64,000 bases of DNA. It comes from Pseudoponticoccus marisrubri (GTDB lineage: Bacteria > Pseudomonadota > Alphaproteobacteria > Rhodobacterales > Rhodobacteraceae). The translations under genes were made by a program, and so were the position numbers. The stretch covers positions 620,001 to 684,000 of the forward strand of contig NZ_LPXO01000001.1 in the NCBI RefSeq assembly GCF_001482405.1, written 5' to 3'. The notes under the pieces were generated by a model. It saw only the letters and a list, made by a program, of their open reading frames with translations. It was not told the DNA's origin and ran no database searches. Below, one piece after another: positions 1 to 64,000 of the stretch (positions are counted from its first letter, which is position 1; the number at the start of each line of letters is the position of its first letter).

Positions 1-1403
1 TCGCCGCGGCGCTGGGTCTGGGTTTCGAGTCCGTCGAACAGGCCGAGCCCGAGCGCGATCCTGCACCGGACCGCGCGGCGGCGGCCACGGCAGCGCTGGG
101 AGCCGCGCTGATCCCGACCGATCCGCAGACCCGCATGGAGGCCCTCGCGCGGGTCGCGGAAGACTTCGACGGCACGCCGGCCGCGGCGACGGCCAAGCGC
201 CTGCAGACACAGTTGCGCGACGAGCTGGCGGCCGAACAGGCGAGGCAGTCCGAACGGGCCGAGGCCGAGCGGACCCAAGCGGCCCAGTCCGCGCTGGAGG
301 CCGCGCTGAACCCGCTGGATCCAACGGCGCTGCGCGCGGTGCGCGACCGCTTTGCCGGCACCGAGGCGGCACGCCGGGCAGAGGCCGAGCTGGACCGGAT
401 CGACGCCGCAGAGACGCTGGAGCGCCGCGCCAATGACGCGCTGTCCGCCGCGCTGCGGATCGACGATCTGACCCGGCGCATCGCGCAGCTGCTGGTCGTG
501 GCCAAGGATTTCCCCGAGACCCGTGCCGGGCTGCGCGCACAGGACGCCGCCGCCCGCTATGCCGAGACGCTGCGACAGGAGCGGGCGGACCCGTCCGAGG
601 CGCTGATCGCCCTGTTCCGGCAGGGCCCCGAGGCCGACCTGTCGCAGATCCCGGTAGTCCGCGTGCCGATCATCGAGAATCCCGGCCCGCAGAAGGACAT
701 CCAGGCGCGGCTCGTGACGTCCAAAGCGCGCAGCCCGGTGGACACGCTCTACGATCATCTGCGCGTGCACCTGCAGACCATGGAGGTCTCGGGCCGCGAC
801 GATGCCTTGCGCGCGCAACTGGGCGGGGCCCGCAATTTCCGCGCCGTGCAGGTCTATCACGACACGGACGGCACCCGCGCCGCGCTGCGGGGCTGGGTCT
901 CGGGCGGCGAGCTGTCGATGCTGGTGCTGGTGCTGCCGGCCGAGGCACGCCCGGCGCGGCTGGTGCGGCTGGCGATCCCGGCCGGGCCGCGCGGTCTGCA
1001 CCCGGGCGACGATCCGGGCTATGTGGTGCCCGATTCCAACTATGTCGCGCAGGCCCCCGATGGCGGGCTGCTGATCCAGCTGGACACGGCGCGCCGCTGT
1101 TCAGGTACACGACGGATGGGGATCATCGTCTCGCTTGCGCCCGGGCTCAACCGGCTGAACTGGGTCTCGCCCATCCGCACCGCCGGCGGCAACCATTTCG
1201 GCTTTACCGAAGACAGCCTCTTCGCGGTGGATGGTGGCTCCTGCGAGAATGACTACCTGTACGAGATCGACATGGCGACCGGCCGCGTGAAGACGCGCGA
1301 GGTAATCCCCTCGGCGCAGGATGCCGGCGATTTCACCGCGGTGGACGGCAAGGACCTGTACCTGGTGCTCTACAACCGGTTCATGCAGTTCCGCCTGCCC
1401 TAG
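1..1403 (+). CDS. Hypothetical protein, 5' partial
   Basis: The reading frame is open from base 3 to the stop at 1403, so the gene very likely begins upstream of the window. The first in-frame ATG is at 135 and could only be the start if the open frame before it is chance. The first half of the visible protein is alanine-, glutamate- and arginine-rich and reads as long helices, possibly coiled coil. The last ~200 residues look globular and strand-rich, ending in short repeating hydrophobic/glycine segments that recall a beta-propeller-like fold. No family was recognised and no catalytic motif was seen. It converges on rpsO with a hairpin between them. Coding is confident; function is unknown. 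Confidence 0.75.
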   Translation, partial: AAALGLGFESVEQAEPERDPAPDRAAAATAALGAALIPTDPQTRMEALARVAEDFDGTPAAATAKRLQTQLRDELAAEQARQSERAEAERTQAAQSALEAALNPLDPTALRAVRDRFAGTEAARRAEAELDRIDAAETLERRANDALSAALRIDDLTRRIAQLLVVAKDFPETRAGLRAQDAAARYAETLRQERADPSEALIALFRQGPEADLSQIPVVRVPIIENPGPQKDIQARLVTSKARSPVDTLYDHLRVHLQTMEVSGRDDALRAQLGGARNFRAVQVYHDTDGTRAALRGWVSGGELSMLVLVLPAEARPARLVRLAIPAGPRGLHPGDDPGYVVPDSNYVAQAPDGGLLIQLDTARRCSGTRRMGIIVSLAPGLNRLNWVSPIRTAGGNHFGFTEDSLFAVDGGSCENDYLYEIDMATGRVKTREVIPSAQDAGDFTAVDGKDLYLVLYNRFMQFRLP

Positions 1404-1412
1404 AACGGGAAA

Positions 1413-1437
1413 CGCCCGCTCCGACATGGAGCGGGCG
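1413..1437 (-). terminator. Hairpin between convergent genes, probable rpsO terminator
   Basis: A perfect 10-bp stem (CGCCCGCTCC with GGAGCGGGCG) encloses a 5-base loop. On the minus strand it is followed by a TTTCCCGTT stretch, so it fits a weak intrinsic terminator for rpsO. It lies just past the stop of the plus-strand gene and may serve both directions. Confidence 0.6.
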
Positions 1438-1468
1438 CCTGTCCCTCGGTATTCTGAAGCGATCGCTC

Positions 1469-1738
1469 TTAGCGGCGAATGCCCAGGCGCTTGATGAGGT
1501 CGCGATACCGGCCCTCATCCTTGCCTTTCAGGTAATCCAGCAGCTTGCGGCGCTGTGCCACGAGCTTGAGAAGGCCACGACGCGAGTGGTTGTCCTTCTT
1601 GTGGGTCTTGAAGTGCTCGGTCAGCGTCGCGATCCGCGAGGTCAGAATGGCCACCTGAACTTCGGGCGAACCGGTGTCGCCGTCCTTCGTGGCGTATTCC
1701 TTCATCAGGCGGGTCTTTTCCTCGGCCGTGATCGACAT
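1469..1738 (-). CDS. rpsO: 30S ribosomal protein S15
   Basis: An 89-residue protein of the usual S15 length. It binds the central domain of 16S rRNA and helps the platform of the small subunit assemble. The sequence has the family's hallmarks: an N-terminal MSITAEEK start, the [10 protein letters not shown] segment (about residues 20-29), a HFKTHKKD stretch with SRRGLLKLV after it (about 42-58), and a basic C-terminus ending GIRR. AAAAGGAGACCCCG lies directly before the ATG. In many bacteria rpsO precedes pnp and is autoregulated through its leader; here the next gene downstream is on the opposite strand, so pnp is not adjacent on that side. Confidence 0.97.
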
Positions 1739-1829
1739 CGGGGTCTCCTTTTCGGATCAATGGGTTATGGCACAAGCCGGGATGTCGTCCAGCAAGGCCC
1801 ATGGAGGTGCTCCGCAAAGCGGATGCGTG

Positions 1830-1858
1830 CCTTTACGTGATTCTGAGCGGATTGCCAA
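1830..1858 (-). promoter_or_regulatory. Candidate sigma-70-type promoter for rpsO
   Basis: On the minus strand TTGGCA (1853-1858) is separated by 17 bases from TAAAGG (1830-1835), about 90 bases before the rpsO start codon. The -35 box is good and the -10 is moderate. The leader between it and rpsO is long enough for the structured autoregulatory site known for S15 genes, but no specific fold was identified. Confidence 0.4.
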
Positions 1859-1868
1859 GCGCGCCCGG

Positions 1869-3005
1869 TCAGGCGAAGGCAAGCTCTCCCGCGGCGCTTT
1901 CGCCCACCAGCACCAGCTGGTCGGGGCTGGGCGCCTCGGACGAGGGCAACACGGTCAGCACCGTGCCATCCACGACGATTTCGGTCATCTCCGGATCCTC
2001 GGCACTGGGCCGGATGTCCAGCTGCGGATCGGCGCCGCCGTCGCTGTCGTAATAGACGATCACGATCTGGTCCTCGGCCGCGTCGAAATCCATCAGCTCG
2101 GACGGGCCCTCGACGATCCAGTCGCCCAGCACCAGCACATCCGCGCCCTCGCCGCCCGAGACAACGTCGCCCGTGCCGATTCCGATCGTGTCATCCCCGT
2201 CGCCGCCGTTCAGGAAGTCCGGCGCGTCGATATCCTGCCCGGTGGCCGGATCGCGCAGCACGCCGTTGAGCATGTCATCATCCCAGCCGCCGAACAGCGT
2301 GTCGGGCCCCGCACCGCCATCCAGCGTGTCGGCGCCTTCGCGACCATGCAGCGCATCCGCACCCTCGCCGCCCAGCAGCATGTCATGGCCAAGACCGCCC
2401 TGCAGCTCATCCGCACCGGCGCCGCCATGCAGCCAGTCATCGCCGTCATGCCCGAAGAGCGCATCATCGTCCGCGCCGCCCTCGATCCAGTCCGTGCCGC
2501 CCTCGCCATGGGCTGTGTCGGCCCCGTCCCCGCCCAGCACGGTATCATCGCCCGCGCCGGTGCGGATCTCGTCACCTCCGCCGAGCCCGTCCACGTGGTC
2601 ATCGCCCTCGCGCCCGCCTAGCAGGTCGATATCACCCGTGCCACGCAGCGCGTCATCGGCCTCGGTCCCCGGTTCGATCACGCCATGGCCATATTCCAGC
2701 GGCTCGGGGGCGGCATCCTCTTCCGGTGCGGCTGCCGTTGCGTCATCTTCCGGTGCGGCCCGGGCCACCGCCGCCTCGGCCTCGGCACCGCCGAGCCCGG
2801 GCATGTTGATCAGCCCCAGCTGGGCAAAGAGCGAGGTGCCCTCGCCCCCCTCGACCTCGTCCTCGGGCAGGTCATCGGGGTCGCCGGACGCGCCGGTGCG
2901 GGCCACCGACGACTCGTCGGTCTCTTCCTCTTCCGGTGTCGTGGTGCTGACGATGGCCACCGATCCCAGCGCCATCATGCCCAACAGCCCTGCAAGAAAC
3001 ATCAT
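1869..3005 (-). CDS. RTX-type calcium-binding repeat protein with N-terminal hydrophobic segment
   Basis: A 378-residue acidic protein. Residues 1-20 form a hydrophobic segment (MMFLAGLLGMMALGSVAIV) that could be a signal anchor. Residues ~25-120 are an acidic, proline/alanine-rich linker. From ~125 to ~285 there are around a dozen RTX-like nonapeptides (GGxGxDxhx pattern, for example GGDGADTAH and GGAGADELQ) that fold into calcium-binding beta-rolls. The C-terminal ~90 residues resemble the non-repeat tail of secreted RTX proteins and end in hydrophobic LAFA. It probably acts at or outside the cell surface, but substrate and partners are unknown. No type I secretion genes are nearby. Two Met codons (3005 and 3002) are possible starts. 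Confidence 0.85.
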   Translation of the reverse strand: MMFLAGLLGMMALGSVAIVSTTTPEEEETDESSVARTGASGDPDDLPEDEVEGGEGTSLFAQLGLINMPGLGGAEAEAAVARAAPEDDATAAAPEEDAAPEPLEYGHGVIEPGTEADDALRGTGDIDLLGGREGDDHVDGLGGGDEIRTGAGDDTVLGGDGADTAHGEGGTDWIEGGADDDALFGHDGDDWLHGGAGADELQGGLGHDMLLGGEGADALHGREGADTLDGGAGPDTLFGGWDDDMLNGVLRDPATGQDIDAPDFLNGGDGDDTIGIGTGDVVSGGEGADVLVLGDWIVEGPSELMDFDAAEDQIVIVYYDSDGGADPQLDIRPSAEDPEMTEIVVDGTVLTVLPSSEAPSPDQLVLVGESAAGELAFA

Positions 3006-3033
3006 CGGCCCGGCCTCATACGAAAACGCATGA

Positions 3034-3062
3034 AATATCCCAGATCACCCCTGACCGATCAA
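3034..3062 (-). promoter_or_regulatory. Candidate sigma-70-type promoter for the RTX gene
   Basis: On the minus strand TTGATC (3057-3062), a 17-base spacer and GATATT (3034-3039) end about 29 bases before the start codon of the RTX gene. Both boxes and spacing are close to consensus, and the patch is AT-rich against a GC-rich background. Confidence 0.5.
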
Positions 3063-3109
3063 CGGAATTCGCAGTGGAAGGTTAACGAGGCGTCCCGCGC
3101 CGGGACCGC

Positions 3110-3631
3110 TCAACCCCCGGCATAGCGCGCCTCGCGCGGCCAGGGCGTGGGGGTGACGGCATAGGATACGTAGAGCGGGTGGCGCGGGTGGCCGTCGCGG
3201 GTCAGGCCCAGGTGGCGCACGTCCCCGGCCAGTTGCGGAGCGATCGCGGCCCCCTGCCCCTGCAACGCGCCATGCACACCCCAGGCCGCGATGGTGACAT
3301 CGGCGCCAGCCGACCACCCTGCCAGCAGCGCGGCATTCTCGGGGCCGACCGGGTCCTCGGCGCGGCGCAGATCCTCGGGCCGGGTAGCGCGGAAGGCAAA
3401 GAGATTGGCGATCCGCATCCCGCCGAAGCCCAGCCGCAGCGCCCGGCGCTGGCAGCGCTCGATCGTGGGATCATTGGCCGCCTCGGTCGCGGTCGAAGGG
3501 TTCAGCATGACGAAGAGCAACTCGGGCCCGGCCGGGTCCCAGACCCGCCGCAAGCCGTAGCGATAGCGTTCGCAAGGAGAATAGAGCGCGGTGCTGCGCT
3601 GCGTCCCGGTCTCGGCCATCCGTTCGATCAT
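3110..3631 (-). CDS. DUF1643 domain protein
   Basis: The family is recognised from the ordered motifs of DUF1643: a YSPCxRYRYGLRRVW start, then LLFVMLNPSTAT, NDPTIERCQRRA, an IANLFAFRATRP segment and a C-terminal HPLYV stretch. The family is found in bacteria and phages and has no established activity. The frame is open further up to a TTG at 3667, but an ATG at 3631 (173 residues) is the more natural start; an ATG at 3619 is also possible, and no strong ribosome site decides between them. It is divergent from the dehydratase gene that starts at 3733, with ~100 bp between. Confidence 0.8.
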   Translation of the reverse strand: MIERMAETGTQRSTALYSPCERYRYGLRRVWDPAGPELLFVMLNPSTATEAANDPTIERCQRRALRLGFGGMRIANLFAFRATRPEDLRRAEDPVGPENAALLAGWSAGADVTIAAWGVHGALQGQGAAIAPQLAGDVRHLGLTRDGHPRHPLYVSYAVTPTPWPREARYAGG

Positions 3632-3732
3632 GGTCGGCACGCTGCCGCGGGCGGCACCCGGGTGCAAGACGCGTTGACATGGCCGGGCCGGCGCGCCCTA
3701 GTCCGCAGAGGCAAGACAGGGAGCATGACACC

Positions 3733-4701
3733 ATGGATATCGCCGCGATCGAAGCCGCCGCCACCCGGGCCGAGGGCCATGTGCGGCGCACGCCGCTGCT
3801 GTGGTCGCCCGCGCTGGACGCGCTGGCCGGCCGGCGGGTGCGGGTCAAGCCGGAATGCCTGCAGCACACCGGCAGCTTCAAGCTGCGCGGCGCATGGTCG
3901 GCCATCTCGGCGCTGGACCCGGAGGTGCGCGCCCGGGGCGTGCTGGCCTATTCCTCGGGCAACCATGCGCAGGGCGTGGCCTGGGCGGCGCGTGCCTTCG
4001 GCGTGCCGGCGCTGATCATCATGCCGCGCGATGCGCCCGCCGCCAAGATCGAGGGCACGCGGGCCCTAGGCGCCGAGGTGGTGCTCTATGACCGCGGCAG
4101 CGAGAGCCGCGAGGAGATCGGCGCACGGATGGAGGCGGAGCGCGGGCTGACCCTGATCCGTCCCTATGACGAGCCGATGGTCATCGCCGGTCAGGGCACC
4201 TGCGGGCTGGAAATCGCCGCGCAGGCGGCCGAGCAGGGTATCGAGACGGCCGATGTGCTGGTCTGCTGCGGCGGCGGCGGCCTGACGGCCGGGATCGCGC
4301 TGGCGCTGGAGGCAAAGGCGCCCGGGCTGCGCGTGCGCCCGGTGGAGCCTGCGGGCTATGACGACACTGCCCGCTCGCTGGCCAGCGGCACGCGGCAGGG
4401 CAATGCGACCGAGGCTGGCGGGCTCTGCGACGCGATCCTGACCCCCATGCCGGGCGAGATTACCTTCCCCGTCCTGCACCGGCTCTGCGGGCCGGGCGTT
4501 GTGGTCAGCGATGACGAGGTGCTGCGCGCCATGGCGCTGGCCTTCCGGCATCTCAAGGTGGTGGCCGAGCCGGGCGGGGCCGTCGCGCTGGCCGCGGCGC
4601 TGTTCCACGGCGACGCGCAGGAGGGCGACGCCGTGATCTGCACGATCTCGGGCGGCAATGTCGACACCGCCACCTTCACCCGTGCACTCGAACAGGGCTG
4701 A
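3733..4701 (+). CDS. PLP-dependent threonine/serine dehydratase family protein
   Basis: A 322-residue fold type II PLP enzyme. The lysine that binds PLP sits in TGSFKLRGA (about residue 50), an SSGNHAQGVA segment follows for the substrate carboxylate, and a glycine-rich phosphate cup (CCGGGGLTAGIALA) lies at about 175-190. This pattern matches the catabolic-type threonine/serine dehydratases and related racemases; there is no C-terminal ACT-like regulatory domain, so it is not a biosynthetic IlvA. The start is set at 3733 because a GGGAG ribosome site precedes it; the longer frame from 3679 has none. Exact substrate (threonine, serine, hydroxyaspartate) cannot be told from sequence alone. Confidence 0.88.
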   Translation: MDIAAIEAAATRAEGHVRRTPLLWSPALDALAGRRVRVKPECLQHTGSFKLRGAWSAISALDPEVRARGVLAYSSGNHAQGVAWAARAFGVPALIIMPRDAPAAKIEGTRALGAEVVLYDRGSESREEIGARMEAERGLTLIRPYDEPMVIAGQGTCGLEIAAQAAEQGIETADVLVCCGGGGLTAGIALALEAKAPGLRVRPVEPAGYDDTARSLASGTRQGNATEAGGLCDAILTPMPGEITFPVLHRLCGPGVVVSDDEVLRAMALAFRHLKVVAEPGGAVALAAALFHGDAQEGDAVICTISGGNVDTATFTRALEQG

Positions 4702-4704
4702 GGG

Positions 4705-4899
4705 TCAGTCGTCGAGCTTGCGCGCCTCGTCCACCAGCATGACCGGGATGCCGTCCCGGATCGGGTAGGCCAGACCGGCGCGGTGGCTGACCAGCTCCTG
4801 CCGCTCGGCATCGTACTCCAGCCCGGTCTGGCTGACCGGGCAGATCAGCGCCTCGAGCATGCGGCGGTCGAATGCGGCCGTCCCGGAGGTCTCGGTCAT
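4705..4899 (-). CDS. Trm112 family protein
   Basis: A 64-residue protein with the Trm112/YcaR pattern: [19 protein letters not shown] near the N-terminus, then an [18 protein letters not shown]-terminus. Homologues act as small activating partners of methyltransferases or as short zinc-ribbon-like proteins; here only one of the usual zinc cysteines is visible, as in many bacterial members. Its start overlaps the stop of the LON-domain gene by 4 bases, so the two are probably co-translated. It converges on the dehydratase gene with only 3 bases between the stops. Confidence 0.9.
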
Positions 4900-5546
4900 T
4901 GGATCAGGTCCTCTTCCCCGCCACGCATGGCGTATTCGATCAGCGTCACCAGCGTCTCGCGCCGCGTGGCGAGCGAGGGCGCCTCGAGCAGCGCCTGCTT
5001 GTCCTCCGGCCCGAACTCGAGGATCATCGACAGCGAGTTGACCAGCAACTCGTCATCCGCCTCTTTCAGCGTATCCCAGTCGGCCGACAGGTTCTTGGCC
5101 GCGAAGAACCGGTCCAGCAGGTCGAGGAAGCGGCGCCGGTCGAACTGGCCATCCTCCTCGCTGCCGGCACGGTCGCGGTCGAACCCGTCCCACGACACCT
5201 CGCAGCGGCGATAGGGCGCGAAGCCCTCGACCTCCTTCGAGACGCGGAAGCGCGAGATCCCGGCCAGCGTGACCAGGTAGCGCCCGTCCTCGGTCTCGGA
5301 GAACTGCGTGATGCGCCCGGCGCAGCCGATCTTGTGCAGGCCCGGCCCGTCGCGGCCCGGCATCTCGTTGGGCTGGACCATGCCGATCAGGCGGGTCTGG
5401 GTCTTGAGCGCATCGTCCAGCATCGCAAGGTAGCGCGGTTCGAAGATATGCAGTGGAAGCCGGGCCCGGGGCAATAGCAGCGCCCCAGACAACGGGAAGA
5501 CCGGAATTGTGTCCGGCAGATCTGAGAAGCGTGTCATGAAGGCCAA
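4896..5546 (-). CDS. LON peptidase substrate-binding domain protein
   Basis: A 216-residue stand-alone LON N-terminal domain. It begins with the typical [21 protein letters not shown] strand pattern, followed by [14 protein letters not shown], a GMVQPNE segment, an [10 protein letters not shown] segment and the conserved [13 protein letters not shown] core (to ~100). It has no AAA+ or protease domain. Related stand-alone proteins are common next to thioredoxin-type chaperone genes in this lineage, as here: the CnoX-like gene ends in this one's upstream region (18-bp gap), suggesting a shared protein-quality-control transcript. The molecular role is not established. Confidence 0.9.
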
Positions 5547-5564
5547 GCTAGCCCACGCCCCTGC

Positions 5565-6485
5565 TCAGGCAAATATCATCGAGCTGAGTTTCCGACGGCC
5601 GTTCAGCACCACCGGGTCGTTGGGCTTCAGCGCCTCGAAAATCGTGAAAAGCTGGGCCTTTGCGGCCCCGTCATTCCACTCGCGATCGCGCCGGAACAGC
5701 TCCAGCAGCTGCGCCACCGCGCCCTCGGCATCGCCCTTGGCATAGAGCGCTTGCGCCAGGTCGAAACGCGCCTGGTGATCGGCCGGATCGGCTTCGACCC
5801 GGGCCATCAGATCGGCCACCGGGCCGGCATTGGCGGCCTGCTTGGCCAGCTCGATCTTGGCGTGCACGGCCTCCAGCTCGGGCGCCTTGGAGATCTCGAC
5901 CGGGGCGCCGTTCAGGATCGCCTCGGCCTGGTCGAGATCCTCCATCGCCACATGCGCGTCCACGAGACCCGCATAGGCGCGCGCGTTGGCGGGCTCTTCC
6001 TCGAGGATCGCGGCAAAGGTCTGGGCCGCATCCACGGCCGCGCCCTGCTCCAGCATCTCCTCGGCCGCGGCGATGGCCTCGTCCAGCCCGCCGCCCGGGG
6101 CCTCGCCGCCGGCCGCCGCCACCACGCGGTCGATGAAGGCCTTGAGCTCGGAGCCCGGCAGCGCACCCTGGAACCCGTCGACCGGCTGGCCCTGCCAGAA
6201 GGCATAGACCGTCGGGATCGACTGGATGCGCAGCTGACCCGCGATCATCTGCGCCTCGTCGACATTGACCTTGACCATGCGCACGGCGCCCTTGGCCGCG
6301 CGCACGGCCTCTTCCAGCGCGGGGCCCAGCGTCTTGCAGGGGCCGCACCAGGGCGCCCAGAAATCGACGATCACCGGCACCTTGGCCGAGCCATCGACCA
6401 CCTCGGCCATGAATTCGGCCTCGGAGATGTCCTTGACGAGGTCGTCCTGTGCCTGCGGCTTGGCGCCGCCACCCAGTTCCAGCAT
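5565..6485 (-). CDS. Thioredoxin-domain co-chaperone (CnoX/YbbN-like)
   Basis: A 306-residue protein: thioredoxin domain at ~15-125 with the intact active site WCGPCK (Cys47, Cys50), followed by tetratricopeptide-like helices to the C-terminus. This is the architecture of CnoX/YbbN, a holdase that protects clients from oxidation and hands them to GroEL or DnaK. E. coli CnoX has lost the first active-site cysteine, while alphaproteobacterial forms keep CxxC and may be redox-active; that last point is inferred from family knowledge. The start at 6485 is preferred over 6536 because GGAGCGGAGGATCAC precedes it. Confidence 0.9.
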   Translation of the reverse strand: MLELGGGAKPQAQDDLVKDISEAEFMAEVVDGSAKVPVIVDFWAPWCGPCKTLGPALEEAVRAAKGAVRMVKVNVDEAQMIAGQLRIQSIPTVYAFWQGQPVDGFQGALPGSELKAFIDRVVAAAGGEAPGGGLDEAIAAAEEMLEQGAAVDAAQTFAAILEEEPANARAYAGLVDAHVAMEDLDQAEAILNGAPVEISKAPELEAVHAKIELAKQAANAGPVADLMARVEADPADHQARFDLAQALYAKGDAEGAVAQLLELFRRDREWNDGAAKAQLFTIFEALKPNDPVVLNGRRKLSSMIFA

Positions 6486-6558
6486 GTGATCCTCCGCTCC
6501 TTGCGGTCCGTTTCCCGCTAGATGGCGCAGCGCCACGCGTTATGCAAGGGCGGCGGGC

Positions 6559-7347
6559 CTACAGGTCGAAGGTGGCGAAGACCGGGGCGTGGTCCGAGGG
6601 TTTCTCCCAGCCGCGGGCGGCGCGCAGGATGCGGCTGGAATGGGCGGCATTGGCGATGTCGGGCGTGGCCCAGACATGGTCCAGCCGCCGCCCCTTGTCG
6701 GCCGCGTCCCAGTCGCGCGCGCGGTAGGACCACCAGGAATAGAGCTGCCCCTCGGGCAGGTCCTTGCGGGTGATGTCGACCCAGCCGCCGGCCTCCTGCG
6801 TCTGGCCCAGGTGCTCGACCTCGATCGGCGTGTGCGAGACCACCTTGAGCAGCTGCTTGTGACTCCAGACATCATCCTCGCGCGGGGCGATGTTCAGATC
6901 GCCCACGAGGATCGACTTCTCGGGCTTCTCGGCATGGAAGCGGTCGCGCATCTCGGTCAGGTAGTCGAGCTTCTGGCCGAATTTCACGTTCACCTCGCGG
7001 TCGGGCACGTCGCCGCCGGCAGGAACGTAGAAATTGTGCACGGTGACCCCGTTCTCCAGCCGCGCCGCGATGTGGCGCGCGTGGCCCAGCCCGGCGAAAT
7101 CCTCGGCCCCCGCCTCTTCCAGCGGCAGGCGTGACAGGATGGCGACGCCGTTATAGCCCTTCTCGCCGCGCGCCACCATGTGGGTGTAGCCCAGCTCGGC
7201 AAAGCCCTCGGTCGGGATCTTGTCGACCGGCGACTTGCATTCCTGAAGGCACAGCACGTCCGGCGCCTCCTCGTTCAGCAGTTTCTCGACCAGCCCCTTG
7301 CGCAGGCGGACCGAGTTGATGTTCCAGGTGGCAAGCGTGAAGGACAT
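6559..7347 (-). CDS. xth: Exodeoxyribonuclease III
   Basis: A 262-residue endonuclease/exonuclease/phosphatase-fold enzyme. Visible signatures are TWNINSVRLRK (N-terminal metal-site Asn), LCLQECK (catalytic Glu), NFYVPAGGD, VGDLNIAP (Asp/Asn pair), and the C-terminal RLDHVWATP and SDHAPVFATF (catalytic Asp-His). It cuts at abasic sites and trims 3' ends in base-excision repair. The ATG at 7347 is chosen because CCGGAG lies 6 bases upstream; the longer frame to 7365 lacks a site. Monocistronic-looking, with a ~70-bp gap on each side. Confidence 0.93.
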   Translation of the reverse strand: MSFTLATWNINSVRLRKGLVEKLLNEEAPDVLCLQECKSPVDKIPTEGFAELGYTHMVARGEKGYNGVAILSRLPLEEAGAEDFAGLGHARHIAARLENGVTVHNFYVPAGGDVPDREVNVKFGQKLDYLTEMRDRFHAEKPEKSILVGDLNIAPREDDVWSHKQLLKVVSHTPIEVEHLGQTQEAGGWVDITRKDLPEGQLYSWWSYRARDWDAADKGRRLDHVWATPDIANAAHSSRILRAARGWEKPSDHAPVFATFDL

Positions 7348-7418
7348 GGGCGACTCCGGTGACAAGGCCGCGCGACCCTGCCAATCCGCAGCCCCGGGTG
7401 CAACCGGATATGCGGCGC

Positions 7419-8456
7419 TCAGATGATCTCGTCCTCGTCGAAGAGCGGCGCCGCCTCGAGATGGGCGTCAAACCCCTCGGCGGCGGCCTCGGCCTTCTCG
7501 GGCTCGCGCGGCTCGGCGATGTGGAACAGCGCGTCGCCCTCGTTCACCACGGGCAGGTTGGTGCGGCCGACGATGATGCCGGTCACCTCGGCCACCACCT
7601 CGGCCTCTTCCTCGCCGAACGGGTCGGCCACGATGCCCAGCACGGTGCCCGCCTCGACATAGTCGCCGCTGGCCTTGAGCGAGCGCAACAGCCCGCCCGA
7701 GGGTGCGCGCACCCAGGAGGACCGCTCGCAGAAGACCGAGGGCGTGCGCGCCCGCGGCACGCCGCGCCCGGCGATCATGCCCAGCCGCGCCATCACCCGC
7801 AGGATGCCGGTCACCCCGGCCCGTGCCGCGAACTCGTCGAAGCGCAGCCCCTCGCCCGCCTCGTAGAGCAGAACGTCCACGCCGGCCGTGCCCGCCTCGA
7901 GCCGGAGCGAGCCCTCGCGCTCCTTGCTGAGCATGGTGACCGGCGCGGCAAAGGCCTCGCCCAGGTCGCGCAGCCGCGCGCTGCCGGGTGTCAGCCGGAT
8001 CTGGGGCAGGTTCTCGCGCCGCACGGCGGCCGAATGCAGGTCGATGCCCACATCACTGCGCGCCACGATCTCGGTCATGAAGAGATGCGCCAGCCGCCCC
8101 GCCAGCGAGCCGTGTTGCTGGCCGGGAAAACAGCGGTTCAGGTCACGCCGGTCCGGAAGATAGCGCGACTGGTTGAGAAAGCCGAAGGCGTTGACGATGG
8201 GCACCGCGATCAGCGTTCCCGACAACCGCGCCACAGGGGCGGCGCGCAACACTCGGCGCACGATCTCGACCCCGATCACCTCGTCGCCATGGATCGCGGC
8301 CGAGAGAAACATGACCGGGCCGGGCTTCCGGCCGTGGATCACGTGGGCCGAGAGCGTCACCGGCGTGTGATCGGACAGCACCGAGACCGGCAGGTCGACG
8401 GTGCGCCGGTGCCCGGGCAGGATGGTCTCGGTTCCGAGGTCGAACGGGTCGCGCAT
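7419..8456 (-). CDS. Succinylglutamate desuccinylase/aspartoacylase family hydrolase
   Basis: A 345-residue M14-like zinc deacylase. The metal ligands are visible: AAIHGDEVIGVE (His-x-x-Glu, about residues 55-60) and DLHSAA (His, about 150), with RDLNRCFPG between them. The C-terminal third (~250-315) is a lipoyl/biotinyl-like beta-barrel (GGLLRSLKASGDYVEAG, then GIVADPFG), followed by an acidic tail. Related ectoine deacylases (DoeB) and other small-amide hydrolases share this layout, so the substrate may be an N-acyl amino acid, but it cannot be fixed here. The start at 8456 has AAGGACCTGACC before it; the longer frame to 8786 overlaps the GNAT gene and is rejected. Confidence 0.85.
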   Translation of the reverse strand: MRDPFDLGTETILPGHRRTVDLPVSVLSDHTPVTLSAHVIHGRKPGPVMFLSAAIHGDEVIGVEIVRRVLRAAPVARLSGTLIAVPIVNAFGFLNQSRYLPDRRDLNRCFPGQQHGSLAGRLAHLFMTEIVARSDVGIDLHSAAVRRENLPQIRLTPGSARLRDLGEAFAAPVTMLSKEREGSLRLEAGTAGVDVLLYEAGEGLRFDEFAARAGVTGILRVMARLGMIAGRGVPRARTPSVFCERSSWVRAPSGGLLRSLKASGDYVEAGTVLGIVADPFGEEEAEVVAEVTGIIVGRTNLPVVNEGDALFHIAEPREPEKAEAAAEGFDAHLEAAPLFDEDEII

Positions 8457-8526
8457 GGTCAGGTCCTTTCGGGCGCCGATAAAAGGCCAAGCGCGGGGTG
8501 TCTGCAAGGGCGTGTGCCCGCCTGCC

Positions 8527-9048
8527 TCACGGCAGATCGAGCCGGTACATCTCGCTCGGCCCGGTCGACAGGGCCGGATCGCGTTGGAACCCCGCCTTGA
8601 CCAGCACCCGCGCCGAGGCCGGGTTGGCCGGGTCCACGCCGGCCAGCAGCAGGGCCGGCCCTCGTGCCGACACTGCCTCCACGACGCCCCGCAGCACCTC
8701 GGTGGCGTAACCCTGCCCCCAGGCGACCTCGGCCAGCAGGTAGCCCAGGTGCAGCACGGGCGGCTTCGACTCTTCACCCCCGGCAAGGATCAGCAGCCCC
8801 AGCAGCTGCCCCGTGGCCTTGTCTTCAACAAGGAAGACCTCGGATTCCGCACGCCGCGCCGCGATCCACTCCGCCATGGCCGCCGCGCCCGTTCCCGGAT
8901 GCAGCGCGGGTGGCAGGTGCGCCGTGACCGCTGGGCTCAGCAGCCTGGCCAGCGCGACCTCCAGCGCGGCCCGTCCAGCGCCGTCGCTCAGACGCGGGCC
9001 CCATGGCGTCACGCACAGCCGTGCCGTCTCGAATCGCCCGGGCATCAT
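8527..9048 (-). CDS. GNAT family N-acetyltransferase
   Basis: A 173-residue acetyltransferase of the RimJ/RimL type. It has the FETARLCVTPW opening, a VFLVEDKATGQLLGLLIL central strand pair, HLGYLLAEVAWGQGYATEVL (the acetyl-CoA pyrophosphate loop) and NPASARVLVKAGF near the C-terminus. The acceptor is unknown. The start is taken at 9048, where a GAGGGGAGGG tract precedes the ATG pair, rather than 9132. The gene lies upstream of the aspartoacylase-like gene in the same orientation, 70 bp apart. Confidence 0.85.
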   Translation of the reverse strand: MMPGRFETARLCVTPWGPRLSDGAGRAALEVALARLLSPAVTAHLPPALHPGTGAAAMAEWIAARRAESEVFLVEDKATGQLLGLLILAGGEESKPPVLHLGYLLAEVAWGQGYATEVLRGVVEAVSARGPALLLAGVDPANPASARVLVKAGFQRDPALSTGPSEMYRLDLP

Positions 9049-9100
9049 GGGCCGCCCTCCCCTCTCACATGCGCCGCGTTGCCGGGCCATGATACAGGAA

Positions 9101-9126
9101 CGCCCCCGCATTTCGATGCGGGGGCG
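9101..9126 (-). terminator. Hairpin after the peroxiredoxin gene
   Basis: A perfect 11-bp stem (CGCCCCCGCAT with ATGCGGGGGCG) around a TTCG-type tetraloop, 25 bases past the peroxiredoxin stop. The following minus-strand bases are only moderately T-rich (TTCCTGT), so termination is likely but not certain. Confidence 0.55.
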
Positions 9127-9151
9127 CGCCATGTCACATCAGGCGTGCCGA

Positions 9152-9805
9152 TCAGGACGGCAGCTTGGCCTTGCGCAGGTAGGGCAGCACGGTTTCGATC
9201 TCGCCATACTTGGCCCGGGCGTCCTCGTCCGAGACCGCCGTCGGGACGATCACGTCCTCGCCCACGGTCCAGTTCGCGGGCGTCGCCACGTTCTCGCGCG
9301 CCGAAGTCTGCAGCGCGTCCAGCGCCCGCAGCACTTCGGCAAAGTTGCGGCCCACGGTCATCGGGTAGGTCATGGACAGCTTGAGCTTCTTGTCCGGGCC
9401 GATGATGAAGACCACGCGCACCGTGGCGCTGTCGGCCGGCGTCCGGCCATCGGGCAGGTAGGCATCGGCGGGCAGCATGTCGAAGGCCTTGGCCACGGTC
9501 AGCTCATCGTCGGCAATGATCGGGAAGCCGGCCGGCGCGCCCGAGGTCTTCTCGATATCGCCCTTCCACTTCTTGTGATCCTCGACCCCGTCGACCGAGA
9601 TGCCCATGACCTTGGTGCCGCGCTTCTCCCATTCGTCGGCCAGCTGCGCCACGGCGCCGAACTCGGTCGTGCAGACCGGGGTGAAGTCCTTGGGATGCGA
9701 GAAGAGAATCGCCCAGCTGTCGCCGATCCAGTCATGCAGGGTGATGTCGCCCTGATCGGTGGGGACGGTGAGGTTGGGGATTTCGTCGTTGATGCGCAGA
9801 GCCAT
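9152..9805 (-). CDS. 1-Cys (Prx6-type) peroxiredoxin
   Basis: A 217-residue peroxiredoxin. The peroxidatic cysteine is Cys45 in FTPVCTTEFG, and the segment after it (KVMGISVDGVEDHKKW) matches the long Prx6/AhpC2-like branch; the C-terminus has the extended tail of 1-Cys enzymes (NWTVGEDVIVPTAVSDEDA). It reduces hydroperoxides in the cytosol. The ATG at 9805 is preferred, with AAGGATCTCCGCC upstream; the frame runs on to 9868 without a ribosome site. It is divergent from the aldehyde dehydrogenase with an AT-rich shared region. Confidence 0.92.
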   Translation of the reverse strand: MALRINDEIPNLTVPTDQGDITLHDWIGDSWAILFSHPKDFTPVCTTEFGAVAQLADEWEKRGTKVMGISVDGVEDHKKWKGDIEKTSGAPAGFPIIADDELTVAKAFDMLPADAYLPDGRTPADSATVRVVFIIGPDKKLKLSMTYPMTVGRNFAEVLRALDALQTSARENVATPANWTVGEDVIVPTAVSDEDARAKYGEIETVLPYLRKAKLPS

Positions 9806-9930
9806 GGCGGAGATCCTTTTCTGTCCGTTTTGCTCGGGAATGAGTTTGCAGGTCCTAGATATATTCAAAAGTCGGGATGTAAACCCCTCCTTGCACCTTC
9901 CCTAACACGATGACAGAGTGAAGCCAAAGA

Positions 9931-9946
9931 CCGACCACGCGGTCGG
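9931..9946. promoter_or_regulatory. Palindrome resembling a TetR-family operator
   Basis: CCGACC-ACGC-GGTCGG, 28 bases before the aldehyde dehydrogenase start and in the divergent region shared with the peroxiredoxin gene. The CCGACC half-site resembles operators of NemR-type TetR regulators. No TetR gene is in the window, so this is only suggestive. Confidence 0.35.
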
Positions 9947-9973
9947 GTAAACATGTTTTCCCGGAGGAACGAG

Positions 9974-11413
9974 ATGATCGAGAAACGCCAGTTCTATATC
10001 GACGGAACCTGGGTGGATCCCCGTGACGGGCGCGACCACGCGGTGATCGACCCGGCGACCGAAGAGCCCTGCGCCACGATCTCGCTGGGCGGGCAGGCCG
10101 ATACCGACGCGGCCGTCGCCGCCGCCAAACGGGCGCTGCCGGGCTGGATGGCCACCCCGCCCGAAGAAAGGATCGCCGCGCTGGAACGCGTCTACGCCGC
10201 CTACAAGGCCCGGACCGAGGATCTGGCCCAGGCGATCAGCCTCGAGATGGGCGCCCCGATCGCGCTGGCGCGCAGCGCACAGGTCGGCGCCGGCATCGCG
10301 CATCTCAAGACCTTCATCCGCGCCGCCCGCGACTTCCCGTGGGAGGCGCCGTTGGGCGATCACGCCCCCGATGACCGCATCCTGCACGAGGCGGTGGGTG
10401 TCTGCGCGCTGATCACGCCGTGGAACTGGCCAATGAACCAGGTCACGCTCAAGGTCGGCGCGGCGCTGGTCTCGGGCAACACGATGGTGTTGAAACCCTC
10501 CGAGGAAAGCCCGCTCAGCGCGGTAATCCTGGCCGAGATCATGGACGCGGCCGAGCTGCCCGCCGGCGTGTTCAACATGGTCAACGGCGACGGGGCCGGC
10601 GTGGGCAGCCAGCTGTCCGCGCATCCGGACGTGGACATGGTCAGCTTCACCGGCTCGACCCGCGCGGGCATCGCGATCTCGAAGGCGGCGGCCGACACGC
10701 TCAAGCGCGTGCACCTGGAACTGGGCGGCAAGGGCGCGAACCTGCTCTTCGCCGATGCTGATGACAAGGCGGTCAAGCGCGGCGTGCTGCACATGATGAA
10801 CAACTCGGGCCAGTCCTGCAACGCGCCTTCGCGGATGCTGGTCGAATCGACGATCTACGACAAGGTGGTCGAGGAAGCCGCCGCCGTGGCCGCCAAGGTC
10901 GAGGTCGGCCCGCCCTCCGAGGATGGCCGCCATATCGGCCCCGTCGTGAACGAGACCCAGTGGCACAAGATCCAGGACCTGATCCAGAAAGGCATCGACG
11001 AGGGCGCGCGCCTCGTCGCCGGCGGCACGGGGCGTCCCGAAGGCTTCAACAAGGGCTTCTACGTGCGCCCCACGGTCTTTGCCGATGTCACCAACGACAT
11101 GACCATCGCGCGCGAGGAGATCTTCGGCCCTGTCCTGTCGATCCTAAAGTTCGACACCGAGGAAGAGGCCGTGCGCATCGCCAATGACACGCCCTACGGT
11201 CTGACCAACTACGTGCAGAGCGGCGACGACCAGCGCCGCATCCGCATGGCCCGCCAGCTGCGCTCGGGCATGGTCGAGATGAACGGCCAGCCCCGCGGCG
11301 CCGGCGCCCCCTTCGGCGGCATGAAGGCCTCCGGCAACGGCCGCGAAGCCGGCAGCTGGGGTATCCACGACTTCGTCGAGGTCAAGGCCGTGTCTGGTTG
11401 GGCCGCGGAGTGA
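9974..11413 (+). CDS. NAD(P)-dependent aldehyde dehydrogenase
   Basis: A 479-residue enzyme of usual ALDH length. Conserved sites are TPWNWPMNQ and KPSEESP (cofactor lysine), FTGSTRAG, the general base Glu in LELGGKG, the catalytic Cys in NSGQSCNAPSR, and EEIFGPV near the C-terminus. It oxidises an aldehyde to its acid; the substrate is not evident. The ATG at 9974 is chosen over 9953 because CCGGAGGAACGAG lies immediately before it. A large palindromic composite element follows the stop. Confidence 0.92.
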   Translation: MIEKRQFYIDGTWVDPRDGRDHAVIDPATEEPCATISLGGQADTDAAVAAAKRALPGWMATPPEERIAALERVYAAYKARTEDLAQAISLEMGAPIALARSAQVGAGIAHLKTFIRAARDFPWEAPLGDHAPDDRILHEAVGVCALITPWNWPMNQVTLKVGAALVSGNTMVLKPSEESPLSAVILAEIMDAAELPAGVFNMVNGDGAGVGSQLSAHPDVDMVSFTGSTRAGIAISKAAADTLKRVHLELGGKGANLLFADADDKAVKRGVLHMMNNSGQSCNAPSRMLVESTIYDKVVEEAAAVAAKVEVGPPSEDGRHIGPVVNETQWHKIQDLIQKGIDEGARLVAGGTGRPEGFNKGFYVRPTVFADVTNDMTIAREEIFGPVLSILKFDTEEEAVRIANDTPYGLTNYVQSGDDQRRIRMARQLRSGMVEMNGQPRGAGAPFGGMKASGNGREAGSWGIHDFVEVKAVSGWAAE

Positions 11414-11424
11414 CACCGGTGGGT

Positions 11425-11571
11425 GGGGGCGCTGCCCCCGCCTTCCTTCGGAAGCCTCCCCCGGAGTATTTGGGGAAAGATGAAAGGGAGGTCGTCCGAC
11501 CGGAGGGGCGCTCTTTCATCTTTCGTAAAATACTCGGGGGAGACCGCGCAGCGGTCGGGGGCGAAGCCCCC
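11425..11571. repeat. Composite palindromic element between convergent genes (GAGTATTT family, full copy)
   Basis: A nested array of inverted repeats fills the gap between the aldehyde dehydrogenase and the pseudouridine synthase. The core is an inverted repeat with outer arms CTCCCCCGGAGTATTT (11456-11471) and AAATACTCGGGGGAG (11528-11542), and inner arms AAAGATGAAAG (11476-11486) and CTTTCATCTTT (11513-11523). It is bracketed by near-identical small hairpins, GGGGGC-gct-GCCCCC (11425-11439) and GGGGGC-gaa-GCCCCC (11557-11571), with further hairpins at 11442-11454 and 11542-11556. The same core recurs at 34013-34067 and as a half copy at 62116-62138. Possibly a bidirectional terminator or a dispersed repeat. 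Confidence 0.85.
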
Positions 11572-11579
11572 TCACCGTT

Positions 11580-12227
11580 TCAGAATGGCGCCTTGGCGCG
11601 GAACTTGAGGCCGAACCCGGTCTCGGGGTGGTTGAGGCGCAGTTCCTCGGCATGCAGCATCATGCGCGGGTAGCGGGAGGCGGTCTCGGGGGCGTAGAGC
11701 GTATCGCCGAGGATCGGGTGGCCGAGCGCCAGCATGTGCACGCGCAGCTGGTGGCTGCGCCCCGTCAGCGGGAAGAGGCGCACGCGGCTTTCGGCCTCGG
11801 TGGCCTTCACCACTTTCCAGTCGGTGATCGCCGGCTTGCCGGTGGCGTGGCAGACCATCTGGCGCGGGCGGTTGGGCCAGTCGACGGTCAGCGGCAGGTC
11901 GACCTGGCCGCTGCGCGGCGTCAACTGCCCGGCCACGCGCGCCAGGTAGGTCTTCTTCACCTTGCGCGTCTCGAATTGCTGGCCGAGATGCCGCTGGGCC
12001 GCGGCGGTCAGGGCAAAGACCATGACGCCCGAGGTGTCGCGGTCGAGCCGGTGCACCAGCCGGACGGTGGGAAAGGCCCGTGTCAGTCGCGACAGCAGGC
12101 AATCGGCCAGCTCGGGGCCCTTGCCGGGGACCGAGAGCAGGCCCGCCGGCTTGTCGACGACCAGCAGGTCGCTGTCCTCGTGCAGGACGGGGATCTCGCC
12201 CTGGGGCGGAGCGTAATCGGACACCAT
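11580..12227 (-). CDS. RluA family RNA pseudouridine synthase
   Basis: A 215-residue pseudouridine synthase. The catalytic motif VHRLDRDTSGVMVFA (Asp in the HRLD motif, about residue 57) is intact, with VVDKPAGLLSVPGKG upstream and a C-terminal LTGRSHQLRVHM segment. There is no S4 domain, which fits the short RluA/TruC branch; target could be rRNA or tRNA. The start at 12227 is assumed from the sequence MVSDYAPP; the open frame extends to 12263 but no ribosome site favours the longer form. It follows the second DMGDH-like gene by 43 bp and may share its transcript. Confidence 0.87.
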   Translation of the reverse strand: MVSDYAPPQGEIPVLHEDSDLLVVDKPAGLLSVPGKGPELADCLLSRLTRAFPTVRLVHRLDRDTSGVMVFALTAAAQRHLGQQFETRKVKKTYLARVAGQLTPRSGQVDLPLTVDWPNRPRQMVCHATGKPAITDWKVVKATEAESRVRLFPLTGRSHQLRVHMLALGHPILGDTLYAPETASRYPRMMLHAEELRLNHPETGFGLKFRAKAPF

Positions 12228-12270
12228 GGCGGCCCTGATTGCAGAGCCGCCGGGCGCGCGCAAGCCCCGC

Positions 12271-14715
12271 TCAGCCGCGCATGCGCAGCGATTTCGGATC
12301 GTAGAGCGGTTTCAGCGAGGCCGTGGCCGCAACCCGTGTGCCCGCCACGTCGATCTCGTAGCGCGAGGCCAGGAGCTGCTCGGCCGTCTCGCCCGGGCAG
12401 GGCACGTAGCCGAGACCCACGGCGCCGCCCAGGTGGTGGCCATAGGCGCCCGAGGTCAGGTGGCCCACGATCTCGCCATCGCGCAGGATCGGCTCGTTGT
12501 GGTAGACCAGCGGCTCGGGATCGCTCAGCAGGAACTGCACCAGCCGCCGGGTCAGCCCTGCCTCGCGCCGGGCCAGCACGGCGTCGCGGCCGATGAAATC
12601 CGGCTTGGCCGTCTTGACCGCGAAGCCCAGGCCCGCCTCCAGCACGTGATCTTCGCAGGTGATGTCATGGCCGAAATGCCGGAAGGCCTTTTCCGCGCGG
12701 CAGCAATCCATGGCGTGCAACCCGCAGAGCACCAGCCCGTGCCCCTGCCCCGCCTGCCAGAGCACCTCGAAGACATGCGCGGCCATGTCGGCGCTGACAT
12801 AGAGCTCCCAGCCCAGCTCGCCCACGTAGGAGACGCGATGCGCGCGGATCCGGGCCATGCCCAGCTCGATCTCGCGCGCGGTGCCGAAGGGGAAGGCCTC
12901 GGTCGACAGGTCGTCGGACGAGCAGGCCCGCAGCACCTCGCGCGCCCGCGGGCCCATCACCGCCAGCACGGCTTCGGCGGCCGTCACGTCGGTGACCACC
13001 ACCGCGCGGTCCCCGGCATGGCGGCGCAGCCAGGTGGCATCGGCGCGCAGCGTGGCGGCCGGCGTCACCACCAGGTAGGCGGTCTCGGAGAGCCGCGTCA
13101 CGGTGACGTCGGCCTCGATCCCGCCGCGGCTGTTGAGGAACTGCGTGTAGACGATGCGCCCCACCGGCACCGACATGTCGCCGCCGCAGACGTGATTCAG
13201 CAGCGCCTCGGCGTCGCGCCCCTCGACACGCAGCTTGCCGAAGGAGGACATGTCGTAGAGCCCTACTCCTGTGCGGATCGCGGCATGTTCGGCGGCGACA
13301 TTGGTGAACCAGGGCTGGCGGCCCCAGCCGAAGCTGTAGTCGCGCGGGCCCTCGGGCCGGGCGATCCAGTTGGCGCGCTCCCAGCCGGCCAGCTCGCCGA
13401 AGACCGCGCCCCGCGCGGCCATCTGCCCGTGCACGGGCGAGCGGCGCAGCCCGCGGGCCGTTTCCTTCTGGCGATAGGGGAAATGGTCGGCATAGAGCAG
13501 GCCCAGCGTTTCCGAGACCCGCTCCGCGAGATAGGTCCGGTTGGTCTGGAAGCCCTGCGCGCGGGCGATGTCCACGTCGCCCAGGTCGAAGGGTTTCTCG
13601 CCCGTATCCATCCATTCGGCCAGCGCCATGCCCGCGCCGCCGGCGGACTGGATGCCGATCGAGTTGAAACCGGCCGCGACCCAGACATTCGCGCGTCCCG
13701 GGCACAGCCCCATGTGATAGGCATTGTCCGGGGTGAAGCTTTCAGGCCCGTTGAAGAAGGTGTGGATGCCGGCCTCTCCCAGCACGGGCATGCGGCTGAC
13801 CGCCTGTTCGAGGATCGGCTCGAAATGGTCGAAATCCTCGGGCAGCTGGTCGAACTCGAAGCTTGCGGGGATGCCCTCCACCGCCCAGGGCTTGGCGCGC
13901 GGCTCGAAGGCGCCCAGCATCAGCTTGCCGGCATCCTCCTTGTAATAGGCGCATTCATCCGGCACCCGCAGGACGGGCAGCGCCGAGAGCCCGGCAATGG
14001 GTTCCGAGACGATGTAGAAATGCTCGCAGGCCTGCAGCGGCACGTCGGTGCCGAGCATGGCACCCACCTCGCGGCCCCACATGCCGGCGCAATTGATGAC
14101 GTGGTCGCAGGCGATGGTGCCGGTGTCGCCATCCTCGCCCTGCCAGTGCACATGGGTGACGCGATCGCCTTGCGTGTCCACGCCGGTGGCGCGGATGCCC
14201 TCGGCGATGCGGGCGCCGCGCTGGCGGGCGCCGCGGGCCAGCGCCAGCGCGATATTGGCCGGGTCGCCCTGCCCGTCGCGCGGCAGGTAGACTCCGCCCC
14301 GCACACCGTCAGTGTTCAGATGGGGGTATTTCGCGACGATCTCGGCCAGGCCGATCTCGTCGATCTCGACCCCGAAGGCGCGCGCCATGGCGGCCTGCCG
14401 GCGCAGCTCCTCGTGGCGCTCGGCCGTCAGGGCCACGGTGATGGAGCCCGTGCGGCGGAAGCCGGTGGCGACGCCGGTCTCGTCCTCCAGCGTGCCGTAG
14501 AGCTCCTGGCTGTATTTCGCCAGCCGCGTCATGTTGGCACTGGCGCGCAGCTGCGCGATCAGCCCCGCGGCATGCCACGTGGTGCCCGAGGTCAGCCGCT
14601 TGCGCTCCAGCAGGACGACGTCGGTCCAGCCCAGTTTCGTCAGGTGATAGGCCAGCGAGCAGCCGATCACGCCGCCGCCGATGATGACGGCTCGGGCCGT
14701 GTCGGGAAGGGTCAT
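12271..14715 (-). CDS. FAD-dependent oxidoreductase, dimethylglycine/sarcosine dehydrogenase-like (second copy)
   Basis: An 814-residue two-part enzyme. The N-terminal half is a DAO-type FAD domain: AVIIGGGVIGCSLAYHL at 9-25 and TSGTTWHAAGL (~42-52), whose His is the usual covalent flavin site in this family. The C-terminal half is a GcvT-like folate-binding domain (YDMSSFGKLRVEG, VSYVGELGWELYV, and GAYGHHLGGAVGLGY near the end). Such enzymes remove N-methyl groups from dimethylglycine, sarcosine or related compounds and pass the one-carbon unit to tetrahydrofolate. It is the last member of a cluster with the homocysteine methyltransferase (66-bp gap, ribosome site ACGGAGACACC). The exact substrate is inferred, not shown. 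Confidence 0.88.
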   Translation of the reverse strand: MTLPDTARAVIIGGGVIGCSLAYHLTKLGWTDVVLLERKRLTSGTTWHAAGLIAQLRASANMTRLAKYSQELYGTLEDETGVATGFRRTGSITVALTAERHEELRRQAAMARAFGVEIDEIGLAEIVAKYPHLNTDGVRGGVYLPRDGQGDPANIALALARGARQRGARIAEGIRATGVDTQGDRVTHVHWQGEDGDTGTIACDHVINCAGMWGREVGAMLGTDVPLQACEHFYIVSEPIAGLSALPVLRVPDECAYYKEDAGKLMLGAFEPRAKPWAVEGIPASFEFDQLPEDFDHFEPILEQAVSRMPVLGEAGIHTFFNGPESFTPDNAYHMGLCPGRANVWVAAGFNSIGIQSAGGAGMALAEWMDTGEKPFDLGDVDIARAQGFQTNRTYLAERVSETLGLLYADHFPYRQKETARGLRRSPVHGQMAARGAVFGELAGWERANWIARPEGPRDYSFGWGRQPWFTNVAAEHAAIRTGVGLYDMSSFGKLRVEGRDAEALLNHVCGGDMSVPVGRIVYTQFLNSRGGIEADVTVTRLSETAYLVVTPAATLRADATWLRRHAGDRAVVVTDVTAAEAVLAVMGPRAREVLRACSSDDLSTEAFPFGTAREIELGMARIRAHRVSYVGELGWELYVSADMAAHVFEVLWQAGQGHGLVLCGLHAMDCCRAEKAFRHFGHDITCEDHVLEAGLGFAVKTAKPDFIGRDAVLARREAGLTRRLVQFLLSDPEPLVYHNEPILRDGEIVGHLTSGAYGHHLGGAVGLGYVPCPGETAEQLLASRYEIDVAGTRVAATASLKPLYDPKSLRMRG

Positions 14716-14781
14716 CGCAGGTGTCTCCGTTGCGCGCCACGCCCGGCCACCAGTTGGGGCGCGGGCGGGATCGGTGTCATG

Positions 14782-15702
14782 TCAGACGATCGCATGGCCG
14801 GCCGCCCGCAGGCGGCGGGCGATCTCGGCGATATGGGCGGGGCCGGTCTCGCAGCAACCGCCGACGATGGTGGCGCCCTGCGCGACCCAGCCCATCACGT
14901 GGTCGGCATAGGCCTCGGGGCCCATGTCGCGCCGGGCCGACAGCGACGCCGCTGTGGCGCCGCCCGCGATGAAATCCTTGGTCAGCGTGGCGAAGGCATT
15001 GGCATAGGCGCCCATGGGCACACCGGCGGGCGCCAGCGCGTCGAGCGCGGCGGGCATCGCCTCGGGCGCCGAGCAGTTGACCAGCGCGGCATCGGCAGCG
15101 GCGGCAACCTCGACCACCTCAGCCAGCCGCTCGCCCGAGCGCAGGCGATCGCCCTCGGTGTCGTCCACCGTGAAGGACAGCCAGACCGGCCGCCCCGTCT
15201 GGCGCCCCGCCGAAAGGCAGGCGCGTGCCGCCATGACCGAGGGGATCGTCTCGAAGAGCAGCAGGTCGACCCGCGGGGCCAGCACCTGCGCCACCTCGGC
15301 ATAGAGCGGCACAGCGGCGGCCTCGTCGGGATGCAGGTCGGCACGGTAGCTGGCCCCCAGCGGCCCGATGGCCCCCGCGATGCGCCCGCGGTCGCGCACC
15401 GGCTCGGCCGCGTCCAGCGCGGCGCCCAGCAGCGCGCCCAGCTGGTCCTCCATGTCGGGCAAGACCACGTCGTCGCTGGCATAATGGTTGCTGGAGCCGC
15501 CGCGCAGCCGGTCGCGGTGCAGCGCGTAGCTGTTGGTCGTGGCCACCGAGGCGCCCGCATCGGCAAAGGCCAGGTGCACCTCGCTGACCAGCTCCGGCCG
15601 GTCGATCAGCATCTGCGTCGACCAGAGCGGCGTTGCGGGTTGGCCGTTGCGCCGGATCAGCTCCTGCCCCATGCCGCCGTCCAGAAGGGTGATGTCGGTC
15701 AT
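14782..15702 (-). CDS. Homocysteine S-methyltransferase (betaine-type candidate)
   Basis: A 306-residue Pfam S-methyl_trans protein. It opens LLDGGMGQELIRRNG, and the three zinc-binding cysteines are visible: one in LVNCSAPEAM (about residue 210) and two in VGGCCETGPAHI (about 280). It transfers a methyl group to homocysteine to form methionine. Its start overlaps the stop of the upstream DMGDH-like gene by 4 bases (ATGA), and a second DMGDH-like gene follows, which makes glycine betaine a plausible donor because the product would be dimethylglycine. S-methylmethionine or DMSP-related donors are alternatives. Confidence 0.88.
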   Translation of the reverse strand: MTDITLLDGGMGQELIRRNGQPATPLWSTQMLIDRPELVSEVHLAFADAGASVATTNSYALHRDRLRGGSSNHYASDDVVLPDMEDQLGALLGAALDAAEPVRDRGRIAGAIGPLGASYRADLHPDEAAAVPLYAEVAQVLAPRVDLLLFETIPSVMAARACLSAGRQTGRPVWLSFTVDDTEGDRLRSGERLAEVVEVAAAADAALVNCSAPEAMPAALDALAPAGVPMGAYANAFATLTKDFIAGGATAASLSARRDMGPEAYADHVMGWVAQGATIVGGCCETGPAHIAEIARRLRAAGHAIV

Positions 15703-18137
15703 GCGCGCAGCCTTTCATTGGCCGGATCCCAGGCCGGGCCGGTCCCGGTCACCGTGGCGGGATGGCGGGTGCCGAAGATCTCGACCTCGATCGCGGTGCC
15801 CGGCGCGGCCAGGTCGCTGCGCAGCATGCCCAGTGCCAGCGACCGCCCGGTGCGATAGCCGCGCGCGGCCGAGGTGACCTCGCCCACCATCGCGTCACCC
15901 TGCCAGAGCGGCGCCATGTAGGGCGCGTCCCGCGGCCCCGGGGCCACGTCCAGCGTGACGAAGGATTTCGCGGGCCCGGCCTGACGTTCCGCCTGCAGCG
16001 CGGCCATGCCCGGAACGGTGGCCGGTTTGGACCAGTCGATAAACCGGTCGAGCCCCGCCTCGAGCAGCGAGTAGTCGGTCGAGAGATCCCCCTTCCACGC
16101 GCGATAGCCCTTCTCGATGCGCAGGCTGTCCAGCGCGTACATGCCGAAGGGCACCGCGCCCGCGCCGGTCAGCGCATCCCAGATCGCCGGCGCGTCGGCC
16201 GGGGCGCAATGCACCTCCCAGCCCAGCTCCCCGGCAAAGGACACTCGCAGCAGCACGCAAGGACGGCCGCAGACCTGCGCCTCCTGGAAGGACAGCCAGG
16301 GCAGTGACAGGTCGCCATCTGTCAGCGGGCCCAGCACGTCGCGCGCGGTCGGGCCGGTGACCAGCAGGCAGTCGTATTTCTCGGACCTGTCCGAGAGGGT
16401 CACCCCCTCGGGCAGGCCGGCGGCCAGAAGGTCGCGGTCATGCCATTGCGCGGCGGCCGCGGTGATCAGCCAGATCGCCTCGTCCGATTGCGGGATGACC
16501 GACATCTCGGTCACGATGCGGCCGCGCGCATCGGCGAAATAGGCCAACCCGACGCGCCCCGGCCGCGGCAGCCGCGAGACGGTCAGCGCATCCACGGCAT
16601 CGCGCGCGCCCGGCCCCTCGACCGCCAGCCGGGTGAAGCCGGACAGCGCCAGCACGCCGCAGCCGTCGCGCACCGCGGCGCATTCGGCTTCCACGCGCGG
16701 CTGCCACGGTCCGTCCGTGTCCCAGGTCAGCGTCGCGTCCTCGGAGGTGTCGTCGCCGGGTGCCGCGAACCAGTTGGCGCGCTCCCAGCCATTGTAGGCA
16801 CCGAATTGCGCCCCTGCCGCGTCCAGCCGGTCATGCAGGGCCGAGCGGCGCCGGTCGCGGGCGGCGGGCCATTCGTGATGGGGAAAATGCATCGCGTATT
16901 CGTGGCCATAGACCTCGAGCGCCTTGTCGATGCAGTATTGCGGGTCGGTGTAGCCGGTGTAGCGGCGCGGATCGACCGCCCACATGTCCCACTCGGTGGC
17001 GCCCTCGGTCACCCATTCGGCCAACACCTTGCCCGCGCCGCCGGCCTGCGTGATGCCGAAGGTGAAGACACAGGCCTCGAACGCATCGGGCACGCCCGGC
17101 ATCGGACCGATCAGCGGCAGCCCATCGGGCGCATAGGGGATGGGGCCGTTGATCACCCGGCTGACCCCGGCCGTGCCCAGCAGCGGCACGCGGGCCATCG
17201 CGTCCTCGATATACCACTCCAGCCGCTCCAGGTCGTCGGGATAGAGCTGGAACGAGAAATCTTCGGGCATGGGATCGTCCGGCGTGATCCAGTGCGCGCG
17301 ACCATTGCGCTCGTAGGGGCCGAGGTTCAGGCCGTTCTTCTCCTGCCGCAGGTAGTAGGAGCTGTCGACATCGCGCAGGAGCGGCAGCTTGCCGTTCTCG
17401 GCCGCCCAGGCCTGCAACTCGGGGATCTCGTCGGTCAGGAAATACTGATGGCTCATCACCGCCATGGGCACGGTCCGCCCGCCATAGGGCTTGAACCACT
17501 CGCCCACGCGCTGCGCGTAGTAGCCGGCGGCATTGACCACCTTCTCGCAGCGGATATCGCCTTTCTCGGTATGCACGATCCACTCGCCGCCCTGGCGCGA
17601 GACGCCCGTGGCCGGGCAGAACCGCTCGATCCGCGCGCCGGCCATGCGCGCGCCCTTGGCCAGCGCCTGGGTCAGCTGGGCGGGGTCGATATCGCCGTCA
17701 TCGGCATCGTAGAGCGCGCCGGCCAGGTCGTGGGTTTCGAGGAACGGGTAGCGGTCCTTGAGATCCGAGACCTGCAGCATCTCCAGCGACATGCCCTGCG
17801 CCGCCGCCATGCCGCGGGCGCGTTCGAATTCCAGCATCCGCTCGGGCCCGTGCGCCAGCCGGATCGAGCCGGTGACATGGTAGTTCATCGGGTAGTCGAC
17901 CTCGTCGGCCAGCCGCCGGTAGAGCGCCAGCGAGTAGCGCTGCATGTTCATGATCGCCCAGGAACTGCTGAAGGAGGGGCAGTTGCCGGCCGCATGCCAG
18001 GTCGAGCCGGCGGTCAGCTCGTTCTTCTCCAGCAGCACGCAATCCCACCCGGCGCGGGCGATGTGATAGGCGCAGGAGGCGCCCACGGCACCGCCGCCGA
18101 TGATGACCACGCGGGTCTGGCTGGGAAAGTCGCTCAT
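15699..18137 (-). CDS. FAD-dependent oxidoreductase, dimethylglycine dehydrogenase-like (first copy)
   Basis: An 812-residue FAD-GcvT fusion similar in layout to the gene at 12271-14715. The FAD motif is VVIIGGGAVGASCAYHI (~10-26); TAGSTWHAAGNCPSFS (~42-57) carries the likely covalent-flavin His. The C-terminal GcvT half shows VLALSGFTRLAVEGPGA, LRVSFAGELGWEVH and RGYRTGRSLALGML. The ribosome site AAGGAG sits inside the last codons of the GFA gene (4-bp gap), so the two are likely translationally coupled. It probably oxidatively demethylates an N-methylated glycine derivative. Two non-identical copies may act on successive methylation states. Confidence 0.88.
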   Translation of the reverse strand: MSDFPSQTRVVIIGGGAVGASCAYHIARAGWDCVLLEKNELTAGSTWHAAGNCPSFSSSWAIMNMQRYSLALYRRLADEVDYPMNYHVTGSIRLAHGPERMLEFERARGMAAAQGMSLEMLQVSDLKDRYPFLETHDLAGALYDADDGDIDPAQLTQALAKGARMAGARIERFCPATGVSRQGGEWIVHTEKGDIRCEKVVNAAGYYAQRVGEWFKPYGGRTVPMAVMSHQYFLTDEIPELQAWAAENGKLPLLRDVDSSYYLRQEKNGLNLGPYERNGRAHWITPDDPMPEDFSFQLYPDDLERLEWYIEDAMARVPLLGTAGVSRVINGPIPYAPDGLPLIGPMPGVPDAFEACVFTFGITQAGGAGKVLAEWVTEGATEWDMWAVDPRRYTGYTDPQYCIDKALEVYGHEYAMHFPHHEWPAARDRRRSALHDRLDAAGAQFGAYNGWERANWFAAPGDDTSEDATLTWDTDGPWQPRVEAECAAVRDGCGVLALSGFTRLAVEGPGARDAVDALTVSRLPRPGRVGLAYFADARGRIVTEMSVIPQSDEAIWLITAAAAQWHDRDLLAAGLPEGVTLSDRSEKYDCLLVTGPTARDVLGPLTDGDLSLPWLSFQEAQVCGRPCVLLRVSFAGELGWEVHCAPADAPAIWDALTGAGAVPFGMYALDSLRIEKGYRAWKGDLSTDYSLLEAGLDRFIDWSKPATVPGMAALQAERQAGPAKSFVTLDVAPGPRDAPYMAPLWQGDAMVGEVTSAARGYRTGRSLALGMLRSDLAAPGTAIEVEIFGTRHPATVTGTGPAWDPANERLRA

Positions 18138-18141
18138 GGCC

Positions 18142-18516
18142 TCACTCCTTCTGTGGCAGGCTGTCCGAAATCGTGTAGTAATCGCCCTTGTCGGCGGTGA
18201 AGATGTGCTTTTCCAGCGTGATGCCGGTCGGCGCGTCCAGCGCGCCCAGCGAGATGCTGATCATGTCCTCGGCCCGGGCATGCCAGAACAGGAAGCTGCC
18301 GCAGGTCGGGCAGAAGCCGCGCTGCGCCGCCTCGCTGCTGTCATGCCAGCGCACCGGTCCCGTGATCTCCAGCGCCGGTTTGGGCACCTGCGCCGAGGCC
18401 CAGAGATGCCCCGACTGCCGGCGGCACATGGCGCAATGGCAGACCGAGGCGCCGGTCGGCGTGGCCCCCGTCCGGAAGCGCACCGCACCGCAGAGGCACT
18501 GTCCGGTCACGCCCAT
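18142..18516 (-). CDS. GFA family protein (glutathione-dependent formaldehyde-activating-like)
   Basis: A 124-residue Gfa/CENP-V-type zinc protein. Cysteine motifs are complete: CLCGAVRF (8-15), CHCAMCRR (~27-34) and FCPTCGSFLFWH (~69-80). Family members bind zinc and some have been linked to glutathione adduct formation with formaldehyde, although that activity is disputed. Placed between the regulator and a demethylating flavoenzyme, it is a natural candidate for handling formaldehyde released by demethylation; this is inference from context. Confidence 0.9.
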   Translation of the reverse strand: MGVTGQCLCGAVRFRTGATPTGASVCHCAMCRRQSGHLWASAQVPKPALEITGPVRWHDSSEAAQRGFCPTCGSFLFWHARAEDMISISLGALDAPTGITLEKHIFTADKGDYYTISDSLPQKE

Positions 18517-18532
18517 CCCGCCCTGCCTGCGC

Positions 18533-19102
18533 TCAGTAGACCGGCGGCGCGATCACCCAGATCGCGACCGCGGGCGTGTCATGGGGGTTTTCCCAGCGGA
18601 ACGGCTCGCCCCGGATGCGGAAACTGTCGCCGGCATGGATGCTGTGCCGCTGGCCGCCGATCTCGAGCTCCAGCGATCCGCTGACCAGGTAGCCCACCTC
18701 CTGCGTGGGGCGGGTCACCGTCTCGCCGATCTGCGAGTGTGGCTCGAAGGTGGAATGCACCACCTCGAAATCATCGGTCAGGTCGGGCGAGAGCAGCTCT
18801 TCGACCAGCCCCGAGGCGCGCGAGCCGATCGGCCGGCGCGAGGCCTTGCGCACAACGACGCCCAGGTCGTCCGGCGCGGCATGGCCGGGCTGCGCCAGCA
18901 TCGAGACCGAGACCTCGAGCGCGGCGGCAAGGTGGCGCAGATCGGTGATCGAGGGCTCCGAGAGGTCGCGCTCCACCTGGCTCAGCCAGCCGACCGAGCG
19001 GCCCAGCCGGTCGGCCAGGTCCTGCAGGGTCAGCCCGCGATTGCGCCGGAGCGTCCGCAGGTCGGCCCCGATGGAGCGCGCGATGGGCAGGGAATCGGAC
19101 AT
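18533..19102 (-). CDS. XRE-family transcriptional regulator with C-terminal cupin
   Basis: A 189-residue regulator: an N-terminal helix-turn-helix of the Xre type (~8-65; RSIGADLRTLRRNRGLTLQDL then GRSVGWLSQVERDLSEPSI) and a C-terminal cupin (~120-189; YLVSGSLELEIGGQRHSI, HAGDSFRI). Regulators of this form (PuuR-like) commonly control catabolism of polyamines, amino acids or betaines, with the cupin as sensor. It starts the demethylation cluster with a 16-bp gap to the GFA gene. The ATG at 19102 is used; the open frame to 19159 crosses the probable operator at 19148-19172. Confidence 0.88.
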   Translation of the reverse strand: MSDSLPIARSIGADLRTLRRNRGLTLQDLADRLGRSVGWLSQVERDLSEPSITDLRHLAAALEVSVSMLAQPGHAAPDDLGVVVRKASRRPIGSRASGLVEELLSPDLTDDFEVVHSTFEPHSQIGETVTRPTQEVGYLVSGSLELEIGGQRHSIHAGDSFRIRGEPFRWENPHDTPAVAIWVIAPPVY

Positions 19103-19147
19103 GGCTGGTGAATATCTCCGCTGTGCTTTCAGCCTCGCCGGGACGCG

Positions 19148-19172
19148 GTGAAAAATCAAGGGAAAATTTCAC
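19148..19172. promoter_or_regulatory. Inverted repeat, probable operator of the XRE-cupin regulator
   Basis: GTGAAA (19148-19153) and TTTCAC (19167-19172) are separated by 13 AT-rich bases, and a slightly longer symmetric match (AAT/ATT) continues inward. It lies 46-70 bases before the regulator start. An AT-rich palindrome here is unlike the surrounding sequence and fits autoregulation. Confidence 0.5.
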
Positions 19173-19215
19173 TAGGTCCTGCAATGGCCGGCCCGAACCC
19201 CGTTCGCGCGCCCTG

Positions 19216-19683
19216 TCAGACCGCCGCGTCCGCGCCCGCAAAGACCCGGTCGAGGATCGCCTGCAACCCGTTCGCATCAGCCTGCGTGAAAGCGGCCGGG
19301 CGGTCGCTGTCGATGTCGAACACGGCCAGCAGCGCGCCCTGCGCATTGCGCACCGGCAGGACCAGTTCCGACCGGGTGCTGGCCGCACAGGCGATATGGC
19401 CGGGAAAGGCCTCGACATCCTCGACCAGCTGCACCTCGCCGCTGCGCGCGCAGGCCCCGCAGACGCCCCGCTCGAACGGGATGGTCAGGCAGCCATGGCC
19501 GCCCTGGTAGGGTCCAATCTTCAGCAGCCCCGGCGCCACGACGCGGTAGAAGCCGGTCCAGTCGAAGCGGTCATCGGCGTGATGCACCTCGCAGGCCAGC
19601 GTGGCCATCAGCGCCACGGCGTCGGTCTCGCCCTCGCAGAGCGAGTCGATCACCCGCCCGAGGCTGTCATAGTCGATCTGCAT
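19216..19683 (-). CDS. msrC: GAF-domain free methionine-(R)-sulfoxide reductase
   Basis: A 155-residue single GAF domain. The three catalytic/resolving cysteines of fRMsr enzymes appear at the expected places: HGCLTIPF, GVCGACA and HIACAAST, and DDRFDWTGFYRV and SELVLPV match the family. It reduces the free amino acid methionine-R-sulfoxide using thioredoxin. Most plain GAF proteins lack this Cys set, so the assignment is fairly secure. The start at 19683 follows AGGAGCGGACC; the frame continues to 19737 without a ribosome site. Its closeness to a methionine-forming enzyme cluster may be coincidental. Confidence 0.85.
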   Translation of the reverse strand: MQIDYDSLGRVIDSLCEGETDAVALMATLACEVHHADDRFDWTGFYRVVAPGLLKIGPYQGGHGCLTIPFERGVCGACARSGEVQLVEDVEAFPGHIACAASTRSELVLPVRNAQGALLAVFDIDSDRPAAFTQADANGLQAILDRVFAGADAAV

Positions 19684-19742
19684 GGTCCGCTCCTGTTCGC
19701 CGACACAAGGCTGGGGCCCCCGGGATGGCGGGCGCAAGATGG

Positions 19743-20915
19743 TCAGACCCGCTCGATGGCGATGGCCGTGCCTTCGCCGCCACCGATGCAGATCGCCGCG
19801 ACGCCGCGCTTCAACCCGCGCGCCTCCAGCGCGTGCAGCAGCGTGACGATGATCCGCGCGCCCGAGGCCCCGATCGGGTGGCCCAGCGCGCAGGCCCCGC
19901 CATGCACGTTCACGATCTCATGGTCGAGCCCCATCTCGTGCATGAAGGCCATGGGCACGACGGCAAAGGCCTCGTTCACCTCCCACAGGTCGACATCCGC
20001 CTTGTCCCAGCCGATCCGCTCCAGCAGCTTCCGCGCGGCCGGCACCGGGGCGGTCGGGAAGAGCGCCGGCGCCTGGGCGTGGCTGGCATGGCCGAGGATC
20101 CGCGCGCGGGGCGCCGCCGCGGCGGCCTCGGCCGCGGCGCGCGTGGAAAGCACCAGCGCCGCCGCCCCGTCCGAGATGGACGAGGAATTGGCCGGGGTCA
20201 CCGTGCCGTCCTTGCGGAAGGCAGGTTTGAGATGCGGGATCTTGTCGGGCCGCGCCGTGGCGGGCTGTTCATCGGCATCGATGCGCGCCTCGCCCTTGCG
20301 GGTCTGCAGGGTGACAGGGGCGATCTCGTCCGCGAAACGCCCGGCCTCCTGCGCCTCAAGCGCGCGCGACAGCGAGGCCAGCGCATAGGCATCCTGCGCC
20401 TCGCGGGTGAACTGAAACGCCTCGGCGCAATCCTCGGCAAAGGTGCCCATCAGCCGGCCGGTGTCATAGGCATCCTCGAGCCCGTCGAGGAACATGTGGT
20501 CGACCACCTGCCCGTGGCCCAGCCGCGCGCCGCCGCGCATCTTGGGCAAAAGGTAGGGCGCGTTGGTCATCGACTCCATGCCGCCCGCCACGATCGTGCC
20601 GGCCTGTCCCAGCGCCAGCCGGTCGAAGGCCATCATCGCCGCCTTCATCCCCGAACCGCACATCTTGTTCAGCGTGGTGGCGGGCACCGTCTCGTCCAGC
20701 CCGCCGGCAAAGCCCGCCTGCCGCGCCGGGGCCTGCCCCTGCCCCGCCGGCAGCACGCAGCCCATCAGCAGCTCGTCCACCGCCGGGCCGCCGGCCTGCG
20801 CCAGCGCGGCGCGGATCGCCTCGCCGCCCAGCCGGGCCGCGGGTTCCGACGCGAACACGCCCTGGAACCCGCCCATGGCGGTCCGGGCCGCCCCGCAAAT
20901 CACAACGTCCTGCAT
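19743..20915 (-). CDS. Acetyl-CoA C-acyltransferase (thiolase)
   Basis: A 390-residue thiolase. The nucleophilic Cys lies in NKMCGSGMKA (about residue 88), the C-terminal catalytic His in NVHGGACALGHPIGASGAR (~340-358), and the second Cys in AAICIGGGEGTAIAIE (~375-390). It performs Claisen condensation or thiolytic cleavage of acyl-CoA, for example acetoacetyl-CoA formation or beta-oxidation. No phaB or fadB neighbour points to one direction. The ATG at 20915 follows CGGAGGCAGG; the longer frame to 21005 would overlap the STAS gene on the other strand. Confidence 0.92.
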   Translation of the reverse strand: MQDVVICGAARTAMGGFQGVFASEPAARLGGEAIRAALAQAGGPAVDELLMGCVLPAGQGQAPARQAGFAGGLDETVPATTLNKMCGSGMKAAMMAFDRLALGQAGTIVAGGMESMTNAPYLLPKMRGGARLGHGQVVDHMFLDGLEDAYDTGRLMGTFAEDCAEAFQFTREAQDAYALASLSRALEAQEAGRFADEIAPVTLQTRKGEARIDADEQPATARPDKIPHLKPAFRKDGTVTPANSSSISDGAAALVLSTRAAAEAAAAAPRARILGHASHAQAPALFPTAPVPAARKLLERIGWDKADVDLWEVNEAFAVVPMAFMHEMGLDHEIVNVHGGACALGHPIGASGARIIVTLLHALEARGLKRGVAAICIGGGEGTAIAIERV

Positions 20916-21003
20916 CCTGCCTCCGCTCTGGTCCTGCCCCTGAATACCGAATGGTAAGGTTTCGCGTCTAGCCTCGCGGCGACACGAGAGCAACGAGGCA
21001 GGC

Positions 21004-21339
21004 ATGGACCTTCAACTCCAGCAGACGGGACCGGTGAACGTGATCACGGTCGATGCGGCGCGGATCGACGCGGCGGTGGCGATCCAGTTCAAGGACGGCA
21101 TGCGCGAACGGCTGAACAGCGTGCAGGGCCGCACGGTGCTGGACCTGCACAAGGTGGATTTCATCGATTCCAGCGGACTGGGCGCCATCGTCGCCGCGAT
21201 GAAGTTGATGCCGCAGGGCAACAAGCTGGAACTGGCCGGGCTGACCCCGGCGGTGGACAAGGTGTTCCGCATGACGCGGATGGATTCGATCTTTGCCATC
21301 CATGACACGGTCGCCGACGCCGCCGGGCCGCCCGGCTAG
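21004..21339 (+). CDS. STAS-domain anti-sigma factor antagonist
   Basis: A 111-residue single STAS domain. VLDLHKVDFIDSSGLGAIVAAM (about 48-69) contains the conserved DSSGLG, whose second serine is the phosphorylation site in SpoIIAA/RsbV-type antagonists. It is followed 27 bp later by a HATPase kinase gene, reproducing the RsbV-RsbW partner-switch order. No ECF or SigB-like sigma factor or PP2C phosphatase is adjacent, so the output could be a distant sigma factor, or the pair may act on another target. GAGGCAGGC precedes the ATG. Confidence 0.9.
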   Translation: MDLQLQQTGPVNVITVDAARIDAAVAIQFKDGMRERLNSVQGRTVLDLHKVDFIDSSGLGAIVAAMKLMPQGNKLELAGLTPAVDKVFRMTRMDSIFAIHDTVADAAGPPG

Positions 21340-21366
21340 GTCGCGGGCACGGCACGGGGGCCGCCG

Positions 21367-21834
21367 ATGCAGATCGAGACCGCGCCGGACGGGACGCTTG
21401 TCCTGAGCAGCGCCATCGACAGCACGCCCGAGGCGGTGCGCGACCTGCTGGCGCGGCTGACCGCGGCGCTACAGGCCCGCGATGCCCTGCCCCCGCCCGA
21501 TTCCATGTGGGAACTGGTGCTGGCCGAGGCGCTCAACAACATCGTCGAGCATGCCTATGGCGACCGCCCCGCGGGACGCATCGCGCTGCGCATCGCGCGG
21601 GGCCCCGGACGGCTGCGCGTGGACATTGCCGATCACGGGCGACCCATGCCCGGCGGCCGCCTGCCCGACGAACGCGATGCCGACCTCACCGTGGCGGCCA
21701 GCGACATGCCCGAGGGCGGATTCGGCTGGACGCTGATCCGGCGCCTGACCGAGGATCTGCGCTATACCCGCGACGGGCCGGTCAACCGCCTGCGCCTGTC
21801 GATCCGCCTGACACCGCCCGGACAGGTGTCGTGA
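21367..21834 (+). CDS. HATPase-domain anti-sigma factor/serine kinase (RsbW-like)
   Basis: A 155-residue GHKL ATPase. The N box is ELVLAEALNNIVEHAY (about 51-66), the G1 box is VDIADHGRPMPGG (~94-106) and the G2 region is GGFGWTLIRRL (~123-133). There is no sensor or histidine-phosphorylation domain, which fits an anti-sigma kinase that phosphorylates the neighbouring STAS protein. Gene order and 27-bp spacing support co-transcription. The following 433-bp spacer contains a duplicated hairpin element. Confidence 0.88.
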   Translation: MQIETAPDGTLVLSSAIDSTPEAVRDLLARLTAALQARDALPPPDSMWELVLAEALNNIVEHAYGDRPAGRIALRIARGPGRLRVDIADHGRPMPGGRLPDERDADLTVAASDMPEGGFGWTLIRRLTEDLRYTRDGPVNRLRLSIRLTPPGQVS

Positions 21835-21849
21835 AATGGCCCGGACCGG

Positions 21850-21965
21850 GTCACAGTCCTGCCCAGATGCACCGGCATACACGGTCTTGTAGCTGCATAT
21901 GGCTTCCCTCGGTGCCGCGTGTTATCAGCCCCCACCCAGTGCGCGGCACCGAGGCTCTTCTCCCC
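21850..21965 (+). repeat. Duplicated hairpin element, copy 1 (candidate structured RNA)
   Basis: This and copy 2 share ~90-115 bp at an offset of 191 bp. A 25-base block (21888-21912, including GTAGCTGCATATGGCTTC) and an 18-base block (21926-21943, including CAGCCCCCACCCAGTG) are identical in both. The hairpin has a perfect 13-bp stem, CCTCGGTGCCGCG (21907-21919) with CGCGGCACCGAGG (21942-21954), around a 22-base C-rich loop, followed by a pyrimidine-rich tail. No ORF with a ribosome site explains it. The stem differs from copy 2 by compensatory changes, arguing for an RNA. Confidence 0.85.
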
Positions 21966-22037
21966 CACAAATTCCGGAACAAAACCCACGCCACGCGCGG
22001 CACACACGCCGTTAACCGGTCCGAGTCTTTCCCCAGC

Positions 22038-22160
22038 GTCACCATATTTCCGCCCGGTTTGCCCGGCATACCCGTCGCTGTAGCTGCATATGGCTTCCCT
22101 CGGCGCCACGTTGCAACAGCCCCCACCCAGTGCGTGGCGTCGAGGTATCTTCCCCTCTCC
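22038..22160 (+). repeat. Duplicated hairpin element, copy 2 (candidate structured RNA)
   Basis: The stem is CCTCGGCGCCACG (22098-22110) with CGTGGCGTCGAGG (22133-22145). Compared with copy 1, one T-A pair has become C-G, one G-C pair has become A-T, and one G-C has become G-T. All 13 pairs survive on the plus strand, whereas on the minus strand the last change would give an A-C mismatch, which favours a plus-strand transcript. Copy 2 ends ~110 bases before the first DUF805 gene, so it could also act as its leader. A weak partial similarity to the unit start recurs near 22189-22216. Confidence 0.85.
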
Positions 22161-22267
22161 AGACAGAACCGACAGGCCGGGCACCGCGCCGCCACATTTC
22201 CGCGCTTTCGCCCCAATCGCGCCGCAGCGTCCGGGCACCCTGCGCGAGACCCCAGCGGAGAGCCCCG

Positions 22268-22837
22268 ATGATCGGACCTGTTGCAGCCCTCGAATCCTTC
22301 GTCTTCAACGCCTTCAAGCTGTCTGGCCGCGCCACCCGGGCCGAGTACTGGTGGGTGGTGCTGTTCCTGTCGCTGACGTTGATCGGCGCGGCAGCCGCCG
22401 ACCTTGCCAGCCTGAGCAGTGGCATGGCGACCAGCATGAACCCGCTGGCCTATTTCTCGCCCTGGCTGGTCATCCTGACCTTCGTGCCGCAACTGACGCT
22501 GGTGGCGCGCCGCCTGCATGACACGGGCCGCTCGGCGCTGTGGTACACGATCACTTTCGTGCCGCTGGTGGGGCCGATGATCCTGATGGTCTTCCTGACC
22601 CTGCCCTCGCAACCCGAAGAGAACCGCTGGGGCCAGCCGCGTGGGCCGAGGCGCCGCACGCCCCGGCCGGACAGCCCCTCGAAAGGCGCCCCGGCCAGCG
22701 TGTCTCACGACCCGATGCAGGGCTACAAGGTGCTGCTCTCGGCCGACCGCCCGCCCTCGCCCGAGGAACTGGCCCAGCAGCGCGCGCAGATCCACGACTA
22801 TTACCGCACCCATGTGCTGAAACAGGCCGAGGCCTGA
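22268..22837 (+). CDS. DUF805 membrane protein
   Basis: A 189-residue protein with the DUF805 signature: FNAFKLSGRATRAEYWWVVLF at ~12-32, a second hydrophobic segment with WLVILTFVPQLTLVARRLHDTGRSALWY (~65-92), and a third (ITFVPLVGPMILMVFL). The ~85-residue C-terminal tail is hydrophilic and probably cytoplasmic. DUF805 proteins are small inner-membrane proteins of unknown function. The start at 22268 follows GCGGAGAGCCCCG; the longer frame from 22130 runs through the hairpin element and is rejected. Four bases separate it from a second DUF805 gene. Confidence 0.88.
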   Translation: MIGPVAALESFVFNAFKLSGRATRAEYWWVVLFLSLTLIGAAAADLASLSSGMATSMNPLAYFSPWLVILTFVPQLTLVARRLHDTGRSALWYTITFVPLVGPMILMVFLTLPSQPEENRWGQPRGPRRRTPRPDSPSKGAPASVSHDPMQGYKVLLSADRPPSPEELAQQRAQIHDYYRTHVLKQAEA

Positions 22838-22841
22838 TCCC

Positions 22842-23375
22842 GTGGCGCCGCACCTGGCCGTCTGGGCGATGTTCCGCAACGCCTTCAACCTGTCAGGACG
22901 CGCCAGCCGGTCGGAATGCCTCTGGCCCGTCCTGATCTTCGAGGGCCTGCCCGTCACCCTGATCGGCTGGTCGCTTTTTTCGGGCAACCGCGGCGGCCAT
23001 GCGCTGGTCGACATCCTGATCCCGCTGGTGCTGTTGACGCTCTGGCCGGGGCTCGCGCTGCGCGTGCGGCGCTTCCATGATATCGGCTGGTCGGGGGTCT
23101 GGGTGGTCGTGATCCCGATGATCCCGATCCTTGGCCTGCCCGTGGCCTATGGGATGCTGTTCCTCAAGGGGCAGGACCGGCCCAACAAGTGGGGCCCGCC
23201 GCGCACCCCCGGCCAGGGCGTTCGCGCCCCCCGCCGCCGCGATGCCCCCAAGGGCAAGGATGCGCCCCCGCGCCTGTCGGCTGATGAGATTGCCGCGGGG
23301 CGGGCCCGCACGCAGGCGCTCTATCGCAGCCGCGTGCTGGGCCTGTCCGAGGCCGACCCGCGCGCCACGCCCTGA
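22842..23375 (+). CDS. DUF805 membrane protein (second copy)
   Basis: A 177-residue paralogue of the preceding gene: FRNAFNLSGRASRSECLWPVL near the N-terminus, then LALRVRRFHDIGWSGVWVVVI and PILGLPVAYGML, giving about four membrane segments and a basic, proline-rich tail. It probably starts at the GTG at 22842, with GAGG 9 bases upstream inside the end of the previous gene; an ATG at 22869 is the alternative. The two proteins are divergent in sequence and likely arose by old duplication. Its stop lies 4 bases from the convergent gshA stop. Confidence 0.85.
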   Translation: MAPHLAVWAMFRNAFNLSGRASRSECLWPVLIFEGLPVTLIGWSLFSGNRGGHALVDILIPLVLLTLWPGLALRVRRFHDIGWSGVWVVVIPMIPILGLPVAYGMLFLKGQDRPNKWGPPRTPGQGVRAPRRRDAPKGKDAPPRLSADEIAAGRARTQALYRSRVLGLSEADPRATP

Positions 23376-23379
23376 GAAA

Positions 23380-24750
23380 TCAGTAGGAGAACTCGGAATA
23401 GATCCGGGTCAGGTCGCCGTTCCAGTCGCCGTGATAGTGCTCCAGCAGCTCGTCGGCCGGCACCTTGCCGCTCTGGACGCTGTCCTTGAGCGCGTTCAGG
23501 AAATGCGTCTCGTCGGCCAGCAGACCGCCGGCGCCGGTGCGCGCGCGGGCGGACAGTCCGGCCTCGGCGATGCTCAGCACCTCACGCGCCAGCGCATGCA
23601 TGTCCACGTCGCCCACCCGCGCCTGCAGCCCGTCGACCGAGGCCGCCACGCGCATCGCGTCGCGCGTCTCCTGATCCCAGTGCTTGACCAGGTCCCAGGC
23701 CGCGTCCAGCGCCCCCTGGTCATAGGTCAGCCCGACCCAGAGCGCCGGCAGCGCGCAGAGCCGGCGCCACGGACCGCCATCGGCGCCGCGCATCTCGATG
23801 AATTTCTTCAGCCGCGCCTCGGGGAAGATCGTGGTCAGGTGGTCCGCCCAGTCCGACAGGGTGGGCTTCTCTCCCGGCAGCGCGGGCAGCTCGCCCTTCA
23901 GGAAATCACGGAAGGACTGGCCCAGCGCATCCACGTAGACCCCGTCGCGATAGACGAAATACATCGGCACATCGAGCGCGTAGTCGACGTAGCGCTCGAA
24001 GCCGAACCCGTCTTCGAAGACGAAGGGCAGCGTGCCGGTGCGGTCATCGTCCAGCGACCGCCACACGCGCGAGCGCCACGACTTGTGCCCGTTGGGCTTG
24101 CCCTCGAAAAAGGGCGAGTTGGCGAAGAGCGCGGTGGCCACGGGTTGCAGCGCCAACGCCACGCGCATCTTCTGCACCATGTCCGCCTCGGAGGCGAAAT
24201 CGAGGTTCACCTGCACGGTGCAGGTGCGGCGCATCATGTCTCGCCCCATCGTGCCGACCTTGCCCATATAGGCATCCATCAGCTTGTAGCGCCCCTTGGG
24301 CATCAGCGGCATCTGGTCATGCGTCCAGATCGGCGCGGCGCCCAGCCCGATGAAGCCCACGCCGATCTCGTCGGCGATGTCCTTGACCTCGCGCAGGTGC
24401 TCGTTCACCTCGTCGCAGGTCTGGTGGATGGTCTCGAGCGGCGCGCCCGACAGCTCCAGCGCCCCGCCGGGCTCGAGGCTGACATTGGCGCCGTCCTTGA
24501 CCAGCCCGATCAGGAAATCGCCCTCGGTCACCGGGTCCCAGCCATGGCGGTCACGCAGCCCCTCCAGCACCGCCCGGATCGAGCGGTCGCCATCATAGGG
24601 CAACGGCTTCAGCGTGTCCTTGCAATAGCCGAACTTCTCGTGCTCGGTCCCGATGCGCCAGTCCTGCGGCGGCTTGCACCCCGCGGCCAGGTATTCCGCA
24701 AGCTGTTCGTGGCGTTCGATGGGCCCGCCACCGGATTGGGGGATCGACAT
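23380..24750 (-). CDS. gshA: Glutamate-cysteine ligase (class II, plant/alphaproteobacterial type)
   Basis: A 456-residue GCS2-family ligase making gamma-glutamylcysteine, the first step of glutathione synthesis, in the cytosol. Signatures are RIGTEHEKFGY (32-42), VSLEPGGALELSGAP (~93-107), RRTCTVQVNLDF (~160-171) and GYFEG-like FFEGKPNGHKSWRSRVW (~199-215). The length fits the alphaproteobacterial/plant class and not the ~520-residue E. coli enzyme. The ATG at 24750 has CCGGAG 6 bases before it; the much longer frame to 25257 crosses the next gene in another frame and is a shadow. Confidence 0.94.
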   Translation of the reverse strand: MSIPQSGGGPIERHEQLAEYLAAGCKPPQDWRIGTEHEKFGYCKDTLKPLPYDGDRSIRAVLEGLRDRHGWDPVTEGDFLIGLVKDGANVSLEPGGALELSGAPLETIHQTCDEVNEHLREVKDIADEIGVGFIGLGAAPIWTHDQMPLMPKGRYKLMDAYMGKVGTMGRDMMRRTCTVQVNLDFASEADMVQKMRVALALQPVATALFANSPFFEGKPNGHKSWRSRVWRSLDDDRTGTLPFVFEDGFGFERYVDYALDVPMYFVYRDGVYVDALGQSFRDFLKGELPALPGEKPTLSDWADHLTTIFPEARLKKFIEMRGADGGPWRRLCALPALWVGLTYDQGALDAAWDLVKHWDQETRDAMRVAASVDGLQARVGDVDMHALAREVLSIAEAGLSARARTGAGGLLADETHFLNALKDSVQSGKVPADELLEHYHGDWNGDLTRIYSEFSY

Positions 24751-24812
24751 GGGATGCTCCGGAAATGTCCTGCCGTGTTTGGCATCTGTCCTGTGCGCAA
24801 ACGCACCGGGTG

Positions 24813-25346
24813 TCAATGCAGCCGCGCCCGGCGGTCCTGCACATGCGGCGCGCGCCAGATCACCGAGACGCCCGCGTCGCGGCTGCGCATCCGGCGCAGC
24901 ATGTATTCCGTGCGGATGCCGGGCAGGCTGGCGAAGGCATCGAACAGCGCCTCGGCGCCCTGCGCGTTGACCGGGATGGCCAGGTCCTGCTGTCCAGGTT
25001 GCTGCAGCCGCCAATGCGCCGGGCGGGCGCCGGTGTCGAGCGACAGCACCTCGAGCGATTCCAGATCCGCCACCCCGCCCTCCAGCGGGCCGAAATAGGC
25101 GATGCGCCCCTCGACCACCTGCACGACGCCCGGCCCCTCTCCGTTGCCGGCGCGGAAACGGGCGCGCTGCACGCCCGCCACCACCAGCGCGGCCCCGATC
25201 AGCAGCGTGGCAATGCCCATCCAGCGCAGCACGCCGGGCCCCGAGAAGACGGCCCACCAGAGCCCCAGCGCCAGCGCCGCGCCCCCGGCCAGAAGCTCGC
25301 GCCAGCGCCGCAGGGTCGCGGCAGCCTCGGGACGAATCAGCGCCAT
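24813..25346 (-). CDS. Hypothetical membrane protein
   Basis: A 177-residue protein I do not recognise. Two membrane segments are clear: LLAGGAALALGLWWAVF (~18-34) and WMGIATLLIGAALVVAGV (~42-59). The remaining ~118 residues are soluble, alternating strand-like segments (VVQVVEGRIAYFGPLEGG, LESLEVLSLDTG, AEALFDAFASLPGIRTEYML), which could bind a partner in the cytoplasm or periplasm. It sits between rsmE (16-bp gap upstream) and gshA (62 bp) on the same strand, so the three may be one transcript. No enzymatic motif was found. Confidence 0.8.
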   Translation of the reverse strand: MALIRPEAAATLRRWRELLAGGAALALGLWWAVFSGPGVLRWMGIATLLIGAALVVAGVQRARFRAGNGEGPGVVQVVEGRIAYFGPLEGGVADLESLEVLSLDTGARPAHWRLQQPGQQDLAIPVNAQGAEALFDAFASLPGIRTEYMLRRMRSRDAGVSVIWRAPHVQDRRARLH

Positions 25347-25362
25347 GATGCGGCCTGTGTGG

Positions 25363-26085
25363 TCATTGCCAGTCTCCCAACCGTGTCTGCCACAGCACCA
25401 GCGCCGCGACAGCCGCGGTGTCGGCGCGCAGGATGCGCGGGCCCAGCGCCACCGGGTGGGCGGCGTCCATGCCGCGCAGCCGGTCGCGCTCGGGCTGCGA
25501 AAAGCCGCCCTCGGGGCCGATCAGCACCGCCCAGGGGCCCGGGGCCAGCCCCGAGAGCGGCGCGTCCTGCCCGGCCAGCGCCTCGTCGCAGAACAGGATC
25601 TGCCGCGCGCCGTCCCAGCCCGCCAGCAGCCGGTCGAGCCGGACCAGCTCGGCCACCTCGGGCACGAAGGTGGCGCCGCATTGCTCGGCCGCCTCGACCG
25701 CATGGGCCTGCAGCCGGTCGCGGCGGATGCGTTCGGAATTGGTGAATTCGGTCTGCACCGGCAGCAGGCGGCGCACACCCAGCTCCACCGCCTTTTCCAC
25801 GATGAAATCGGTGCGCGTTTTCTTGACCGGCGCGAAGCACAGCCAGAGATCGGGCGGGCTGCCCTGCGGCGCGGTCTGTTCGCGGCATTCCAGCGTGCCG
25901 CCGCGCTTGCCCGCGTCGACGACCTCGGCCGACCATTCGCCGTCCCGGCCGTTGAACAGCGCCACCGTGGCGCCGACGGACAGGCGCATGACGCCGAACA
26001 GGTAATGGGCCTGCTCCCGCGTCAGCGCGACCGGTTGTCCCGGCCCCAGAGGGTGCTCTACACAAAGGCGGATCTTGGGTTTCAT
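25363..26085 (-). CDS. rsmE: 16S rRNA (uracil-1498-N3)-methyltransferase
   Basis: A 240-residue SPOUT methyltransferase. The N-terminal PUA-like part contains ALTREQAHYLFGVMRLSVG and VALFNGRDGEW; the C-terminal knot has ERIRRDRLQAHAVEAAEQCG, WAVLIGPEGGFSQPE and a final ALGPRILRADTAAVAAL. These are the canonical RsmE motifs. It methylates U1498 of 16S rRNA. The start is set at 26085 (MKPKIRLCVEHP) by family alignment from memory; the ribosome site is weak and the frame stays open to 26235. It is divergent from ubiA, with only 11 bp between the start codons. Confidence 0.92.
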   Translation of the reverse strand: MKPKIRLCVEHPLGPGQPVALTREQAHYLFGVMRLSVGATVALFNGRDGEWSAEVVDAGKRGGTLECREQTAPQGSPPDLWLCFAPVKKTRTDFIVEKAVELGVRRLLPVQTEFTNSERIRRDRLQAHAVEAAEQCGATFVPEVAELVRLDRLLAGWDGARQILFCDEALAGQDAPLSGLAPGPWAVLIGPEGGFSQPERDRLRGMDAAHPVALGPRILRADTAAVAALVLWQTRLGDWQ

Positions 26086-26096
26086 GAGGCGAACAT

Positions 26097-27065
26097 ATGA
26101 CCGGCACCAGCGAAGGGCCAGAGGCCGAGGGACAGGTTGCCGACGCGGTCCGGGGCAACTGGGTCGACCGATACGCGCCCGAAGGCCTGCGCCCCTACCT
26201 GCGGCTGAGCCGCGCCGACCGGCCGATCGGGACATGGCTGCTGTTGCTGCCCTGCTGGTGGGGGCTGCTGCTGTCGATGGTGCATGACGGGCGCGCCGGC
26301 TGGTTCGACCTGTGGATCTTCATCGGCTGCGGCATCGGCGCGGTGCTGATGCGCGGCGCGGGCTGCACGTGGAACGACATCACCGACCGCGACATCGACG
26401 GCTCGGTCGCGCGCACCGCCTCGCGGCCGATTCCCTCGGGCCAGGTCAGCGCGAAACAGGCCCTCGGCTGGGCGATCCTGCAATCGCTGCTGGCCTTTGC
26501 CATCCTGCTGACCTTCCCGCTGGCCGCCATCGGGCTGGGCATCCTGTCGCTGGCGCCGGTGGCGATCTACCCCTTTGCCAAGCGCTTCACCTGGTGGCCG
26601 CAGATCTTTCTGGGCATCGCCTTCAACTGGGGCGCGCTCTTGGCCTGGACCGCGCATTCCGGGCGGCTGGAACTGCCGGCCGTGCTGCTCTACGCCGCCG
26701 GCATGGCCTGGACGCTGTTCTACGACACGATCTATGCCCATCAGGACAAGGAGGATGACGCGCTGATCGGGGTGAAATCCACCGCGCGGCTGTTCGGCGA
26801 TGACGCGACGCCGGCCTGGCTGGCCCGGTTCCTCGTGGCCGCCGTGGCGCTGATGGGCATCGCCATCGTCGCCGCCGCGCCCGATGGCGAGATCCTGCAA
26901 CTGGTGGTGCTGCTGGCCGGACCCTGGGCCTTTGGCTGGCACATGATGTGGCAGCTGCGCCGGCTGAAGATGGACGACAATGACCGGCTCTTGTCGCTGT
27001 TCCGGTCGAACCGCGATGCCGGGCTGCTGCCAGTGCTGTTTTTCGCCGGTGCGCTGCTGGCATGA
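26097..27065 (+). CDS. ubiA: 4-hydroxybenzoate polyprenyltransferase
   Basis: A 322-residue integral membrane prenyltransferase with about nine hydrophobic segments. The two aspartate-rich motifs that bind Mg-diphosphate are present: GCTWNDITDRDIDGSVART (~98-116) and YDTIYAHQDKEDDALIGVKST (~210-230). PYLRLSRADRPIGTWLLLLP at ~33-52 is the usual start of the fold. It attaches the isoprenoid tail to 4-hydroxybenzoate in ubiquinone synthesis. The N-terminal ~30 residues are hydrophilic. Its start is 11 bp from the divergent rsmE start, so the promoters must overlap the coding ends. Confidence 0.94.
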   Translation: MTGTSEGPEAEGQVADAVRGNWVDRYAPEGLRPYLRLSRADRPIGTWLLLLPCWWGLLLSMVHDGRAGWFDLWIFIGCGIGAVLMRGAGCTWNDITDRDIDGSVARTASRPIPSGQVSAKQALGWAILQSLLAFAILLTFPLAAIGLGILSLAPVAIYPFAKRFTWWPQIFLGIAFNWGALLAWTAHSGRLELPAVLLYAAGMAWTLFYDTIYAHQDKEDDALIGVKSTARLFGDDATPAWLARFLVAAVALMGIAIVAAAPDGEILQLVVLLAGPWAFGWHMMWQLRRLKMDDNDRLLSLFRSNRDAGLLPVLFFAGALLA

Positions 27066-27127
27066 TTGCAGAGGCCCCCTGCCTTGCGTATCTGTCCTGA
27101 AACAAGAACAGGAACAAGAACACGCCC

Positions 27128-29032
27128 ATGCGGCTCTCTTCGCTCGTCACCGTGGCCGGTGCCTTCCTTGCAGCGCTCGGCCTCAGCCTTGTCACCGCCT
27201 ATTTCCTCGTCCAGATCGTCGAAACCGCCTCGCGCACGCAGGTTCTGGCCGAGCTGGACCGCGAGGCCATGACCTGGGCCGAGGTCGACACCAACGGGTT
27301 GCAGGTCTTCCTGATCGGCACCGCCCCGGACGAGGCCGAACGCTTTCGCGCGCTCAGCGTCGCCGGTGGCGCGGTCGACGCGGCCCGGCTGATCGACCAG
27401 ATGCTGGTGGAAGAGCCCGAGGATGTCGCGCCGCCGCGCTTCTCGATCGAGATCCTGCGCAATGATGCCGGTGTCTCGGTGATCGGGCTGGTGCCGCAAA
27501 GCACCGACCGCGCCGCCTTGCTCGAGCAGTTCGGCGCCATCGCCGGTGACCTGCCGGTGACCGACCTGCTGGAAAGCGCCAGCTTCCCCGCCCCCGAGGG
27601 GTGGGAGGATGCGCTGCGCTTTGCCACCGGCGCGCTGCGCGAGCTGCCGCGCTCCAAGATCTCGCTCGATGCCGAGCGGGTCGAGATCACCGCCATGGCC
27701 GAGAGCGAGCAAGCGCGCAGCCGGCTCGAGACCACGCTGAGCCGCCGCAAGCCCGAGGATCTGCGCCTGGCCATGGACATCTCGGCGCCGCGCCCCGTCA
27801 TCACGCCCTTCACCCTGCGCTTCGTCATCGACGAGGACGGCGCGAACTTCGACGCCTGCTCGGCCGATACCGAGGCCGCGCGCGACCGGATCCTGGCCGC
27901 CGCCGCGCAGGCCGGGCTGGAGGGCAAGGCCGAGTGCCGGCTGGGCCTGGGCACGCCGTCGCGCCACTGGGGCGAGGCCGCCGCCATGGCCATCGACACG
28001 CTGGCCAAGCTGAAGGGCGTCTCCGTCACCTTCACCAATGCCGATATCGCGCTGGTCGCGCCCGAGGGCACGTCGCAATCGACCTTCGACCGCATCGTGG
28101 GCGAGCTGGACGCCGCCCTGCCCGAGGTCTTTGCCCTGAACGCCGTCCTGCCGCAGCCTCCGGACCAGTCCGAGGAAGGCCCGCCCGATTTCGTGGCGAC
28201 GCTCAGCCCCGAGGGGGCGGTGCAGCTGCGCGGCCGGCTGTCGAGCGAGATCTCGCGCCAAACCGCCGACAGCTATGCCCGCGCGCGCTTCGGCTCCGAG
28301 AATGTCTATACCGCCGCGCGCGTGGCCGAGAACCTGCCGCAGGACTGGCCGGTGCGCACGCTGGCCGGGCTCGAGGCGCTGTCCATGCTGGTCAGCGGCT
28401 CCGTCACGGTCGAGCCCGATCTCGTCATCGTCACCGGCAAGACCGGCAATTCCAACGCCGCCGCCGAGATCGCCGCGCTGATGGGCACCAAGCTGGGCGA
28501 CGCGGCCGAGTTCGACATCGACGTGGAATACGTCAAGCGCTTCGACCCCAGCCTGGGCATCCCGACGCCCGAGGAATGCGTGCTGCAGATCGCCGAGATC
28601 ATCGGCCAGCGCAAGATCTCGTTCGAGCCGGGCTCGGCCACATTCGATGCCGAGGGCGAGGGCATCATGGACGACATCGCCGTGCTGCTGAAGAAATGCG
28701 GCGACATCCCGCTCGAGATCGGCGGCCATACCGACAGCCAGGGCCGCGAGAGCATGAACCAGCAGCTCAGCCAGGAGCGCGCACAAGCGGTTCTGGATGC
28801 CCTCAGGGAAAGGCTGGTGCCGGTCAAGTCCTACACGGTAAGAGGGTACGGCGAGGAACAGCCCGTCGCCGACAACGACACCGCGGAGGGGCGCGAGGCC
28901 AACCGCCGGATCGAGTTCAAGCTGGTCGAGACCGAGGACACGGACGAGACCGGCGACACCGATGCCGAGACGGGCGAGGATACCGACGCGGCGGCCGCCG
29001 ACACGGCGGCAGAAGGGACGGAAGATGAATAG
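27128..29032 (+). CDS. OmpA-family protein with N-terminal anchor and BON-like region
   Basis: A 634-residue envelope protein. Residues ~7-30 form a membrane segment without a clear cleavage site. The middle (~40-470) has repeated alpha/beta units typical of BON-like domains (for example SVIGLVPQSTDRAALLEQ and VTFTNADIALVAPEG). The C-terminal OmpA domain (~490-605) has KISFEPGSATFD, PLEIGGHTDSQGRESMN and LSQERAQAVLDAL, then GYGEEQPVADN and ANRRIEFKLV, the peptidoglycan-binding signature. An acidic D/E/T-rich tail of ~30 residues ends it. It likely ties the inner membrane to the cell wall. It overlaps the next gene by 8 bases. Confidence 0.88.
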   Translation: MRLSSLVTVAGAFLAALGLSLVTAYFLVQIVETASRTQVLAELDREAMTWAEVDTNGLQVFLIGTAPDEAERFRALSVAGGAVDAARLIDQMLVEEPEDVAPPRFSIEILRNDAGVSVIGLVPQSTDRAALLEQFGAIAGDLPVTDLLESASFPAPEGWEDALRFATGALRELPRSKISLDAERVEITAMAESEQARSRLETTLSRRKPEDLRLAMDISAPRPVITPFTLRFVIDEDGANFDACSADTEAARDRILAAAAQAGLEGKAECRLGLGTPSRHWGEAAAMAIDTLAKLKGVSVTFTNADIALVAPEGTSQSTFDRIVGELDAALPEVFALNAVLPQPPDQSEEGPPDFVATLSPEGAVQLRGRLSSEISRQTADSYARARFGSENVYTAARVAENLPQDWPVRTLAGLEALSMLVSGSVTVEPDLVIVTGKTGNSNAAAEIAALMGTKLGDAAEFDIDVEYVKRFDPSLGIPTPEECVLQIAEIIGQRKISFEPGSATFDAEGEGIMDDIAVLLKKCGDIPLEIGGHTDSQGRESMNQQLSQERAQAVLDALRERLVPVKSYTVRGYGEEQPVADNDTAEGREANRRIEFKLVETEDTDETGDTDAETGEDTDAAAADTAAEGTEDE

Positions 29033-29351
29033 GACCGAGTTCATCGTGGCCACGGCGATCATTCTCTTCGCGGCCTTCTGCATCGGCTGGTTCGCGCATT
29101 GGCTGGTGCATCGCTTCCGGCGTGTCAGCCAGGCCGATGTGGACCAGCTGGAGCGCATGAGCCAGGAGCTGCACGAGGCCGAGGAGACGCGCGACCAGGC
29201 GATCACCTACCTGCAGCAGCGCGAGGCCGAGCTGACCAACCAGCTGGCCCAGACCGAGGCTGAGCTTTCGGCCGCCATGGACGGACTGCGCGAGGCCCGG
29301 CAGGAGGCCGAGGAAATGCGCGCCTATGTGGAGCGCATGAAGCAGGTCTGA
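29025..29351 (+). CDS. Small membrane-anchored coiled-coil protein
   Basis: A 108-residue protein: one N-terminal membrane helix (IVATAIILFAAFCIGWFAHWLV, ~7-28), a short basic stretch and then a charged helical region to the end with heptad-like spacing (RMSQELHEAEETRDQAI, QREAELTNQLAQTEAEL), which should form a coiled coil. The ATG at 29025 lies within the end of the OmpA-type gene and has AAGGGACGG in front, so translation is probably coupled. The two products may form an envelope complex; no named family was recognised. Confidence 0.85.
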   Translation: MNRTEFIVATAIILFAAFCIGWFAHWLVHRFRRVSQADVDQLERMSQELHEAEETRDQAITYLQQREAELTNQLAQTEAELSAAMDGLREARQEAEEMRAYVERMKQV

Positions 29352-29438
29352 CCCGCCGGGGCTTTCCAGCGGGGGCGCGATATGGGATGACCACGCCCAA
29401 GGCATCGTCCCCCCTGTCCCCGCGAAAGACCCTGTCCC

Positions 29439-30311
29439 ATGTCCCAGATCATCGAGTCCCTCTCCGAGATTTCCCAAGGCTACGACGCGCTCTTCGTCGA
29501 TCTCTGGGGCTGCCTGCATAACGGCGTGCGCGCTTTCCCGGAGGCCGTGGCCGCGCTGCAGGCCTATCGCGCCACGGGCGGCGCCGTGATCCTCGTGACC
29601 AACGCCCCCCGCTCGCGCCATGACGTGGCCCGCCAGATCGCCGGGTTCGGCATCCCCGAGGAGGCCTATGACGACATCGCCACCTCGGGTGACAGCGGCC
29701 GCGCGGCCATGTTCCGCGGCGCGGTGGGCGCAAAGGTCTGGTTCATCGGCCAGGACCACGACACCTCCTTCTTCGACCCGCTGCAGCTGATCGAGGACCC
29801 GGTCGAGATCACGCGCGTCCCGCTGGAAGAGGCCGAGGGCATCATCTGCTGCGGGCCCGAGGATCCGCATGCCGATCCCGAACTCTACCGGCCGCAATTC
29901 CTCTATGCCAAGCAGAAGGGGCTCAAGCTGCTCTGCGCCAATCCCGACATCGTGGTCGACCGCGGCGAACGGCGCGAGTGGTGCGCCGGCGCGCTCGGCC
30001 AGCTGTATACGCAGATGGGCGGCGAGAGCCTCTATTTCGGCAAGCCGCACCCGCCGATCTACGACCTCGCGCGGCGCCGGCTGGCCCGGCATCGCAGCGA
30101 CGTGCCCGACAGCGCCATCCTCGCCATCGGCGACGGGCCGCAGACCGATATCCTCGGCGCCATGGGCGAGGATATCGATTCGCTCTTCATCACCGGCGGG
30201 CTCGCCGCGAAGGAGACGCGCACCGAGCGTCAGCCCGAGGCCAAGGCGCTCGAGGCCTACCTGGCCGAGGAACAGATCGCCCCGCGCTACAGCATCGGCT
30301 TCTTGCGCTGA
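29439..30311 (+). CDS. TIGR01459 family HAD-type hydrolase
   Basis: A 290-residue HAD class IIA protein (NagD-like). Motif I is ALFVDLWGCLHNG (~17-29), with Trp where a second Asp stands in many HADs, as is usual for this subfamily; motif II is VILVTNAPR (~50-58); the motif III lysine lies in LYFGKPHPPIYDLA (~198-211) and motif IV in ILAIGDGPQTDILGA (~227-241). It is likely a phosphatase for a small phosphorylated metabolite. The ribosome site (GAAAGA) is modest. A strong intrinsic terminator follows. Confidence 0.9.
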   Translation: MSQIIESLSEISQGYDALFVDLWGCLHNGVRAFPEAVAALQAYRATGGAVILVTNAPRSRHDVARQIAGFGIPEEAYDDIATSGDSGRAAMFRGAVGAKVWFIGQDHDTSFFDPLQLIEDPVEITRVPLEEAEGIICCGPEDPHADPELYRPQFLYAKQKGLKLLCANPDIVVDRGERREWCAGALGQLYTQMGGESLYFGKPHPPIYDLARRRLARHRSDVPDSAILAIGDGPQTDILGAMGEDIDSLFITGGLAAKETRTERQPEAKALEAYLAEEQIAPRYSIGFLR

Positions 30312-30338
30312 GACCAGCCTGACCGGCCTTTCTGTCCG

Positions 30339-30373
30339 CCCCGCGATGCCCCGACCGGGCGTCGCGGGGTTTT
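30339..30373 (+). terminator. Intrinsic terminator after the HAD hydrolase
   Basis: A 13-bp stem (CCCCGCGATGCCC with GGGCGTCGCGGGG, one G-T pair) around a 5-base loop is followed directly by TTTT. This is a textbook Rho-independent terminator about 28 bases past the stop codon. Confidence 0.85.
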
Positions 30374-30436
30374 GCCTGTCCCGCGCGGCATTCCGCGCGT
30401 GAGACGCCCGCAGCCCGGGCTGCGACAAAACAGGAC

Positions 30437-30464
30437 TTGATTTTCTGCGCGCGCAAAGTAATTT
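30437..30464 (+). promoter_or_regulatory. Candidate sigma-70-type promoter for the MaoC gene
   Basis: TTGATT (30437-30442), a 16-base spacer and TAATTT (30459-30464) sit in an AT-rich island 61 bases before the MaoC-type start codon and just after a terminator. Both elements are near consensus. Confidence 0.55.
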
Positions 30465-30525
30465 AATTTCGCAACAGGGCGACACGTCGTCCATTTATTA
30501 CCCACGGGGCGCCTTGGAGACGGAC

Positions 30526-30969
30526 ATGCTGGACAACCTGCCACGCGGCACGATCTGCATCGAAGATATCGAGATGGGCATGTCCCGCCACCTGCGCAAA
30601 CAGGTGACCGACCAGGATATCGAGATGTTCGCCCAGATCTCGACCGACCGGAACCCGGTGCATCTCGACGATGATTACGCGCAGGACACGATCTTCGAGG
30701 GGCGGATCGCCCATGGCATGCTGACCGCAGGGCTGATCTCGGCGGTGATCGGTGAACAACTGCCCGGCCATGGCACGGTCTACCTGGGCCAGACGCTGAA
30801 ATTCCTCGGCCCCGTGCGCCCCGGCGACATGGTCTATGCCGAGGTCAAGGTGATTGACATCGACATCGCCAAGCGCCGCGTCACGCTGGACTGCCACTGC
30901 GCGGTGGACGGCAAGAAGGTCCTGATCGGCGAGGCCAAGGTCCTCGCCCCCTCCCGCAAGTTCGATTAA
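30526..30969 (+). CDS. MaoC-like (R)-specific enoyl-CoA hydratase family protein
   Basis: A 147-residue hot-dog-fold protein. The hydratase-2 motif is intact: FAQISTDRNPVHLDDDYA (~36-53) with catalytic Asp and His, and FEGRIAHGMLTAGLISAVIG (~58-77). HGTVYLGQTLKFLGPVRPGD is also family-typical. PhaJ-like members convert enoyl-CoA to (R)-3-hydroxyacyl-CoA, feeding PHA synthesis; a PHA synthase lies 24 kb away, so a link is possible but not shown. A TTG at 30514 begins the open frame, but the ATG at 30526 has TTGGAGACGGAC before it and is preferred. Confidence 0.9.
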   Translation: MLDNLPRGTICIEDIEMGMSRHLRKQVTDQDIEMFAQISTDRNPVHLDDDYAQDTIFEGRIAHGMLTAGLISAVIGEQLPGHGTVYLGQTLKFLGPVRPGDMVYAEVKVIDIDIAKRRVTLDCHCAVDGKKVLIGEAKVLAPSRKFD

Positions 30970-30996
30970 GGCGCGTTCGTCCCAGCGAACGCGCCT
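30969..30996 (+). terminator. Hairpin at the MaoC stop codon
   Basis: A perfect 11-bp stem (AGGCGCGTTCG with CGAACGCGCCT) starts at the last base of the stop codon. No T-run follows, so termination efficiency is uncertain. Its right arm runs into the first copy of the 96-bp-period repeat. Confidence 0.6.
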
Positions 30997-31052
30997 GGTG
31001 GGCAGGGGTGTCTTTCCGCAGGAAAGATCACCGGCCCACACCGGGACATGCC
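30991..31052. repeat. Tandem hairpin repeat, copy 1
   Basis: About 62 bp beginning GCGCCTGGTGGGCA and ending near CCGGGACATGC, repeated 96 bp further on. It contains TCTTTCC-gca-GGAAAGA (31011-31027), extended by GGTG/CACC with a one-base bulge, and an outer GTGGGC/GCCCAC pairing. It lies in the gap between the MaoC gene and the convergent FAD oxidoreductase. Confidence 0.85.
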
Positions 31053-31086
31053 AGGCGCACCCACTGTCACGCGAGCCTCGTCTCGC

Positions 31087-31148
31087 GCGCCTGGTGGGCA
31101 AGGGTGTCTTTCCGCAGGAAAGATCACCGGGCCACCACCCGGACATGC
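31087..31148. repeat. Tandem hairpin repeat, copy 2
   Basis: A second copy with GCGCCTGGTGGGCAAGGG and the same inner hairpin TCTTTCC-gca-GGAAAGA (31107-31123). The outer stem here is TGGTGG/CCACCA, shifted relative to copy 1, so pairing is kept although the bases differ. The remaining ~115 bp before the FAD oxidoreductase stop show no recognisable feature. Confidence 0.85.
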
Positions 31149-31263
31149 AAGCACCCCACCGCCGACCCCATTCTCGCGCCCTCTCCATGCCGGGTACCCC
31201 GCGGGATGGCGGGTGGGGCGATGTGCGCAGCACGAGCGTCCGGCCGACAGGCCGGCCCACCCG

Positions 31264-32310
31264 TCAGCCCATCAGCGCTTCGGTCCCGAATCCCTCCGGG
31301 ATGCCCGACGCCTCTCCCTCCAGCACCAGATCGGCCATGACCTCGGCCACTTTCGGCGCCATGCCGAAGCCGATCTTGAATCCGCCATTGGCCACGAGGT
31401 GCCCGGCCCGCCCCGGCCAGACCCCCAGCAGCGGCGCACGGCTGCGCGCCCGCGGGCGCACGCCGGCCCAGCGCTGCAGGATCTCCGCCCCCTCCAGCGC
31501 CGGCAGTGCCGCGCGGGCCCGCGCGATCAGCGCGTCGCATTGCCCGTCCACCGCCGCGGGATCCTCGAATTCCCGCTCCGAGGTCGAGCCCACGGCCAGC
31601 GTGCCGTCCGCATGGGGCACGAGGTGCAGCCCCTCCACGAACAGCTGCGGCGCCTCGCGCGCCTCGAACCCCATCAGCACGGCCTGCCCCTTGACCCCGT
31701 CGCCCACCTTCCGCCCCGCGGCCTGTGACAGCTCCAGCAGCCCCTGCCAGCCCGTGGCCCAGACCACCGCGCCCGCATCGGGCGCCTCGGACATGATATC
31801 GACCCCGCGGGCGCGCAGCGCCGCCACCAGCGCGGCGCAGGCCCGGCGCGGGTGCAGCCGCGCGCTCAGCGTGTCGCGCACCAGCCAGCCCGAGGGCGAG
31901 AGCGGCGCAAAGCCCCCCGCCTCCGCCGCCTCGATCACCTGCCACGCGGCCCGGCCCTGCCAGAGCGTCTCGGCCTTGCGGCCCCGCTCCCGGGCCAGTT
32001 CGACCGCCGCCGCATCGGCCAGCGGCTGCAGCCGCCCGCTGCGCGCATAGCCCGGCGCACCGCCGCCCGCCTCTGCCACCTCGGCCCAGAACCCCTCGGC
32101 CCTCAACAGGCTGTCCAGCTGGAAGGCCTTCTTCTCGTTCCAATTCTCCGGCACATGCGGCGCAAGCGCCCCCACGATGCCGCCCGAGGAACCCGCCCCG
32201 GGCCCGGCCGGGTCCACGACCTGCACGCGCGCGCCGCGCCGTGCACAGGCCCAGGCGATGGACAGGCCGAAGATCCCCGCCCCGCGCACCGTCACGTCCA
32301 CCCTTGCCAT
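31264..32310 (-). CDS. DAO-family FAD oxidoreductase, likely MnmC oxidase-domain homologue
   Basis: A 348-residue DAO-fold flavoprotein: the FAD-binding motif VRGAGIFGLSIAWACARRGA (~8-27), GPGAGSSGGIVGALAPHVPENWNE (~37-60), VVWATGWQG and the C-terminal LVANGGFKIGFGMAPKVAE. ThiO-type glycine oxidases share the fold, but the GGIVGALAPH..P segment and the adjacent, divergent mnmD suggest it is the oxidase half of MnmC, which removes the carboxymethyl group from cmnm5-uridine at tRNA position 34. That is inference from context. AGGAGGGCGCA precedes the ATG; 48 bp separate the two divergent starts. Confidence 0.8.
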   Translation of the reverse strand: MARVDVTVRGAGIFGLSIAWACARRGARVQVVDPAGPGAGSSGGIVGALAPHVPENWNEKKAFQLDSLLRAEGFWAEVAEAGGGAPGYARSGRLQPLADAAAVELARERGRKAETLWQGRAAWQVIEAAEAGGFAPLSPSGWLVRDTLSARLHPRRACAALVAALRARGVDIMSEAPDAGAVVWATGWQGLLELSQAAGRKVGDGVKGQAVLMGFEAREAPQLFVEGLHLVPHADGTLAVGSTSEREFEDPAAVDGQCDALIARARAALPALEGAEILQRWAGVRPRARSRAPLLGVWPGRAGHLVANGGFKIGFGMAPKVAEVMADLVLEGEASGIPEGFGTEALMG

Positions 32311-32358
32311 TGCGCCCTCCTGCCTGCACGAACGCGGCAGAGCTTAAGGACATCTGCC

Positions 32359-33054
32359 ATGGCCGACCAGAGCCCGCCCCTGACATGGCGTGACGGAACC
32401 CCCGTCTCGACCCGCTTCGACGATCCCTATTTCTCGCTGCAGAACGGGCTGGCCGAGACGCGCCATGTCTTCCTGTCGGGCAATGACCTGCCCGCGCGCT
32501 TCCGCGACGGGGTTCACATCGCCGAGCTGGGCTTCGGCACCGGGCTGAACCTGCTGGCCACGCTCGATCTCTGGCAGCGCAGCGGGCAGCGCGGCCAGCT
32601 GCGCTACACGACCTTCGAAGCCTATCCGCTGGCCGCCGGGGACATGGACCAGGCGCAGGCCGCCTTCCCCGAACTCGCCCCGCTTGCCGCCAAGCTCGCA
32701 CCGCATTGGCGCGCCGGGGCACGCGCCTTCGAAACCCCGACCTTGCGCTTCGAGATGGTCGAGGGCGATGCCCGCGACACGCTGCCACGCTGGCCGGGAC
32801 GGGCCGATGCCTGGTTCCTCGACGGCTTCTCGCCCGCCCGCAACCCCGAGCTCTGGGACGCGCGGCTGCTGCAGGAAGTTGCCGGGCATACCGCGCCGGG
32901 CGGCACCGCCGCCACTTACACCGCGGCCGGGCACGTGCGCCGCGCGCTGGCCGCGGCGGGGTTCGAGGTCATCCGCATCGCGGGGTTCGGCCGCAAGCGC
33001 CACATGACCGTGGCCCGCATGCCGACAGGCCCCCGGCTGACGGAATCGACTTGA
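32359..33054 (+). CDS. mnmD: tRNA (5-methylaminomethyl-2-thiouridine) methyltransferase, stand-alone MnmD
   Basis: A 231-residue SAM methyltransferase of the MnmC N-terminal domain type. It has GTPVSTRFDDPYFS (~11-24), GLAETRHVFLSGNDLP, the SAM loop IAELGFGTGLNLLATLDLW (~52-70) and the characteristic WFLDGFSPARNPELW (~153-167). It methylates nm5-uridine at the wobble base in the last step of mnm5s2U synthesis. In gammaproteobacteria this domain is fused to an oxidase; here the enzyme stops after the methyltransferase. AAGGACATCTGCC precedes the ATG at 32359; the frame upstream of it is a shadow of the opposite gene. Confidence 0.9.
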   Translation: MADQSPPLTWRDGTPVSTRFDDPYFSLQNGLAETRHVFLSGNDLPARFRDGVHIAELGFGTGLNLLATLDLWQRSGQRGQLRYTTFEAYPLAAGDMDQAQAAFPELAPLAAKLAPHWRAGARAFETPTLRFEMVEGDARDTLPRWPGRADAWFLDGFSPARNPELWDARLLQEVAGHTAPGGTAATYTAAGHVRRALAAAGFEVIRIAGFGRKRHMTVARMPTGPRLTEST

Positions 33055-33108
33055 ACCGGCGGGCAAATTGGGGCCGAACAGGGCCATGCCCGGCCGCGCG
33101 GAACAGTC

Positions 33109-33978
33109 ATGACCGAACAGAACACGACCCTCGGGATCTGGCTGATGGTGGCCACGACCCTCATCTTCGCCGTGCAGGACGGGCTCTCGCGCCATCTCGC
33201 AGGCGAGTACAACACGATGATGGTGGTGATGATCCGCTACTGGTTTTTCGCCGCCTTCGTCCTCAGCCTGGCCGCCCGGCAAGCCGGCGGGCTGCGCGCC
33301 GCCGCGCAGAGCGCCATGCCCTGGCTACAGGCCTTCCGCGGCGCGCTGCTGGTGGTCGAGATCAACGTGATGGTGCTCGGCTTCGTCTTCCTCGGCCTCG
33401 TCGAGAGCCACGCGGTCTTCGCCGCCTACCCGCTGCTCATCGCCGCGCTGTCCGGCCCGGTCCTGGGCGAGCGCGTCGGCTGGCGCCGCTGGGTCGCGAT
33501 CGGCGTGGGCTTCACCGGCGTGATCATCATCCTGCAACCCTCGGGCGGGGTCTTCTCGCCCTACGCCGCCATCCCCCTGCTCGCGGCGCTCTTCTTCGCG
33601 CTCTACGGGCTACTCACCCGCTACGTGGCCCGCACCGACAGCGCGGCCACCTCCTTCTTCTACACCGGAACGGTCGGGGTGGTGGTCGCCACCGGCATCG
33701 GGATGTGGTTCTGGCAGCCGATGAGCGCGCCGGACTGGGGCTGGATGGGGCTGCTCTGCCTGACCGGCGCGGCGGGCCACTGGACGCTGATCCGCACCTA
33801 CGAGGTGGCCGAGGCCAGCGCCGTGCAGCCCTTCGCCTACCTGCAACTGGTCTTCGCCAGCCTGATGGGCATCATCGTCTTCAACGAAACCCTGCGCCCC
33901 AACGTGGCCGCCGGCACGGCCCTGATCGTCGCCGCGGGGCTCTTCACGCTCTGGCGCGCCCGTCAGCGCGCCACATGA
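33109..33978 (+). CDS. DMT superfamily transporter (EamA)
   Basis: A 289-residue inner-membrane protein with ten hydrophobic segments in two repeated EamA halves (first ~8-140, second ~150-285). Typical positions are LVESHAVFAAYPLLIAALSGPVLGE at the end of half one (~90-115) and EASAVQPFAYLQLVFASLMGIIVFNE in half two. Such transporters export or take up metabolites; the substrate cannot be inferred. It starts 54 bp after mnmD on the same strand. Its stop is followed by a copy of the GAGTATTT inverted repeat. Confidence 0.9.
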   Translation: MTEQNTTLGIWLMVATTLIFAVQDGLSRHLAGEYNTMMVVMIRYWFFAAFVLSLAARQAGGLRAAAQSAMPWLQAFRGALLVVEINVMVLGFVFLGLVESHAVFAAYPLLIAALSGPVLGERVGWRRWVAIGVGFTGVIIILQPSGGVFSPYAAIPLLAALFFALYGLLTRYVARTDSAATSFFYTGTVGVVVATGIGMWFWQPMSAPDWGWMGLLCLTGAAGHWTLIRTYEVAEASAVQPFAYLQLVFASLMGIIVFNETLRPNVAAGTALIVAAGLFTLWRARQRAT

Positions 33979-34012
33979 CCCGCCCGCCCGGCCTACCCCG
34001 GTCGCCAGTTTC

Positions 34013-34067
34013 GAGTATTTCTGAAAGGTGAAAGCCCCCTGCTCTTTCATCTTTCCCGCAAATACTC
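34013..34067. repeat. GAGTATTT-family inverted repeat, second copy
   Basis: Outer arms GAGTATTT (34013-34020) and AAATACTC (34060-34067), inner arms AAAGGTGAAAG (34024-34034) and CTTTCATCTTT (34044-34054), with one wobble. It has the same arms and spacing as the core at 11464-11535 but a shorter loop, and again lies between convergent genes. It may terminate both transcripts. Confidence 0.85.
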
Positions 34068-34139
34068 ATGCCGAAGCGTGCAACTGCTGCCGCGGCCGGG
34101 ATGGGAGCACACCCTCCCCACCGTGTGGCAGGGCGCGGG

Positions 34140-36101
34140 CTATTCCCCCGGAACGGGCGTCTCGCGCAAGGTACTGCCGACGAGCTCCTGGCTGAACGGC
34201 ACGGGATGCGGGTCCTTGCCGATCCGGGCGCGGTAAACCGGCAGGCTCTCGGCCACGCGCATGACGTAGTTGCGCGTCTCGTCGAAGGGGATGAACTCGA
34301 TCCAGTCGATCACGTCGACCGCGCCGGTCCGCGGGTCGCCACGCTCACGCATCCAGCGCAGCGGCCGTCCCGGACCCGCATTGTAGCCCGCCGCCATCAT
34401 CACCACGTTGCCGTCGAAGCGCCGCGCCAGCCCGGCCAGGTAGGTCGAGCCCAGGCGCGCATTGTAGGACGGATCGTTGAGCAGCTTGGTCGGATCGTAG
34501 GCGATCCCGAGGCTGCGCGAGACGTCCCGGGCCGTGCCCGGCATCAGCTGCATGAAGCCCCGCGCCCCGGCGCCCGAGATCACCCGCGGGTCGAACTCGG
34601 ATTCGCGCCGCGCGATGGCCAGCACCAGCTCCTTGGGCACCGGGAAGGCGGTGCGCATGATCTCGGGGTGCAGCGCGTAATAGGGCCCGGGCAGCTCGAC
34701 CCCGTCCTGGGCCGCGCGCTTGCCCAGCATGACCTGGATATGCGGGCGCTTCATCTCGTCCAGCATCACCCCCATCTGACCCAGCGCGGTCTCGTCCTGG
34801 CTCTCGGCCAGGTGGGTCAGGAACCGCTCGCCCAGGTTGGTCTCGCCCGCAGCGAGCAGCAGGATGCCCGCCTTGAAGACGCTGCTTTCGGTGAAATCCG
34901 CCTCGCGCCAGTCGGGAAACTCCTGCGTGCCGGCCAGCGCCGTGTCGAAGGCGATGCCGCCGGCCTCGGCGGCGAGCAGCCCGTAGAACGAGGTCTGGAA
35001 GGCGGCGCCCATGGCATAGGCTTCCTGCGCGGCCTCGGCATTGCCCAGCGCCTCCTGCGCGCGGCCCAGCCAATAGCCCGCCCGGCCGACCGAGATCGGC
35101 GTCCAGACCGCGTCGCGGAAGCTCTCGAAATGTGCGACGGCGAGTTCGGGACGGTCGAGGAAGCGCAGCGCGATATAGCCCGACAGCCATTCGAGATCGG
35201 CAAAGTCGCGCCCCTCGACCAGGTAATGGGTCGAGGCGATGCGATAGGCCTCGGCCATGGCGCCGGCGCGCATCCGCTCGCGCGCGAGGTCGCGGCGCTC
35301 GCGCGCCCAGGCCCAGGGTTCGCCCAGCGCCTCGGCACTGGTCGAGCGTTCCAGAAGCATCTCGATAGCGCTCGCATCGCGACGCTTGCGCACGCGCCAG
35401 AGAAAGCGCTCATGCGCAAGGCCCGGGTGATCGGCCAGTTCTTCGGGCACGCGGTCGATCAGCCCGTCCACCCCGCCGGCCGAGCGCCGCAGCGCCAGCC
35501 GCGCCTCGGCGAGGCGCCGCCAACCCTCGTCGACGAAGGGCAGCATGCCGGTGGCGTTCTGGCTCCAGCCGCGCCAGAGCGCCATGTCCAGACGCGCCTC
35601 GTGATGCGGTTCCAGCACCTCGCCCCATCGCGACAGGAAGGCGCGCCGCTCGTCCCCGGTCAGCGCCAGCGTGCGCCAGGCCAGCACCACATCCGCCTGC
35701 GCCGCACCCTCGTTGCCCACCGCCATATGCGCCCGCGCCAGCGCCAGCGCGCCGGTGCCGGTCTGCGGCAGGTGATCGGAGAAATAAGCGATGATCTCTT
35801 CGGGCTCGGCCTCGGACATGGCCGCCTCGCTCTTCTCGCGCAGATAGGGCAGGCCCGGCCAGTCGGGATTGCGGGCGAGGAAATCCTGCACCTCGACCGC
35901 GTCGCCGCGGCCGGCGCGCAGGTAGTGCCACAGGATCACGTCCAGCGCCGCCTGCCCGTCGCCGCGCGCCTCGATTCGCGCGGCTGCCCAGTTGCCCTGC
36001 CGCATGGACTGCATCGCCTTGGCAAGATCCTGCCCGGCCTCCTGTGCCTGTGCGCCCAGCGCGGTGGCAACGACGAGAAGGGCGGCGAGGACACGGTACA
36101 T
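34140..36101 (-). CDS. Soluble lytic murein transglycosylase
   Basis: A 653-residue periplasmic protein: signal peptide [20 protein letters not shown] (1-20), a long helical superhelix (~25-460) typical of Slt70, and a C-terminal SLT domain (~480-620). The catalytic glutamate is in [15 protein letters not shown], followed by [15 protein letters not shown] and [15 protein letters not shown], all intact. It cleaves the MurNAc-GlcNAc bond with 1,6-anhydro product formation. The start at 36101 is chosen for the signal peptide; the longer frame to 36833 is antisense to dapA. It shares a 144-bp divergent region with dapA. Confidence 0.92.
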
Positions 36102-36105
36102 CAGC

Positions 36106-36134
36106 TTGCAATTCTCTTCGCGAAAAGGAATAGA
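36106..36134 (+). promoter_or_regulatory. Candidate promoter for dapA
   Basis: TTGCAA (36106-36111), 17 bases, AATAGA (36129-36134), about 110 bases before dapA. The boxes are moderate matches. Confidence 0.35.
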
Positions 36135-36145
36135 CACATCTGGCG

Positions 36146-36173
36146 AGGATATCGCGGATGCACCGGGCTTCAA
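36146..36173 (-). promoter_or_regulatory. Candidate promoter for the lytic transglycosylase gene
   Basis: On the minus strand TTGAAG (36168-36173), 16 bases, TATCCT (36146-36151), 45 bases before the start codon. Confidence 0.4.
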
Positions 36174-36245
36174 CTCATTTTCCCGAGCGTCCGACATCGG
36201 GCCTTGCCGGTCGAAGACTCTCGGATCTGCAAGAAGGAGCGTGTC

Positions 36246-37121
36246 ATGTTCAAGGGATCGATGCCAGCCCTGGTCACGCCGTTCAAGGACGGCGCGGTGG
36301 ATTACGACACGCTCAAACGGCTGGTCGACTGGCATGTCGAGCAGGGCAGCCACGGGCTGGTCCCGGTGGGCACCACGGGCGAGAGCCCGACCCTGACGCA
36401 TCGCGAGCATGAAGAGATCATCGAATGCGTAGTGACGGCGGCGGCCGGACGGCTGCCCGTGATCGCGGGCACCGGCTCGAACAATACCGACGAGGCGATC
36501 CGCTTCACCCGCCACGCGGCCGAGGTCGGCGCGGATGGCGCGCTGGTCGTGACGCCCTATTACAACAAGCCCACGCAGGACGGCATGATCGCGCATTTCA
36601 AGGCGGTGCATGACAGCGCCGAGATCCCGATCATCATCTACAACATCCCCGGCCGGTCGGTCGTGGACATGTCGCCCGAGACCATGGGCGAGCTGGCCAA
36701 GCTGCCGCGCATCATCGGGGTCAAGGATGCCACCGCCGACCTGACCCGGGTGTGCCGGCAGCGGATCACCTGCGGGGCGGATTTCATCCAGCTCTCGGGC
36801 GAGGATCCGACGGCGCATGGCTTCAACGCACAAGGCGGCGTGGGCTGCATCTCAGTCACCGCCAATGCGGCTCCTGCACTTTGCGCGGAGATGCAGGAGG
36901 CCTGCCTCGAAGGGGATTACGCCAAGGCGCTGGCGCTGCAGGACCGGCTGATGCCGCTGCACCAGGCGATCTTTGCGGAGCCGGGCCTCTGCGGCGCGAA
37001 ATACGCCATGTCGCGGCTGGGGCTCTGCGATGACGAGGTGCGGCTGCCTCTGGTGCCGGTCACCGAGCCGGTCCGTGCCCGGATCGATGACGGGTTGCGC
37101 CACGCCGGGCTGCTGAACTGA
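36246..37121 (+). CDS. dapA: 4-hydroxy-tetrahydrodipicolinate synthase
   Basis: A 291-residue TIM-barrel lyase. Key sites are [17 protein letters not shown] (~37-53) with the Thr pair, [13 protein letters not shown] (catalytic Tyr, ~130-142), YNIPGRS and the Schiff-base Lys in [11 protein letters not shown] (~158-168). It condenses pyruvate with aspartate semialdehyde in lysine and diaminopimelate synthesis. AGAAGGAG precedes the ATG at 36246; the frame upstream is antisense to the transglycosylase. dapB lies 10 kb downstream, unlinked. Confidence 0.95.
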
Positions 37122-37140
37122 GCACCGGGCCCGGGCGGAG

Positions 37141-37161
37141 AAATTTCTTGGAAAGAAATTT
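37141..37161. repeat. Palindrome array after dapA, unit 1
   Basis: AAATTTCTT-gga-AAGAAATTT, a 9-bp stem. It directly abuts unit 2, and the pair is flanked by complementary GC-rich ends (CCGGGCGG before, CCGCCCGG after). Confidence 0.85.
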
Positions 37162-37185
37162 GCAAATTCCATGCATGGAATTTGC
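37162..37185. repeat. Palindrome array after dapA, unit 2
   Basis: A perfect 24-bp palindrome whose left half is GCAAATTCCATG. With unit 1 it fills the space between the convergent dapA and M16 peptidase genes. Compare the four-unit array at 56358-56453, which has the same unit size but different sequence. Confidence 0.9.
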
Positions 37186-37206
37186 CCGCCCGGCCCACAG
37201 CGTTTC

Positions 37207-38526
37207 CTACTGGCCCAAAGTCGACTCGAGCCCCTCGGGCTGTCCCACCACCACGAAATGCAACGCGTCGGGCTTGAGAAGCTCGCCCGCGACTCGCTTC
37301 ACATCCTCCAGCGTCACCGCCTCGATCTGCGCATTGCGCGTGGTCACGTAGTCGGGGCTGAGATCGTCCATTTGCATGCCCACGAGGATGCGGGCAATGG
37401 GGCGGTTGCCGTCGAAGCGCAGCGGGTAGGCGCCGGTCAGGTAGGTCTTGGCGGCCTCCAGCTCCTCCTGCGTCGCCCCCTCTTCCGCCATCTTCCGCCA
37501 TTCGGCACGGATCACCTCGATCGCCTCGGCGATGCGGTCATTGGCCGAGGCGACGCGGCCGAGGTAGAGCTCGGCGTGATCCTTGGGCACGAGGTAGGAA
37601 TAGACCCCGTAGGTGAGCCCGCGCTTCTCGCGCACCTCGTCCATCAGCCGCGATTCGAAGCCGCCGGCGCCGAGCATCTCGTTCAGCACGTAAGCGGTGA
37701 AGAAGTCGGGATGGTCGCGCGGCAGGCCCTCATGGCCGAAGATCGCCACGGATTGCGGGGTCTCGAAAGGGACCACGGTCACGCCGGCCTCGGTCTCGAC
37801 CTCGACACGCTCGGGCATGGACGCTCCGGTCTCGGGCAGGTCACTCAAGAGACGGTCCATCAGCGCGCCCAGTTCCTCGGCCGAGATGTCGCCGGCCGCC
37901 GCCACGTAGACGCGGTCCTGCGCGATCGCGTTGCGATGCGCCGTCACCAGGTCCTCGCGCGAGAGGGCCGCCACGCTTTCCAGCGTGCCGTCCAGCGACG
38001 ATCCATAGGGGTGGTCACCGAACACCATGCGGTCGAAGGCGGCGCTGACGATCTCGTTCGGGTCCGTCGCGTCCGAGCGGACCGAGGACAGCACCTGGCG
38101 CCGCACGCGCTCGATCGCGTCGGCATCGAAGCGCGGCTCGACCAGCGAGGCGCGCAGCAGCTCGACCGCTTCGTCCTGCGTCTCGGTCAGGAAGGTGGCC
38201 GAGATGCGCACCGAATCGTCGCCGAGGTCATAGCCGATCCGCGCCGCGATCGATTCCCGCGCCGCCGCGAAGTCCCGCGCCGACATCTCGCCAGCGCCTT
38301 CCTCGAGCAGGCCGACCATCAGGTTGGTCGCGCCGCGCTTGCCCGGCAGGTCGAGCGAGCCGCCGCCCTTGAAGCGCAGCTCCAGCGCCACGAAGGGGAT
38401 CGAGGGTTCCTCCACCAGCCAGGCCTTGAACCCGCCCGGGCTTTCGACCTCCTGGATGTCGATCTCGGCCTGCGCGGTCAGCGCGGTCAGGGCCAGCGCG
38501 CAGCTCAGGATCAGGCGCATCATCAT
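37207..38526 (-). CDS. M16 family peptidase-like protein, zinc motif absent
   Basis: A 439-residue M16 homologue with a signal peptide (MMMRLILSCALALTALTAQA, 1-20). Where an active enzyme has HxxEH it has NLMVGLLEEGAG, so the inverted zinc motif is missing; the second half keeps the M16 C-domain pattern (AYVLNEMLGAGGFESRLMDEVREKRGLTYGV). Heterodimeric M16 proteases pair one active and one inactive subunit, and the active partner is encoded directly upstream with a 4-bp overlap. It therefore probably serves as the substrate-holding subunit of a periplasmic protease. Confidence 0.9.
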   Translation of the reverse strand: MMMRLILSCALALTALTAQAEIDIQEVESPGGFKAWLVEEPSIPFVALELRFKGGGSLDLPGKRGATNLMVGLLEEGAGEMSARDFAAARESIAARIGYDLGDDSVRISATFLTETQDEAVELLRASLVEPRFDADAIERVRRQVLSSVRSDATDPNEIVSAAFDRMVFGDHPYGSSLDGTLESVAALSREDLVTAHRNAIAQDRVYVAAAGDISAEELGALMDRLLSDLPETGASMPERVEVETEAGVTVVPFETPQSVAIFGHEGLPRDHPDFFTAYVLNEMLGAGGFESRLMDEVREKRGLTYGVYSYLVPKDHAELYLGRVASANDRIAEAIEVIRAEWRKMAEEGATQEELEAAKTYLTGAYPLRFDGNRPIARILVGMQMDDLSPDYVTTRNAQIEAVTLEDVKRVAGELLKPDALHFVVVGQPEGLESTLGQ

Positions 38527-39872
38527 TGGGTCACCTCCGCGGTCTCGGTGTTCATCAGGTAGCCGGTGACCGACCGGTCGCGGTCGAAGACCTCGCGCGC
38601 GGCGGCGATGATGTCCTCGCCGGTCACCGCGTCGAGGATTTCGGGCCAGGCCTGCACATCCTCGACGGTCAGCCCCTCGGTCAACGCGCGGCCATAGCGG
38701 CGGGCCAGCGACCCTGCATCGTCGCGGCCATAGATCTGCTGGGCGCGGATCTGGAACTTGATCCGCTCCAGCTGCTCGGGATCGACGCCGGTCTCGAGGA
38801 ACTCGGCCAGGGTGGCGTCCATCGCCGCCTCGGCCTCTTCCAGCGTCACGCCCGGCGCCGGCACGATTACCAGGCCGAAAGACGTGTCGTCCAGCGACAC
38901 GCCGCTGTAGAAGGCGCTGGTGTAGACCGCCTTCTGCGTCTCGAATTGCAGCTTCTGCGTCATGACCGAGGTCTGCCCCCCGCCCAGCACCTCGGCCAGC
39001 AGGGTCAGCGCTGCGGCCTTTTCCTGGGCGCCGGAATCGCGTTCGGGCGCAAGGTAGGAGCGGATCACGTAAGGCTGCGCCACGCGTGGGTCGCGGAAGC
39101 TCAGCCGCCGCTCGGCCATCTGCACCGGCTCTTGCGGGCGCACGCGTTCGCCCAGCGCCGGGTTCGGCGGCAGCGGGGCATAGTGCTCCTCGGCCAGGCG
39201 GCGAACTTCTTCAGGGGTGACATCGCCGGCCACGACAAGCACGGCGTTGTTGGGCGCGTAATGGGTGCGGTAGAAGGACAGCGCGTCGTCGAGATCGAGC
39301 GCCTCCATCTCGTGTTTCCAGCCGATCACCGGCGTGCCGTAGGGATGGTTGAGGTAGAGCGCCGCGCGGGTCTGTTCGCGGAACAACGCGGCGGGATCGT
39401 TCTCGACCCGCTGGTTGCGCTCTTCGATGATCACGTCCCGCTCGGTCAGGATGTCGTCGGGCCCCAGGCGGATGTTGAGCATCCGGTCGGCCTCCATCTG
39501 CATCATCAGGCCAAGCCGGTCGGCGGCCACCCGCTGGAAATAGGCGGTCTGGTCATAACTGGTAAAGGCGTTGTCCGTGCCGCCATTGGCCGCCACGGTG
39601 GCGCTGAACTCGCCCGGCTCCAACGTGTCGGTGCCCTTGAACAACAGATGTTCGAGGAAATGCGCCACGCCCGAGGCACCGGGCTGCTCGTCCGCGGCCC
39701 CGGCCTTGTACCAGACCATGTGGACCACGGCCGGGGCGCGATGATCCTCGATCACCACCACCTCCATCCCGTTGTCGAGCGAGAACGTCGTCACCGGATC
39801 CGGCGTCTCGGCCCGGACCGGCACGGCCACGCTCATCGCGAGGCCCAGCAGCACGCCCAATCGCAGCATCAT
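38523..39872 (-). CDS. M16 family zinc metallopeptidase
   Basis: A 449-residue periplasmic peptidase: signal peptide MMLRLGVLLGLAMSVAVPVRA (1-21) and the zinc-binding HFLEHLLFKGT (~67-77), with the third ligand expected in the ERDVIIEERNQRVEN region (~145-159). The C-terminal half contains the LAEVLGGGQTSVMTQKL segment. It forms a pair with the motif-less subunit downstream. AAGGAGAC precedes two adjacent ATGs (39872 and 39869); either could be used. Confidence 0.92.
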   Translation of the reverse strand: MMLRLGVLLGLAMSVAVPVRAETPDPVTTFSLDNGMEVVVIEDHRAPAVVHMVWYKAGAADEQPGASGVAHFLEHLLFKGTDTLEPGEFSATVAANGGTDNAFTSYDQTAYFQRVAADRLGLMMQMEADRMLNIRLGPDDILTERDVIIEERNQRVENDPAALFREQTRAALYLNHPYGTPVIGWKHEMEALDLDDALSFYRTHYAPNNAVLVVAGDVTPEEVRRLAEEHYAPLPPNPALGERVRPQEPVQMAERRLSFRDPRVAQPYVIRSYLAPERDSGAQEKAAALTLLAEVLGGGQTSVMTQKLQFETQKAVYTSAFYSGVSLDDTSFGLVIVPAPGVTLEEAEAAMDATLAEFLETGVDPEQLERIKFQIRAQQIYGRDDAGSLARRYGRALTEGLTVEDVQAWPEILDAVTGEDIIAAAREVFDRDRSVTGYLMNTETAEVTQ

Positions 39873-39898
39873 GTCTCCTTCCCTGACTGGTTATCGGA

Positions 39899-39926
39899 AA
39901 GGTACGACCTGTGCTGCGGGTTTCAA
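39899..39926 (-). promoter_or_regulatory. Candidate promoter for the M16 pair
   Basis: On the minus strand TTGAAA (39921-39926), 16 bases, TACCTT (39899-39904), about 27 bases before the first M16 start codon. Confidence 0.45.
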
Positions 39927-39951
39927 GCGACCGTGACGGCTTTGTGAGAGA

Positions 39952-40476
39952 TCACTCGCCCGGTGGAGGTGCGGCCGGGGTACGGGCGCCCGCGCGGCGA
40001 TAGCGCTGCAGCCAGAGATAGGGGTCGAGCGACTGGCGGCGATAGGCCTTGTAATACTCGTCCTCGGGCACGATCGACCAGGTGAAGCGCGAGCGGCGCT
40101 TGCGGAAGGCCAGATCTTCCTCGGCCAGCTGCGCCCGGATGCCGGGATCGCGGCCATAGCGGCTGGCCGATTGCACCAGCGCCACGTCGCCCGAGGGCAC
40201 GCCCGCGCCCGGCGTCAGCGCCGCGGGATTGCCTCCCAGCAGCGCCACGGCATCGGCCTTGGGCGTAGGATCGGCACGGTTCGCGGCCCCCGGCGTGGGC
40301 GCCGGCAGCGCGTTGTAGCTGTCGGGCTCAAGCAACGGCTTGTTCGGCACGATCGAGAATTCCTCGGGCTCGCCGCTATTGGTCCGCAGGTCGTGCAGCG
40401 TGATGTCACGCGGCGCGCCACTGCAGGCCGCCAGCCCTGCAAGTCCAAGAATTGCCACAAGATGCGCACCCCGCAT
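39952..40476 (-). CDS. DUF3035 lipoprotein
   Basis: A 174-residue putative lipoprotein. Residues 1-18 form a type II signal with lipobox LAAC (Cys18 as acylation site). After it comes the DUF3035 segment LRTNSGEPEEFSIVPNKPLL followed by proline-rich LPAPTPGAANRADP. The rest is hydrophilic with an aromatic C-terminus (EDEYYKAYRRQSLDPYLWL). Function is unknown; the family occurs mainly in Rhodobacterales. It lies between lspA (53 bp upstream) and the M16 pair, a lipoprotein next to the enzyme that processes lipoproteins. CGGAGGGTGCG supports the start at 40476. Confidence 0.88.
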   Translation of the reverse strand: MRGAHLVAILGLAGLAACSGAPRDITLHDLRTNSGEPEEFSIVPNKPLLEPDSYNALPAPTPGAANRADPTPKADAVALLGGNPAALTPGAGVPSGDVALVQSASRYGRDPGIRAQLAEEDLAFRKRRSRFTWSIVPEDEYYKAYRRQSLDPYLWLQRYRRAGARTPAAPPPGE

Positions 40477-40529
40477 CGCACCCTCCGATTGCCGTTCGCG
40501 TTCAGCCTTAACCCATCTCCCCGGCGGCG

Positions 40530-41000
40530 TCACGAGCCCTTTTTCCCGCCCGGGAACAGAACCAGCCCCAGCGCGCCGGCAAAGATCGCGATGTCGGCGA
40601 CGTTAAAGGCGAAGGGGTTGTTGATGCCGCAGCAGGACATGTTCAGGAAATCGGCCACCGCGCCATAGACCAGCCGGTCGACCACATTGCCCAGCGCCCC
40701 GCCGATCAGCAGCCCGGCCGAGATCAGCCCCGGCCGTCCCGGCGGGTCGCGCCGCATCCAGACCAGCACGAAGAGCACGATTCCCACCGCGACCGAGATC
40801 AGGATCCAGCGCGTCGCCGCCGCCTCGCCGGCCAGCAGGCCGAAATTGATGCCGTAGTTCCACGCCATCCGGAAATTCAGGTAGGGCGGGAAAACGTCGA
40901 TATTCAGGCGTGTTGCAAGGTCGAGCACGTGCACGACCCAGATCTTCGAGACCTGGTCCAGAACGAAGATCACGGCGGCCCAGATCCAGACCAACCGCAT
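40530..41000 (-). CDS. lspA: Lipoprotein signal peptidase (signal peptidase II)
   Basis: A 156-residue membrane aspartyl protease with four hydrophobic segments. The catalytic aspartates are in GALGNVVDRLVYGAVADF (~96-113) and AFNVADIAIFAGAL (~124-137), and NYGINFGLLAG matches the family's NxGxxFG element. It removes signal peptides from prolipoproteins. The start is taken at 41000, where AGGAAGGAC stands right before the ATG; upstream Met codons at 41027 lack a site. The following 253 bp toward purH hold only a hairpin. Confidence 0.93.
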   Translation of the reverse strand: MRLVWIWAAVIFVLDQVSKIWVVHVLDLATRLNIDVFPPYLNFRMAWNYGINFGLLAGEAAATRWILISVAVGIVLFVLVWMRRDPPGRPGLISAGLLIGGALGNVVDRLVYGAVADFLNMSCCGINNPFAFNVADIAIFAGALGLVLFPGGKKGS

Positions 41001-41214
41001 GTCCTTCCTGTATCGGCTTTCTGCCATGGCGTGTGTCACTGCCCTGATGGTGATGTCGGAGGGCGTGTGTAGCGGCGCGCGCGCCGGATGAAAACGCGCC
41101 TCGGACCGGCAGGGCGCGTCCCGGCCGCCCCGCCCGGCTGCCCACGGCGGGGCGGCAAGTCGGATAGTCCAGCGATGCCAGCCGGTTGCGCGGCGCAGGC
41201 GCGGCCGGCACGGT

Positions 41215-41239
41215 GCGCGGGCTCGGCAAGAACCCGCGC
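41215..41239 (-). terminator. Hairpin after purH
   Basis: GCGCGGGTTC-ttgcc-GAGCCCGCGC on the minus strand (one U-G pair), 15 bases past the purH stop. The unpaired change would be a mismatch on the plus strand, so the hairpin suits the purH transcript. No T-run follows. The rest of 41001-41253 shows no gene. Confidence 0.5.
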
Positions 41240-41253
41240 ATCCAGGTGCCCGC

Positions 41254-42843
41254 TCAGTGGCGGAAATGGCGCATCCCGGTGAAGACCATGGCCAGCCCCG
41301 CTTCGTCGGCGGCGGCGATCACCTCGTCATCGCGCATCGAGCCGCCGGGCTGGATCACGCAGGAGGCGCCGGCCGCCGCGGCCTCCAGCAGCCCATCGGG
41401 GAAGGGAAAGAACGCGTCCGAGGCCACGGCCGAGCCGCGGGTCAGCGGCTCGGGCAGGCCCAGATCCTCGGCCATGCGCTCGGCCTTCTTCGCGGCGATC
41501 AGCGCGCTGTCCACACGGCTCATCTGCCCGGCGCCCACGCCCACCGTGGCGCGGTCGCGCACATAGACGATGGCGTTGGACTTGACGTGCTTGGCGACCT
41601 TCCACGCAAAGAGCAGGTCGGCCATCTGGTCGGCATCGGGCGCCTTCTTCGTGACCACCTTCAGGTCGTCGGGCCCGCGCACGCCGTTGTCGCGGTCCTG
41701 CACCAGCAGCCCGCCCGAGACCTGCCGCCAGGCCAGCCCCGGCGCGTCCGTCGCGGCCAGCGCCGGCGTCACCAGAAGGCGCAGGTTCTTCTTCCTCGCA
41801 AAGATCGTGCGCGCGTCCGCGTCGGCGCCGGGCGCGATCACCACCTCGGTGAAGATCTCGGCAATCGCCTCGGCCGTGGCCCCGTCCAGCGGCCGGTTCA
41901 GCGCCACGATGCCGCCAAAGGCCGAGGTCCGGTCGCAGTCGAACGCCTTGCGATAGGCCGAAAGCAGCGAGATGCCGGTGCCCACGCCGCAAGGGTTGGC
42001 ATGCTTGATGATCGCGCAGGCGGCCTCGACCCCGGGATCGAATTCCGAGACCAGCTCAAAGGCGGCATCGGTGTCGTTGATGTTGTTGTAGCTCAGCGCC
42101 TTGCCCTGCAGCTGCTCGGCCTGCGCCACGCCGGGCCGGTCCGAGCCGTCGACATAGAAGGCCGCCCCCTGATGCGGGTTCTCACCGTAGCGCAGCCCCT
42201 GCGCCAGCGTGCCGGCAAAGACGCGGCGACGCGGCGTGGCCTCGCCAATGGCCTCGGCCATCCAGCTGCTGACCGCCGCGTCATAGGCGCCGGTCCGGGC
42301 ATAGGCGATCTGTGCCATGCGGCGGCGGAAGGCCAGCGTGGTCTGCCCGTCATTGGCCTCCAGCTCGGCCAGCAATGCGCCGTAATCCTCGACATCGACC
42401 AGCGTGGTCACGTGGCCGTGGTTCTTGGCCGCGGCGCGGATCATCGCCGGGCCGCCGATGTCGATATTCTCGATGCAGGTCTCGTAATCGGCGCCCTTCG
42501 CGACCGTGTCCTCGAACGGGTAGAGATTGACCACCAGCAGGTCGATCGGCGCGATCCCGTGCTCTTCCATCGCCGCCACGTGGCCCGCATCGTCGCGCAG
42601 CGCCAGCAGCCCGCCATGCACCTTGGGGTGCAGCGTCTTGACCCGGCCGTCCATCATCTCGGGGAAGCCGGTCAGATCGGCCACGTCGCGCACCGCGATG
42701 CCCGCCTCGCGCAGCGTGCGGGCCGAGCCGCCGGTGGACAGGATCTCGACCCCGCGCGCGGCCAGCGCTTGGGCCAGGTCGGTCAGGCCGGTCTTGTCGG
42801 ACACGGAAAGGAGGGCGCGGCGAAGAGGCGCGAGATCGGTCAT
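41254..42843 (-). CDS. purH: Bifunctional AICAR formyltransferase/IMP cyclohydrolase
   Basis: A 529-residue protein of standard PurH length. The N-terminal MGS-like cyclohydrolase domain (~1-150) has [25 protein letters not shown] and [17 protein letters not shown]; the C-terminal transformylase (~200-529) has [28 protein letters not shown] and [11 protein letters not shown] with the catalytic Lys-His. It carries out the last two steps of IMP synthesis. It follows a heparinase-like gene by 19 bp, so purH is probably co-transcribed with it. Confidence 0.96.
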
Positions 42844-42862
42844 GCGAGGGGTCCCCAGATGG

Positions 42863-44611
42863 TCAAACGGTCAGGTCCGCCTCGTCGCGGGCCAGATCGC
42901 GGATGGCAAGCGCGGTTTCCTGCGCCTTGGCCAGCGACCAGCGGACCCGGGTCGCATACTGCATTGCGCGGCCGGTTAAAACGACCTGCTTGGTCGCACG
43001 GGGCCGCAAACGCCCCTTTTCAAGGTAGACCGAAGGCTCGATCTCCAGCTCGACCGCGCCGTCGAAGCGGAATACCCAGATCTCGCCCGAACGCTGCGCC
43101 ATCGACACCGCCTGCCCGCCCATGTCCAGCTCCACATCCACCTCGGGGTGGATGTGAAAGCGGATCTGGAAGGGCAGCCCGGCCAGCTTGACCGTGTCCA
43201 TCGCCTTGTCGAAGCGTTTCTTGCCGGCGGCATCCAGCGCCACGAGGTAATCCTCGCCCTTTAGTTCGCGCCCGTCGAGGCTCAGTTCGAGGCTGCGCGC
43301 ATGGGTCAGGCCCTGCACGGTGACATAGCCGTCATGGCCGCCCTCGAAGCGCAGGCTCTGGCTCAGATGGGTCATCTGGATGGGCACGTGGCGCGGCGCG
43401 TCCTCCAGCAGCTCGCGCCGCGAGGTGCCGATCCAGCGCGCCGCGCCCAGCCGGGCGCTTGAATAGCCCTGCAGGCAAAGCGTGGAATGCGACGGCGTGG
43501 CCCGCCCGGCGCGGCGCCAATCCTCGCCGAACCCGCCGCCCGAGCCGCAATTGACCACCAGCGGCCGCCGCCCCGAGGTCAGCTCGAAGGCCAGCGTCGA
43601 GGCATGGGCATGGGCCGAGGCGCGCCCCGCCGGCGGCGGCGCCGCGTCCACGATGACCGAGCTGCGCGCGGCCGAGAGCCGGGCAAAGCCCATGGCCAGC
43701 CCGTCGGCCTGCCGCTTCTTGTTGCCCGAGGCCGCAAGGGCCAGGTCCAGCCGCCCTTCCAGCCCGCGCCCGCCGCCATGGAACCGCGCCAGCCCGCCAT
43801 CGGCATGGCGCAGCGTGCGCAGCGTCGGCGCGATGCGCCCGATCGCCTCCAGATGCGCCGGGTCCGGCACGCGGTCGACCTCGTCCAGCGCCAGCTGCGC
43901 CCATGTCAGCAGGGTGAAGACCTCGAGCAACTCCTCGGGGTTGCGGGTGGGCAGCCCGCCCTGCGCGTCGATCTGGCGGGCGCATTCGGCACCCAGCGCG
44001 CTGCGCGCGGGCTCGATCATGCGCTCCATCCCTTCCAGCGAGATGCCGGCATAGAGCAGCCCGGTCAGCGCCTCGAAGCGCGGCAGGCCCGGCGAAGCGG
44101 CGCTGCCCCGCCGATAGAGGAACTGGCTCTGCGCAGCCAGCGCGGCGAAGAAGGCGGCGCTGTCCTCGGCCGAGCGGCCGCGCAGCAGGAAGAGCGCGTG
44201 ATGCACCCAGCGGATCACCCGCCGCCCGGCCAGCTCGGGCGTCCAGCCCGGACCGCGCCCACGGCCATAGCGTTCGATCCAGCCCCACAGCCATTGCTGC
44301 GCCAGCTGCCGCGCGCGCAGGTCGCCCACCGCGGCCAGGTCATCCAGCCAGGAGAAGCCGTGGATCTCCTCGACAAAGGCCGCGTCGGGCGCGTCGAGAT
44401 CCCAGAGCATGGCATTGGGCGCCTCGATCAGGTGACCGGCGAACATCAGGTTGCCGGCCATCATCTGGCGGCCGCGGGCAAAGAAGCCGATGGTGCGGGG
44501 CTCGGGCTGCGAGACGAAACCGTCGGCCGGGCGCGCCCGCGCCGCCAGCCGCGCATGCACACGGTTGAACAGCCGCGCCCGTGCGGCGTGCCAGTTTTGC
44601 CCCTTGGCCAT
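42863..44611 (-). CDS. Heparinase II/III family protein
   Basis: A 582-residue protein with an N-terminal alpha/alpha-toroid (~20-330; [40 protein letters not shown]) and a C-terminal beta-sandwich (~370-570) containing [29 protein letters not shown] and GGHDGY. This matches heparinase II/III-like polysaccharide lyases. Alphaproteobacterial forms upstream of purH are common and their substrate is not known; no signal peptide is visible, so an internal glycan substrate or a structural role is possible. The ATG at 44611 follows GAGGCTGAGCAGA. Confidence 0.88.
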
Positions 44612-44690
44612 TCTGCTCAGCCTCTTGTCGCCTGTACCCGGCAAACTTGGGCGCCAGCATACCGCGCCGCCACGGCGAAGTCACCTTGCT

Positions 44691-45938
44691 TTACCCGGCC
44701 TGCAGCACCGCCATGTAGAACCCGTCCATCCCGCCGGCATCTGCCCAGAAATCGGGCCGCAGGCGCAGCCCGCCCTCCTCCGAGCGCCAGCCCTCCTCGA
44801 GCCCCGGCGCCTCGGGGCGCAGCACGGTAACGCCCGGCCGGTCGTCCAGCGCCTCAATGTGGCACTCTCCCTCGTCGGGCAGCAACGAGCAGGTGGCAAA
44901 GACCAGCCGCCCGCCGGGCTTCAACAGCCCCAGCGCATGATCCAGCAGCGCGCCCTGCAGCTCGATCAGCCCCGAGATCCGCTCGCCCTGGTGGGCATGG
45001 GGCAGGTCCGGGTGGCGGCGCAGCGTGCCGGTGGCCGAACAGGGCGCGTCCAGCAGGATCGCGTCGTAGCGGCCCTCATGCACCAGCGCGTCACCCGCCA
45101 CCAGCCGGGCCTGCAGCCCGGTCCGCCCGAGGTTCTCGCGGATGCGTTCAAGCCGCGTGGCAGACAGGTCCAGCGCCGTCACATCGGCCCCCGCGGCGGC
45201 CAGTTGCAGCGTCTTGCCGCCGGGGGCGGCGCACATGTCGAGCACCGATTTGCCGGCGACGTCGCCCAGGAGTTTCGCCGGCAGTGCGGCGGCGGCATCC
45301 TGCACCCACCAGGTGCCGTCCACATAACCCGGCAGCGCGCTGACCTGCCCGGCCTCCTGCAGCCGGACCGAGCCGGTGGGCAGCAGCGTGCCGCCCAGCG
45401 CCTCGGCCAGTGCCGCGGCATCGCCCTTTGCCGTCAGGTCCAACGGCGGGGCGCGAAACTGCACGGCCTCCATCGCCGCCACGCCCGGTGCCCCCCAGGC
45501 AGCGACCAGCGGGTCGCGCAGCCAGCGCGGCAGGCGCGGCACGCGCAGCTTCGCCCAGGCGGCGGGCCCGTCGGCCGCGATCTTGCGCAGCACCGCGTTG
45601 ATCATGCCCTTGGCGCCGGCGCTGCGCTTTCCCGCGGCGGCGATCTCGACGCAATCGCTGACCACGCCATGCGCGGCCCCGCCCGAACAGAGCTCGACCG
45701 TGCCCAGCCGCAGGATGTTCATCACCCGCAGCGCCGGGCGCTTGCGCAGATGCGGCTTGAGCAACCGGTCGGCGCGTTCCAGCCCGCGCAGCGTCTCGGT
45801 GGCCAGCCGCAGCGCCGCGGCGCGATCGGCCGGGGCCAGCGCGCGGCCGGCCATGTCCGACAGCGGCCGCCCCTCGCCCAGCACCTGGGTCAGAAGGTCG
45901 ACGGCGGCCTGCCGGGCGGGGCTGGGAGAGACGGGCAT
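44691..45938 (-). CDS. rsmB: RsmB-type 16S rRNA (cytosine-967-C5)-methyltransferase
   Basis: A 415-residue protein: an N-terminal NusB-like helical domain (~5-130, with RKIAADGP at its end) and a C-terminal Fmu/NOL1 methyltransferase. SAM motif VLDMCAAPGGKTLQLA (~230-245), the two cysteines in LLDAPCSATGTLRRHP (~296-311) and FATCSLLPDEGE (~346-357) are intact. It methylates C967 of 16S rRNA. The ATG at 45938 is preferred over the GTG at 45944 because CCGGAG then has a 5-base spacing. It is divergent from a SDHAF4-type gene. Confidence 0.9.
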   Translation of the reverse strand: MPVSPSPARQAAVDLLTQVLGEGRPLSDMAGRALAPADRAAALRLATETLRGLERADRLLKPHLRKRPALRVMNILRLGTVELCSGGAAHGVVSDCVEIAAAGKRSAGAKGMINAVLRKIAADGPAAWAKLRVPRLPRWLRDPLVAAWGAPGVAAMEAVQFRAPPLDLTAKGDAAALAEALGGTLLPTGSVRLQEAGQVSALPGYVDGTWWVQDAAAALPAKLLGDVAGKSVLDMCAAPGGKTLQLAAAGADVTALDLSATRLERIRENLGRTGLQARLVAGDALVHEGRYDAILLDAPCSATGTLRRHPDLPHAHQGERISGLIELQGALLDHALGLLKPGGRLVFATCSLLPDEGECHIEALDDRPGVTVLRPEAPGLEEGWRSEEGGLRLRPDFWADAGGMDGFYMAVLQAG

Positions 45939-46021
45939 GGGCACTCCGGGATGCTGGGCCGGTGGCTTGTTCCGGCGGACGGGCGGCGTATATCAAGAGG
46001 GGACAGACGAGGAAAGCGACC

Positions 46022-46234
46022 ATGCCCGACGACAGACCCATGCCCGACGACAGACCCGAGACACGCGACGACCTGCCCCCCGCCGCGCGCCGCGCTCTCG
46101 CCGAAGCGGCCGAGCGGCGCGCCAGGGCCGAAGCCGAGGCAAGGCCCCTGCCGACCGAGCTGGGCGGGCGCGACGGCCCCGAACCCGTGCGCTACGGCGA
46201 TTGGGAGAAGAAGGGCATCGCCATCGATTTCTGA
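46022..46234 (+). CDS. DUF1674/SDHAF4-type succinate dehydrogenase assembly factor
   Basis: A 70-residue protein ending in the hallmark C-terminal block GGRDGPEPVRYGDWEKKGI, identical in style to mitochondrial SDHAF4, which protects the flavinylated SdhA subunit before complex II assembly. The N-terminal part is hydrophilic, with the short repeat MPDDRP-MPDDRP at residues 1-12, and alanine/arginine-rich. GAGGAAAGCGACC sits before the ATG at 46022. No sdh gene is nearby. Confidence 0.88.
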   Translation: MPDDRPMPDDRPETRDDLPPAARRALAEAAERRARAEAEARPLPTELGGRDGPEPVRYGDWEKKGIAIDF

Positions 46235-46257
46235 AGGACGGCCGCCCGGTCCTGCCC

Positions 46258-46328
46258 GCGCGCCCGCGCTCCGGTCGGAGCAAGCGGGTGGGCGGGTGGG
46301 CGCCGCTCCGAGCGGGGCGCGGGCGCGC
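46258..46328. terminator. Inverted repeat between convergent SDHAF4-type gene and dapB
   Basis: GCGCGCCCGCGC (46258-46269) and GCGCGGGCGCGC (46317-46328), 12 bp, with an internal TCCG/CGGA hairpin. The right arm ends at the base next to the dapB stop codon. No T-run is present; bidirectional termination is only inferred. Confidence 0.55.
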
Positions 46329-47144
46329 TCAATCGCCTAGGCCCAGCACGTCCAGCATGTCATATTCGCCCGGCGCCTTGTCCTGCCCCCAGAGCGCCGC
46401 GCGCAACGCGCCGCGCGCGAACAGCGCCCGGTCCGAGGCCACGTGTTTCAGCGTGATGCGCTCGCCGGCCGCGGCGAAGATCACCTCGTGCTCGCCCACG
46501 ATGTCCCCGCCGCGAATCGCGTGGAAACCGATCTGGCCGCGCTCCCGCGCCCCGGTCAGGCCGTCGCGCCCGCGATCCGACACCTTCTCCAGCGCCACGC
46601 CGCGCCCGGCCGCCGCGGCCTCGCCCAGCATCAGCGCGGTGCCAGAGGGCGCGTCGACCTTGCGGTTGTGATGCGCCTCGACGATCTCGATGTCCCAATC
46701 GGCATCCAGAGCCGCCGCCACGCGCCGCGTCACCTGCGTCAGCAGGTTCACACCGAGGCTCATGTTGCCGGCGCGCACCACCACGGCATGGCGGGCAGCC
46801 ACGTGGATGCGGTGCAGATCCGCATCGGACAGGCCGGTCGTGCCGATCACGTGCACCGCGCGGGCCTGCGCGGCGAGATCGGCAAAGCCCACCGTGGCCG
46901 CGGGCGTAGTGAAATCCACCACCGCCTGCGCCCGGGCAAAGGCATCCAGCGGGTCGTCCTGCACCACCACGCCCAGCGCCGCGCCGCCCATCGCCTCGCC
47001 CAGGTCGCGGCCCAGCCAGTCATGGCCCTCCCGCTCCAGCGCGCCGGCCAGCCGCAGCCGGTCACTGTCGAGGATCTCGCGCACCAGCATCCGGCCCATC
47101 CGGCCTGACACCCCCGTCACCACCACGCCCGGCTTTTCCGTCAT
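46329..47144 (-). CDS. dapB: 4-hydroxy-tetrahydrodipicolinate reductase
   Basis: A 271-residue reductase. The N-terminal Rossmann motif is [17 protein letters not shown] (8-24); [16 protein letters not shown] (~78-93), GTTGLSD, the catalytic [20 protein letters not shown] (~156-175) and a C-terminal [12 protein letters not shown] segment follow. It makes tetrahydrodipicolinate with NAD(P)H in lysine/diaminopimelate synthesis. AGGAGACAGGGTG precedes the ATG at 47144. It is divergent from rbfA by 87 bp. Confidence 0.95.
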
Positions 47145-47231
47145 CACCCTGTCTCCTGCTGTCTCGCGCCGCCCCCCATAACCCGCCCCGGGCCGCTTGG
47201 CAAAGCGCCGGCGACCGCTTAAGTCTGCCCC

Positions 47232-47627
47232 ATGGCACGCAACAGATTCCACGAGACTTCCGGTCCCAGCCAGCGCCAGCTGCGCGTCGGCGAGCTCATC
47301 CGCCGGACCCTGTCCGACGTCCTGAACCGGGGCGACATCCACGACCCCGACCTGAACCGGCTGTCCATCACGGTGGGCGAGGTGCGCGTGTCGCCCGACC
47401 TCAAGGTCGCCACCGCCTATGTCGTGCCGCTGGGCGGCAAGCACGAGGACGACATGTTCGCCCTGCTGGAGCGCAACCGCAGCGAGCTGCGCCGCGCCGT
47501 CTCCAAGGGGCTGACGCTGAAATTCGCGCCCGAGCTGCGCTTCCGCCTCGACGAGACCTTCGACCGGCTCGACGACACCCGCCGCCTCTTCTCGGACGAG
47601 ACGGTGCGCAAGGACGTGGACAGCTAG
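47232..47627 (+). CDS. rbfA: Ribosome-binding factor A
   Basis: A 131-residue KH-like protein: [17 protein letters not shown] (~15-31), [27 protein letters not shown] (~44-70) and [23 protein letters not shown] (~95-117). RbfA binds the 30S subunit during late 16S processing and cold adaptation. In many genomes it neighbours truB or infB; here it is followed 6 bp later by a phosphodiester glycosidase gene, and divergent dapB lies upstream, an order common in Rhodobacterales. Confidence 0.94.
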
Positions 47628-47633
47628 GCCGGC

Positions 47634-48386
47634 ATGATGCGACGCAGGCTCCTCGGCACTCTGGTACTGCTGGCCGGGCTGGCCGGCGCGGGCACGGCCG
47701 GCGCGGTGGAATGCCGGCAGGCCAGCCATGACGGCAACCGCTATACTCTGTGCGAGGCCGATGCCACGCGCGAGACGCTGCGCCTGTTCCGCACCGATGC
47801 CGAGGGCACGCCCTATGGTCACTTCGCCCCGCTGGAGGCCGCGCTGGCGGCGCAGGGCGAGCGGCTGCTCTTTGCCATGAATGGCGGCATGTACCACGAG
47901 GATCGCGCGCCCGTGGGCCATTACATCGAGGACGGGCAGGAAGAGATGCGCGTGATCCCCGGCCCCGGGCCGGGCAATTTCGGCCTGCTGCCCAACGGCA
48001 TCTTCTGCATCGAGGCGAACCGCGCCCGGGTGATCGAGACGCGCGACTACCTTGCCGACCGTCCCGACTGCCGGCATGCCACGCAATCGGGGCCGATGCT
48101 GGTGATCGGCGGGGAGCTGCATCCGCGCTTCCTGCCCGACAGCAGCTCGCGCTACATCCGCAACGGGGTCGGCACCTCGGCGGACGGGCAGCGCGTGGTC
48201 TTCGCGATCTCCGAGAACCCGGTCACCTTCCACGAGTTCGGGCGGCTGTTCCGCGACGGGCTGGGCCTGCCCGACGCGCTGTTTCTCGACGGCAATGTCT
48301 CGCGCCTGTTCGACCGGGCCGGCGGGCGCGCCGATCTTGGCCGCCGCATGGGCCCGATCCTTGCAGTGACCGCGCCGGCCGAGTAG
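47634..48386 (+). CDS. Phosphodiester glycosidase family protein (DUF2233)
   Basis: A 250-residue secreted protein with signal peptide [22 protein letters not shown] (to ~24). The NAGPA-like domain shows [18 protein letters not shown] (~79-96), [26 protein letters not shown] (~146-161), [22 protein letters not shown] and [12 protein letters not shown], in the usual order. Relatives hydrolyse sugar-phosphodiester links. It is likely periplasmic and co-transcribed with rbfA, though with no obvious functional tie. Confidence 0.9.
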
Positions 48387-48457
48387 CGCCGCACCGGGCG
48401 GGCTTGCACCCGGGCGCGGGCCGGCCTACCTCCTTGGCCAACCAACCCGAGGTGCCC

Positions 48458-49804
48458 ATGACCGAGACCCCACAGGACCTGACGCTTGCCCTGACCGAGG
48501 CCGCGAAAGCGGCCGGCGCCGATGCCGCCGACGCCATCGCCATCCGCGGCACCTCGATCTCGATCGACGTGCGGCAGGGCGCGCTGGAACAGGCCGAGCG
48601 GGCCGAGGCCACCGATATCGGCCTGCGGGTCTTCCTTGGCCGGCGCAGCGCGGTGGTCTCGGCCTCGGACACCCGGCCCGAGACCATGCGCGAGATGGCC
48701 TCGCGTGCCGTCGCCATGGCACGCGAGGCGCCGGAAGACCCCTATGTGGGCCTTGCCGAGCCTTCGCAGATCGGCAGCGGCCATGACGAAGCGGGGCTGG
48801 AACTGGCCGACCCCGCGGCGGAACCCGCCCCCGCCGCGCTCGAGGAGGATGCCCGCCGCGCCGAGGCTGCCGCGCAGGCGCATGACGGGATCACGCAGGT
48901 GCAATCCGCCAGTGCCGGCTACAGCGCGCAGGACGTGGCGCTGGCCGCCACCAACGGCTTTTCGGGCGGCTATCGCCGCACCGCGCGCAGCCTGTCCTGC
49001 GTGGCGATTGCCGGCACGGGGCTGGAGATGGAGCGCGATTATGACGGCGACAGCCGCGTCTTCCAGTCCGACCTGCGCGACGCGACCGAGATCGGCGACC
49101 GGGCCGCGACCCGCGCGTTGGAGCGGATGAACCCGCGCCGGCCCAAGACCGGCGCCTACCCGGTGCTCTTCGACGAACGCATCGCCGCCTCGCTGGTGGG
49201 GCACCTGATGATGGCGATCAACGGCGCGCAGGTGGCGCGCGGCGCCTCCTTCCTGCGCGACGCGCTTGGCACGCAGGTGCTGCCCGAGGGGCTGAGCCTG
49301 ATCGAGGATCCGCACCGCCCCCGCACCACCGCCTCGCGCCCCTTCGATGCCGAGGGCCTGCCCACCGCGCGGCGCGCCGTGATCGACAAGGGTGTGCTGA
49401 CCGGCTGGACGCTGGACCTCGCCAATGCGCGCAAGCTGGGCATGGGCTCGACGGCCAACGCGTCGCGCAGCGTGACGGGCGGCGTCTCGCCCACGGCCTG
49501 GAACCTGGAACTGACGCAGGGCACGGCCAGCCGCGACGATCTGATCGCGCAGATGGGCACCGGGCTGGTCGTGACCTCGATGATCGGCTCGACCATCAAC
49601 CCCAACACGGGCGACTATTCGCGCGGCGCCGCCGGGCTCTGGGTCGATAACGGCACGGTCGCCTACCCCGTCTCGGGCGTGACCATCGCGGGCAACCTCA
49701 AGCAGATGCTGCGCAGCCTCGTGCCGGCCAATGATGCGCGGCCCTGGCTGTCGCGCGTGGTGCCCTCGCTGCTGGTCGAGGGCCTGACCCTTGCCGGCGA
49801 ATGA
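48458..49804 (+). CDS. pmbA: TldD/PmbA family metallopeptidase-like protein
   Basis: A 448-residue protein of PmbA (TldE) type: GTSISIDVRQGALEQAERAE (~26-45), FLGRRSAVVSASD, a central GYSAQDVALAATNGFSGGY (~149-167), and a C-terminal TNPNTGDYSRGAAGLW-like INPNTGDYSRGAAGLWVDNG (~388-407). TldD carries the zinc motif in the heterodimer, and PmbA lacks it, as here. The complex processes peptides such as microcin precursors or toxins/antitoxins. CCGAGGTGCCC precedes the ATG; the last 14 bases overlap the cysQ-like gene. Confidence 0.9.
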   Translation: MTETPQDLTLALTEAAKAAGADAADAIAIRGTSISIDVRQGALEQAERAEATDIGLRVFLGRRSAVVSASDTRPETMREMASRAVAMAREAPEDPYVGLAEPSQIGSGHDEAGLELADPAAEPAPAALEEDARRAEAAAQAHDGITQVQSASAGYSAQDVALAATNGFSGGYRRTARSLSCVAIAGTGLEMERDYDGDSRVFQSDLRDATEIGDRAATRALERMNPRRPKTGAYPVLFDERIAASLVGHLMMAINGAQVARGASFLRDALGTQVLPEGLSLIEDPHRPRTTASRPFDAEGLPTARRAVIDKGVLTGWTLDLANARKLGMGSTANASRSVTGGVSPTAWNLELTQGTASRDDLIAQMGTGLVVTSMIGSTINPNTGDYSRGAAGLWVDNGTVAYPVSGVTIAGNLKQMLRSLVPANDARPWLSRVVPSLLVEGLTLAGE

Positions 49805-50564
49805 CCTCGCGCTTCTGATCGACGCGGCACGGAAGGCGGCCGAGACCGCGCTTGCCTATGTGGGCGGGCCGCTGGACGTGCGCAACAAGCCCGCCGACGA
49901 CACGCCCGTCACGGCGGCCGACCTCGCGGTGAACGCCGTGCTGCATGACATGCTGCGCGACGCCCGGCCCGATTACGGCTGGCTGAGCGAGGAGAGCGAG
50001 GCCGATCCCGGGCGCCACACCGCGCGGCGCACCTTCGTCGTGGACCCGATCGACGGCACCCGCGCCTTCATCGAGGGGCAGCGCGCCTGGGCCCATGCGC
50101 TGGCCGTGGTCGAGGACGGCGCGGTGATCGCCGCCGTGGTCCACCTGCCGGTGATGGACAAGCTCTATGCCGCGGCGCGCGGCGGCGGGGCGCGGCTGAA
50201 CGGAAAGCCCATTTCGGTGGGCCGCGTGGACGCACCCGCCCGGGCCGACGTGCTGGCGACCCGGCCCAGCATGGAGGCGCATCACTGGCCGGGCGGCGTG
50301 CCGCCGGTCACGCGCAGCTATCGCCCCTCGCTGGCCTACCGGCTGAGCCTTGTGGCCGAGGGGCGCTTCGATGCCATGTTCACCTTCCGCCCGACCTGGG
50401 AATGGGACATCGCCGCCGGCAGCCTGCTGCTCTCCGAGGCCGGCGCCCGTGTCACCGACCGACGCGGCGGGCGGCTGTCCTTCAACGCGGCCCATCCGCA
50501 GGCCGATGGCGTGCTGGCGGCCAATCCCGACCTGCATGCCGCGCTGCTCGACCGCCTGATCTGA
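49791..50564 (+). CDS. Inositol monophosphatase family protein, CysQ-like
   Basis: A 257-residue Mg-dependent phosphatase. Motif A is WLSEESEADP (~64-73), motif B VVDPIDGTRAFIEG (~83-96) and motif C WEWDIAAGSLLLSEAGARVTD (~203-223), giving a complete metal site. CysQ-type 3'(2'),5'-bisphosphate nucleotidases and inositol phosphatases share these, so the substrate is open. The frame has no ATG near the start; TTG at 49791, with GAGGG 9 bases before it, is the likely start and makes a 14-base overlap with pmbA. Confidence 0.88.
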   Translation: MPANDLALLIDAARKAAETALAYVGGPLDVRNKPADDTPVTAADLAVNAVLHDMLRDARPDYGWLSEESEADPGRHTARRTFVVDPIDGTRAFIEGQRAWAHALAVVEDGAVIAAVVHLPVMDKLYAAARGGGARLNGKPISVGRVDAPARADVLATRPSMEAHHWPGGVPPVTRSYRPSLAYRLSLVAEGRFDAMFTFRPTWEWDIAAGSLLLSEAGARVTDRRGGRLSFNAAHPQADGVLAANPDLHAALLDRLI

Positions 50565-50607
50565 GGGCAGCCCGCCCTGGCCGGGCCCTGCGGGCACGGG
50601 CTCTGCC

Positions 50608-50635
50608 TTGACCCCGTGCCGGCAATCAATAGGGT
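50608..50635 (+). promoter_or_regulatory. Candidate promoter for the DUF4170-waaA-lpxK genes
   Basis: TTGACC (50608-50613), 16 bases, TAGGGT (50630-50635), 40 bases before the DUF4170 start codon. The -35 box is strong and the -10 weak. Confidence 0.45.
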
Positions 50636-50675
50636 GCGCGGCAACGTCCCTGCCCAGGCTGAAAAGGACCCTGCG

Positions 50676-50915
50676 ATGAAACGGCTTCACCTCGTTTTCG
50701 GCGGCGAACTGGTCGATCCCGGCAGCACCGAGTTCCGCAACCCAGACGACCTGCACGTGGTCGGCTTCTTTCCCGACTACCAGTCGGCCTATGACGCGTG
50801 GAAGGCCGAGGCGCAGCGCACCGTGGACAATGCCCACATGCGCTATTTCATCGCCCATATCCACCGCCTGCTGGACGAGGGGCAGGAAGGCTCCTCGACC
50901 GAACAGCTGGGCTGA
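50676..50915 (+). CDS. DUF4170 domain protein
   Basis: A 79-residue protein with the family pattern RLHLVFGGELVDPGSTEF at the N-terminus, VGFFPDYQSAYDAWKAEAQ in the middle and DNAHMRYFIAHIHRLLD near the end. It has no known activity but is regularly found just upstream of a Kdo transferase in Rhodobacterales, as here. AAAAGGACCCTGCG precedes the ATG at 50676. The next gene begins in the same frame after the stop and one codon. Confidence 0.9.
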   Translation: MKRLHLVFGGELVDPGSTEFRNPDDLHVVGFFPDYQSAYDAWKAEAQRTVDNAHMRYFIAHIHRLLDEGQEGSSTEQLG

Positions 50916-50918
50916 GGC

Positions 50919-52118
50919 TTGCCGCGCCGCGCGCTCAGCCTGCAGGCCTACCTGGCCTATGCGCGCGCCGGCACCCCGGCCCCCGCCCCGCCCGTCACGC
51001 GCCCCGAGGGGCCCGTGGTGCTGGCCCATGGCGAGACCCCGGAACAGGCGCGTGCGCTGGCCAACATGGGCGCGCGGCTGGCCGTGATGCGCCCCGAGGT
51101 GACGCTGGCCCTGTCGGGCGACGCGCCGCTGCAGCCCGGCCAGATCGCCGTCACCCTGCCCGAGGACGGCGCCGCCGAGGCCGAGGCATTCGCCCGCGCG
51201 CTGCGCCCCGAGCTGCTGCTCTGGGCCGGCCAGCACCTGCGCCCGGCGCTGGTCGACGCGCTTTATCGCCACGGCACGCGCGCCATCGCCATGGACCTGT
51301 CGGATGCGCCGCTGACCGCGCCCGGGCCGCGCTGGCTGCCCGACCCGGTGCCCGCGGTGCTGCCCGCCTTCGAGATGCTCTATGCCAATGACGATGCCGC
51401 CGCGCGGCGCCTGCGCCGGCTGGGCTCGGCCCCGCAGCGCATCCAGATCGCCGGGCCGCTTCTGGACACCGCCATGCCGCTCAGCTGTCCCGATGCGCTG
51501 CACGAGGAGATCGCCGGGCTGATCGCGGGCCGGCCGGTCTGGCTGGCCGCGCGGGTGCCCGCCTCCGAGGCGCATGACGTCCTCAGCGCCCATCGCCGCG
51601 CGGTGCGGCTGGCCCACCGGCTCCTGCTGGTGCTGGTCCCGGCGGATGCCGCCGACAGCGCCTTGATGGCCGAGACGGCGGCGGCAATGCAGATGCGCGT
51701 CTGCGACTGGGAGAATGGCGAGATGCCCGACGAGAACACGCAGGTCATCCTGACCCGCGACGATGACGAGCTGGGCCTGTGGTACCGGCTGGCGCCGCTG
51801 GTCTTCCTGGCCGGTTCGCTGCGCACCGGCGCCTCCGGGCAGGACCCGTTCGAGGCCGCATCGCTGGGCTCGGCCATCCTCTACGGCCCGCATGTGCGCC
51901 GCCACCTGCCCGCCTATGGCGCGCTGGTCGAGGCCGGGGCCGCGCGCATCGTGCGCGACGCCGATTCGCTGGGGGCCGCGGTGTCGAACCTCGTGGCGCC
52001 CGACCAGATCGCCGCCATGGCCCATGCCGGCTGGGACGTGGTGTCCTCGGGCGCCAAGCTGGTCGACCGGGTGATCGCCGATTGCTGCGAGATGCTCGAC
52101 GCGCCGGAGCGGGCCTGA
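50919..52118 (+). CDS. waaA: 3-deoxy-D-manno-octulosonic acid (Kdo) transferase family protein
   Basis: A 399-residue GT30-like glycosyltransferase. The N-terminal half has [19 protein letters not shown], which aligns with the catalytic-Glu region of WaaA, and [26 protein letters not shown]; the C-terminal half has [32 protein letters not shown], a diverged version of the family's G(H/Q)NPLEPA loop. Unlike E. coli WaaA there is no N-terminal membrane anchor. It would attach Kdo to lipid A precursor. The only early start is the TTG at 50919, 3 bases past the DUF4170 stop and in its frame. lpxK follows with a 1-base overlap. Confidence 0.82.
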
Positions 52119-53116
52119 TGCGCCCGCCGCGTTTCTGGAATACCGAGCCCGACCGCCCGGCCCTTGCCGCGCGCCTGCTGGCGCCGCTGGGTCACCTGAC
52201 CGCGCGCGCCACGGCGCGCCGGGTGGCGCGCCCGCCCGATCATGCCCCAGACGTGCCGGTGATCTGCGTCGGCAACATCAATGCCGGCGGCACCGGCAAG
52301 ACCCCCACCGTGATCGCGCTCTGCCAGCGCCTGCTGGAGGCCGGGCGCAGGCCGCATGTCATCACGCGCGGCTATGGCGGCACGCTGACCGGCCCGGTCG
52401 AGGTCGACCCCCGGCGCCATGGCGCGGCAGAGACCGGAGACGAACCGCTGCTGCTGGCCGCCTTTACCCGCACCTGGGTCGCGCGGGACCGCGCCGCCGG
52501 CGCCCGCGCGGCCGAGGCCGCCGGGGCCGATTGCCTGGTGCTGGATGACGGGCACCAGAACCCCGCCCTGCGCAAGGACCTGTCGCTGGTCGTGGTCGAT
52601 GCCGTGGCCGGGTTCGGCAATGGGCGCTGCCTGCCCGCAGGCCCGCTGCGCGAGCCGGTGCCCGCCGGGCTGGCCCGCGCCGACATGGTGCTGTCGATCG
52701 GGGCCGAGCCGGCGCAGGCGCGATTCGCCCGGCTCTGGGCCCCGGCGCTGGACGTGCCGCACCTGACCGGCCATCTTGCGCCGCTGCAGACCGGCATGGA
52801 CTGGCAGGACCTGCCCGTACTGGCCTTTGCGGGGATCGGCCATCCGGAGAAGTTCTTTGCCACGCTGCGCGCGCTGGGGGCCGACCTGCGCCGGGCCGAG
52901 CCGCTGGACGACCACCAACCGCTGTCCGATTCGCTGATGGGGCGGTTGCAGGCCGAATCGCGCGCGCTGGGGGCGCAGCTTGTCACCACCGAGAAGGACG
53001 CCGTCCGCCTGCCGTCCAGCTTCCGCGGCCAGGTGCTGGCCCTGCCCGTGCGGCTGACCCTCGACGACCCGACCCCGCTGGACGCGGCGCTGTCCCGGCT
53101 GTTCGAGGCGGGCTGA
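52118..53116 (+). CDS. lpxK: Tetraacyldisaccharide 4'-kinase
   Basis: A 332-residue kinase that phosphorylates the 4' position of the lipid A precursor at the inner membrane. Signatures: [21 protein letters not shown] (P-loop, ~47-67), HVITRGYGG (~80-88), [32 protein letters not shown] (~141-164) and TEKDAVRLP near the C-terminus. The start overlaps the waaA stop by one base (TGATG), so both are translated together. Its stop is 7 bases from the convergent N-formylglutamate amidohydrolase. Confidence 0.95.
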
Positions 53117-53123
53117 GGCCGCG

Positions 53124-53984
53124 TTATTCCGCGGCGAGCTGCTGGTCGCGGCTGCCCAGCGCGGCGATATCGGCCACCACGCCGCGCAGCAGCTTGCGGA
53201 AGGCGTGGAAATTGGCGTTCGGACGCACGCGGGCCTCATCCATGTAGACCGACCGGTCGATCTCGATCTGGATGGCATGCTGGTTGCGCGAGGGGCGGCC
53301 GTATTGCTGCGTCGTGTAGGCGCCGGCAAAGGGCGTGTTGCGCGCCACGACCAGCCCGGCCATGGCGAAGGCGGCCTCAATCCGCTCGACGATCTCGACC
53401 GAGGCCGAGGCGCCGAACCGGTCACCGATCACGATCTCGGGCCGACGCGCGCCGTTGCGCACCACCGATTCGGCGGCCTCGTGCGGCATGGAATGGCAAT
53501 CGATCAGGATCGCCTCGCCAAACAGCCCGTGCGCCCGGCCCAGAAGCTCGGCCAGCTGCGAGTGATAGGGGTGCCAGATTCGCTTGAGCCGCTGGTCGGC
53601 CTCGACCCGCGACAGTTTGCCGCGATAGATGGCGCGCCCGTTGGCCACCACCCGCGGCACCACGCCCAGCCCGCTGGCCACCCGCGGATTATGCCCGCCA
53701 CGGCGCACCCCGTCGATCAGGGCGGGATCCAGCTCGTCGCAGGCGCGGTTGAGATCGACATAGGCGCGCGGCGCCCCGGCGCGCAGCAGCGGCGCCCCGA
53801 ATTGCGGCGCACAGTCGAACAGGCGGTCCACATAGGCATCCTCGGACGAGCGAATCGCATGTTCGTCGAGAATCGTGTCCTTGAGGAAGGACCACGGGTA
53901 GTCCCGCCCGGAATGGGGAGACGCGAACACCACGCAGGACGACGGCACGTCCGGCAGATGCAGGTGATAGGCGGTACTGGGCAT
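53124..53984 (-). CDS. N-formylglutamate amidohydrolase
   Basis: A 286-residue Pfam FGase protein. It opens CVVFASPHSGRDYP (~17-30), where His binds zinc; DAYVDRLFDCAPQFGAPLL, AYVDLNRACDELDP, GLGVVPRV, LIDCHSMPH and NQHAIQIEIDRSVYM follow in family order. It releases formate from N-formylglutamate, a late step of one histidine-degradation route; hutG-type function is plausible, but no hut genes are adjacent. AGAAGGAGACAGG precedes the ATG at 53984. Confidence 0.92.
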   Translation of the reverse strand: MPSTAYHLHLPDVPSSCVVFASPHSGRDYPWSFLKDTILDEHAIRSSEDAYVDRLFDCAPQFGAPLLRAGAPRAYVDLNRACDELDPALIDGVRRGGHNPRVASGLGVVPRVVANGRAIYRGKLSRVEADQRLKRIWHPYHSQLAELLGRAHGLFGEAILIDCHSMPHEAAESVVRNGARRPEIVIGDRFGASASVEIVERIEAAFAMAGLVVARNTPFAGAYTTQQYGRPSRNQHAIQIEIDRSVYMDEARVRPNANFHAFRKLLRGVVADIAALGSRDQQLAAE

Positions 53985-54039
53985 CCTGTCTCCTTCTCGC
54001 ACAGGAGAATAGACCGAAATTCTCGGATGCCAAAAGGCC

Positions 54040-54068
54040 TTGATCCCGGTTTCGATCCCTTTTATAGA
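54040..54068 (+). promoter_or_regulatory. Candidate promoter for tRNA-Val
   Basis: TTGATC (54040-54045), 17 bases, TATAGA (54063-54068), 66 bases before the tRNA. Good match and spacing. Confidence 0.5.
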
Positions 54069-54133
54069 CCCTTCACCGGCGCGGAGATCCCGCGCCCCTT
54101 TTATTGGGGCACGGAACGACGGGTCGGCCATAC

Positions 54134-54208
54134 GGGCGGTTAGCTCAGCGGTAGAGCACTTCGTTGACATCGAAGGGGTCACTGGTTCGATCCCAGTATC
54201 GCCCACCA
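54134..54208 (+). tRNA. tRNA-Val (anticodon GAC)
   Basis: A 75-base cloverleaf is readable by eye. The acceptor stem is GGGCGGT with ATCGCCC, and ACCA follows, so CCA is encoded. The D stem is GCTC/GAGC, the anticodon stem CTTCG/CGAAG encloses loop TTGACAT with anticodon GAC, and the T stem ACTGG/CCAGT encloses TTCGATC. GAC reads GUC and GUU valine codons. Confidence 0.95.
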
Positions 54209-54308
54209 TGGATTTCATCACCCGGCGTTGCGCGGTCCCCGGGATCGCGCTTTCGTCGGGTATTGGCTGCAACGGGCGCTCGCGCGCCGCGACGAAAGGG
54301 AGAAGACC

Positions 54309-54434
54309 ATGAAGGTCGCAAACTCGCTCCGCTCGCTCAAGAAGCGCCACCGCGACTGCCGCGTTGTGCGCCGCAAGGGCCGCGTCTACGTGATCAACAA
54401 GACGCAGCGTCGGTTCAAGGCCCGCCAGGGCTGA
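54309..54434 (+). CDS. rpmJ: 50S ribosomal protein L36, zinc-free type
   Basis: A 41-residue basic protein. It begins [17 protein letters not shown] and ends [11 protein letters not shown], as in L36 of the type B (YkgO-like) branch. Only one Cys remains (residue 17), so the zinc ribbon of type A L36 is absent. In alphaproteobacteria this type is normally the only L36. The ATG at 54309 follows AGGGAGAAGACC. A strong terminator is 30 bases downstream. Confidence 0.95.
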
Positions 54435-54463
54435 CCACGCCTTCCCGCAAGGGACCGGATCAG

Positions 54464-54493
54464 GACCGCAGGCCACGTGCCTGCGGTCTTTTT
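54464..54493 (+). terminator. Intrinsic terminator after rpmJ
   Basis: Perfect 10-bp stem GACCGCAGGC-cacgt-GCCTGCGGTC followed by TTTTT. Confidence 0.92.
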
Positions 54494-54617
54494 CGTTTGG
54501 GGCCACGGGGGCGGAGCCCGATCACGGCCGGCGCATGTGATCTGCATCAACGTGCTGCACCGCAGCACCCCCTAGCCTGCGCGCGAACACCCCGATCGAC
54601 CCGCGCCGGAGGACCCG

Positions 54618-56150
54618 ATGACCGCAGATCCCGCACGCCCCGACCCGCACCCGCATCGCAACCTGGATCGCGCCCTGCGCGCCGGCATGGCGCAGGTCAC
54701 GGGCGGCGTCTCGCCCTATGCCACGGCCAGCGCGCTGACCGATTGGGCGATGCACCTGGCCATGGCGCCGGGTCGGCAGCTGGAACTGACCGAGCGCGCC
54801 GCCGCCAATATGGGCCGGCTCTGGGCCTATGGCACGCAGAGCGCGCTTGGCGGGGCGCCCGAGCCGCCCTTCGCGCCCCGCCCCTATGATCACCGCTTCA
54901 CCCATCCCGGATGGGCGCGGCCGCCCTTCAACATGTGGGCGCAGGGCTTTCTGGCCGTCCAGGACTGGTGGGATGCTGCCACCAGCGATCTGCCGGGCAT
55001 GCATCGCGAACATGGCGACAGGGCGCGTTTCATGGCGCGGCAGGCGCTGGACACGGTCTCGCCCTCGAACTTCCCGCCGACCAATCCCGAGATCGTGGCG
55101 CGCAGCCGCGACCGGCTTGGCCGCAATTACGTGGACGGCGCGCGCCACGTGCTGGCCGACATCGCCGAGCTGGCGACCAAGGCCCCTGCCCCGCAGCCCG
55201 AAGGTTATGCCGTCGGGCAGACCCTTGCCGCCACGCCGGGCGAGGTGGTGCTGCGCACGCCGCTCTTCGAGTTGATCCAGTACCACCCGCAGACCGAGAC
55301 CGTGCATCCCGAGCCCGTACTGATCGTGCCGGCCTGGATCATGAAATACTACATCCTCGATCTCTCGCCCCACAATTCGCTGATCAACTGGCTGGTGGGA
55401 CAGGGGCACACGGTCTTCGTGATCTCCTGGATCAATCCCGGGCCGAACGAGGCCGATCTCGGGCTCGACGCCTATCGCCGCGACGGGGTGATGGCGGCGC
55501 TGGACCGTGTGTCGGACATCCTGCCCGACACGCGCATCCATGCCACGGGCTACTGCCTTGGCGGCACCATCCTGTCCATTGCCGCGGCCACCATGGCGCG
55601 GGATGGCGATGACCGCCTCGCCTCGATCACGCTTCTGGCGGCGCAGACCGATTTCACCGAGGCGGGCGAGCTGCTGCTCTTCCTCGACGAATCGCAGATC
55701 GCCTTTCTCGAGGACATGATGTGGGATCGCGGCTATCTCGACACCGGGCAGATGGTCGGCGCCTTCCGCGCCATCCGGGCCGAGGATCTGGTCTGGACCC
55801 GCGCGGTGCGCCGCTACCTGATGGGGATCGAGGAGATGCCCACCGATATGGGCGCGTGGAATGCCGATGCCACGCGCATGCCGGCGCGGATGCATTCGGA
55901 ATACCTGCGCGGCCTGTTCCTGGAAAACCGGCTGGTCTCCGGGCGGTTCGCCGTGGACGGGCGGGTGATCGCGCTGAAGGACATCCGCGCCCCGATGTTC
56001 GTCGTGGGCACCGAAAAGGACCACATCGCGCCGTGGCGGTCGGTCTACAAGACCAAGCTGTTCACCGAGTGCGACCTGCGCTTCGTGCTGGTCAAGGGCG
56101 GGCATAATGGCGGGATCGTCTCCGAGCCCGGGCACCCGCGGCGGCATTAA
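54618..56150 (+). CDS. phaC: Poly(3-hydroxyalkanoate) synthase, interrupted by an in-frame TAA
   Basis: A class I PHA synthase that polymerises (R)-3-hydroxyacyl-CoA on granules. The catalytic triad is visible: Cys313 in the lipase-like box TGYCLGGTI, Asp468 in GTEKDHIAPW and His496 in KGGHNGGIV. The N-terminal domain (~1-100) and the alpha/beta core (~100-505) look intact. Codon 511 (56148-56150) is TAA, in the segment PGHPRRH-stop. The frame then continues for 64 codons with a conserved PhaC tail, so the product is ~65 residues short unless the stop is read through or is a sequencing error. GGAGGACCCG precedes the ATG at 54618. Confidence 0.9.
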   Translation: MTADPARPDPHPHRNLDRALRAGMAQVTGGVSPYATASALTDWAMHLAMAPGRQLELTERAAANMGRLWAYGTQSALGGAPEPPFAPRPYDHRFTHPGWARPPFNMWAQGFLAVQDWWDAATSDLPGMHREHGDRARFMARQALDTVSPSNFPPTNPEIVARSRDRLGRNYVDGARHVLADIAELATKAPAPQPEGYAVGQTLAATPGEVVLRTPLFELIQYHPQTETVHPEPVLIVPAWIMKYYILDLSPHNSLINWLVGQGHTVFVISWINPGPNEADLGLDAYRRDGVMAALDRVSDILPDTRIHATGYCLGGTILSIAAATMARDGDDRLASITLLAAQTDFTEAGELLLFLDESQIAFLEDMMWDRGYLDTGQMVGAFRAIRAEDLVWTRAVRRYLMGIEEMPTDMGAWNADATRMPARMHSEYLRGLFLENRLVSGRFAVDGRVIALKDIRAPMFVVGTEKDHIAPWRSVYKTKLFTECDLRFVLVKGGHNGGIVSEPGHPRRH

Positions 56151-56345
56151 CGCATCGGCCACAGGGCCGAGAGTGCGCTCTACATGGATCCCGACAGCTG
56201 GCTGGCCGGACATGCGCCGCAGGAGGGCTCGTGGTGGCCGGAATGGGCGGCATGGCTGGCCGCGCACTCCGCACCGAAGGTGTCGCCGCCCGCGATAGGG
56301 GACTCGTTGGGCCGTGCGCCCGGTGACTATGTCATGATGCGCTGA
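56151..56345 (+). pseudogene. phaC: Detached in-frame C-terminal tail of phaC
   Basis: In the same frame as the upstream phaC, 64 codons continue from RIGHRAESALYMDPDSWLAG through GSWWPEWAAWL to GRAPGDYVMM and a TGA at 56343-56345. The SWW(P)xWxxWL pattern and PGDYV ending are those of complete class I synthases such as the C. necator enzyme. No start codon with a ribosome site could express it alone. It is a coding remnant caused by a single-codon change, not a frameshift. Confidence 0.85.
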
Positions 56346-56357
56346 GGCCGGGCGCGG

Positions 56358-56381
56358 GCAAGGCTTTTCGAAAAGCCTTGC
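56358..56381. repeat. Palindrome array after phaC, unit 1
   Basis: A perfect 24-bp palindrome, left half GCAAGGCTTTTC. The array of four units is bracketed by GCGGGC (56354-56359) and GCCCGC (56453-56458). Confidence 0.92.
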
Positions 56382-56383
56382 AG

Positions 56384-56405
56384 GAACGCGTTTGCAAACG
56401 CGTTC
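56384..56405. repeat. Palindrome array after phaC, unit 2
   Basis: A perfect 22-bp palindrome, left half GAACGCGTTTG, two bases after unit 1. Confidence 0.92.
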
Positions 56406-56429
56406 GGAAGCGGTTTTAAAACCGCTTCC
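56406..56429. repeat. Palindrome array after phaC, unit 3
   Basis: A perfect 24-bp palindrome, left half GGAAGCGGTTTT, directly abutting unit 2. Confidence 0.92.
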
Positions 56430-56431
56430 TT

Positions 56432-56453
56432 CAAGCCGCTTCGAAGCGGCTTG
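56432..56453. repeat. Palindrome array after phaC, unit 4
   Basis: A perfect 22-bp palindrome, left half CAAGCCGCTTC, two bases after unit 3 and 14 bases before the stop of the convergent gene. Confidence 0.92.
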
Positions 56454-56467
56454 CCCGCCTTGGCCCG

Positions 56468-58168
56468 TCAGTCGCCGAGGATTCCGTCCGCGAGGATGCG
56501 CACCACGGTCTGCTCGTCGAGAAAGCCCGAGACACGCAGGCCGCGGGTTTCCTGGTAGCGACGGATCGCCGCGCGGGTCTGCTCGTCGAAGGTGCCGTCC
56601 ACGTTGCCCGGGCGCAGACCCAGCTGGGCGAGGCGCGCCTCGGCCAGCCGCTTGGCCACGGGGTTGAGGTTCAGCCCCTGTTCCTCGGCCCGGGCGCGCC
56701 CGGCATTCTGCGCCTGTTCGGCCTGCCGCTCCAGCTGGCGGATCCGCGCCTGCGCCTCGGCGGCGAAGGCCCCGTTGGGCCGCGCTTCGAGATATTCGCG
56801 GTAGCCCTCGATCGTGTTGACCTCTTCGACCCGCGCCCATTGGCGGCGGTCCTGCGTCGCGGCCTGCTGGGCGCGGCGCTGTTCGATCCCGCGCAACAGC
56901 TCGCGCGCCCGGTCGGCGAAGAGCCCTTCGGGATAGCGCTCGAGGTAGGCCCGGACAGAAGCTTCATCGCCGCTCGATTCGACCTCACGCCAGAAGGCCC
57001 GGTCGGCGCGCTCCTGTTCTTCCTGCCGCTGGCGCGCCTCTTCCTCCAGTTCGGCCGCGCGGCGGGCCGCCTGCGCGTCCAGCCGGGCGATCTGCGCGCT
57101 GTCGAGATAGGAGGACGGCTCTTCGTTCGCGGTCTCCTGCCATTGCCGGATCGCGCCGCGCGTGCCCGGGCCAAAGATCCCGTCGATGCCGCGCGTGTCA
57201 TAGCCCAGGATCGACAGGTCGCGCTGGATCTCGCGGCGCGCGTCGCGGCTCAGCTCCATCGCCTCCTCGGCGCGGCGCTCGGCGTAATAGGGCTCTTCCT
57301 CGATGGCCTTCAGCCGCTGGCGCGCGGCGGCGGCATGCAGCCCCTCGGGAAAGCCGTCGAGATAGGTGCGGTAGCCCTCGGCCGAATCGGCCTGCTGCGC
57401 CAGCCGCCAGGCGGTTTCGTCGGCGGCCGTGTCGATTTCGGGTTCGGGCTCCGGCTCCGGTTGCGGATCGGGCGCGGGCGCCGCTGTGTCGCTGTCGGGC
57501 TCGGCCTCGGCCTCGGGCGCGGCGACCACCACGAGGTCGCGCGGCGTGAACCCGGCCACCGACAGCTCGTATTGCTCGGCCGCCTCCAGCAGGCTCTGGC
57601 CTTCCTGCACCAGCTCGCGCGAGGCGAAGCGGGCCACATCCGTGGCCGGTCCGCGCAGCACGGTGACGCCTTGCGGGATCTGCAGATCACCCACGCCGGG
57701 CGACAGGAAGCGGCCGACCTCGGGGTCGACCGCCGTCTCGCCCAGCACCAGAAAGGCCTGCCCGGGATAGCGCGCCAGAACCGCCAGAACCGCGTCCATC
57801 GGCAGCGCGTCCAGCATCGCCACTGCATCGTCGGGCTCGCCATCGCCGGCCACGGGCAGCATGTAGGTGGCGCCGGGCGCGTGCACGAAGGCACCGGCCA
57901 GCACCACGACCACCGGCCCGTCGCCCTCCTGCAATTGCAGCACGAAATCGAGATAGGCCGTGGCCATCGTATCGGCATCGGCATCCTGGATCTCGGTCAC
58001 GTCGAAGCCGAGATCCGAGAAGGCCTTGGCCGATTCCGCCACCCGCGCGCTGCCGAAAAAGGTCTGGATCGCGTCGTACTGGCTGTTGCCGATCACCAGG
58101 GCGTCGCCCGCGGCATGGACGGCCGTACCCGCGACAAGCCCCAGCAGGGAAAGACGAAATGCGCTCAT
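56468..58168 (-). CDS. Degenerate caspase-like protein with two peptidoglycan-binding domains
   Basis: A 566-residue exported protein. A signal peptide (1-20, ending AVHAAG) leads into a caspase-fold region (~20-190): GDALVIGNSQYDAIQ, AKAFSDLGFDVTEIQDADADTM and a VVVVLAG strand. Where caspases have the catalytic His-Gly and Cys, this protein has AGAFVHAPGATYMLP and LVLGETAVDPE, so the dyad looks lost. After an acidic PEPEPE linker come helical repeats (YRTYLDGFPEGLHA, VRAYLERYPEGLFA, YREYLEARPNGAFA) and two PG-binding-type modules (~330-365 and ~510-560; LSILGYDTRGIDGIFGPGTR and LGLRPGNVDGTFDEQTRAAI). Probably a periplasmic scaffold. AAGGAGGATTGAAC supports the start. Confidence 0.85.
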   Translation of the reverse strand: MSAFRLSLLGLVAGTAVHAAGDALVIGNSQYDAIQTFFGSARVAESAKAFSDLGFDVTEIQDADADTMATAYLDFVLQLQEGDGPVVVVLAGAFVHAPGATYMLPVAGDGEPDDAVAMLDALPMDAVLAVLARYPGQAFLVLGETAVDPEVGRFLSPGVGDLQIPQGVTVLRGPATDVARFASRELVQEGQSLLEAAEQYELSVAGFTPRDLVVVAAPEAEAEPDSDTAAPAPDPQPEPEPEPEIDTAADETAWRLAQQADSAEGYRTYLDGFPEGLHAAAARQRLKAIEEEPYYAERRAEEAMELSRDARREIQRDLSILGYDTRGIDGIFGPGTRGAIRQWQETANEEPSSYLDSAQIARLDAQAARRAAELEEEARQRQEEQERADRAFWREVESSGDEASVRAYLERYPEGLFADRARELLRGIEQRRAQQAATQDRRQWARVEEVNTIEGYREYLEARPNGAFAAEAQARIRQLERQAEQAQNAGRARAEEQGLNLNPVAKRLAEARLAQLGLRPGNVDGTFDEQTRAAIRRYQETRGLRVSGFLDEQTVVRILADGILGD

Positions 58169-58225
58169 GTTCAATCCTCCTTGACGCGAGCCTATCCGCC
58201 AATCCCCCTCAGGCAAGGCGAAAGC

Positions 58226-59419
58226 TCAATCGTAGCGGCGCGCGTCCTCGATCACGAGCCCGTCGCGCGGCAATCCGCCGATCGGCACCAGCTCGATCTC
58301 CCCTTTCAACTTCAGCACCTCGCGCACGGTTCCCTCGTAGCGCGCCGGGTCCTCGGCCGCCGTCTCCAGCCGCACGGTCATCACGTCGGCCTCGCCCTGC
58401 CGCGTGGCCACCACGCGAGCACGCGCCACCTCGTCATGGCGCGAGACCAGCTGCGCCACCTGTTCGGGGCGCACGAACATGCCCTTGATCTTGGTGGTCT
58501 GGTCGGCCCGGCCCATCCAGCCCTTGATCCGGGCATTGGTCCGCCCGCAGGGGCTCTCGCCCGGCAGCAGCGCCGACAGATCGCCCGTGGCAAAGCGGAT
58601 CAGCGGGTAGTCGGGGTTGAGCGTGGTCACCACGATCTCGCCCACCTCGCCCGGCGCGACCGGGTCGCCGGTGCCCGGCGTCACGATCTCGACGATGACA
58701 TGCTCGTCGAGGATCATCCCCTCGGGCAGTGCCTCGGGGAAGCCCGGCGGCGGGGCTTCATAGGCGATGTTGCCGAGGTCCGCGGTGGCATAGCATTGCA
58801 GGCAGGCGATGCCGCGGTCGGCGTAATACTGGCGCAGGCTGGGGAACAGTGCCCCGCCGCCCACCGCGGCGCGGGTGATCGCCAGCGTCAGCCCCATCTC
58901 GTCGGCCTTCTCGAGGATCACCTTCAGGTAATCCGGCGTGCCGGCATAGGCGGTCACACTCACGTCATGCGCGGCGCGGGCCTGCAGCTCGGTCTGGCCG
59001 GTGCCGGCGGGCAGCACCGCCGCCCCCACCGCCCGCGCGCCGTTCTCGAAGATCATCCCCGCGGGCGTCAGGTGATAGCCGAAGCAGTTCTGCACGATGT
59101 CGCCCTGCCCGATCCCGCAGGCATTCAGGAAGCGGCCCATGCGCCACCAGTCATGGCCGGTGCCGCCGGGCTCGTAGATCGGGCCGGGGCTCTGGAACAC
59201 GTGGGCGAGGTTCTGCACCGGCAGCCCGCCAAAGGGCGGCTGCGCGGCCTGGCGCTCGGACAGCTCGGCCTTGCGCAGCACCGGCAGCGCGGCCAGCCCG
59301 GACAGATCGTCCAGCGGCGCTTGGCCATGCCGCTCCATCTGCGCGTTCAGCGCCTCCAACTGCGCGGCCTCGCGCGCGTCCCGCGACCGTGTCTCGAGCG
59401 CATCGAAATAGGTGCTCAT
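58226..59419 (-). CDS. PaaK-like phenylacetate-CoA ligase family protein
   Basis: A 397-residue AMP-forming ligase of the PaaK branch. It has VFQSPGPIYEPGG in place of the usual Ser/Thr-rich phosphate loop, a CYATADLGNIAYE adenine-binding segment, RFATGDLSALL (TGD motif) and a C-terminal region with TTKIKGMFVRPEQV, LKLKGEIELVPIGGLPRDG. These support CoA ligation of an aromatic or other carboxylate, but the altered P-loop leaves the substrate unclear. It is divergent from the duplicated hypothetical gene, and a Liv-type ABC transporter lies downstream of that, an association seen with aromatic-acid uptake clusters. Confidence 0.85.
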   Translation of the reverse strand: MSTYFDALETRSRDAREAAQLEALNAQMERHGQAPLDDLSGLAALPVLRKAELSERQAAQPPFGGLPVQNLAHVFQSPGPIYEPGGTGHDWWRMGRFLNACGIGQGDIVQNCFGYHLTPAGMIFENGARAVGAAVLPAGTGQTELQARAAHDVSVTAYAGTPDYLKVILEKADEMGLTLAITRAAVGGGALFPSLRQYYADRGIACLQCYATADLGNIAYEAPPPGFPEALPEGMILDEHVIVEIVTPGTGDPVAPGEVGEIVVTTLNPDYPLIRFATGDLSALLPGESPCGRTNARIKGWMGRADQTTKIKGMFVRPEQVAQLVSRHDEVARARVVATRQGEADVMTVRLETAAEDPARYEGTVREVLKLKGEIELVPIGGLPRDGLVIEDARRYD

Positions 59420-59580
59420 GCCACCCTCCGTTCTTCGTGTTCCATGGGCCGTGGCTGTCCGGACGGCGCCGATGCAGGGCGCCGGGATGCCGCAACGTCA
59501 ATCCCGTTTGATCTGCCGCAAGGCGCGGGTCCCGGCGCGCGCCTACCCTGCCCCCGAGACTGGAGGAGAGAGGGACTGCC

Positions 59581-60396
59581 GTGACCAGTGAATTCGAGCC
59601 GAGGATCCGTTTCGACCGCGACCGCCAGATCATGGAGGCAGATTTCTCCGGCTTCCATTTCGACAGCAGCGCCACGGTCAACCGGTTCTACGACCATATC
59701 GAGGAGCGCATCGCCGCGACGGGAGAGGAGCTGTGGTTCTTCCTCGTCAATCTCAACGACATGCGCATCGACCCGGCGGCCTGGGTGGCCTATGCCACGC
59801 GCGGCAAGGCGCTGAACCTGGCCCATTCCATGGGCTCGGTACGCTTCGACGCCTCGCCCGAGACCGCCGCCCAGATCGAGCGGGCGGCCCGGACCGAGGC
59901 CTTCGATCCCAACCTCTTCACAAACCGCGCCGATGCGCTGGCACGCCTGGCCGAGATGCCCTCGACCCGCCGCACCCGGGTGCAGCACGATCCCTGCTAC
60001 GCCACGGGCGATTTCGTCCGCCGCATCGCCTTCGATTTCGAGCGCGGCATCATGGAGGTCGATTTCTCGCATTTCACCTTCAACCACTCGCGCGACGTGA
60101 ACGATTTCTACGACCACATCGAGGAGCGCATCGCCGATACCGGCCGCGACCGGTGGTTCTTCCTGATCGACTATGACGGCTGCCGCATCCTGCCCGCGGC
60201 CTGGGTGCAATATGCCCATCGCGGCAAGCTGCTGAACCTCGCCCACAGCCTCGGCTCGGTGCGCTACGCACCCGGCTCCGAGACCGAGGCCGAGATCCGC
60301 CTGCGCGCCGAGAGCCAGGATTTCCGGCCCAACATCCGCAACACGCGCGCTGAGGCGCTGGCCCGGATCGAGGAGATGCGCCTCGAACATGCCTAG
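59581..60396 (+). CDS. Unrecognised protein with two tandem ~130-residue repeats
   Basis: A 271-residue protein made of two homologous halves. Half one (~8-125): IRFDRDRQIMEADFSGFHFD, NRFYDHIEERIAATGEELWFFL, WVAYATRGKALNLAHSMGSVRFD. Half two (~145-265): IAFDFERGIMEVDFSHFTFN, NDFYDHIEERIADTGRDRWFFL, WVQYAHRGKLLNLAHSLGSVRYA. No signal peptide or membrane segment is present. The FYDHIEERIA and G(K)xLNLAHSxGSVR blocks are strikingly conserved between halves, which suggests a repeated functional site. I do not recognise the family. GTG at 59581 with GGAGGAGAGAGGG upstream is the start. Its end overlaps the convergent small gene by 4 bases. Confidence 0.85.
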   Translation: MTSEFEPRIRFDRDRQIMEADFSGFHFDSSATVNRFYDHIEERIAATGEELWFFLVNLNDMRIDPAAWVAYATRGKALNLAHSMGSVRFDASPETAAQIERAARTEAFDPNLFTNRADALARLAEMPSTRRTRVQHDPCYATGDFVRRIAFDFERGIMEVDFSHFTFNHSRDVNDFYDHIEERIADTGRDRWFFLIDYDGCRILPAAWVQYAHRGKLLNLAHSLGSVRYAPGSETEAEIRLRAESQDFRPNIRNTRAEALARIEEMRLEHA

Positions 60397-60731
60397 CCCC
60401 GGCCCTTGCCCGGCGCCACCGGCACAAGGCCCAGCGCATCGCGGATATACGGATGGGTGGCCGCCGCGGGCGCCTGTCCGGCTTCGCGGTCGGCCCAGGC
60501 GCGCAGCCGGGCCAGATCGGCCTCGCTCTCCTGCCCCGCCCCGCGGCGCGCCGCCTCCAGCTTGACCAACAGCGCGTCGCGGATCAGCCCGCGCGCCGGT
60601 GCGTCCAGACCCGGCGCACCTTCGGCATCCAGCAGCAGGGAGGCCGGCAGCGCGGCGATGCGCAGATCGGCATCCACCTCGCCCTGCCACCGCTCCAGCG
60701 CCTGCCGCAGGGGTCCGAACCTGTCGCCCAT
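60393..60731 (-). CDS. Hypothetical protein
   Basis: A 112-residue protein of unknown family, rich in alanine, leucine, arginine and aspartate and probably helical throughout; no membrane segment or signal was seen. GGAGGGCAAGCGG precedes the ATG, supporting translation. It converges with the duplicated-domain gene and overlaps its last 4 bases. It is 27 bp downstream of the cupin gene on the same strand. Moderate confidence because small GC-rich frames are prone to chance. Confidence 0.6.
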   Translation of the reverse strand: MGDRFGPLRQALERWQGEVDADLRIAALPASLLLDAEGAPGLDAPARGLIRDALLVKLEAARRGAGQESEADLARLRAWADREAGQAPAAATHPYIRDALGLVPVAPGKGRG

Positions 60732-60758
60732 CCGCTTGCCCTCCGCCGTCCCGGCCCG

Positions 60759-61169
60759 CTACTCGGCCAGTGTCTGGAAGGGGCGGCCCTCCTCCAGCAC
60801 ATGGGTGGTCAGGATCTCGATCGGCGTCTCGCCGGCATTGGTCACGCCCCCATGCACCATGCCCGCGGGAAAGAACATCACCGTGTCATCGGCAAAGTCC
60901 ATCGTGGAGCCGTCGGGCATGGTCGCCGTGCCGCCGGTCACGATCACCGCGTGCTCGTCACCGGGATGGGTGTGCAGCGGGATGCGCCCGCCCGGCGCCA
61001 GCACCAGTTTCGAGACGATCACCACCATCTCGTCATGGCCGGTCAGCAGCTTTTCCTGCAGCACCTCGCGGTTGACCAGATCGGCCGAGCCCGCCGCCGC
61101 GTGGCTGTCGGCCATGGCCGCGAAAGGCATCAGCGCCAAGGCGGCGGCGGCCAGGAACATGCGTGTCAT
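60759..61169 (-). CDS. Secreted cupin-domain protein
   Basis: A 136-residue protein with a signal peptide (MTRMFLAAAALALMPFAAMA, 1-20) and one cupin_2 domain. The first motif is GGRIPLHTHPGDEHAVIVTGG (~60-80) with two His and a Glu for metal binding; the second is VMFFPAGMVHGGVTNAGE (~97-114) with one His. It is likely periplasmic, and its ligand or enzymatic activity is unknown. It lies 29 bp past the ABC ATPase stop in the same orientation, so it may belong to the transporter operon. Confidence 0.88.
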   Translation of the reverse strand: MTRMFLAAAALALMPFAAMADSHAAAGSADLVNREVLQEKLLTGHDEMVVIVSKLVLAPGGRIPLHTHPGDEHAVIVTGGTATMPDGSTMDFADDTVMFFPAGMVHGGVTNAGETPIEILTTHVLEEGRPFQTLAE

Positions 61170-61198
61170 CTCGAAATCTCCCCCCGGGTTGAAAAGGC

Positions 61199-62053
61199 TC
61201 AGGCCAGCCAGCGCTTGCGCCGCCGGTAGGAGCGCACGTCGCGGAACGACCGCCGCCCCTCGTCGGAAACGCCAAGGTAGAATTCCTTGACATCGTCATT
61301 CTCGCGCAGCGCCTGCGCGGCGCCCTCCATCACGACGCGCCCGTTCTCGAGGATGTAGCCCCGATGCGCGTATTTGAGCGCGACATTGGTGTTCTGCTCG
61401 GCCAGCAGGAACGAGACGCCCTCGTTCTCGTTGACCGATTTCACGATCTCGAAGATCTGCTCGACCAGCTGCGGCGCCAGCCCCATGCTGGGCTCGTCCA
61501 GCAGGATCGTCTCGGGCCGGCTCATCAGCGCGCGCCCGATCGCCGTCATCTGCTGCTCACCGCCCGAGGTATAACCCGCCTGGCTGCGCCGCCGCTCCTT
61601 CAGCCGCGGGAAATAGCCATAGACCATCTCCAGGTCCGCCTCGACCGCGCCCTTGCCGTCGCTGCGCGTATAGGCCCCGGTCAGCAGGTTCTCCTCGACC
61701 GTCAGGTGCTCGAAGCAGTGCCGCCCCTCCATCACCTGGATCACGCCGCGCTTCACCAGCGCCGCGGGGTCGAGATCCTGCACCCGCTCGCCCTTGTAGA
61801 CGATCGAGCCCTTGGTGACCTCGCCGCGCTCGGAATGCAGCAGGTTTGAGATCGCCTTCAGCGTCGTGGTCTTGCCGGCGCCGTTGCCGCCAAGCAGCGC
61901 GGTGATCCCGCCCTTGGCCACGTTCAGCGACACGCCCTTCAGCACGAGGATCACGTGGTTGTAGATCACCTCGACATTGTTGACCTCCAGCAGCGCCTGC
62001 CCGGCCTTGCCCGTCTCCGGCGCCTCTGCGGCCCCCTTCGCGGCGTCCAGCAT
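61199..62053 (-). CDS. Branched-chain amino acid-type ABC transporter ATP-binding protein (LivF-like)
   Basis: A 284-residue ATPase. After ~20 hydrophilic residues it has LLEVNNVEVIYNHVILVLKGVSL, Walker A in LLGGNGAGKTTTLKA (~56-70), signature YTSGGEQQM (~162-170) and Walker B ETILLDEPSMGLAPQ (~180-194), then the H-loop region LLAEQN. The C-terminus carries an unusual basic extension (RRSFRDVRSYRRRKRW). Liv family members import amino acids, amides or aromatic acids. The ATG at 62053 has GGAGGAGACGGGA before it; a longer frame to 62140 begins inside the GAGTATTT half repeat and is rejected. Confidence 0.9.
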   Translation of the reverse strand: MLDAAKGAAEAPETGKAGQALLEVNNVEVIYNHVILVLKGVSLNVAKGGITALLGGNGAGKTTTLKAISNLLHSERGEVTKGSIVYKGERVQDLDPAALVKRGVIQVMEGRHCFEHLTVEENLLTGAYTRSDGKGAVEADLEMVYGYFPRLKERRRSQAGYTSGGEQQMTAIGRALMSRPETILLDEPSMGLAPQLVEQIFEIVKSVNENEGVSFLLAEQNTNVALKYAHRGYILENGRVVMEGAAQALRENDDVKEFYLGVSDEGRRSFRDVRSYRRRKRWLA

Positions 62054-62115
62054 TCCCGTCTCCTCCGTCCCGGCCGCGGTGGCGGCCCGCGCGGGACCCC
62101 GGATCGGGGCCCCTG

Positions 62116-62138
62116 CTTTCATCTTTCCGAAAATACTC
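62116..62138. repeat. GAGTATTT-family repeat, solitary right half
   Basis: CTTTCATCTTT (62116-62126) followed by AAATACTC (62131-62138), matching the right arms of the copies at 11513-11535 and 34044-34067. No left arm is present within 100 bp, so it cannot form the hairpin. It lies between the ABC substrate-binding and ATPase genes of one operon. Confidence 0.8.
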
Positions 62139-62180
62139 ATGTGCCCCCGGCGACGCCCGCGCGCCGCCGGGGACGCGTGC

Positions 62181-63479
62181 TCAGTTCGTCACGTTGCACT
62201 CTTCGTTCATCGCCCAGGGCGCATTGGCCTCGGCATATTCGGCGGCCTTCTCGTCGATCAGGTCCTGGTAGCCCGCCACGTTCGGCGTCAGCAGGTCCGA
62301 GACCTTGACGAATTTCTCGCCATCCCATTCCAGCATCCAGCCGCCGGAATGTCCGGTATGGTTGGCACAGCTGGTCTGGAAGGGCGGCACCATGCCGTCG
62401 AGCCCCAGCTCGCTGATCCGCTCCTCGGTCATGTTGATGTTCTCCAGGCCCCAGCGCAGCTGGCTCGCATCGATCTCGGCGGTGCCGTATTCCTCCTGCG
62501 CGACGCGGATGCCCTCGGCCAGGATGGCCGAGATGATCAGGCCGCGGCTGTAGAACACGCCCGACATCTCCTCGGCATTGGACTTGGTCAGGCCCTTGTC
62601 GACCACATGGGTCTGGATGTCGGCCATCACGGGCGCGTCGGGGTTCGGGAAGGACCAGCTGATCGACTTGTAGCCCTTGCCGTCCTCGCCCACGATCTTG
62701 AGGTCGGCATCATGGCCGGCCCACCAGACGCCCAGGAAATTCTCCATCGGGAACTTGGTCTTGACCGCCTCGGTGATGGCGCCCGCGTTCATCGCGCCCC
62801 AGCCCCACATGACCACGTAATCGGGACGCAGGCGGCGGATCTGCAGCCATTGTGCCGACTGGTTCTGCATTTCCTTCAGCCCGACCGGGATCGGCTCCAG
62901 CTCGAAGCCCTTCTCGCCGGCAAGCTTCTCGAGCACCGGGATCGGCTCCTTGCCATAGGGGTGGTCGAGATGCAGGAAGGCGATGGTCTTGCCGTCGAGG
63001 CTGCCCTGACCCTCGAGATACTGCACGATCATGTCGGCCGCGTCCCAGTAGCCCGACGGCGTGTTGAAGGCCCACTGGAAGGTCGTGCCGTCGGCCATGG
63101 GCGAAAAGCCGTAGCCCGGCGCAAGAATCGGGATCTCGTCCACATTGGTCTTGGGCAGCACCTGCAGGGTGATGCCGGTCGACCAGGGCTGGGTCACGAT
63201 CGCCTTGGACTTGGTCTTCTCGTAGCATTCCACGCCCTTCTCGGTGGAATAGCCGGTCTCGCATTCCTCGCCGTTGATGCGGATGCCGCCGATGCCGCCA
63301 TCACGCTCGTTGAGCATGGTCAGGTAGTCGGCCTGCCCGTTCATCAGCGGGATGCCGGTCGCGGCGAAGGGGCCGGTCCGGTAGGCGAGGTTGGGCGCGT
63401 AGAGCTCCTGCGCCATGGCGCTGCCGGCGGTGACACCGGCCACGACCGCGGCGACGGCCCATTTGGTAAAGTGTTTCAT
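62181..63479 (-). CDS. ABC transporter substrate-binding protein (LivK-like)
   Basis: A 432-residue periplasmic binding protein: signal peptide MKHFTKWAVAAVVAGVTAGS (cleavage near AMA-Q, ~22), then a type I fold beginning ELYAPNLAYRTGPFAATGIPLMNGQADYL. GKTIAFLHLDHPYGKEPIPVLEKLA (~155-179) and YVVMWGWGAMNAGAITEAVKT (~217-237) mark the two lobes. A paired-Cys arrangement (GEECET, GVECYEK and the terminal NEECN) may give disulfides. Ligand unknown; the PaaK-like neighbour hints at a carboxylic acid. GGGAGGAGATCCA supports the start at 63479. Confidence 0.92.
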   Translation of the reverse strand: MKHFTKWAVAAVVAGVTAGSAMAQELYAPNLAYRTGPFAATGIPLMNGQADYLTMLNERDGGIGGIRINGEECETGYSTEKGVECYEKTKSKAIVTQPWSTGITLQVLPKTNVDEIPILAPGYGFSPMADGTTFQWAFNTPSGYWDAADMIVQYLEGQGSLDGKTIAFLHLDHPYGKEPIPVLEKLAGEKGFELEPIPVGLKEMQNQSAQWLQIRRLRPDYVVMWGWGAMNAGAITEAVKTKFPMENFLGVWWAGHDADLKIVGEDGKGYKSISWSFPNPDAPVMADIQTHVVDKGLTKSNAEEMSGVFYSRGLIISAILAEGIRVAQEEYGTAEIDASQLRWGLENINMTEERISELGLDGMVPPFQTSCANHTGHSGGWMLEWDGEKFVKVSDLLTPNVAGYQDLIDEKAAEYAEANAPWAMNEECNVTN

Positions 63480-63574
63480 TGGATCTCCTCCCTGAGATTT
63501 GCGCGTCTTTGCTTGTTTGGACCGGCCCGTCCGGCCCGGCTCGGGGGCGGGGCGGACCCCGCCGGTGGCCCCGG

Positions 63575-64000
63575 TCAGTAGGGGAAGGGCCAGATGATCA
63601 GCTTCTCCCGGATCAGCCGCCACAGCTGCGCCAGCCCATGCGGCTCCACGATCAGGAAGAACACGATCAGCCCGCCCACGATCATGATGTTGAGATGCTC
63701 GACCATGGCGCTGTCGATCGGGATGCCGAAGGCCGCGGGCAGCAGGTTCAGCACCACCGGCAGCCCCACGATCAGCGCGGCGCCAAGGTAGTTGCCCAGG
63801 ATCGAGCCCAGCCCCCCGATGATGGCGATGAACAGCACCTGGAAGCTCAGCGGGATGTCGAAGACATTGGGCTCGGCCGCGCCCTTCCACGAGAAGACGT
63901 AGAGCGCGCCGGCCACGCCCACGATGTAGGACGAGATCGCGAAGGCGGTCAGCTTGGAGCGCATCAGGTTGATGCCGATCAGCTCGGCCGCGATGTCCAT
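63575..64000 (-). CDS. ABC transporter permease (LivM-like), 5' partial
   Basis: The C-terminal 142 residues of a LivM permease; the gene continues past the right edge, and the Met at the boundary lies within the usual internal DIAAELIGIN sequence. SSYIVGVAGALYVF, FIAIIGGLGSILGNYLGAALIV and GGLIVFFLIVEPHGLAQLW are hydrophobic segments typical of the family, with the EAA-like contact loop in GGLGSILG. It precedes the binding-protein gene by 95 bp on the same strand, so these form one operon with the ATPase. Confidence 0.92.
   Translation of the reverse strand: MDIAAELIGINLMRSKLTAFAISSYIVGVAGALYVFSWKGAAEPNVFDIPLSFQVLFIAIIGGLGSILGNYLGAALIVGLPVVLNLLPAAFGIPIDSAMVEHLNIMIVGGLIVFFLIVEPHGLAQLWRLIREKLIIWPFPY

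Follow-up and report, generated by a model that had tools for sequence, protein, structure and literature searches.

What is the short palindromic array that lies between dapA and a convergent peptidase gene in Pseudoponticoccus marisrubri, and does it belong to a class of elements that keep their symmetry while their sequence changes? We analysed it within a window of 64,000 nucleotides, the whole stretch of DNA to which all positions refer, together with further parts of the genome and its relatives. The first-pass annotation had described a 9-bp stem unit abutting a perfect 24-bp palindrome, with a flanking sequence on either side, and its coordinates and symmetry proved exact (Table 1). 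The stop codon of the peptidase gene lies 21 nt beyond unit 2. As RNA, both strands of the array were predicted to fold into two separate hairpins enclosed by the GC flanks, with fold energies by strand of -42.6 and -47.2 kcal/mol (z-scores of -5.6 on the plus and -5.8 on the minus strand); folded singly, unit 1 reached -3.7 and unit 2 -11.6 kcal/mol. Across the two arrays of the window, this one and another at 56.4 kb, the z-scores on either strand ranged from -5.6 to -8.0.

Table 1. Features of the dapA array, its neighbours and the second array of the window
Feature	Position	Strand	Description
dapA	36246..37121	+	Gene call; Pfam DHDPS, E 4.9e-91; stop codon 19 nt upstream of the array
Left flank	37131..37138		G-rich, CCGGGCGG; pairing with the right flank possible
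Unit 1	37141..37161		9-bp stem, 3-nt loop; arms 37141-37149/37153-37161
Unit 2	37162..37185		Perfect 24-bp palindrome; arms 37162-37173/37174-37185, 12 nt each, no spacer
Right flank	37186..37193		C-rich, CCGCCCGG; possible partner of the CCGGGCGG flank
M16-type peptidase gene	37207..38526	-	Pfam Peptidase_M16_C, E 2.2e-32; convergent with dapA
Class B array	56358..56453		Four perfect palindromes: 56358-56381, 56384-56405, 56406-56429, 56432-56453; R2 match

A canonical terminator consists of a GC-rich hairpin followed by a T-run, and no T-run stands 3' of the dapA array on either strand. The sole terminator-consensus match between 36800 and 37500 was a unit followed by AAATTTCTTT (1 versus 0.4 in shuffles). 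A search of the whole window against Rfam 15 gave a single match above the gathering score, a tRNA at 54134-54205, and left the array unmatched. Since blastn with both window arrays found no plasmid match in PLSDB, we rejected plasmid spread.

Elsewhere in the P. marisrubri genome, blastn with the dapA element returned 39 matches, and a palindrome scan of contiguous sequence revealed two array families. Class A, to which the dapA array belongs, consists of two abutting AT-rich units (about 45 bp, typically GCAAATTYCRTnnAYGRAATTTGC), and class B of GC-rich units, mostly four, in a recurrent order of unit types (about 96 bp); units are spaced by about 22-25 bp, roughly two helical turns. The unit length first described as common to the two window arrays did not hold: the 56.4-kb array has four units with longer stems, of 11-12 nt, and is a member of a separate sequence family. 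Covariance models built from 23 class A elements (R1) and 8 class B elements (R2) gave 84 and 97 strand-matches in this genome, respectively. Because nearly all places match on both strands, these numbers correspond to about 42 class A and somewhat fewer than 50 class B places. Palindrome arrays are far beyond chance: by palindrome scan, the 864 kb sampled (C2:1-400000, C3:1-400000 and the window) contained 34 arrays of at least two units, versus 0, 0, 1, 0, 0 and 0 in six order-3 Markov surrogates.

With one genome searched per genus and at most 20 candidates scored in each, R1 detected class A in at least 66 of the 295 family genera; the 16 genomes from other families within the class gave no match, and R2 matched in 4 of 41 genomes. 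A class of elements, first suspected from two instances, is thereby confirmed and reaches further than those instances suggested. In two genera a GC-rich hairpin is succeeded by one of the form TCGGATCG...CGATCCGA (L027:6543-6589, corresponding to C2:366543-366589 of P. marisrubri, and L291 in G068); this combination is possibly a third array family. Two-unit palindrome pairs with very different vocabularies, for example CCGTTTTCCGAT.../CCGGAAAATGAT..., were seen in other Rhodobacteraceae (L192:2446-2498, L186:7737-7783 and L184:8497-8538), and the paired-palindrome design may be wider than the reach of both models. Beside the 56.4-kb array, the gene at 56467-58168 encodes a caspase-like (Peptidase_C14) domain together with peptidoglycan-binding domains. 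In the accessible portions of the open-licence literature we found no description of arrays of this kind; an earlier description in subscription journals is possible.

We then related the arrays to genes called by a six-frame codon gene finder. Among 35 arrays defined by the covariance models (15 class A, 20 class B), 23 lay between co-directional, 10 between convergent and 1 between divergent genes, and the remaining one (C3:254787) fell within a predicted gene, a doubtful case in which the gene start is possibly wrong. A stop codon was found within 30 bp upstream of 28 of the 35 arrays, at a median distance near 13 bp, and most arrays began 3-25 bp 3' of it. In an earlier set of 31 arrays, which excludes three GC-only clusters (C2:366543, C3:350233 and C3:377362), 24 lay within 30 bp after a stop codon, versus 14% of random intergenic placements, and 1 lay between divergent genes, against 30% expected from such placements. 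Convergent-gene position, previously taken as part of the shared design, applies to 10 of 35 arrays versus 28 of 35 close behind a stop codon; since neighbours are mostly co-directional, the placement rule is the gene 3' end and not convergence. A general preference of stem-loops for the 3' ends of genes, and for the first 50 bp behind stop codons, is described in PMC1590033. In 8 of the 23 tandem arrangements the next predicted start codon was at most 40 bp away.

Classical terminators were equally frequent with and without arrays, both at convergent (2/9 versus 12/58) and at tandem gene ends (1/19 versus 15/260), in counts from which an AT limit dropped some arrays; we thus rejected the idea that arrays substitute for them. 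The outer GC clamp was likewise rejected as a structural part. The window's 8-bp clamp at dapA is the longest among the 31 arrays, and flanks formed helices of 3.55 bp natively, 3.88 bp in a cross-array control and 2.26 bp at random intergenic sites. Flank complementarity is the same within and between arrays, which argues for composition (G-rich on one side, C-rich on the other) rather than pairing specificity. Of the GC-rich clamps noted at the outset, a general flank bias was retained and pair-by-pair matching was not.

Within the units, pairing is nearly perfect. Only 4 of 760 stem pairs, scored at offsets 3-10 from the unit centre in 32 arrays with 95 units of this genome, were mismatched, one of them being G-T, and model searches recovered few decayed, low-scoring copies even at E up to 1. 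Both sides had changed at 11 of 18 pairs of the class A alignment, with a covariation score of 0.450; shuffles gave 0.152, and slid structures no more than 0.140. Units of the same array also differ from each other. None of 39 G311 arrays had identical units, where shuffling predicted 8.05 (no shuffle of 4000 gave so low a count), and the same held in G233 (0/26 versus 3.8 expected, p=0.004) and for class B unit pairs of P. marisrubri (0/114 versus 4.3 expected by position, p=0.004). Counts for its class A (0/27) and for G114 plus G314 (0/22) pointed the same way and were not significant. Such non-identity would follow if cross-pairing is selected against, and also if slippage or palindrome instability removes neighbours that are identical.

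Does the array at dapA keep its palindromes while its sequence changes, the check that had been proposed for related species? The peptidase gene was present in 23 of 24 mostly array-bearing genera searched, and dapA was convergent and adjoining in 31 of 80 relatives found via the peptidase, within the sequence stretch examined. Many of these relatives carry a classical hairpin with a T-run at this spot, as does G020, the nearest relative by DapA among 40 searched, which has an ordinary intrinsic terminator there. G114 has a class A array, also matched by R1, yet with another sequence. In the Marivita group, 16 aligned dapA loci, classified by eye, comprised 4 with intact class-A-like arrays, 3 that were apparently part-decayed and 9 without an array; the unit sequences of the four intact arrays are unlike the window's, and they stand beside an ordinary terminator. 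The outcome is thus mixed: palindromes with changed sequence in G114 and four Marivita-group genomes, but not in the part-decayed loci or in relatives with an ordinary terminator. Arrays are gained, altered and lost at this site. In most of the Marivita-group loci (L149-L164), the peptidase stop is followed directly by a short palindrome, ATTTTACCnnnTGGTAAAA, and then by the classical terminator. Record L180, titled Enemella evansiae TN21-6 and so named as an actinobacterium, encodes a peptidase and a DapA that are 74% and 82% identical, respectively, to those of the window; the assembly has probably been mislabelled or contaminated.

Elsewhere, orthologous spots did retain their palindromes as the sequence changed. 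Comparison of orthologous gene ends between P. marisrubri and G002, a genome of another genus, gave arrays in both at 5 ends, in P. marisrubri only at 8, in G002 only at 5 and in neither at 102 (Fisher p=0.0013), a sharing rate that is biased because some G002 stretches were chosen for containing arrays and to which the AT limit also applied. Three further shared arrays, outside the script's limits, were seen by eye. Orthologous arrays of the two genomes were no more alike than random ones (in six pairs, 3.75 of 9 positions differed versus 3.68 in random ones; p=0.60), and at three spots one genus has class A and the other class B. Since an AT-rich class A array is swapped for a GC-rich class B array at some orthologous ends, it is the shape that is kept and not the sequence. 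Class B unit number seems genus-specific, being mostly four in P. marisrubri and two or three in G002. In five comparisons with G020 and G005, again under the AT limit, the counterpart of an array in P. marisrubri lacked one in every case.

Congeneric genomes (102 strand-matches in G233, 130 in G311) allowed a closer view of this turnover. The comparison covered about 46 of about 65 places in G311, 3 places in G312 and 28 loci or stretches in G233. A counterpart at the orthologous spot was found for 17 of 29 G233 arrays (16 in G311, 1 in G312), where full retention would give about 20 in G311. In the 16 congeneric pairs, 221 of 256 stem positions were the same, 33 had changed in both arms and 2 in one arm; if the arms changed independently, about 59 changes in one arm and 4.5 in both would be predicted. 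The count leaves out the pair L330/L393, in which the first unit of the G311 array has one G-T mismatch. Transitions made up 26 of the 33 both-arm changes, the central dinucleotide differed in 22 of 32 units, and the pairs were more alike than random ones (2.19 versus 3.50 differences per array). Both members of each pair were selected with models or palindrome scans, methods biased towards intact symmetry, and some decayed orthologs may thus be missed; the high retention among congeners limits their number.

Position, orientation independence, free letters and strict pairing together point to hairpins at transcript ends. We put the probability that the arrays serve as bidirectional RNA-hairpin barriers there at roughly one in two, judging from sequence. 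An array would be transcribed from either side, and each unit would fold into its own hairpin of 9-12 bp. The row of hairpins could block 3'-to-5' exonucleases from reaching the coding sequence and may also slow or release RNA polymerase, so that the array would fix the 3' end of the upstream mRNA, or of both mRNAs where genes converge. Letters would be free to drift, with both arms changing together, because the shape does the work, and units would have to differ to avoid cross-pairing into one long duplex and an unstable 45-bp DNA palindrome. The lack of a U-tract and the tight tandem pairs, which make obligatory termination unlikely, favour a two-way exonuclease barrier with possible polymerase pausing; tandem arrays close to the next start are more easily reconciled with an intercistronic stabiliser than with an obligatory terminator. 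Precedents are described in hairpins without a U-tract that protect upstream operon segments (PMC5927463) and in the pufBA 3' hairpin of Rhodobacter (PMC10253847). Several observations count against the barrier. In the one-way (tandem) settings of most arrays an RNA hairpin would tolerate G-U, and the single G-T among 760 pairs suggests a DNA-level or two-strand cause of the symmetry; ordinary terminators adjoin the Marivita arrays and are equally frequent with and without arrays; class A units are weak when single, and class A is absent from most family genera sampled. Template switching or true two-strand use could explain this lack of G-U in one-way settings, the chief difficulty for the barrier reading.

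The arrays might instead be unconventional intrinsic terminators (hairpin clusters, V- or X-shaped) that release polymerase in both directions without a U-tract, which we regard as unlikely, if well worth weighing. Their median stop-codon distance near 13 bp resembles that of hairpin clusters, of which 66(+/-10)% are reported within 20 bases (PMC8355165), and in close relatives the dapA spot is occupied by an ordinary bidirectional terminator. However, the hairpins lack a 3' T-run, arrays and terminators stand side by side in Marivita, and where the next predicted start follows within 40 bp, as in 8 of the 23 tandem cases, full termination would require a promoter inside the array. A mutational origin of the symmetry, in which template switching perfects imperfect palindromes of otherwise weakly selected repeats at tolerant sites, accords with the near absence of one-arm changes and G-T pairs, and template switching is described as correcting hairpin stems (PMC8794818). 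We hold it to be rather improbable, as it leaves the stop-codon placement, the retention at most congeneric spots and the non-identity of units unexplained, and decay does occur in Marivita. A more far-reaching reading, plausible though less likely than not, is a bacterial element class whose maintained trait would be dyad symmetry itself: replication template switching would restore it, and selection for hairpins that work from either strand at gene ends would keep it. The letters would then turn over freely, even from AT-rich to GC-rich at a single orthologous place, the two arms would alter jointly with hardly any intermediate states, and the units of an array would follow a non-identity rule.

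If the arrays were selfish REP-like repeats, carried by a transposase into harmless insertion sites at gene ends, this would account for the common order of unit types in class B copies, for the patchy presence and for the gains and losses at dapA, and REPs are described as favouring convergent-gene spaces (PMC1525189). Yet a Y1 transposase (PF01797) had no match in G000 (the P. marisrubri genome), G002, G005, G020 and G022, array positions are largely kept among congeners, and 8-nt flanks contained GTAG/CTAC at 0 of 35 arrays (random 2.5%) and CGTC/GACG at 1 of 35 (random 11%). With neither transposase nor tag, REP/RAYT mobility was rejected, and selfish spread is very improbable. We give least credence to binding sites for a dimeric DNA-binding or nucleoid protein. 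Strict dyad symmetry and a spacing of about two helical turns would suit such sites, but unit composition varies between AT-rich and GC-rich, even within a single orthologous spot, with the symmetry fixed; proteins read letters, and self-pairing alone reads symmetry.

The arrays amount to hundreds of natural hairpin replicates across dozens of genera, in which sequence drifts and symmetry does not. They make testable how compensatory changes arise, by selection through wobble intermediates or by templated correction, and likewise how mRNA 3' ends are defined in high-GC alphaproteobacteria, where U-tract terminators seem scarce. On the practical side, they are candidate bidirectional gene-end parts, and annotation as a family is warranted.

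Among known systems, the arrays are best read as neither RAYT-type REPs nor canonical terminators. With REP, BIME and REPIN elements (as described in PMC1525189 and PMC3733652) they share short dispersed palindromic repeats in many, often grouped copies at gene 3' ends, and as extragenic copies 33 of the 35 sampled arrays lie in non-divergent gene pairs. They differ in the lack of a RAYT in the array-bearing genomes tested, of a GTAG/CGTC tag and of a single conserved unit sequence. The canonical bidirectional intrinsic terminator (A-tract, GC hairpin, T-tract) takes the same place after dapA in relatives such as G020, whereas the arrays have several hairpins, AT-rich stems in class A and no flanking A/T tracts. 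Hairpin-cluster and U-, V- or X-shaped terminators (described in PMC8355165, where the V shape denotes no spacing between hairpins) resemble them in having adjacent hairpins near the stop codon, often without a U-tract, and adjacent stable hairpins soon after a stop codon are indeed what the arrays present. The arrays are set apart by near-perfect palindromes with a vocabulary shared within the lineage, by two architectures that recur, by arms that turn over in pairs and by units that differ from each other, and termination is here a candidate function. The intercistronic mRNA stabilisers of malE-malF (a REP) and puf (PMC5927463, PMC10253847) likewise have hairpins directly after the stop codon, with upstream protection possible for the arrays too. 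Such stabilisers are described in these sources as single loci or REP copies, whereas the arrays form a genome-wide system of putative protection.
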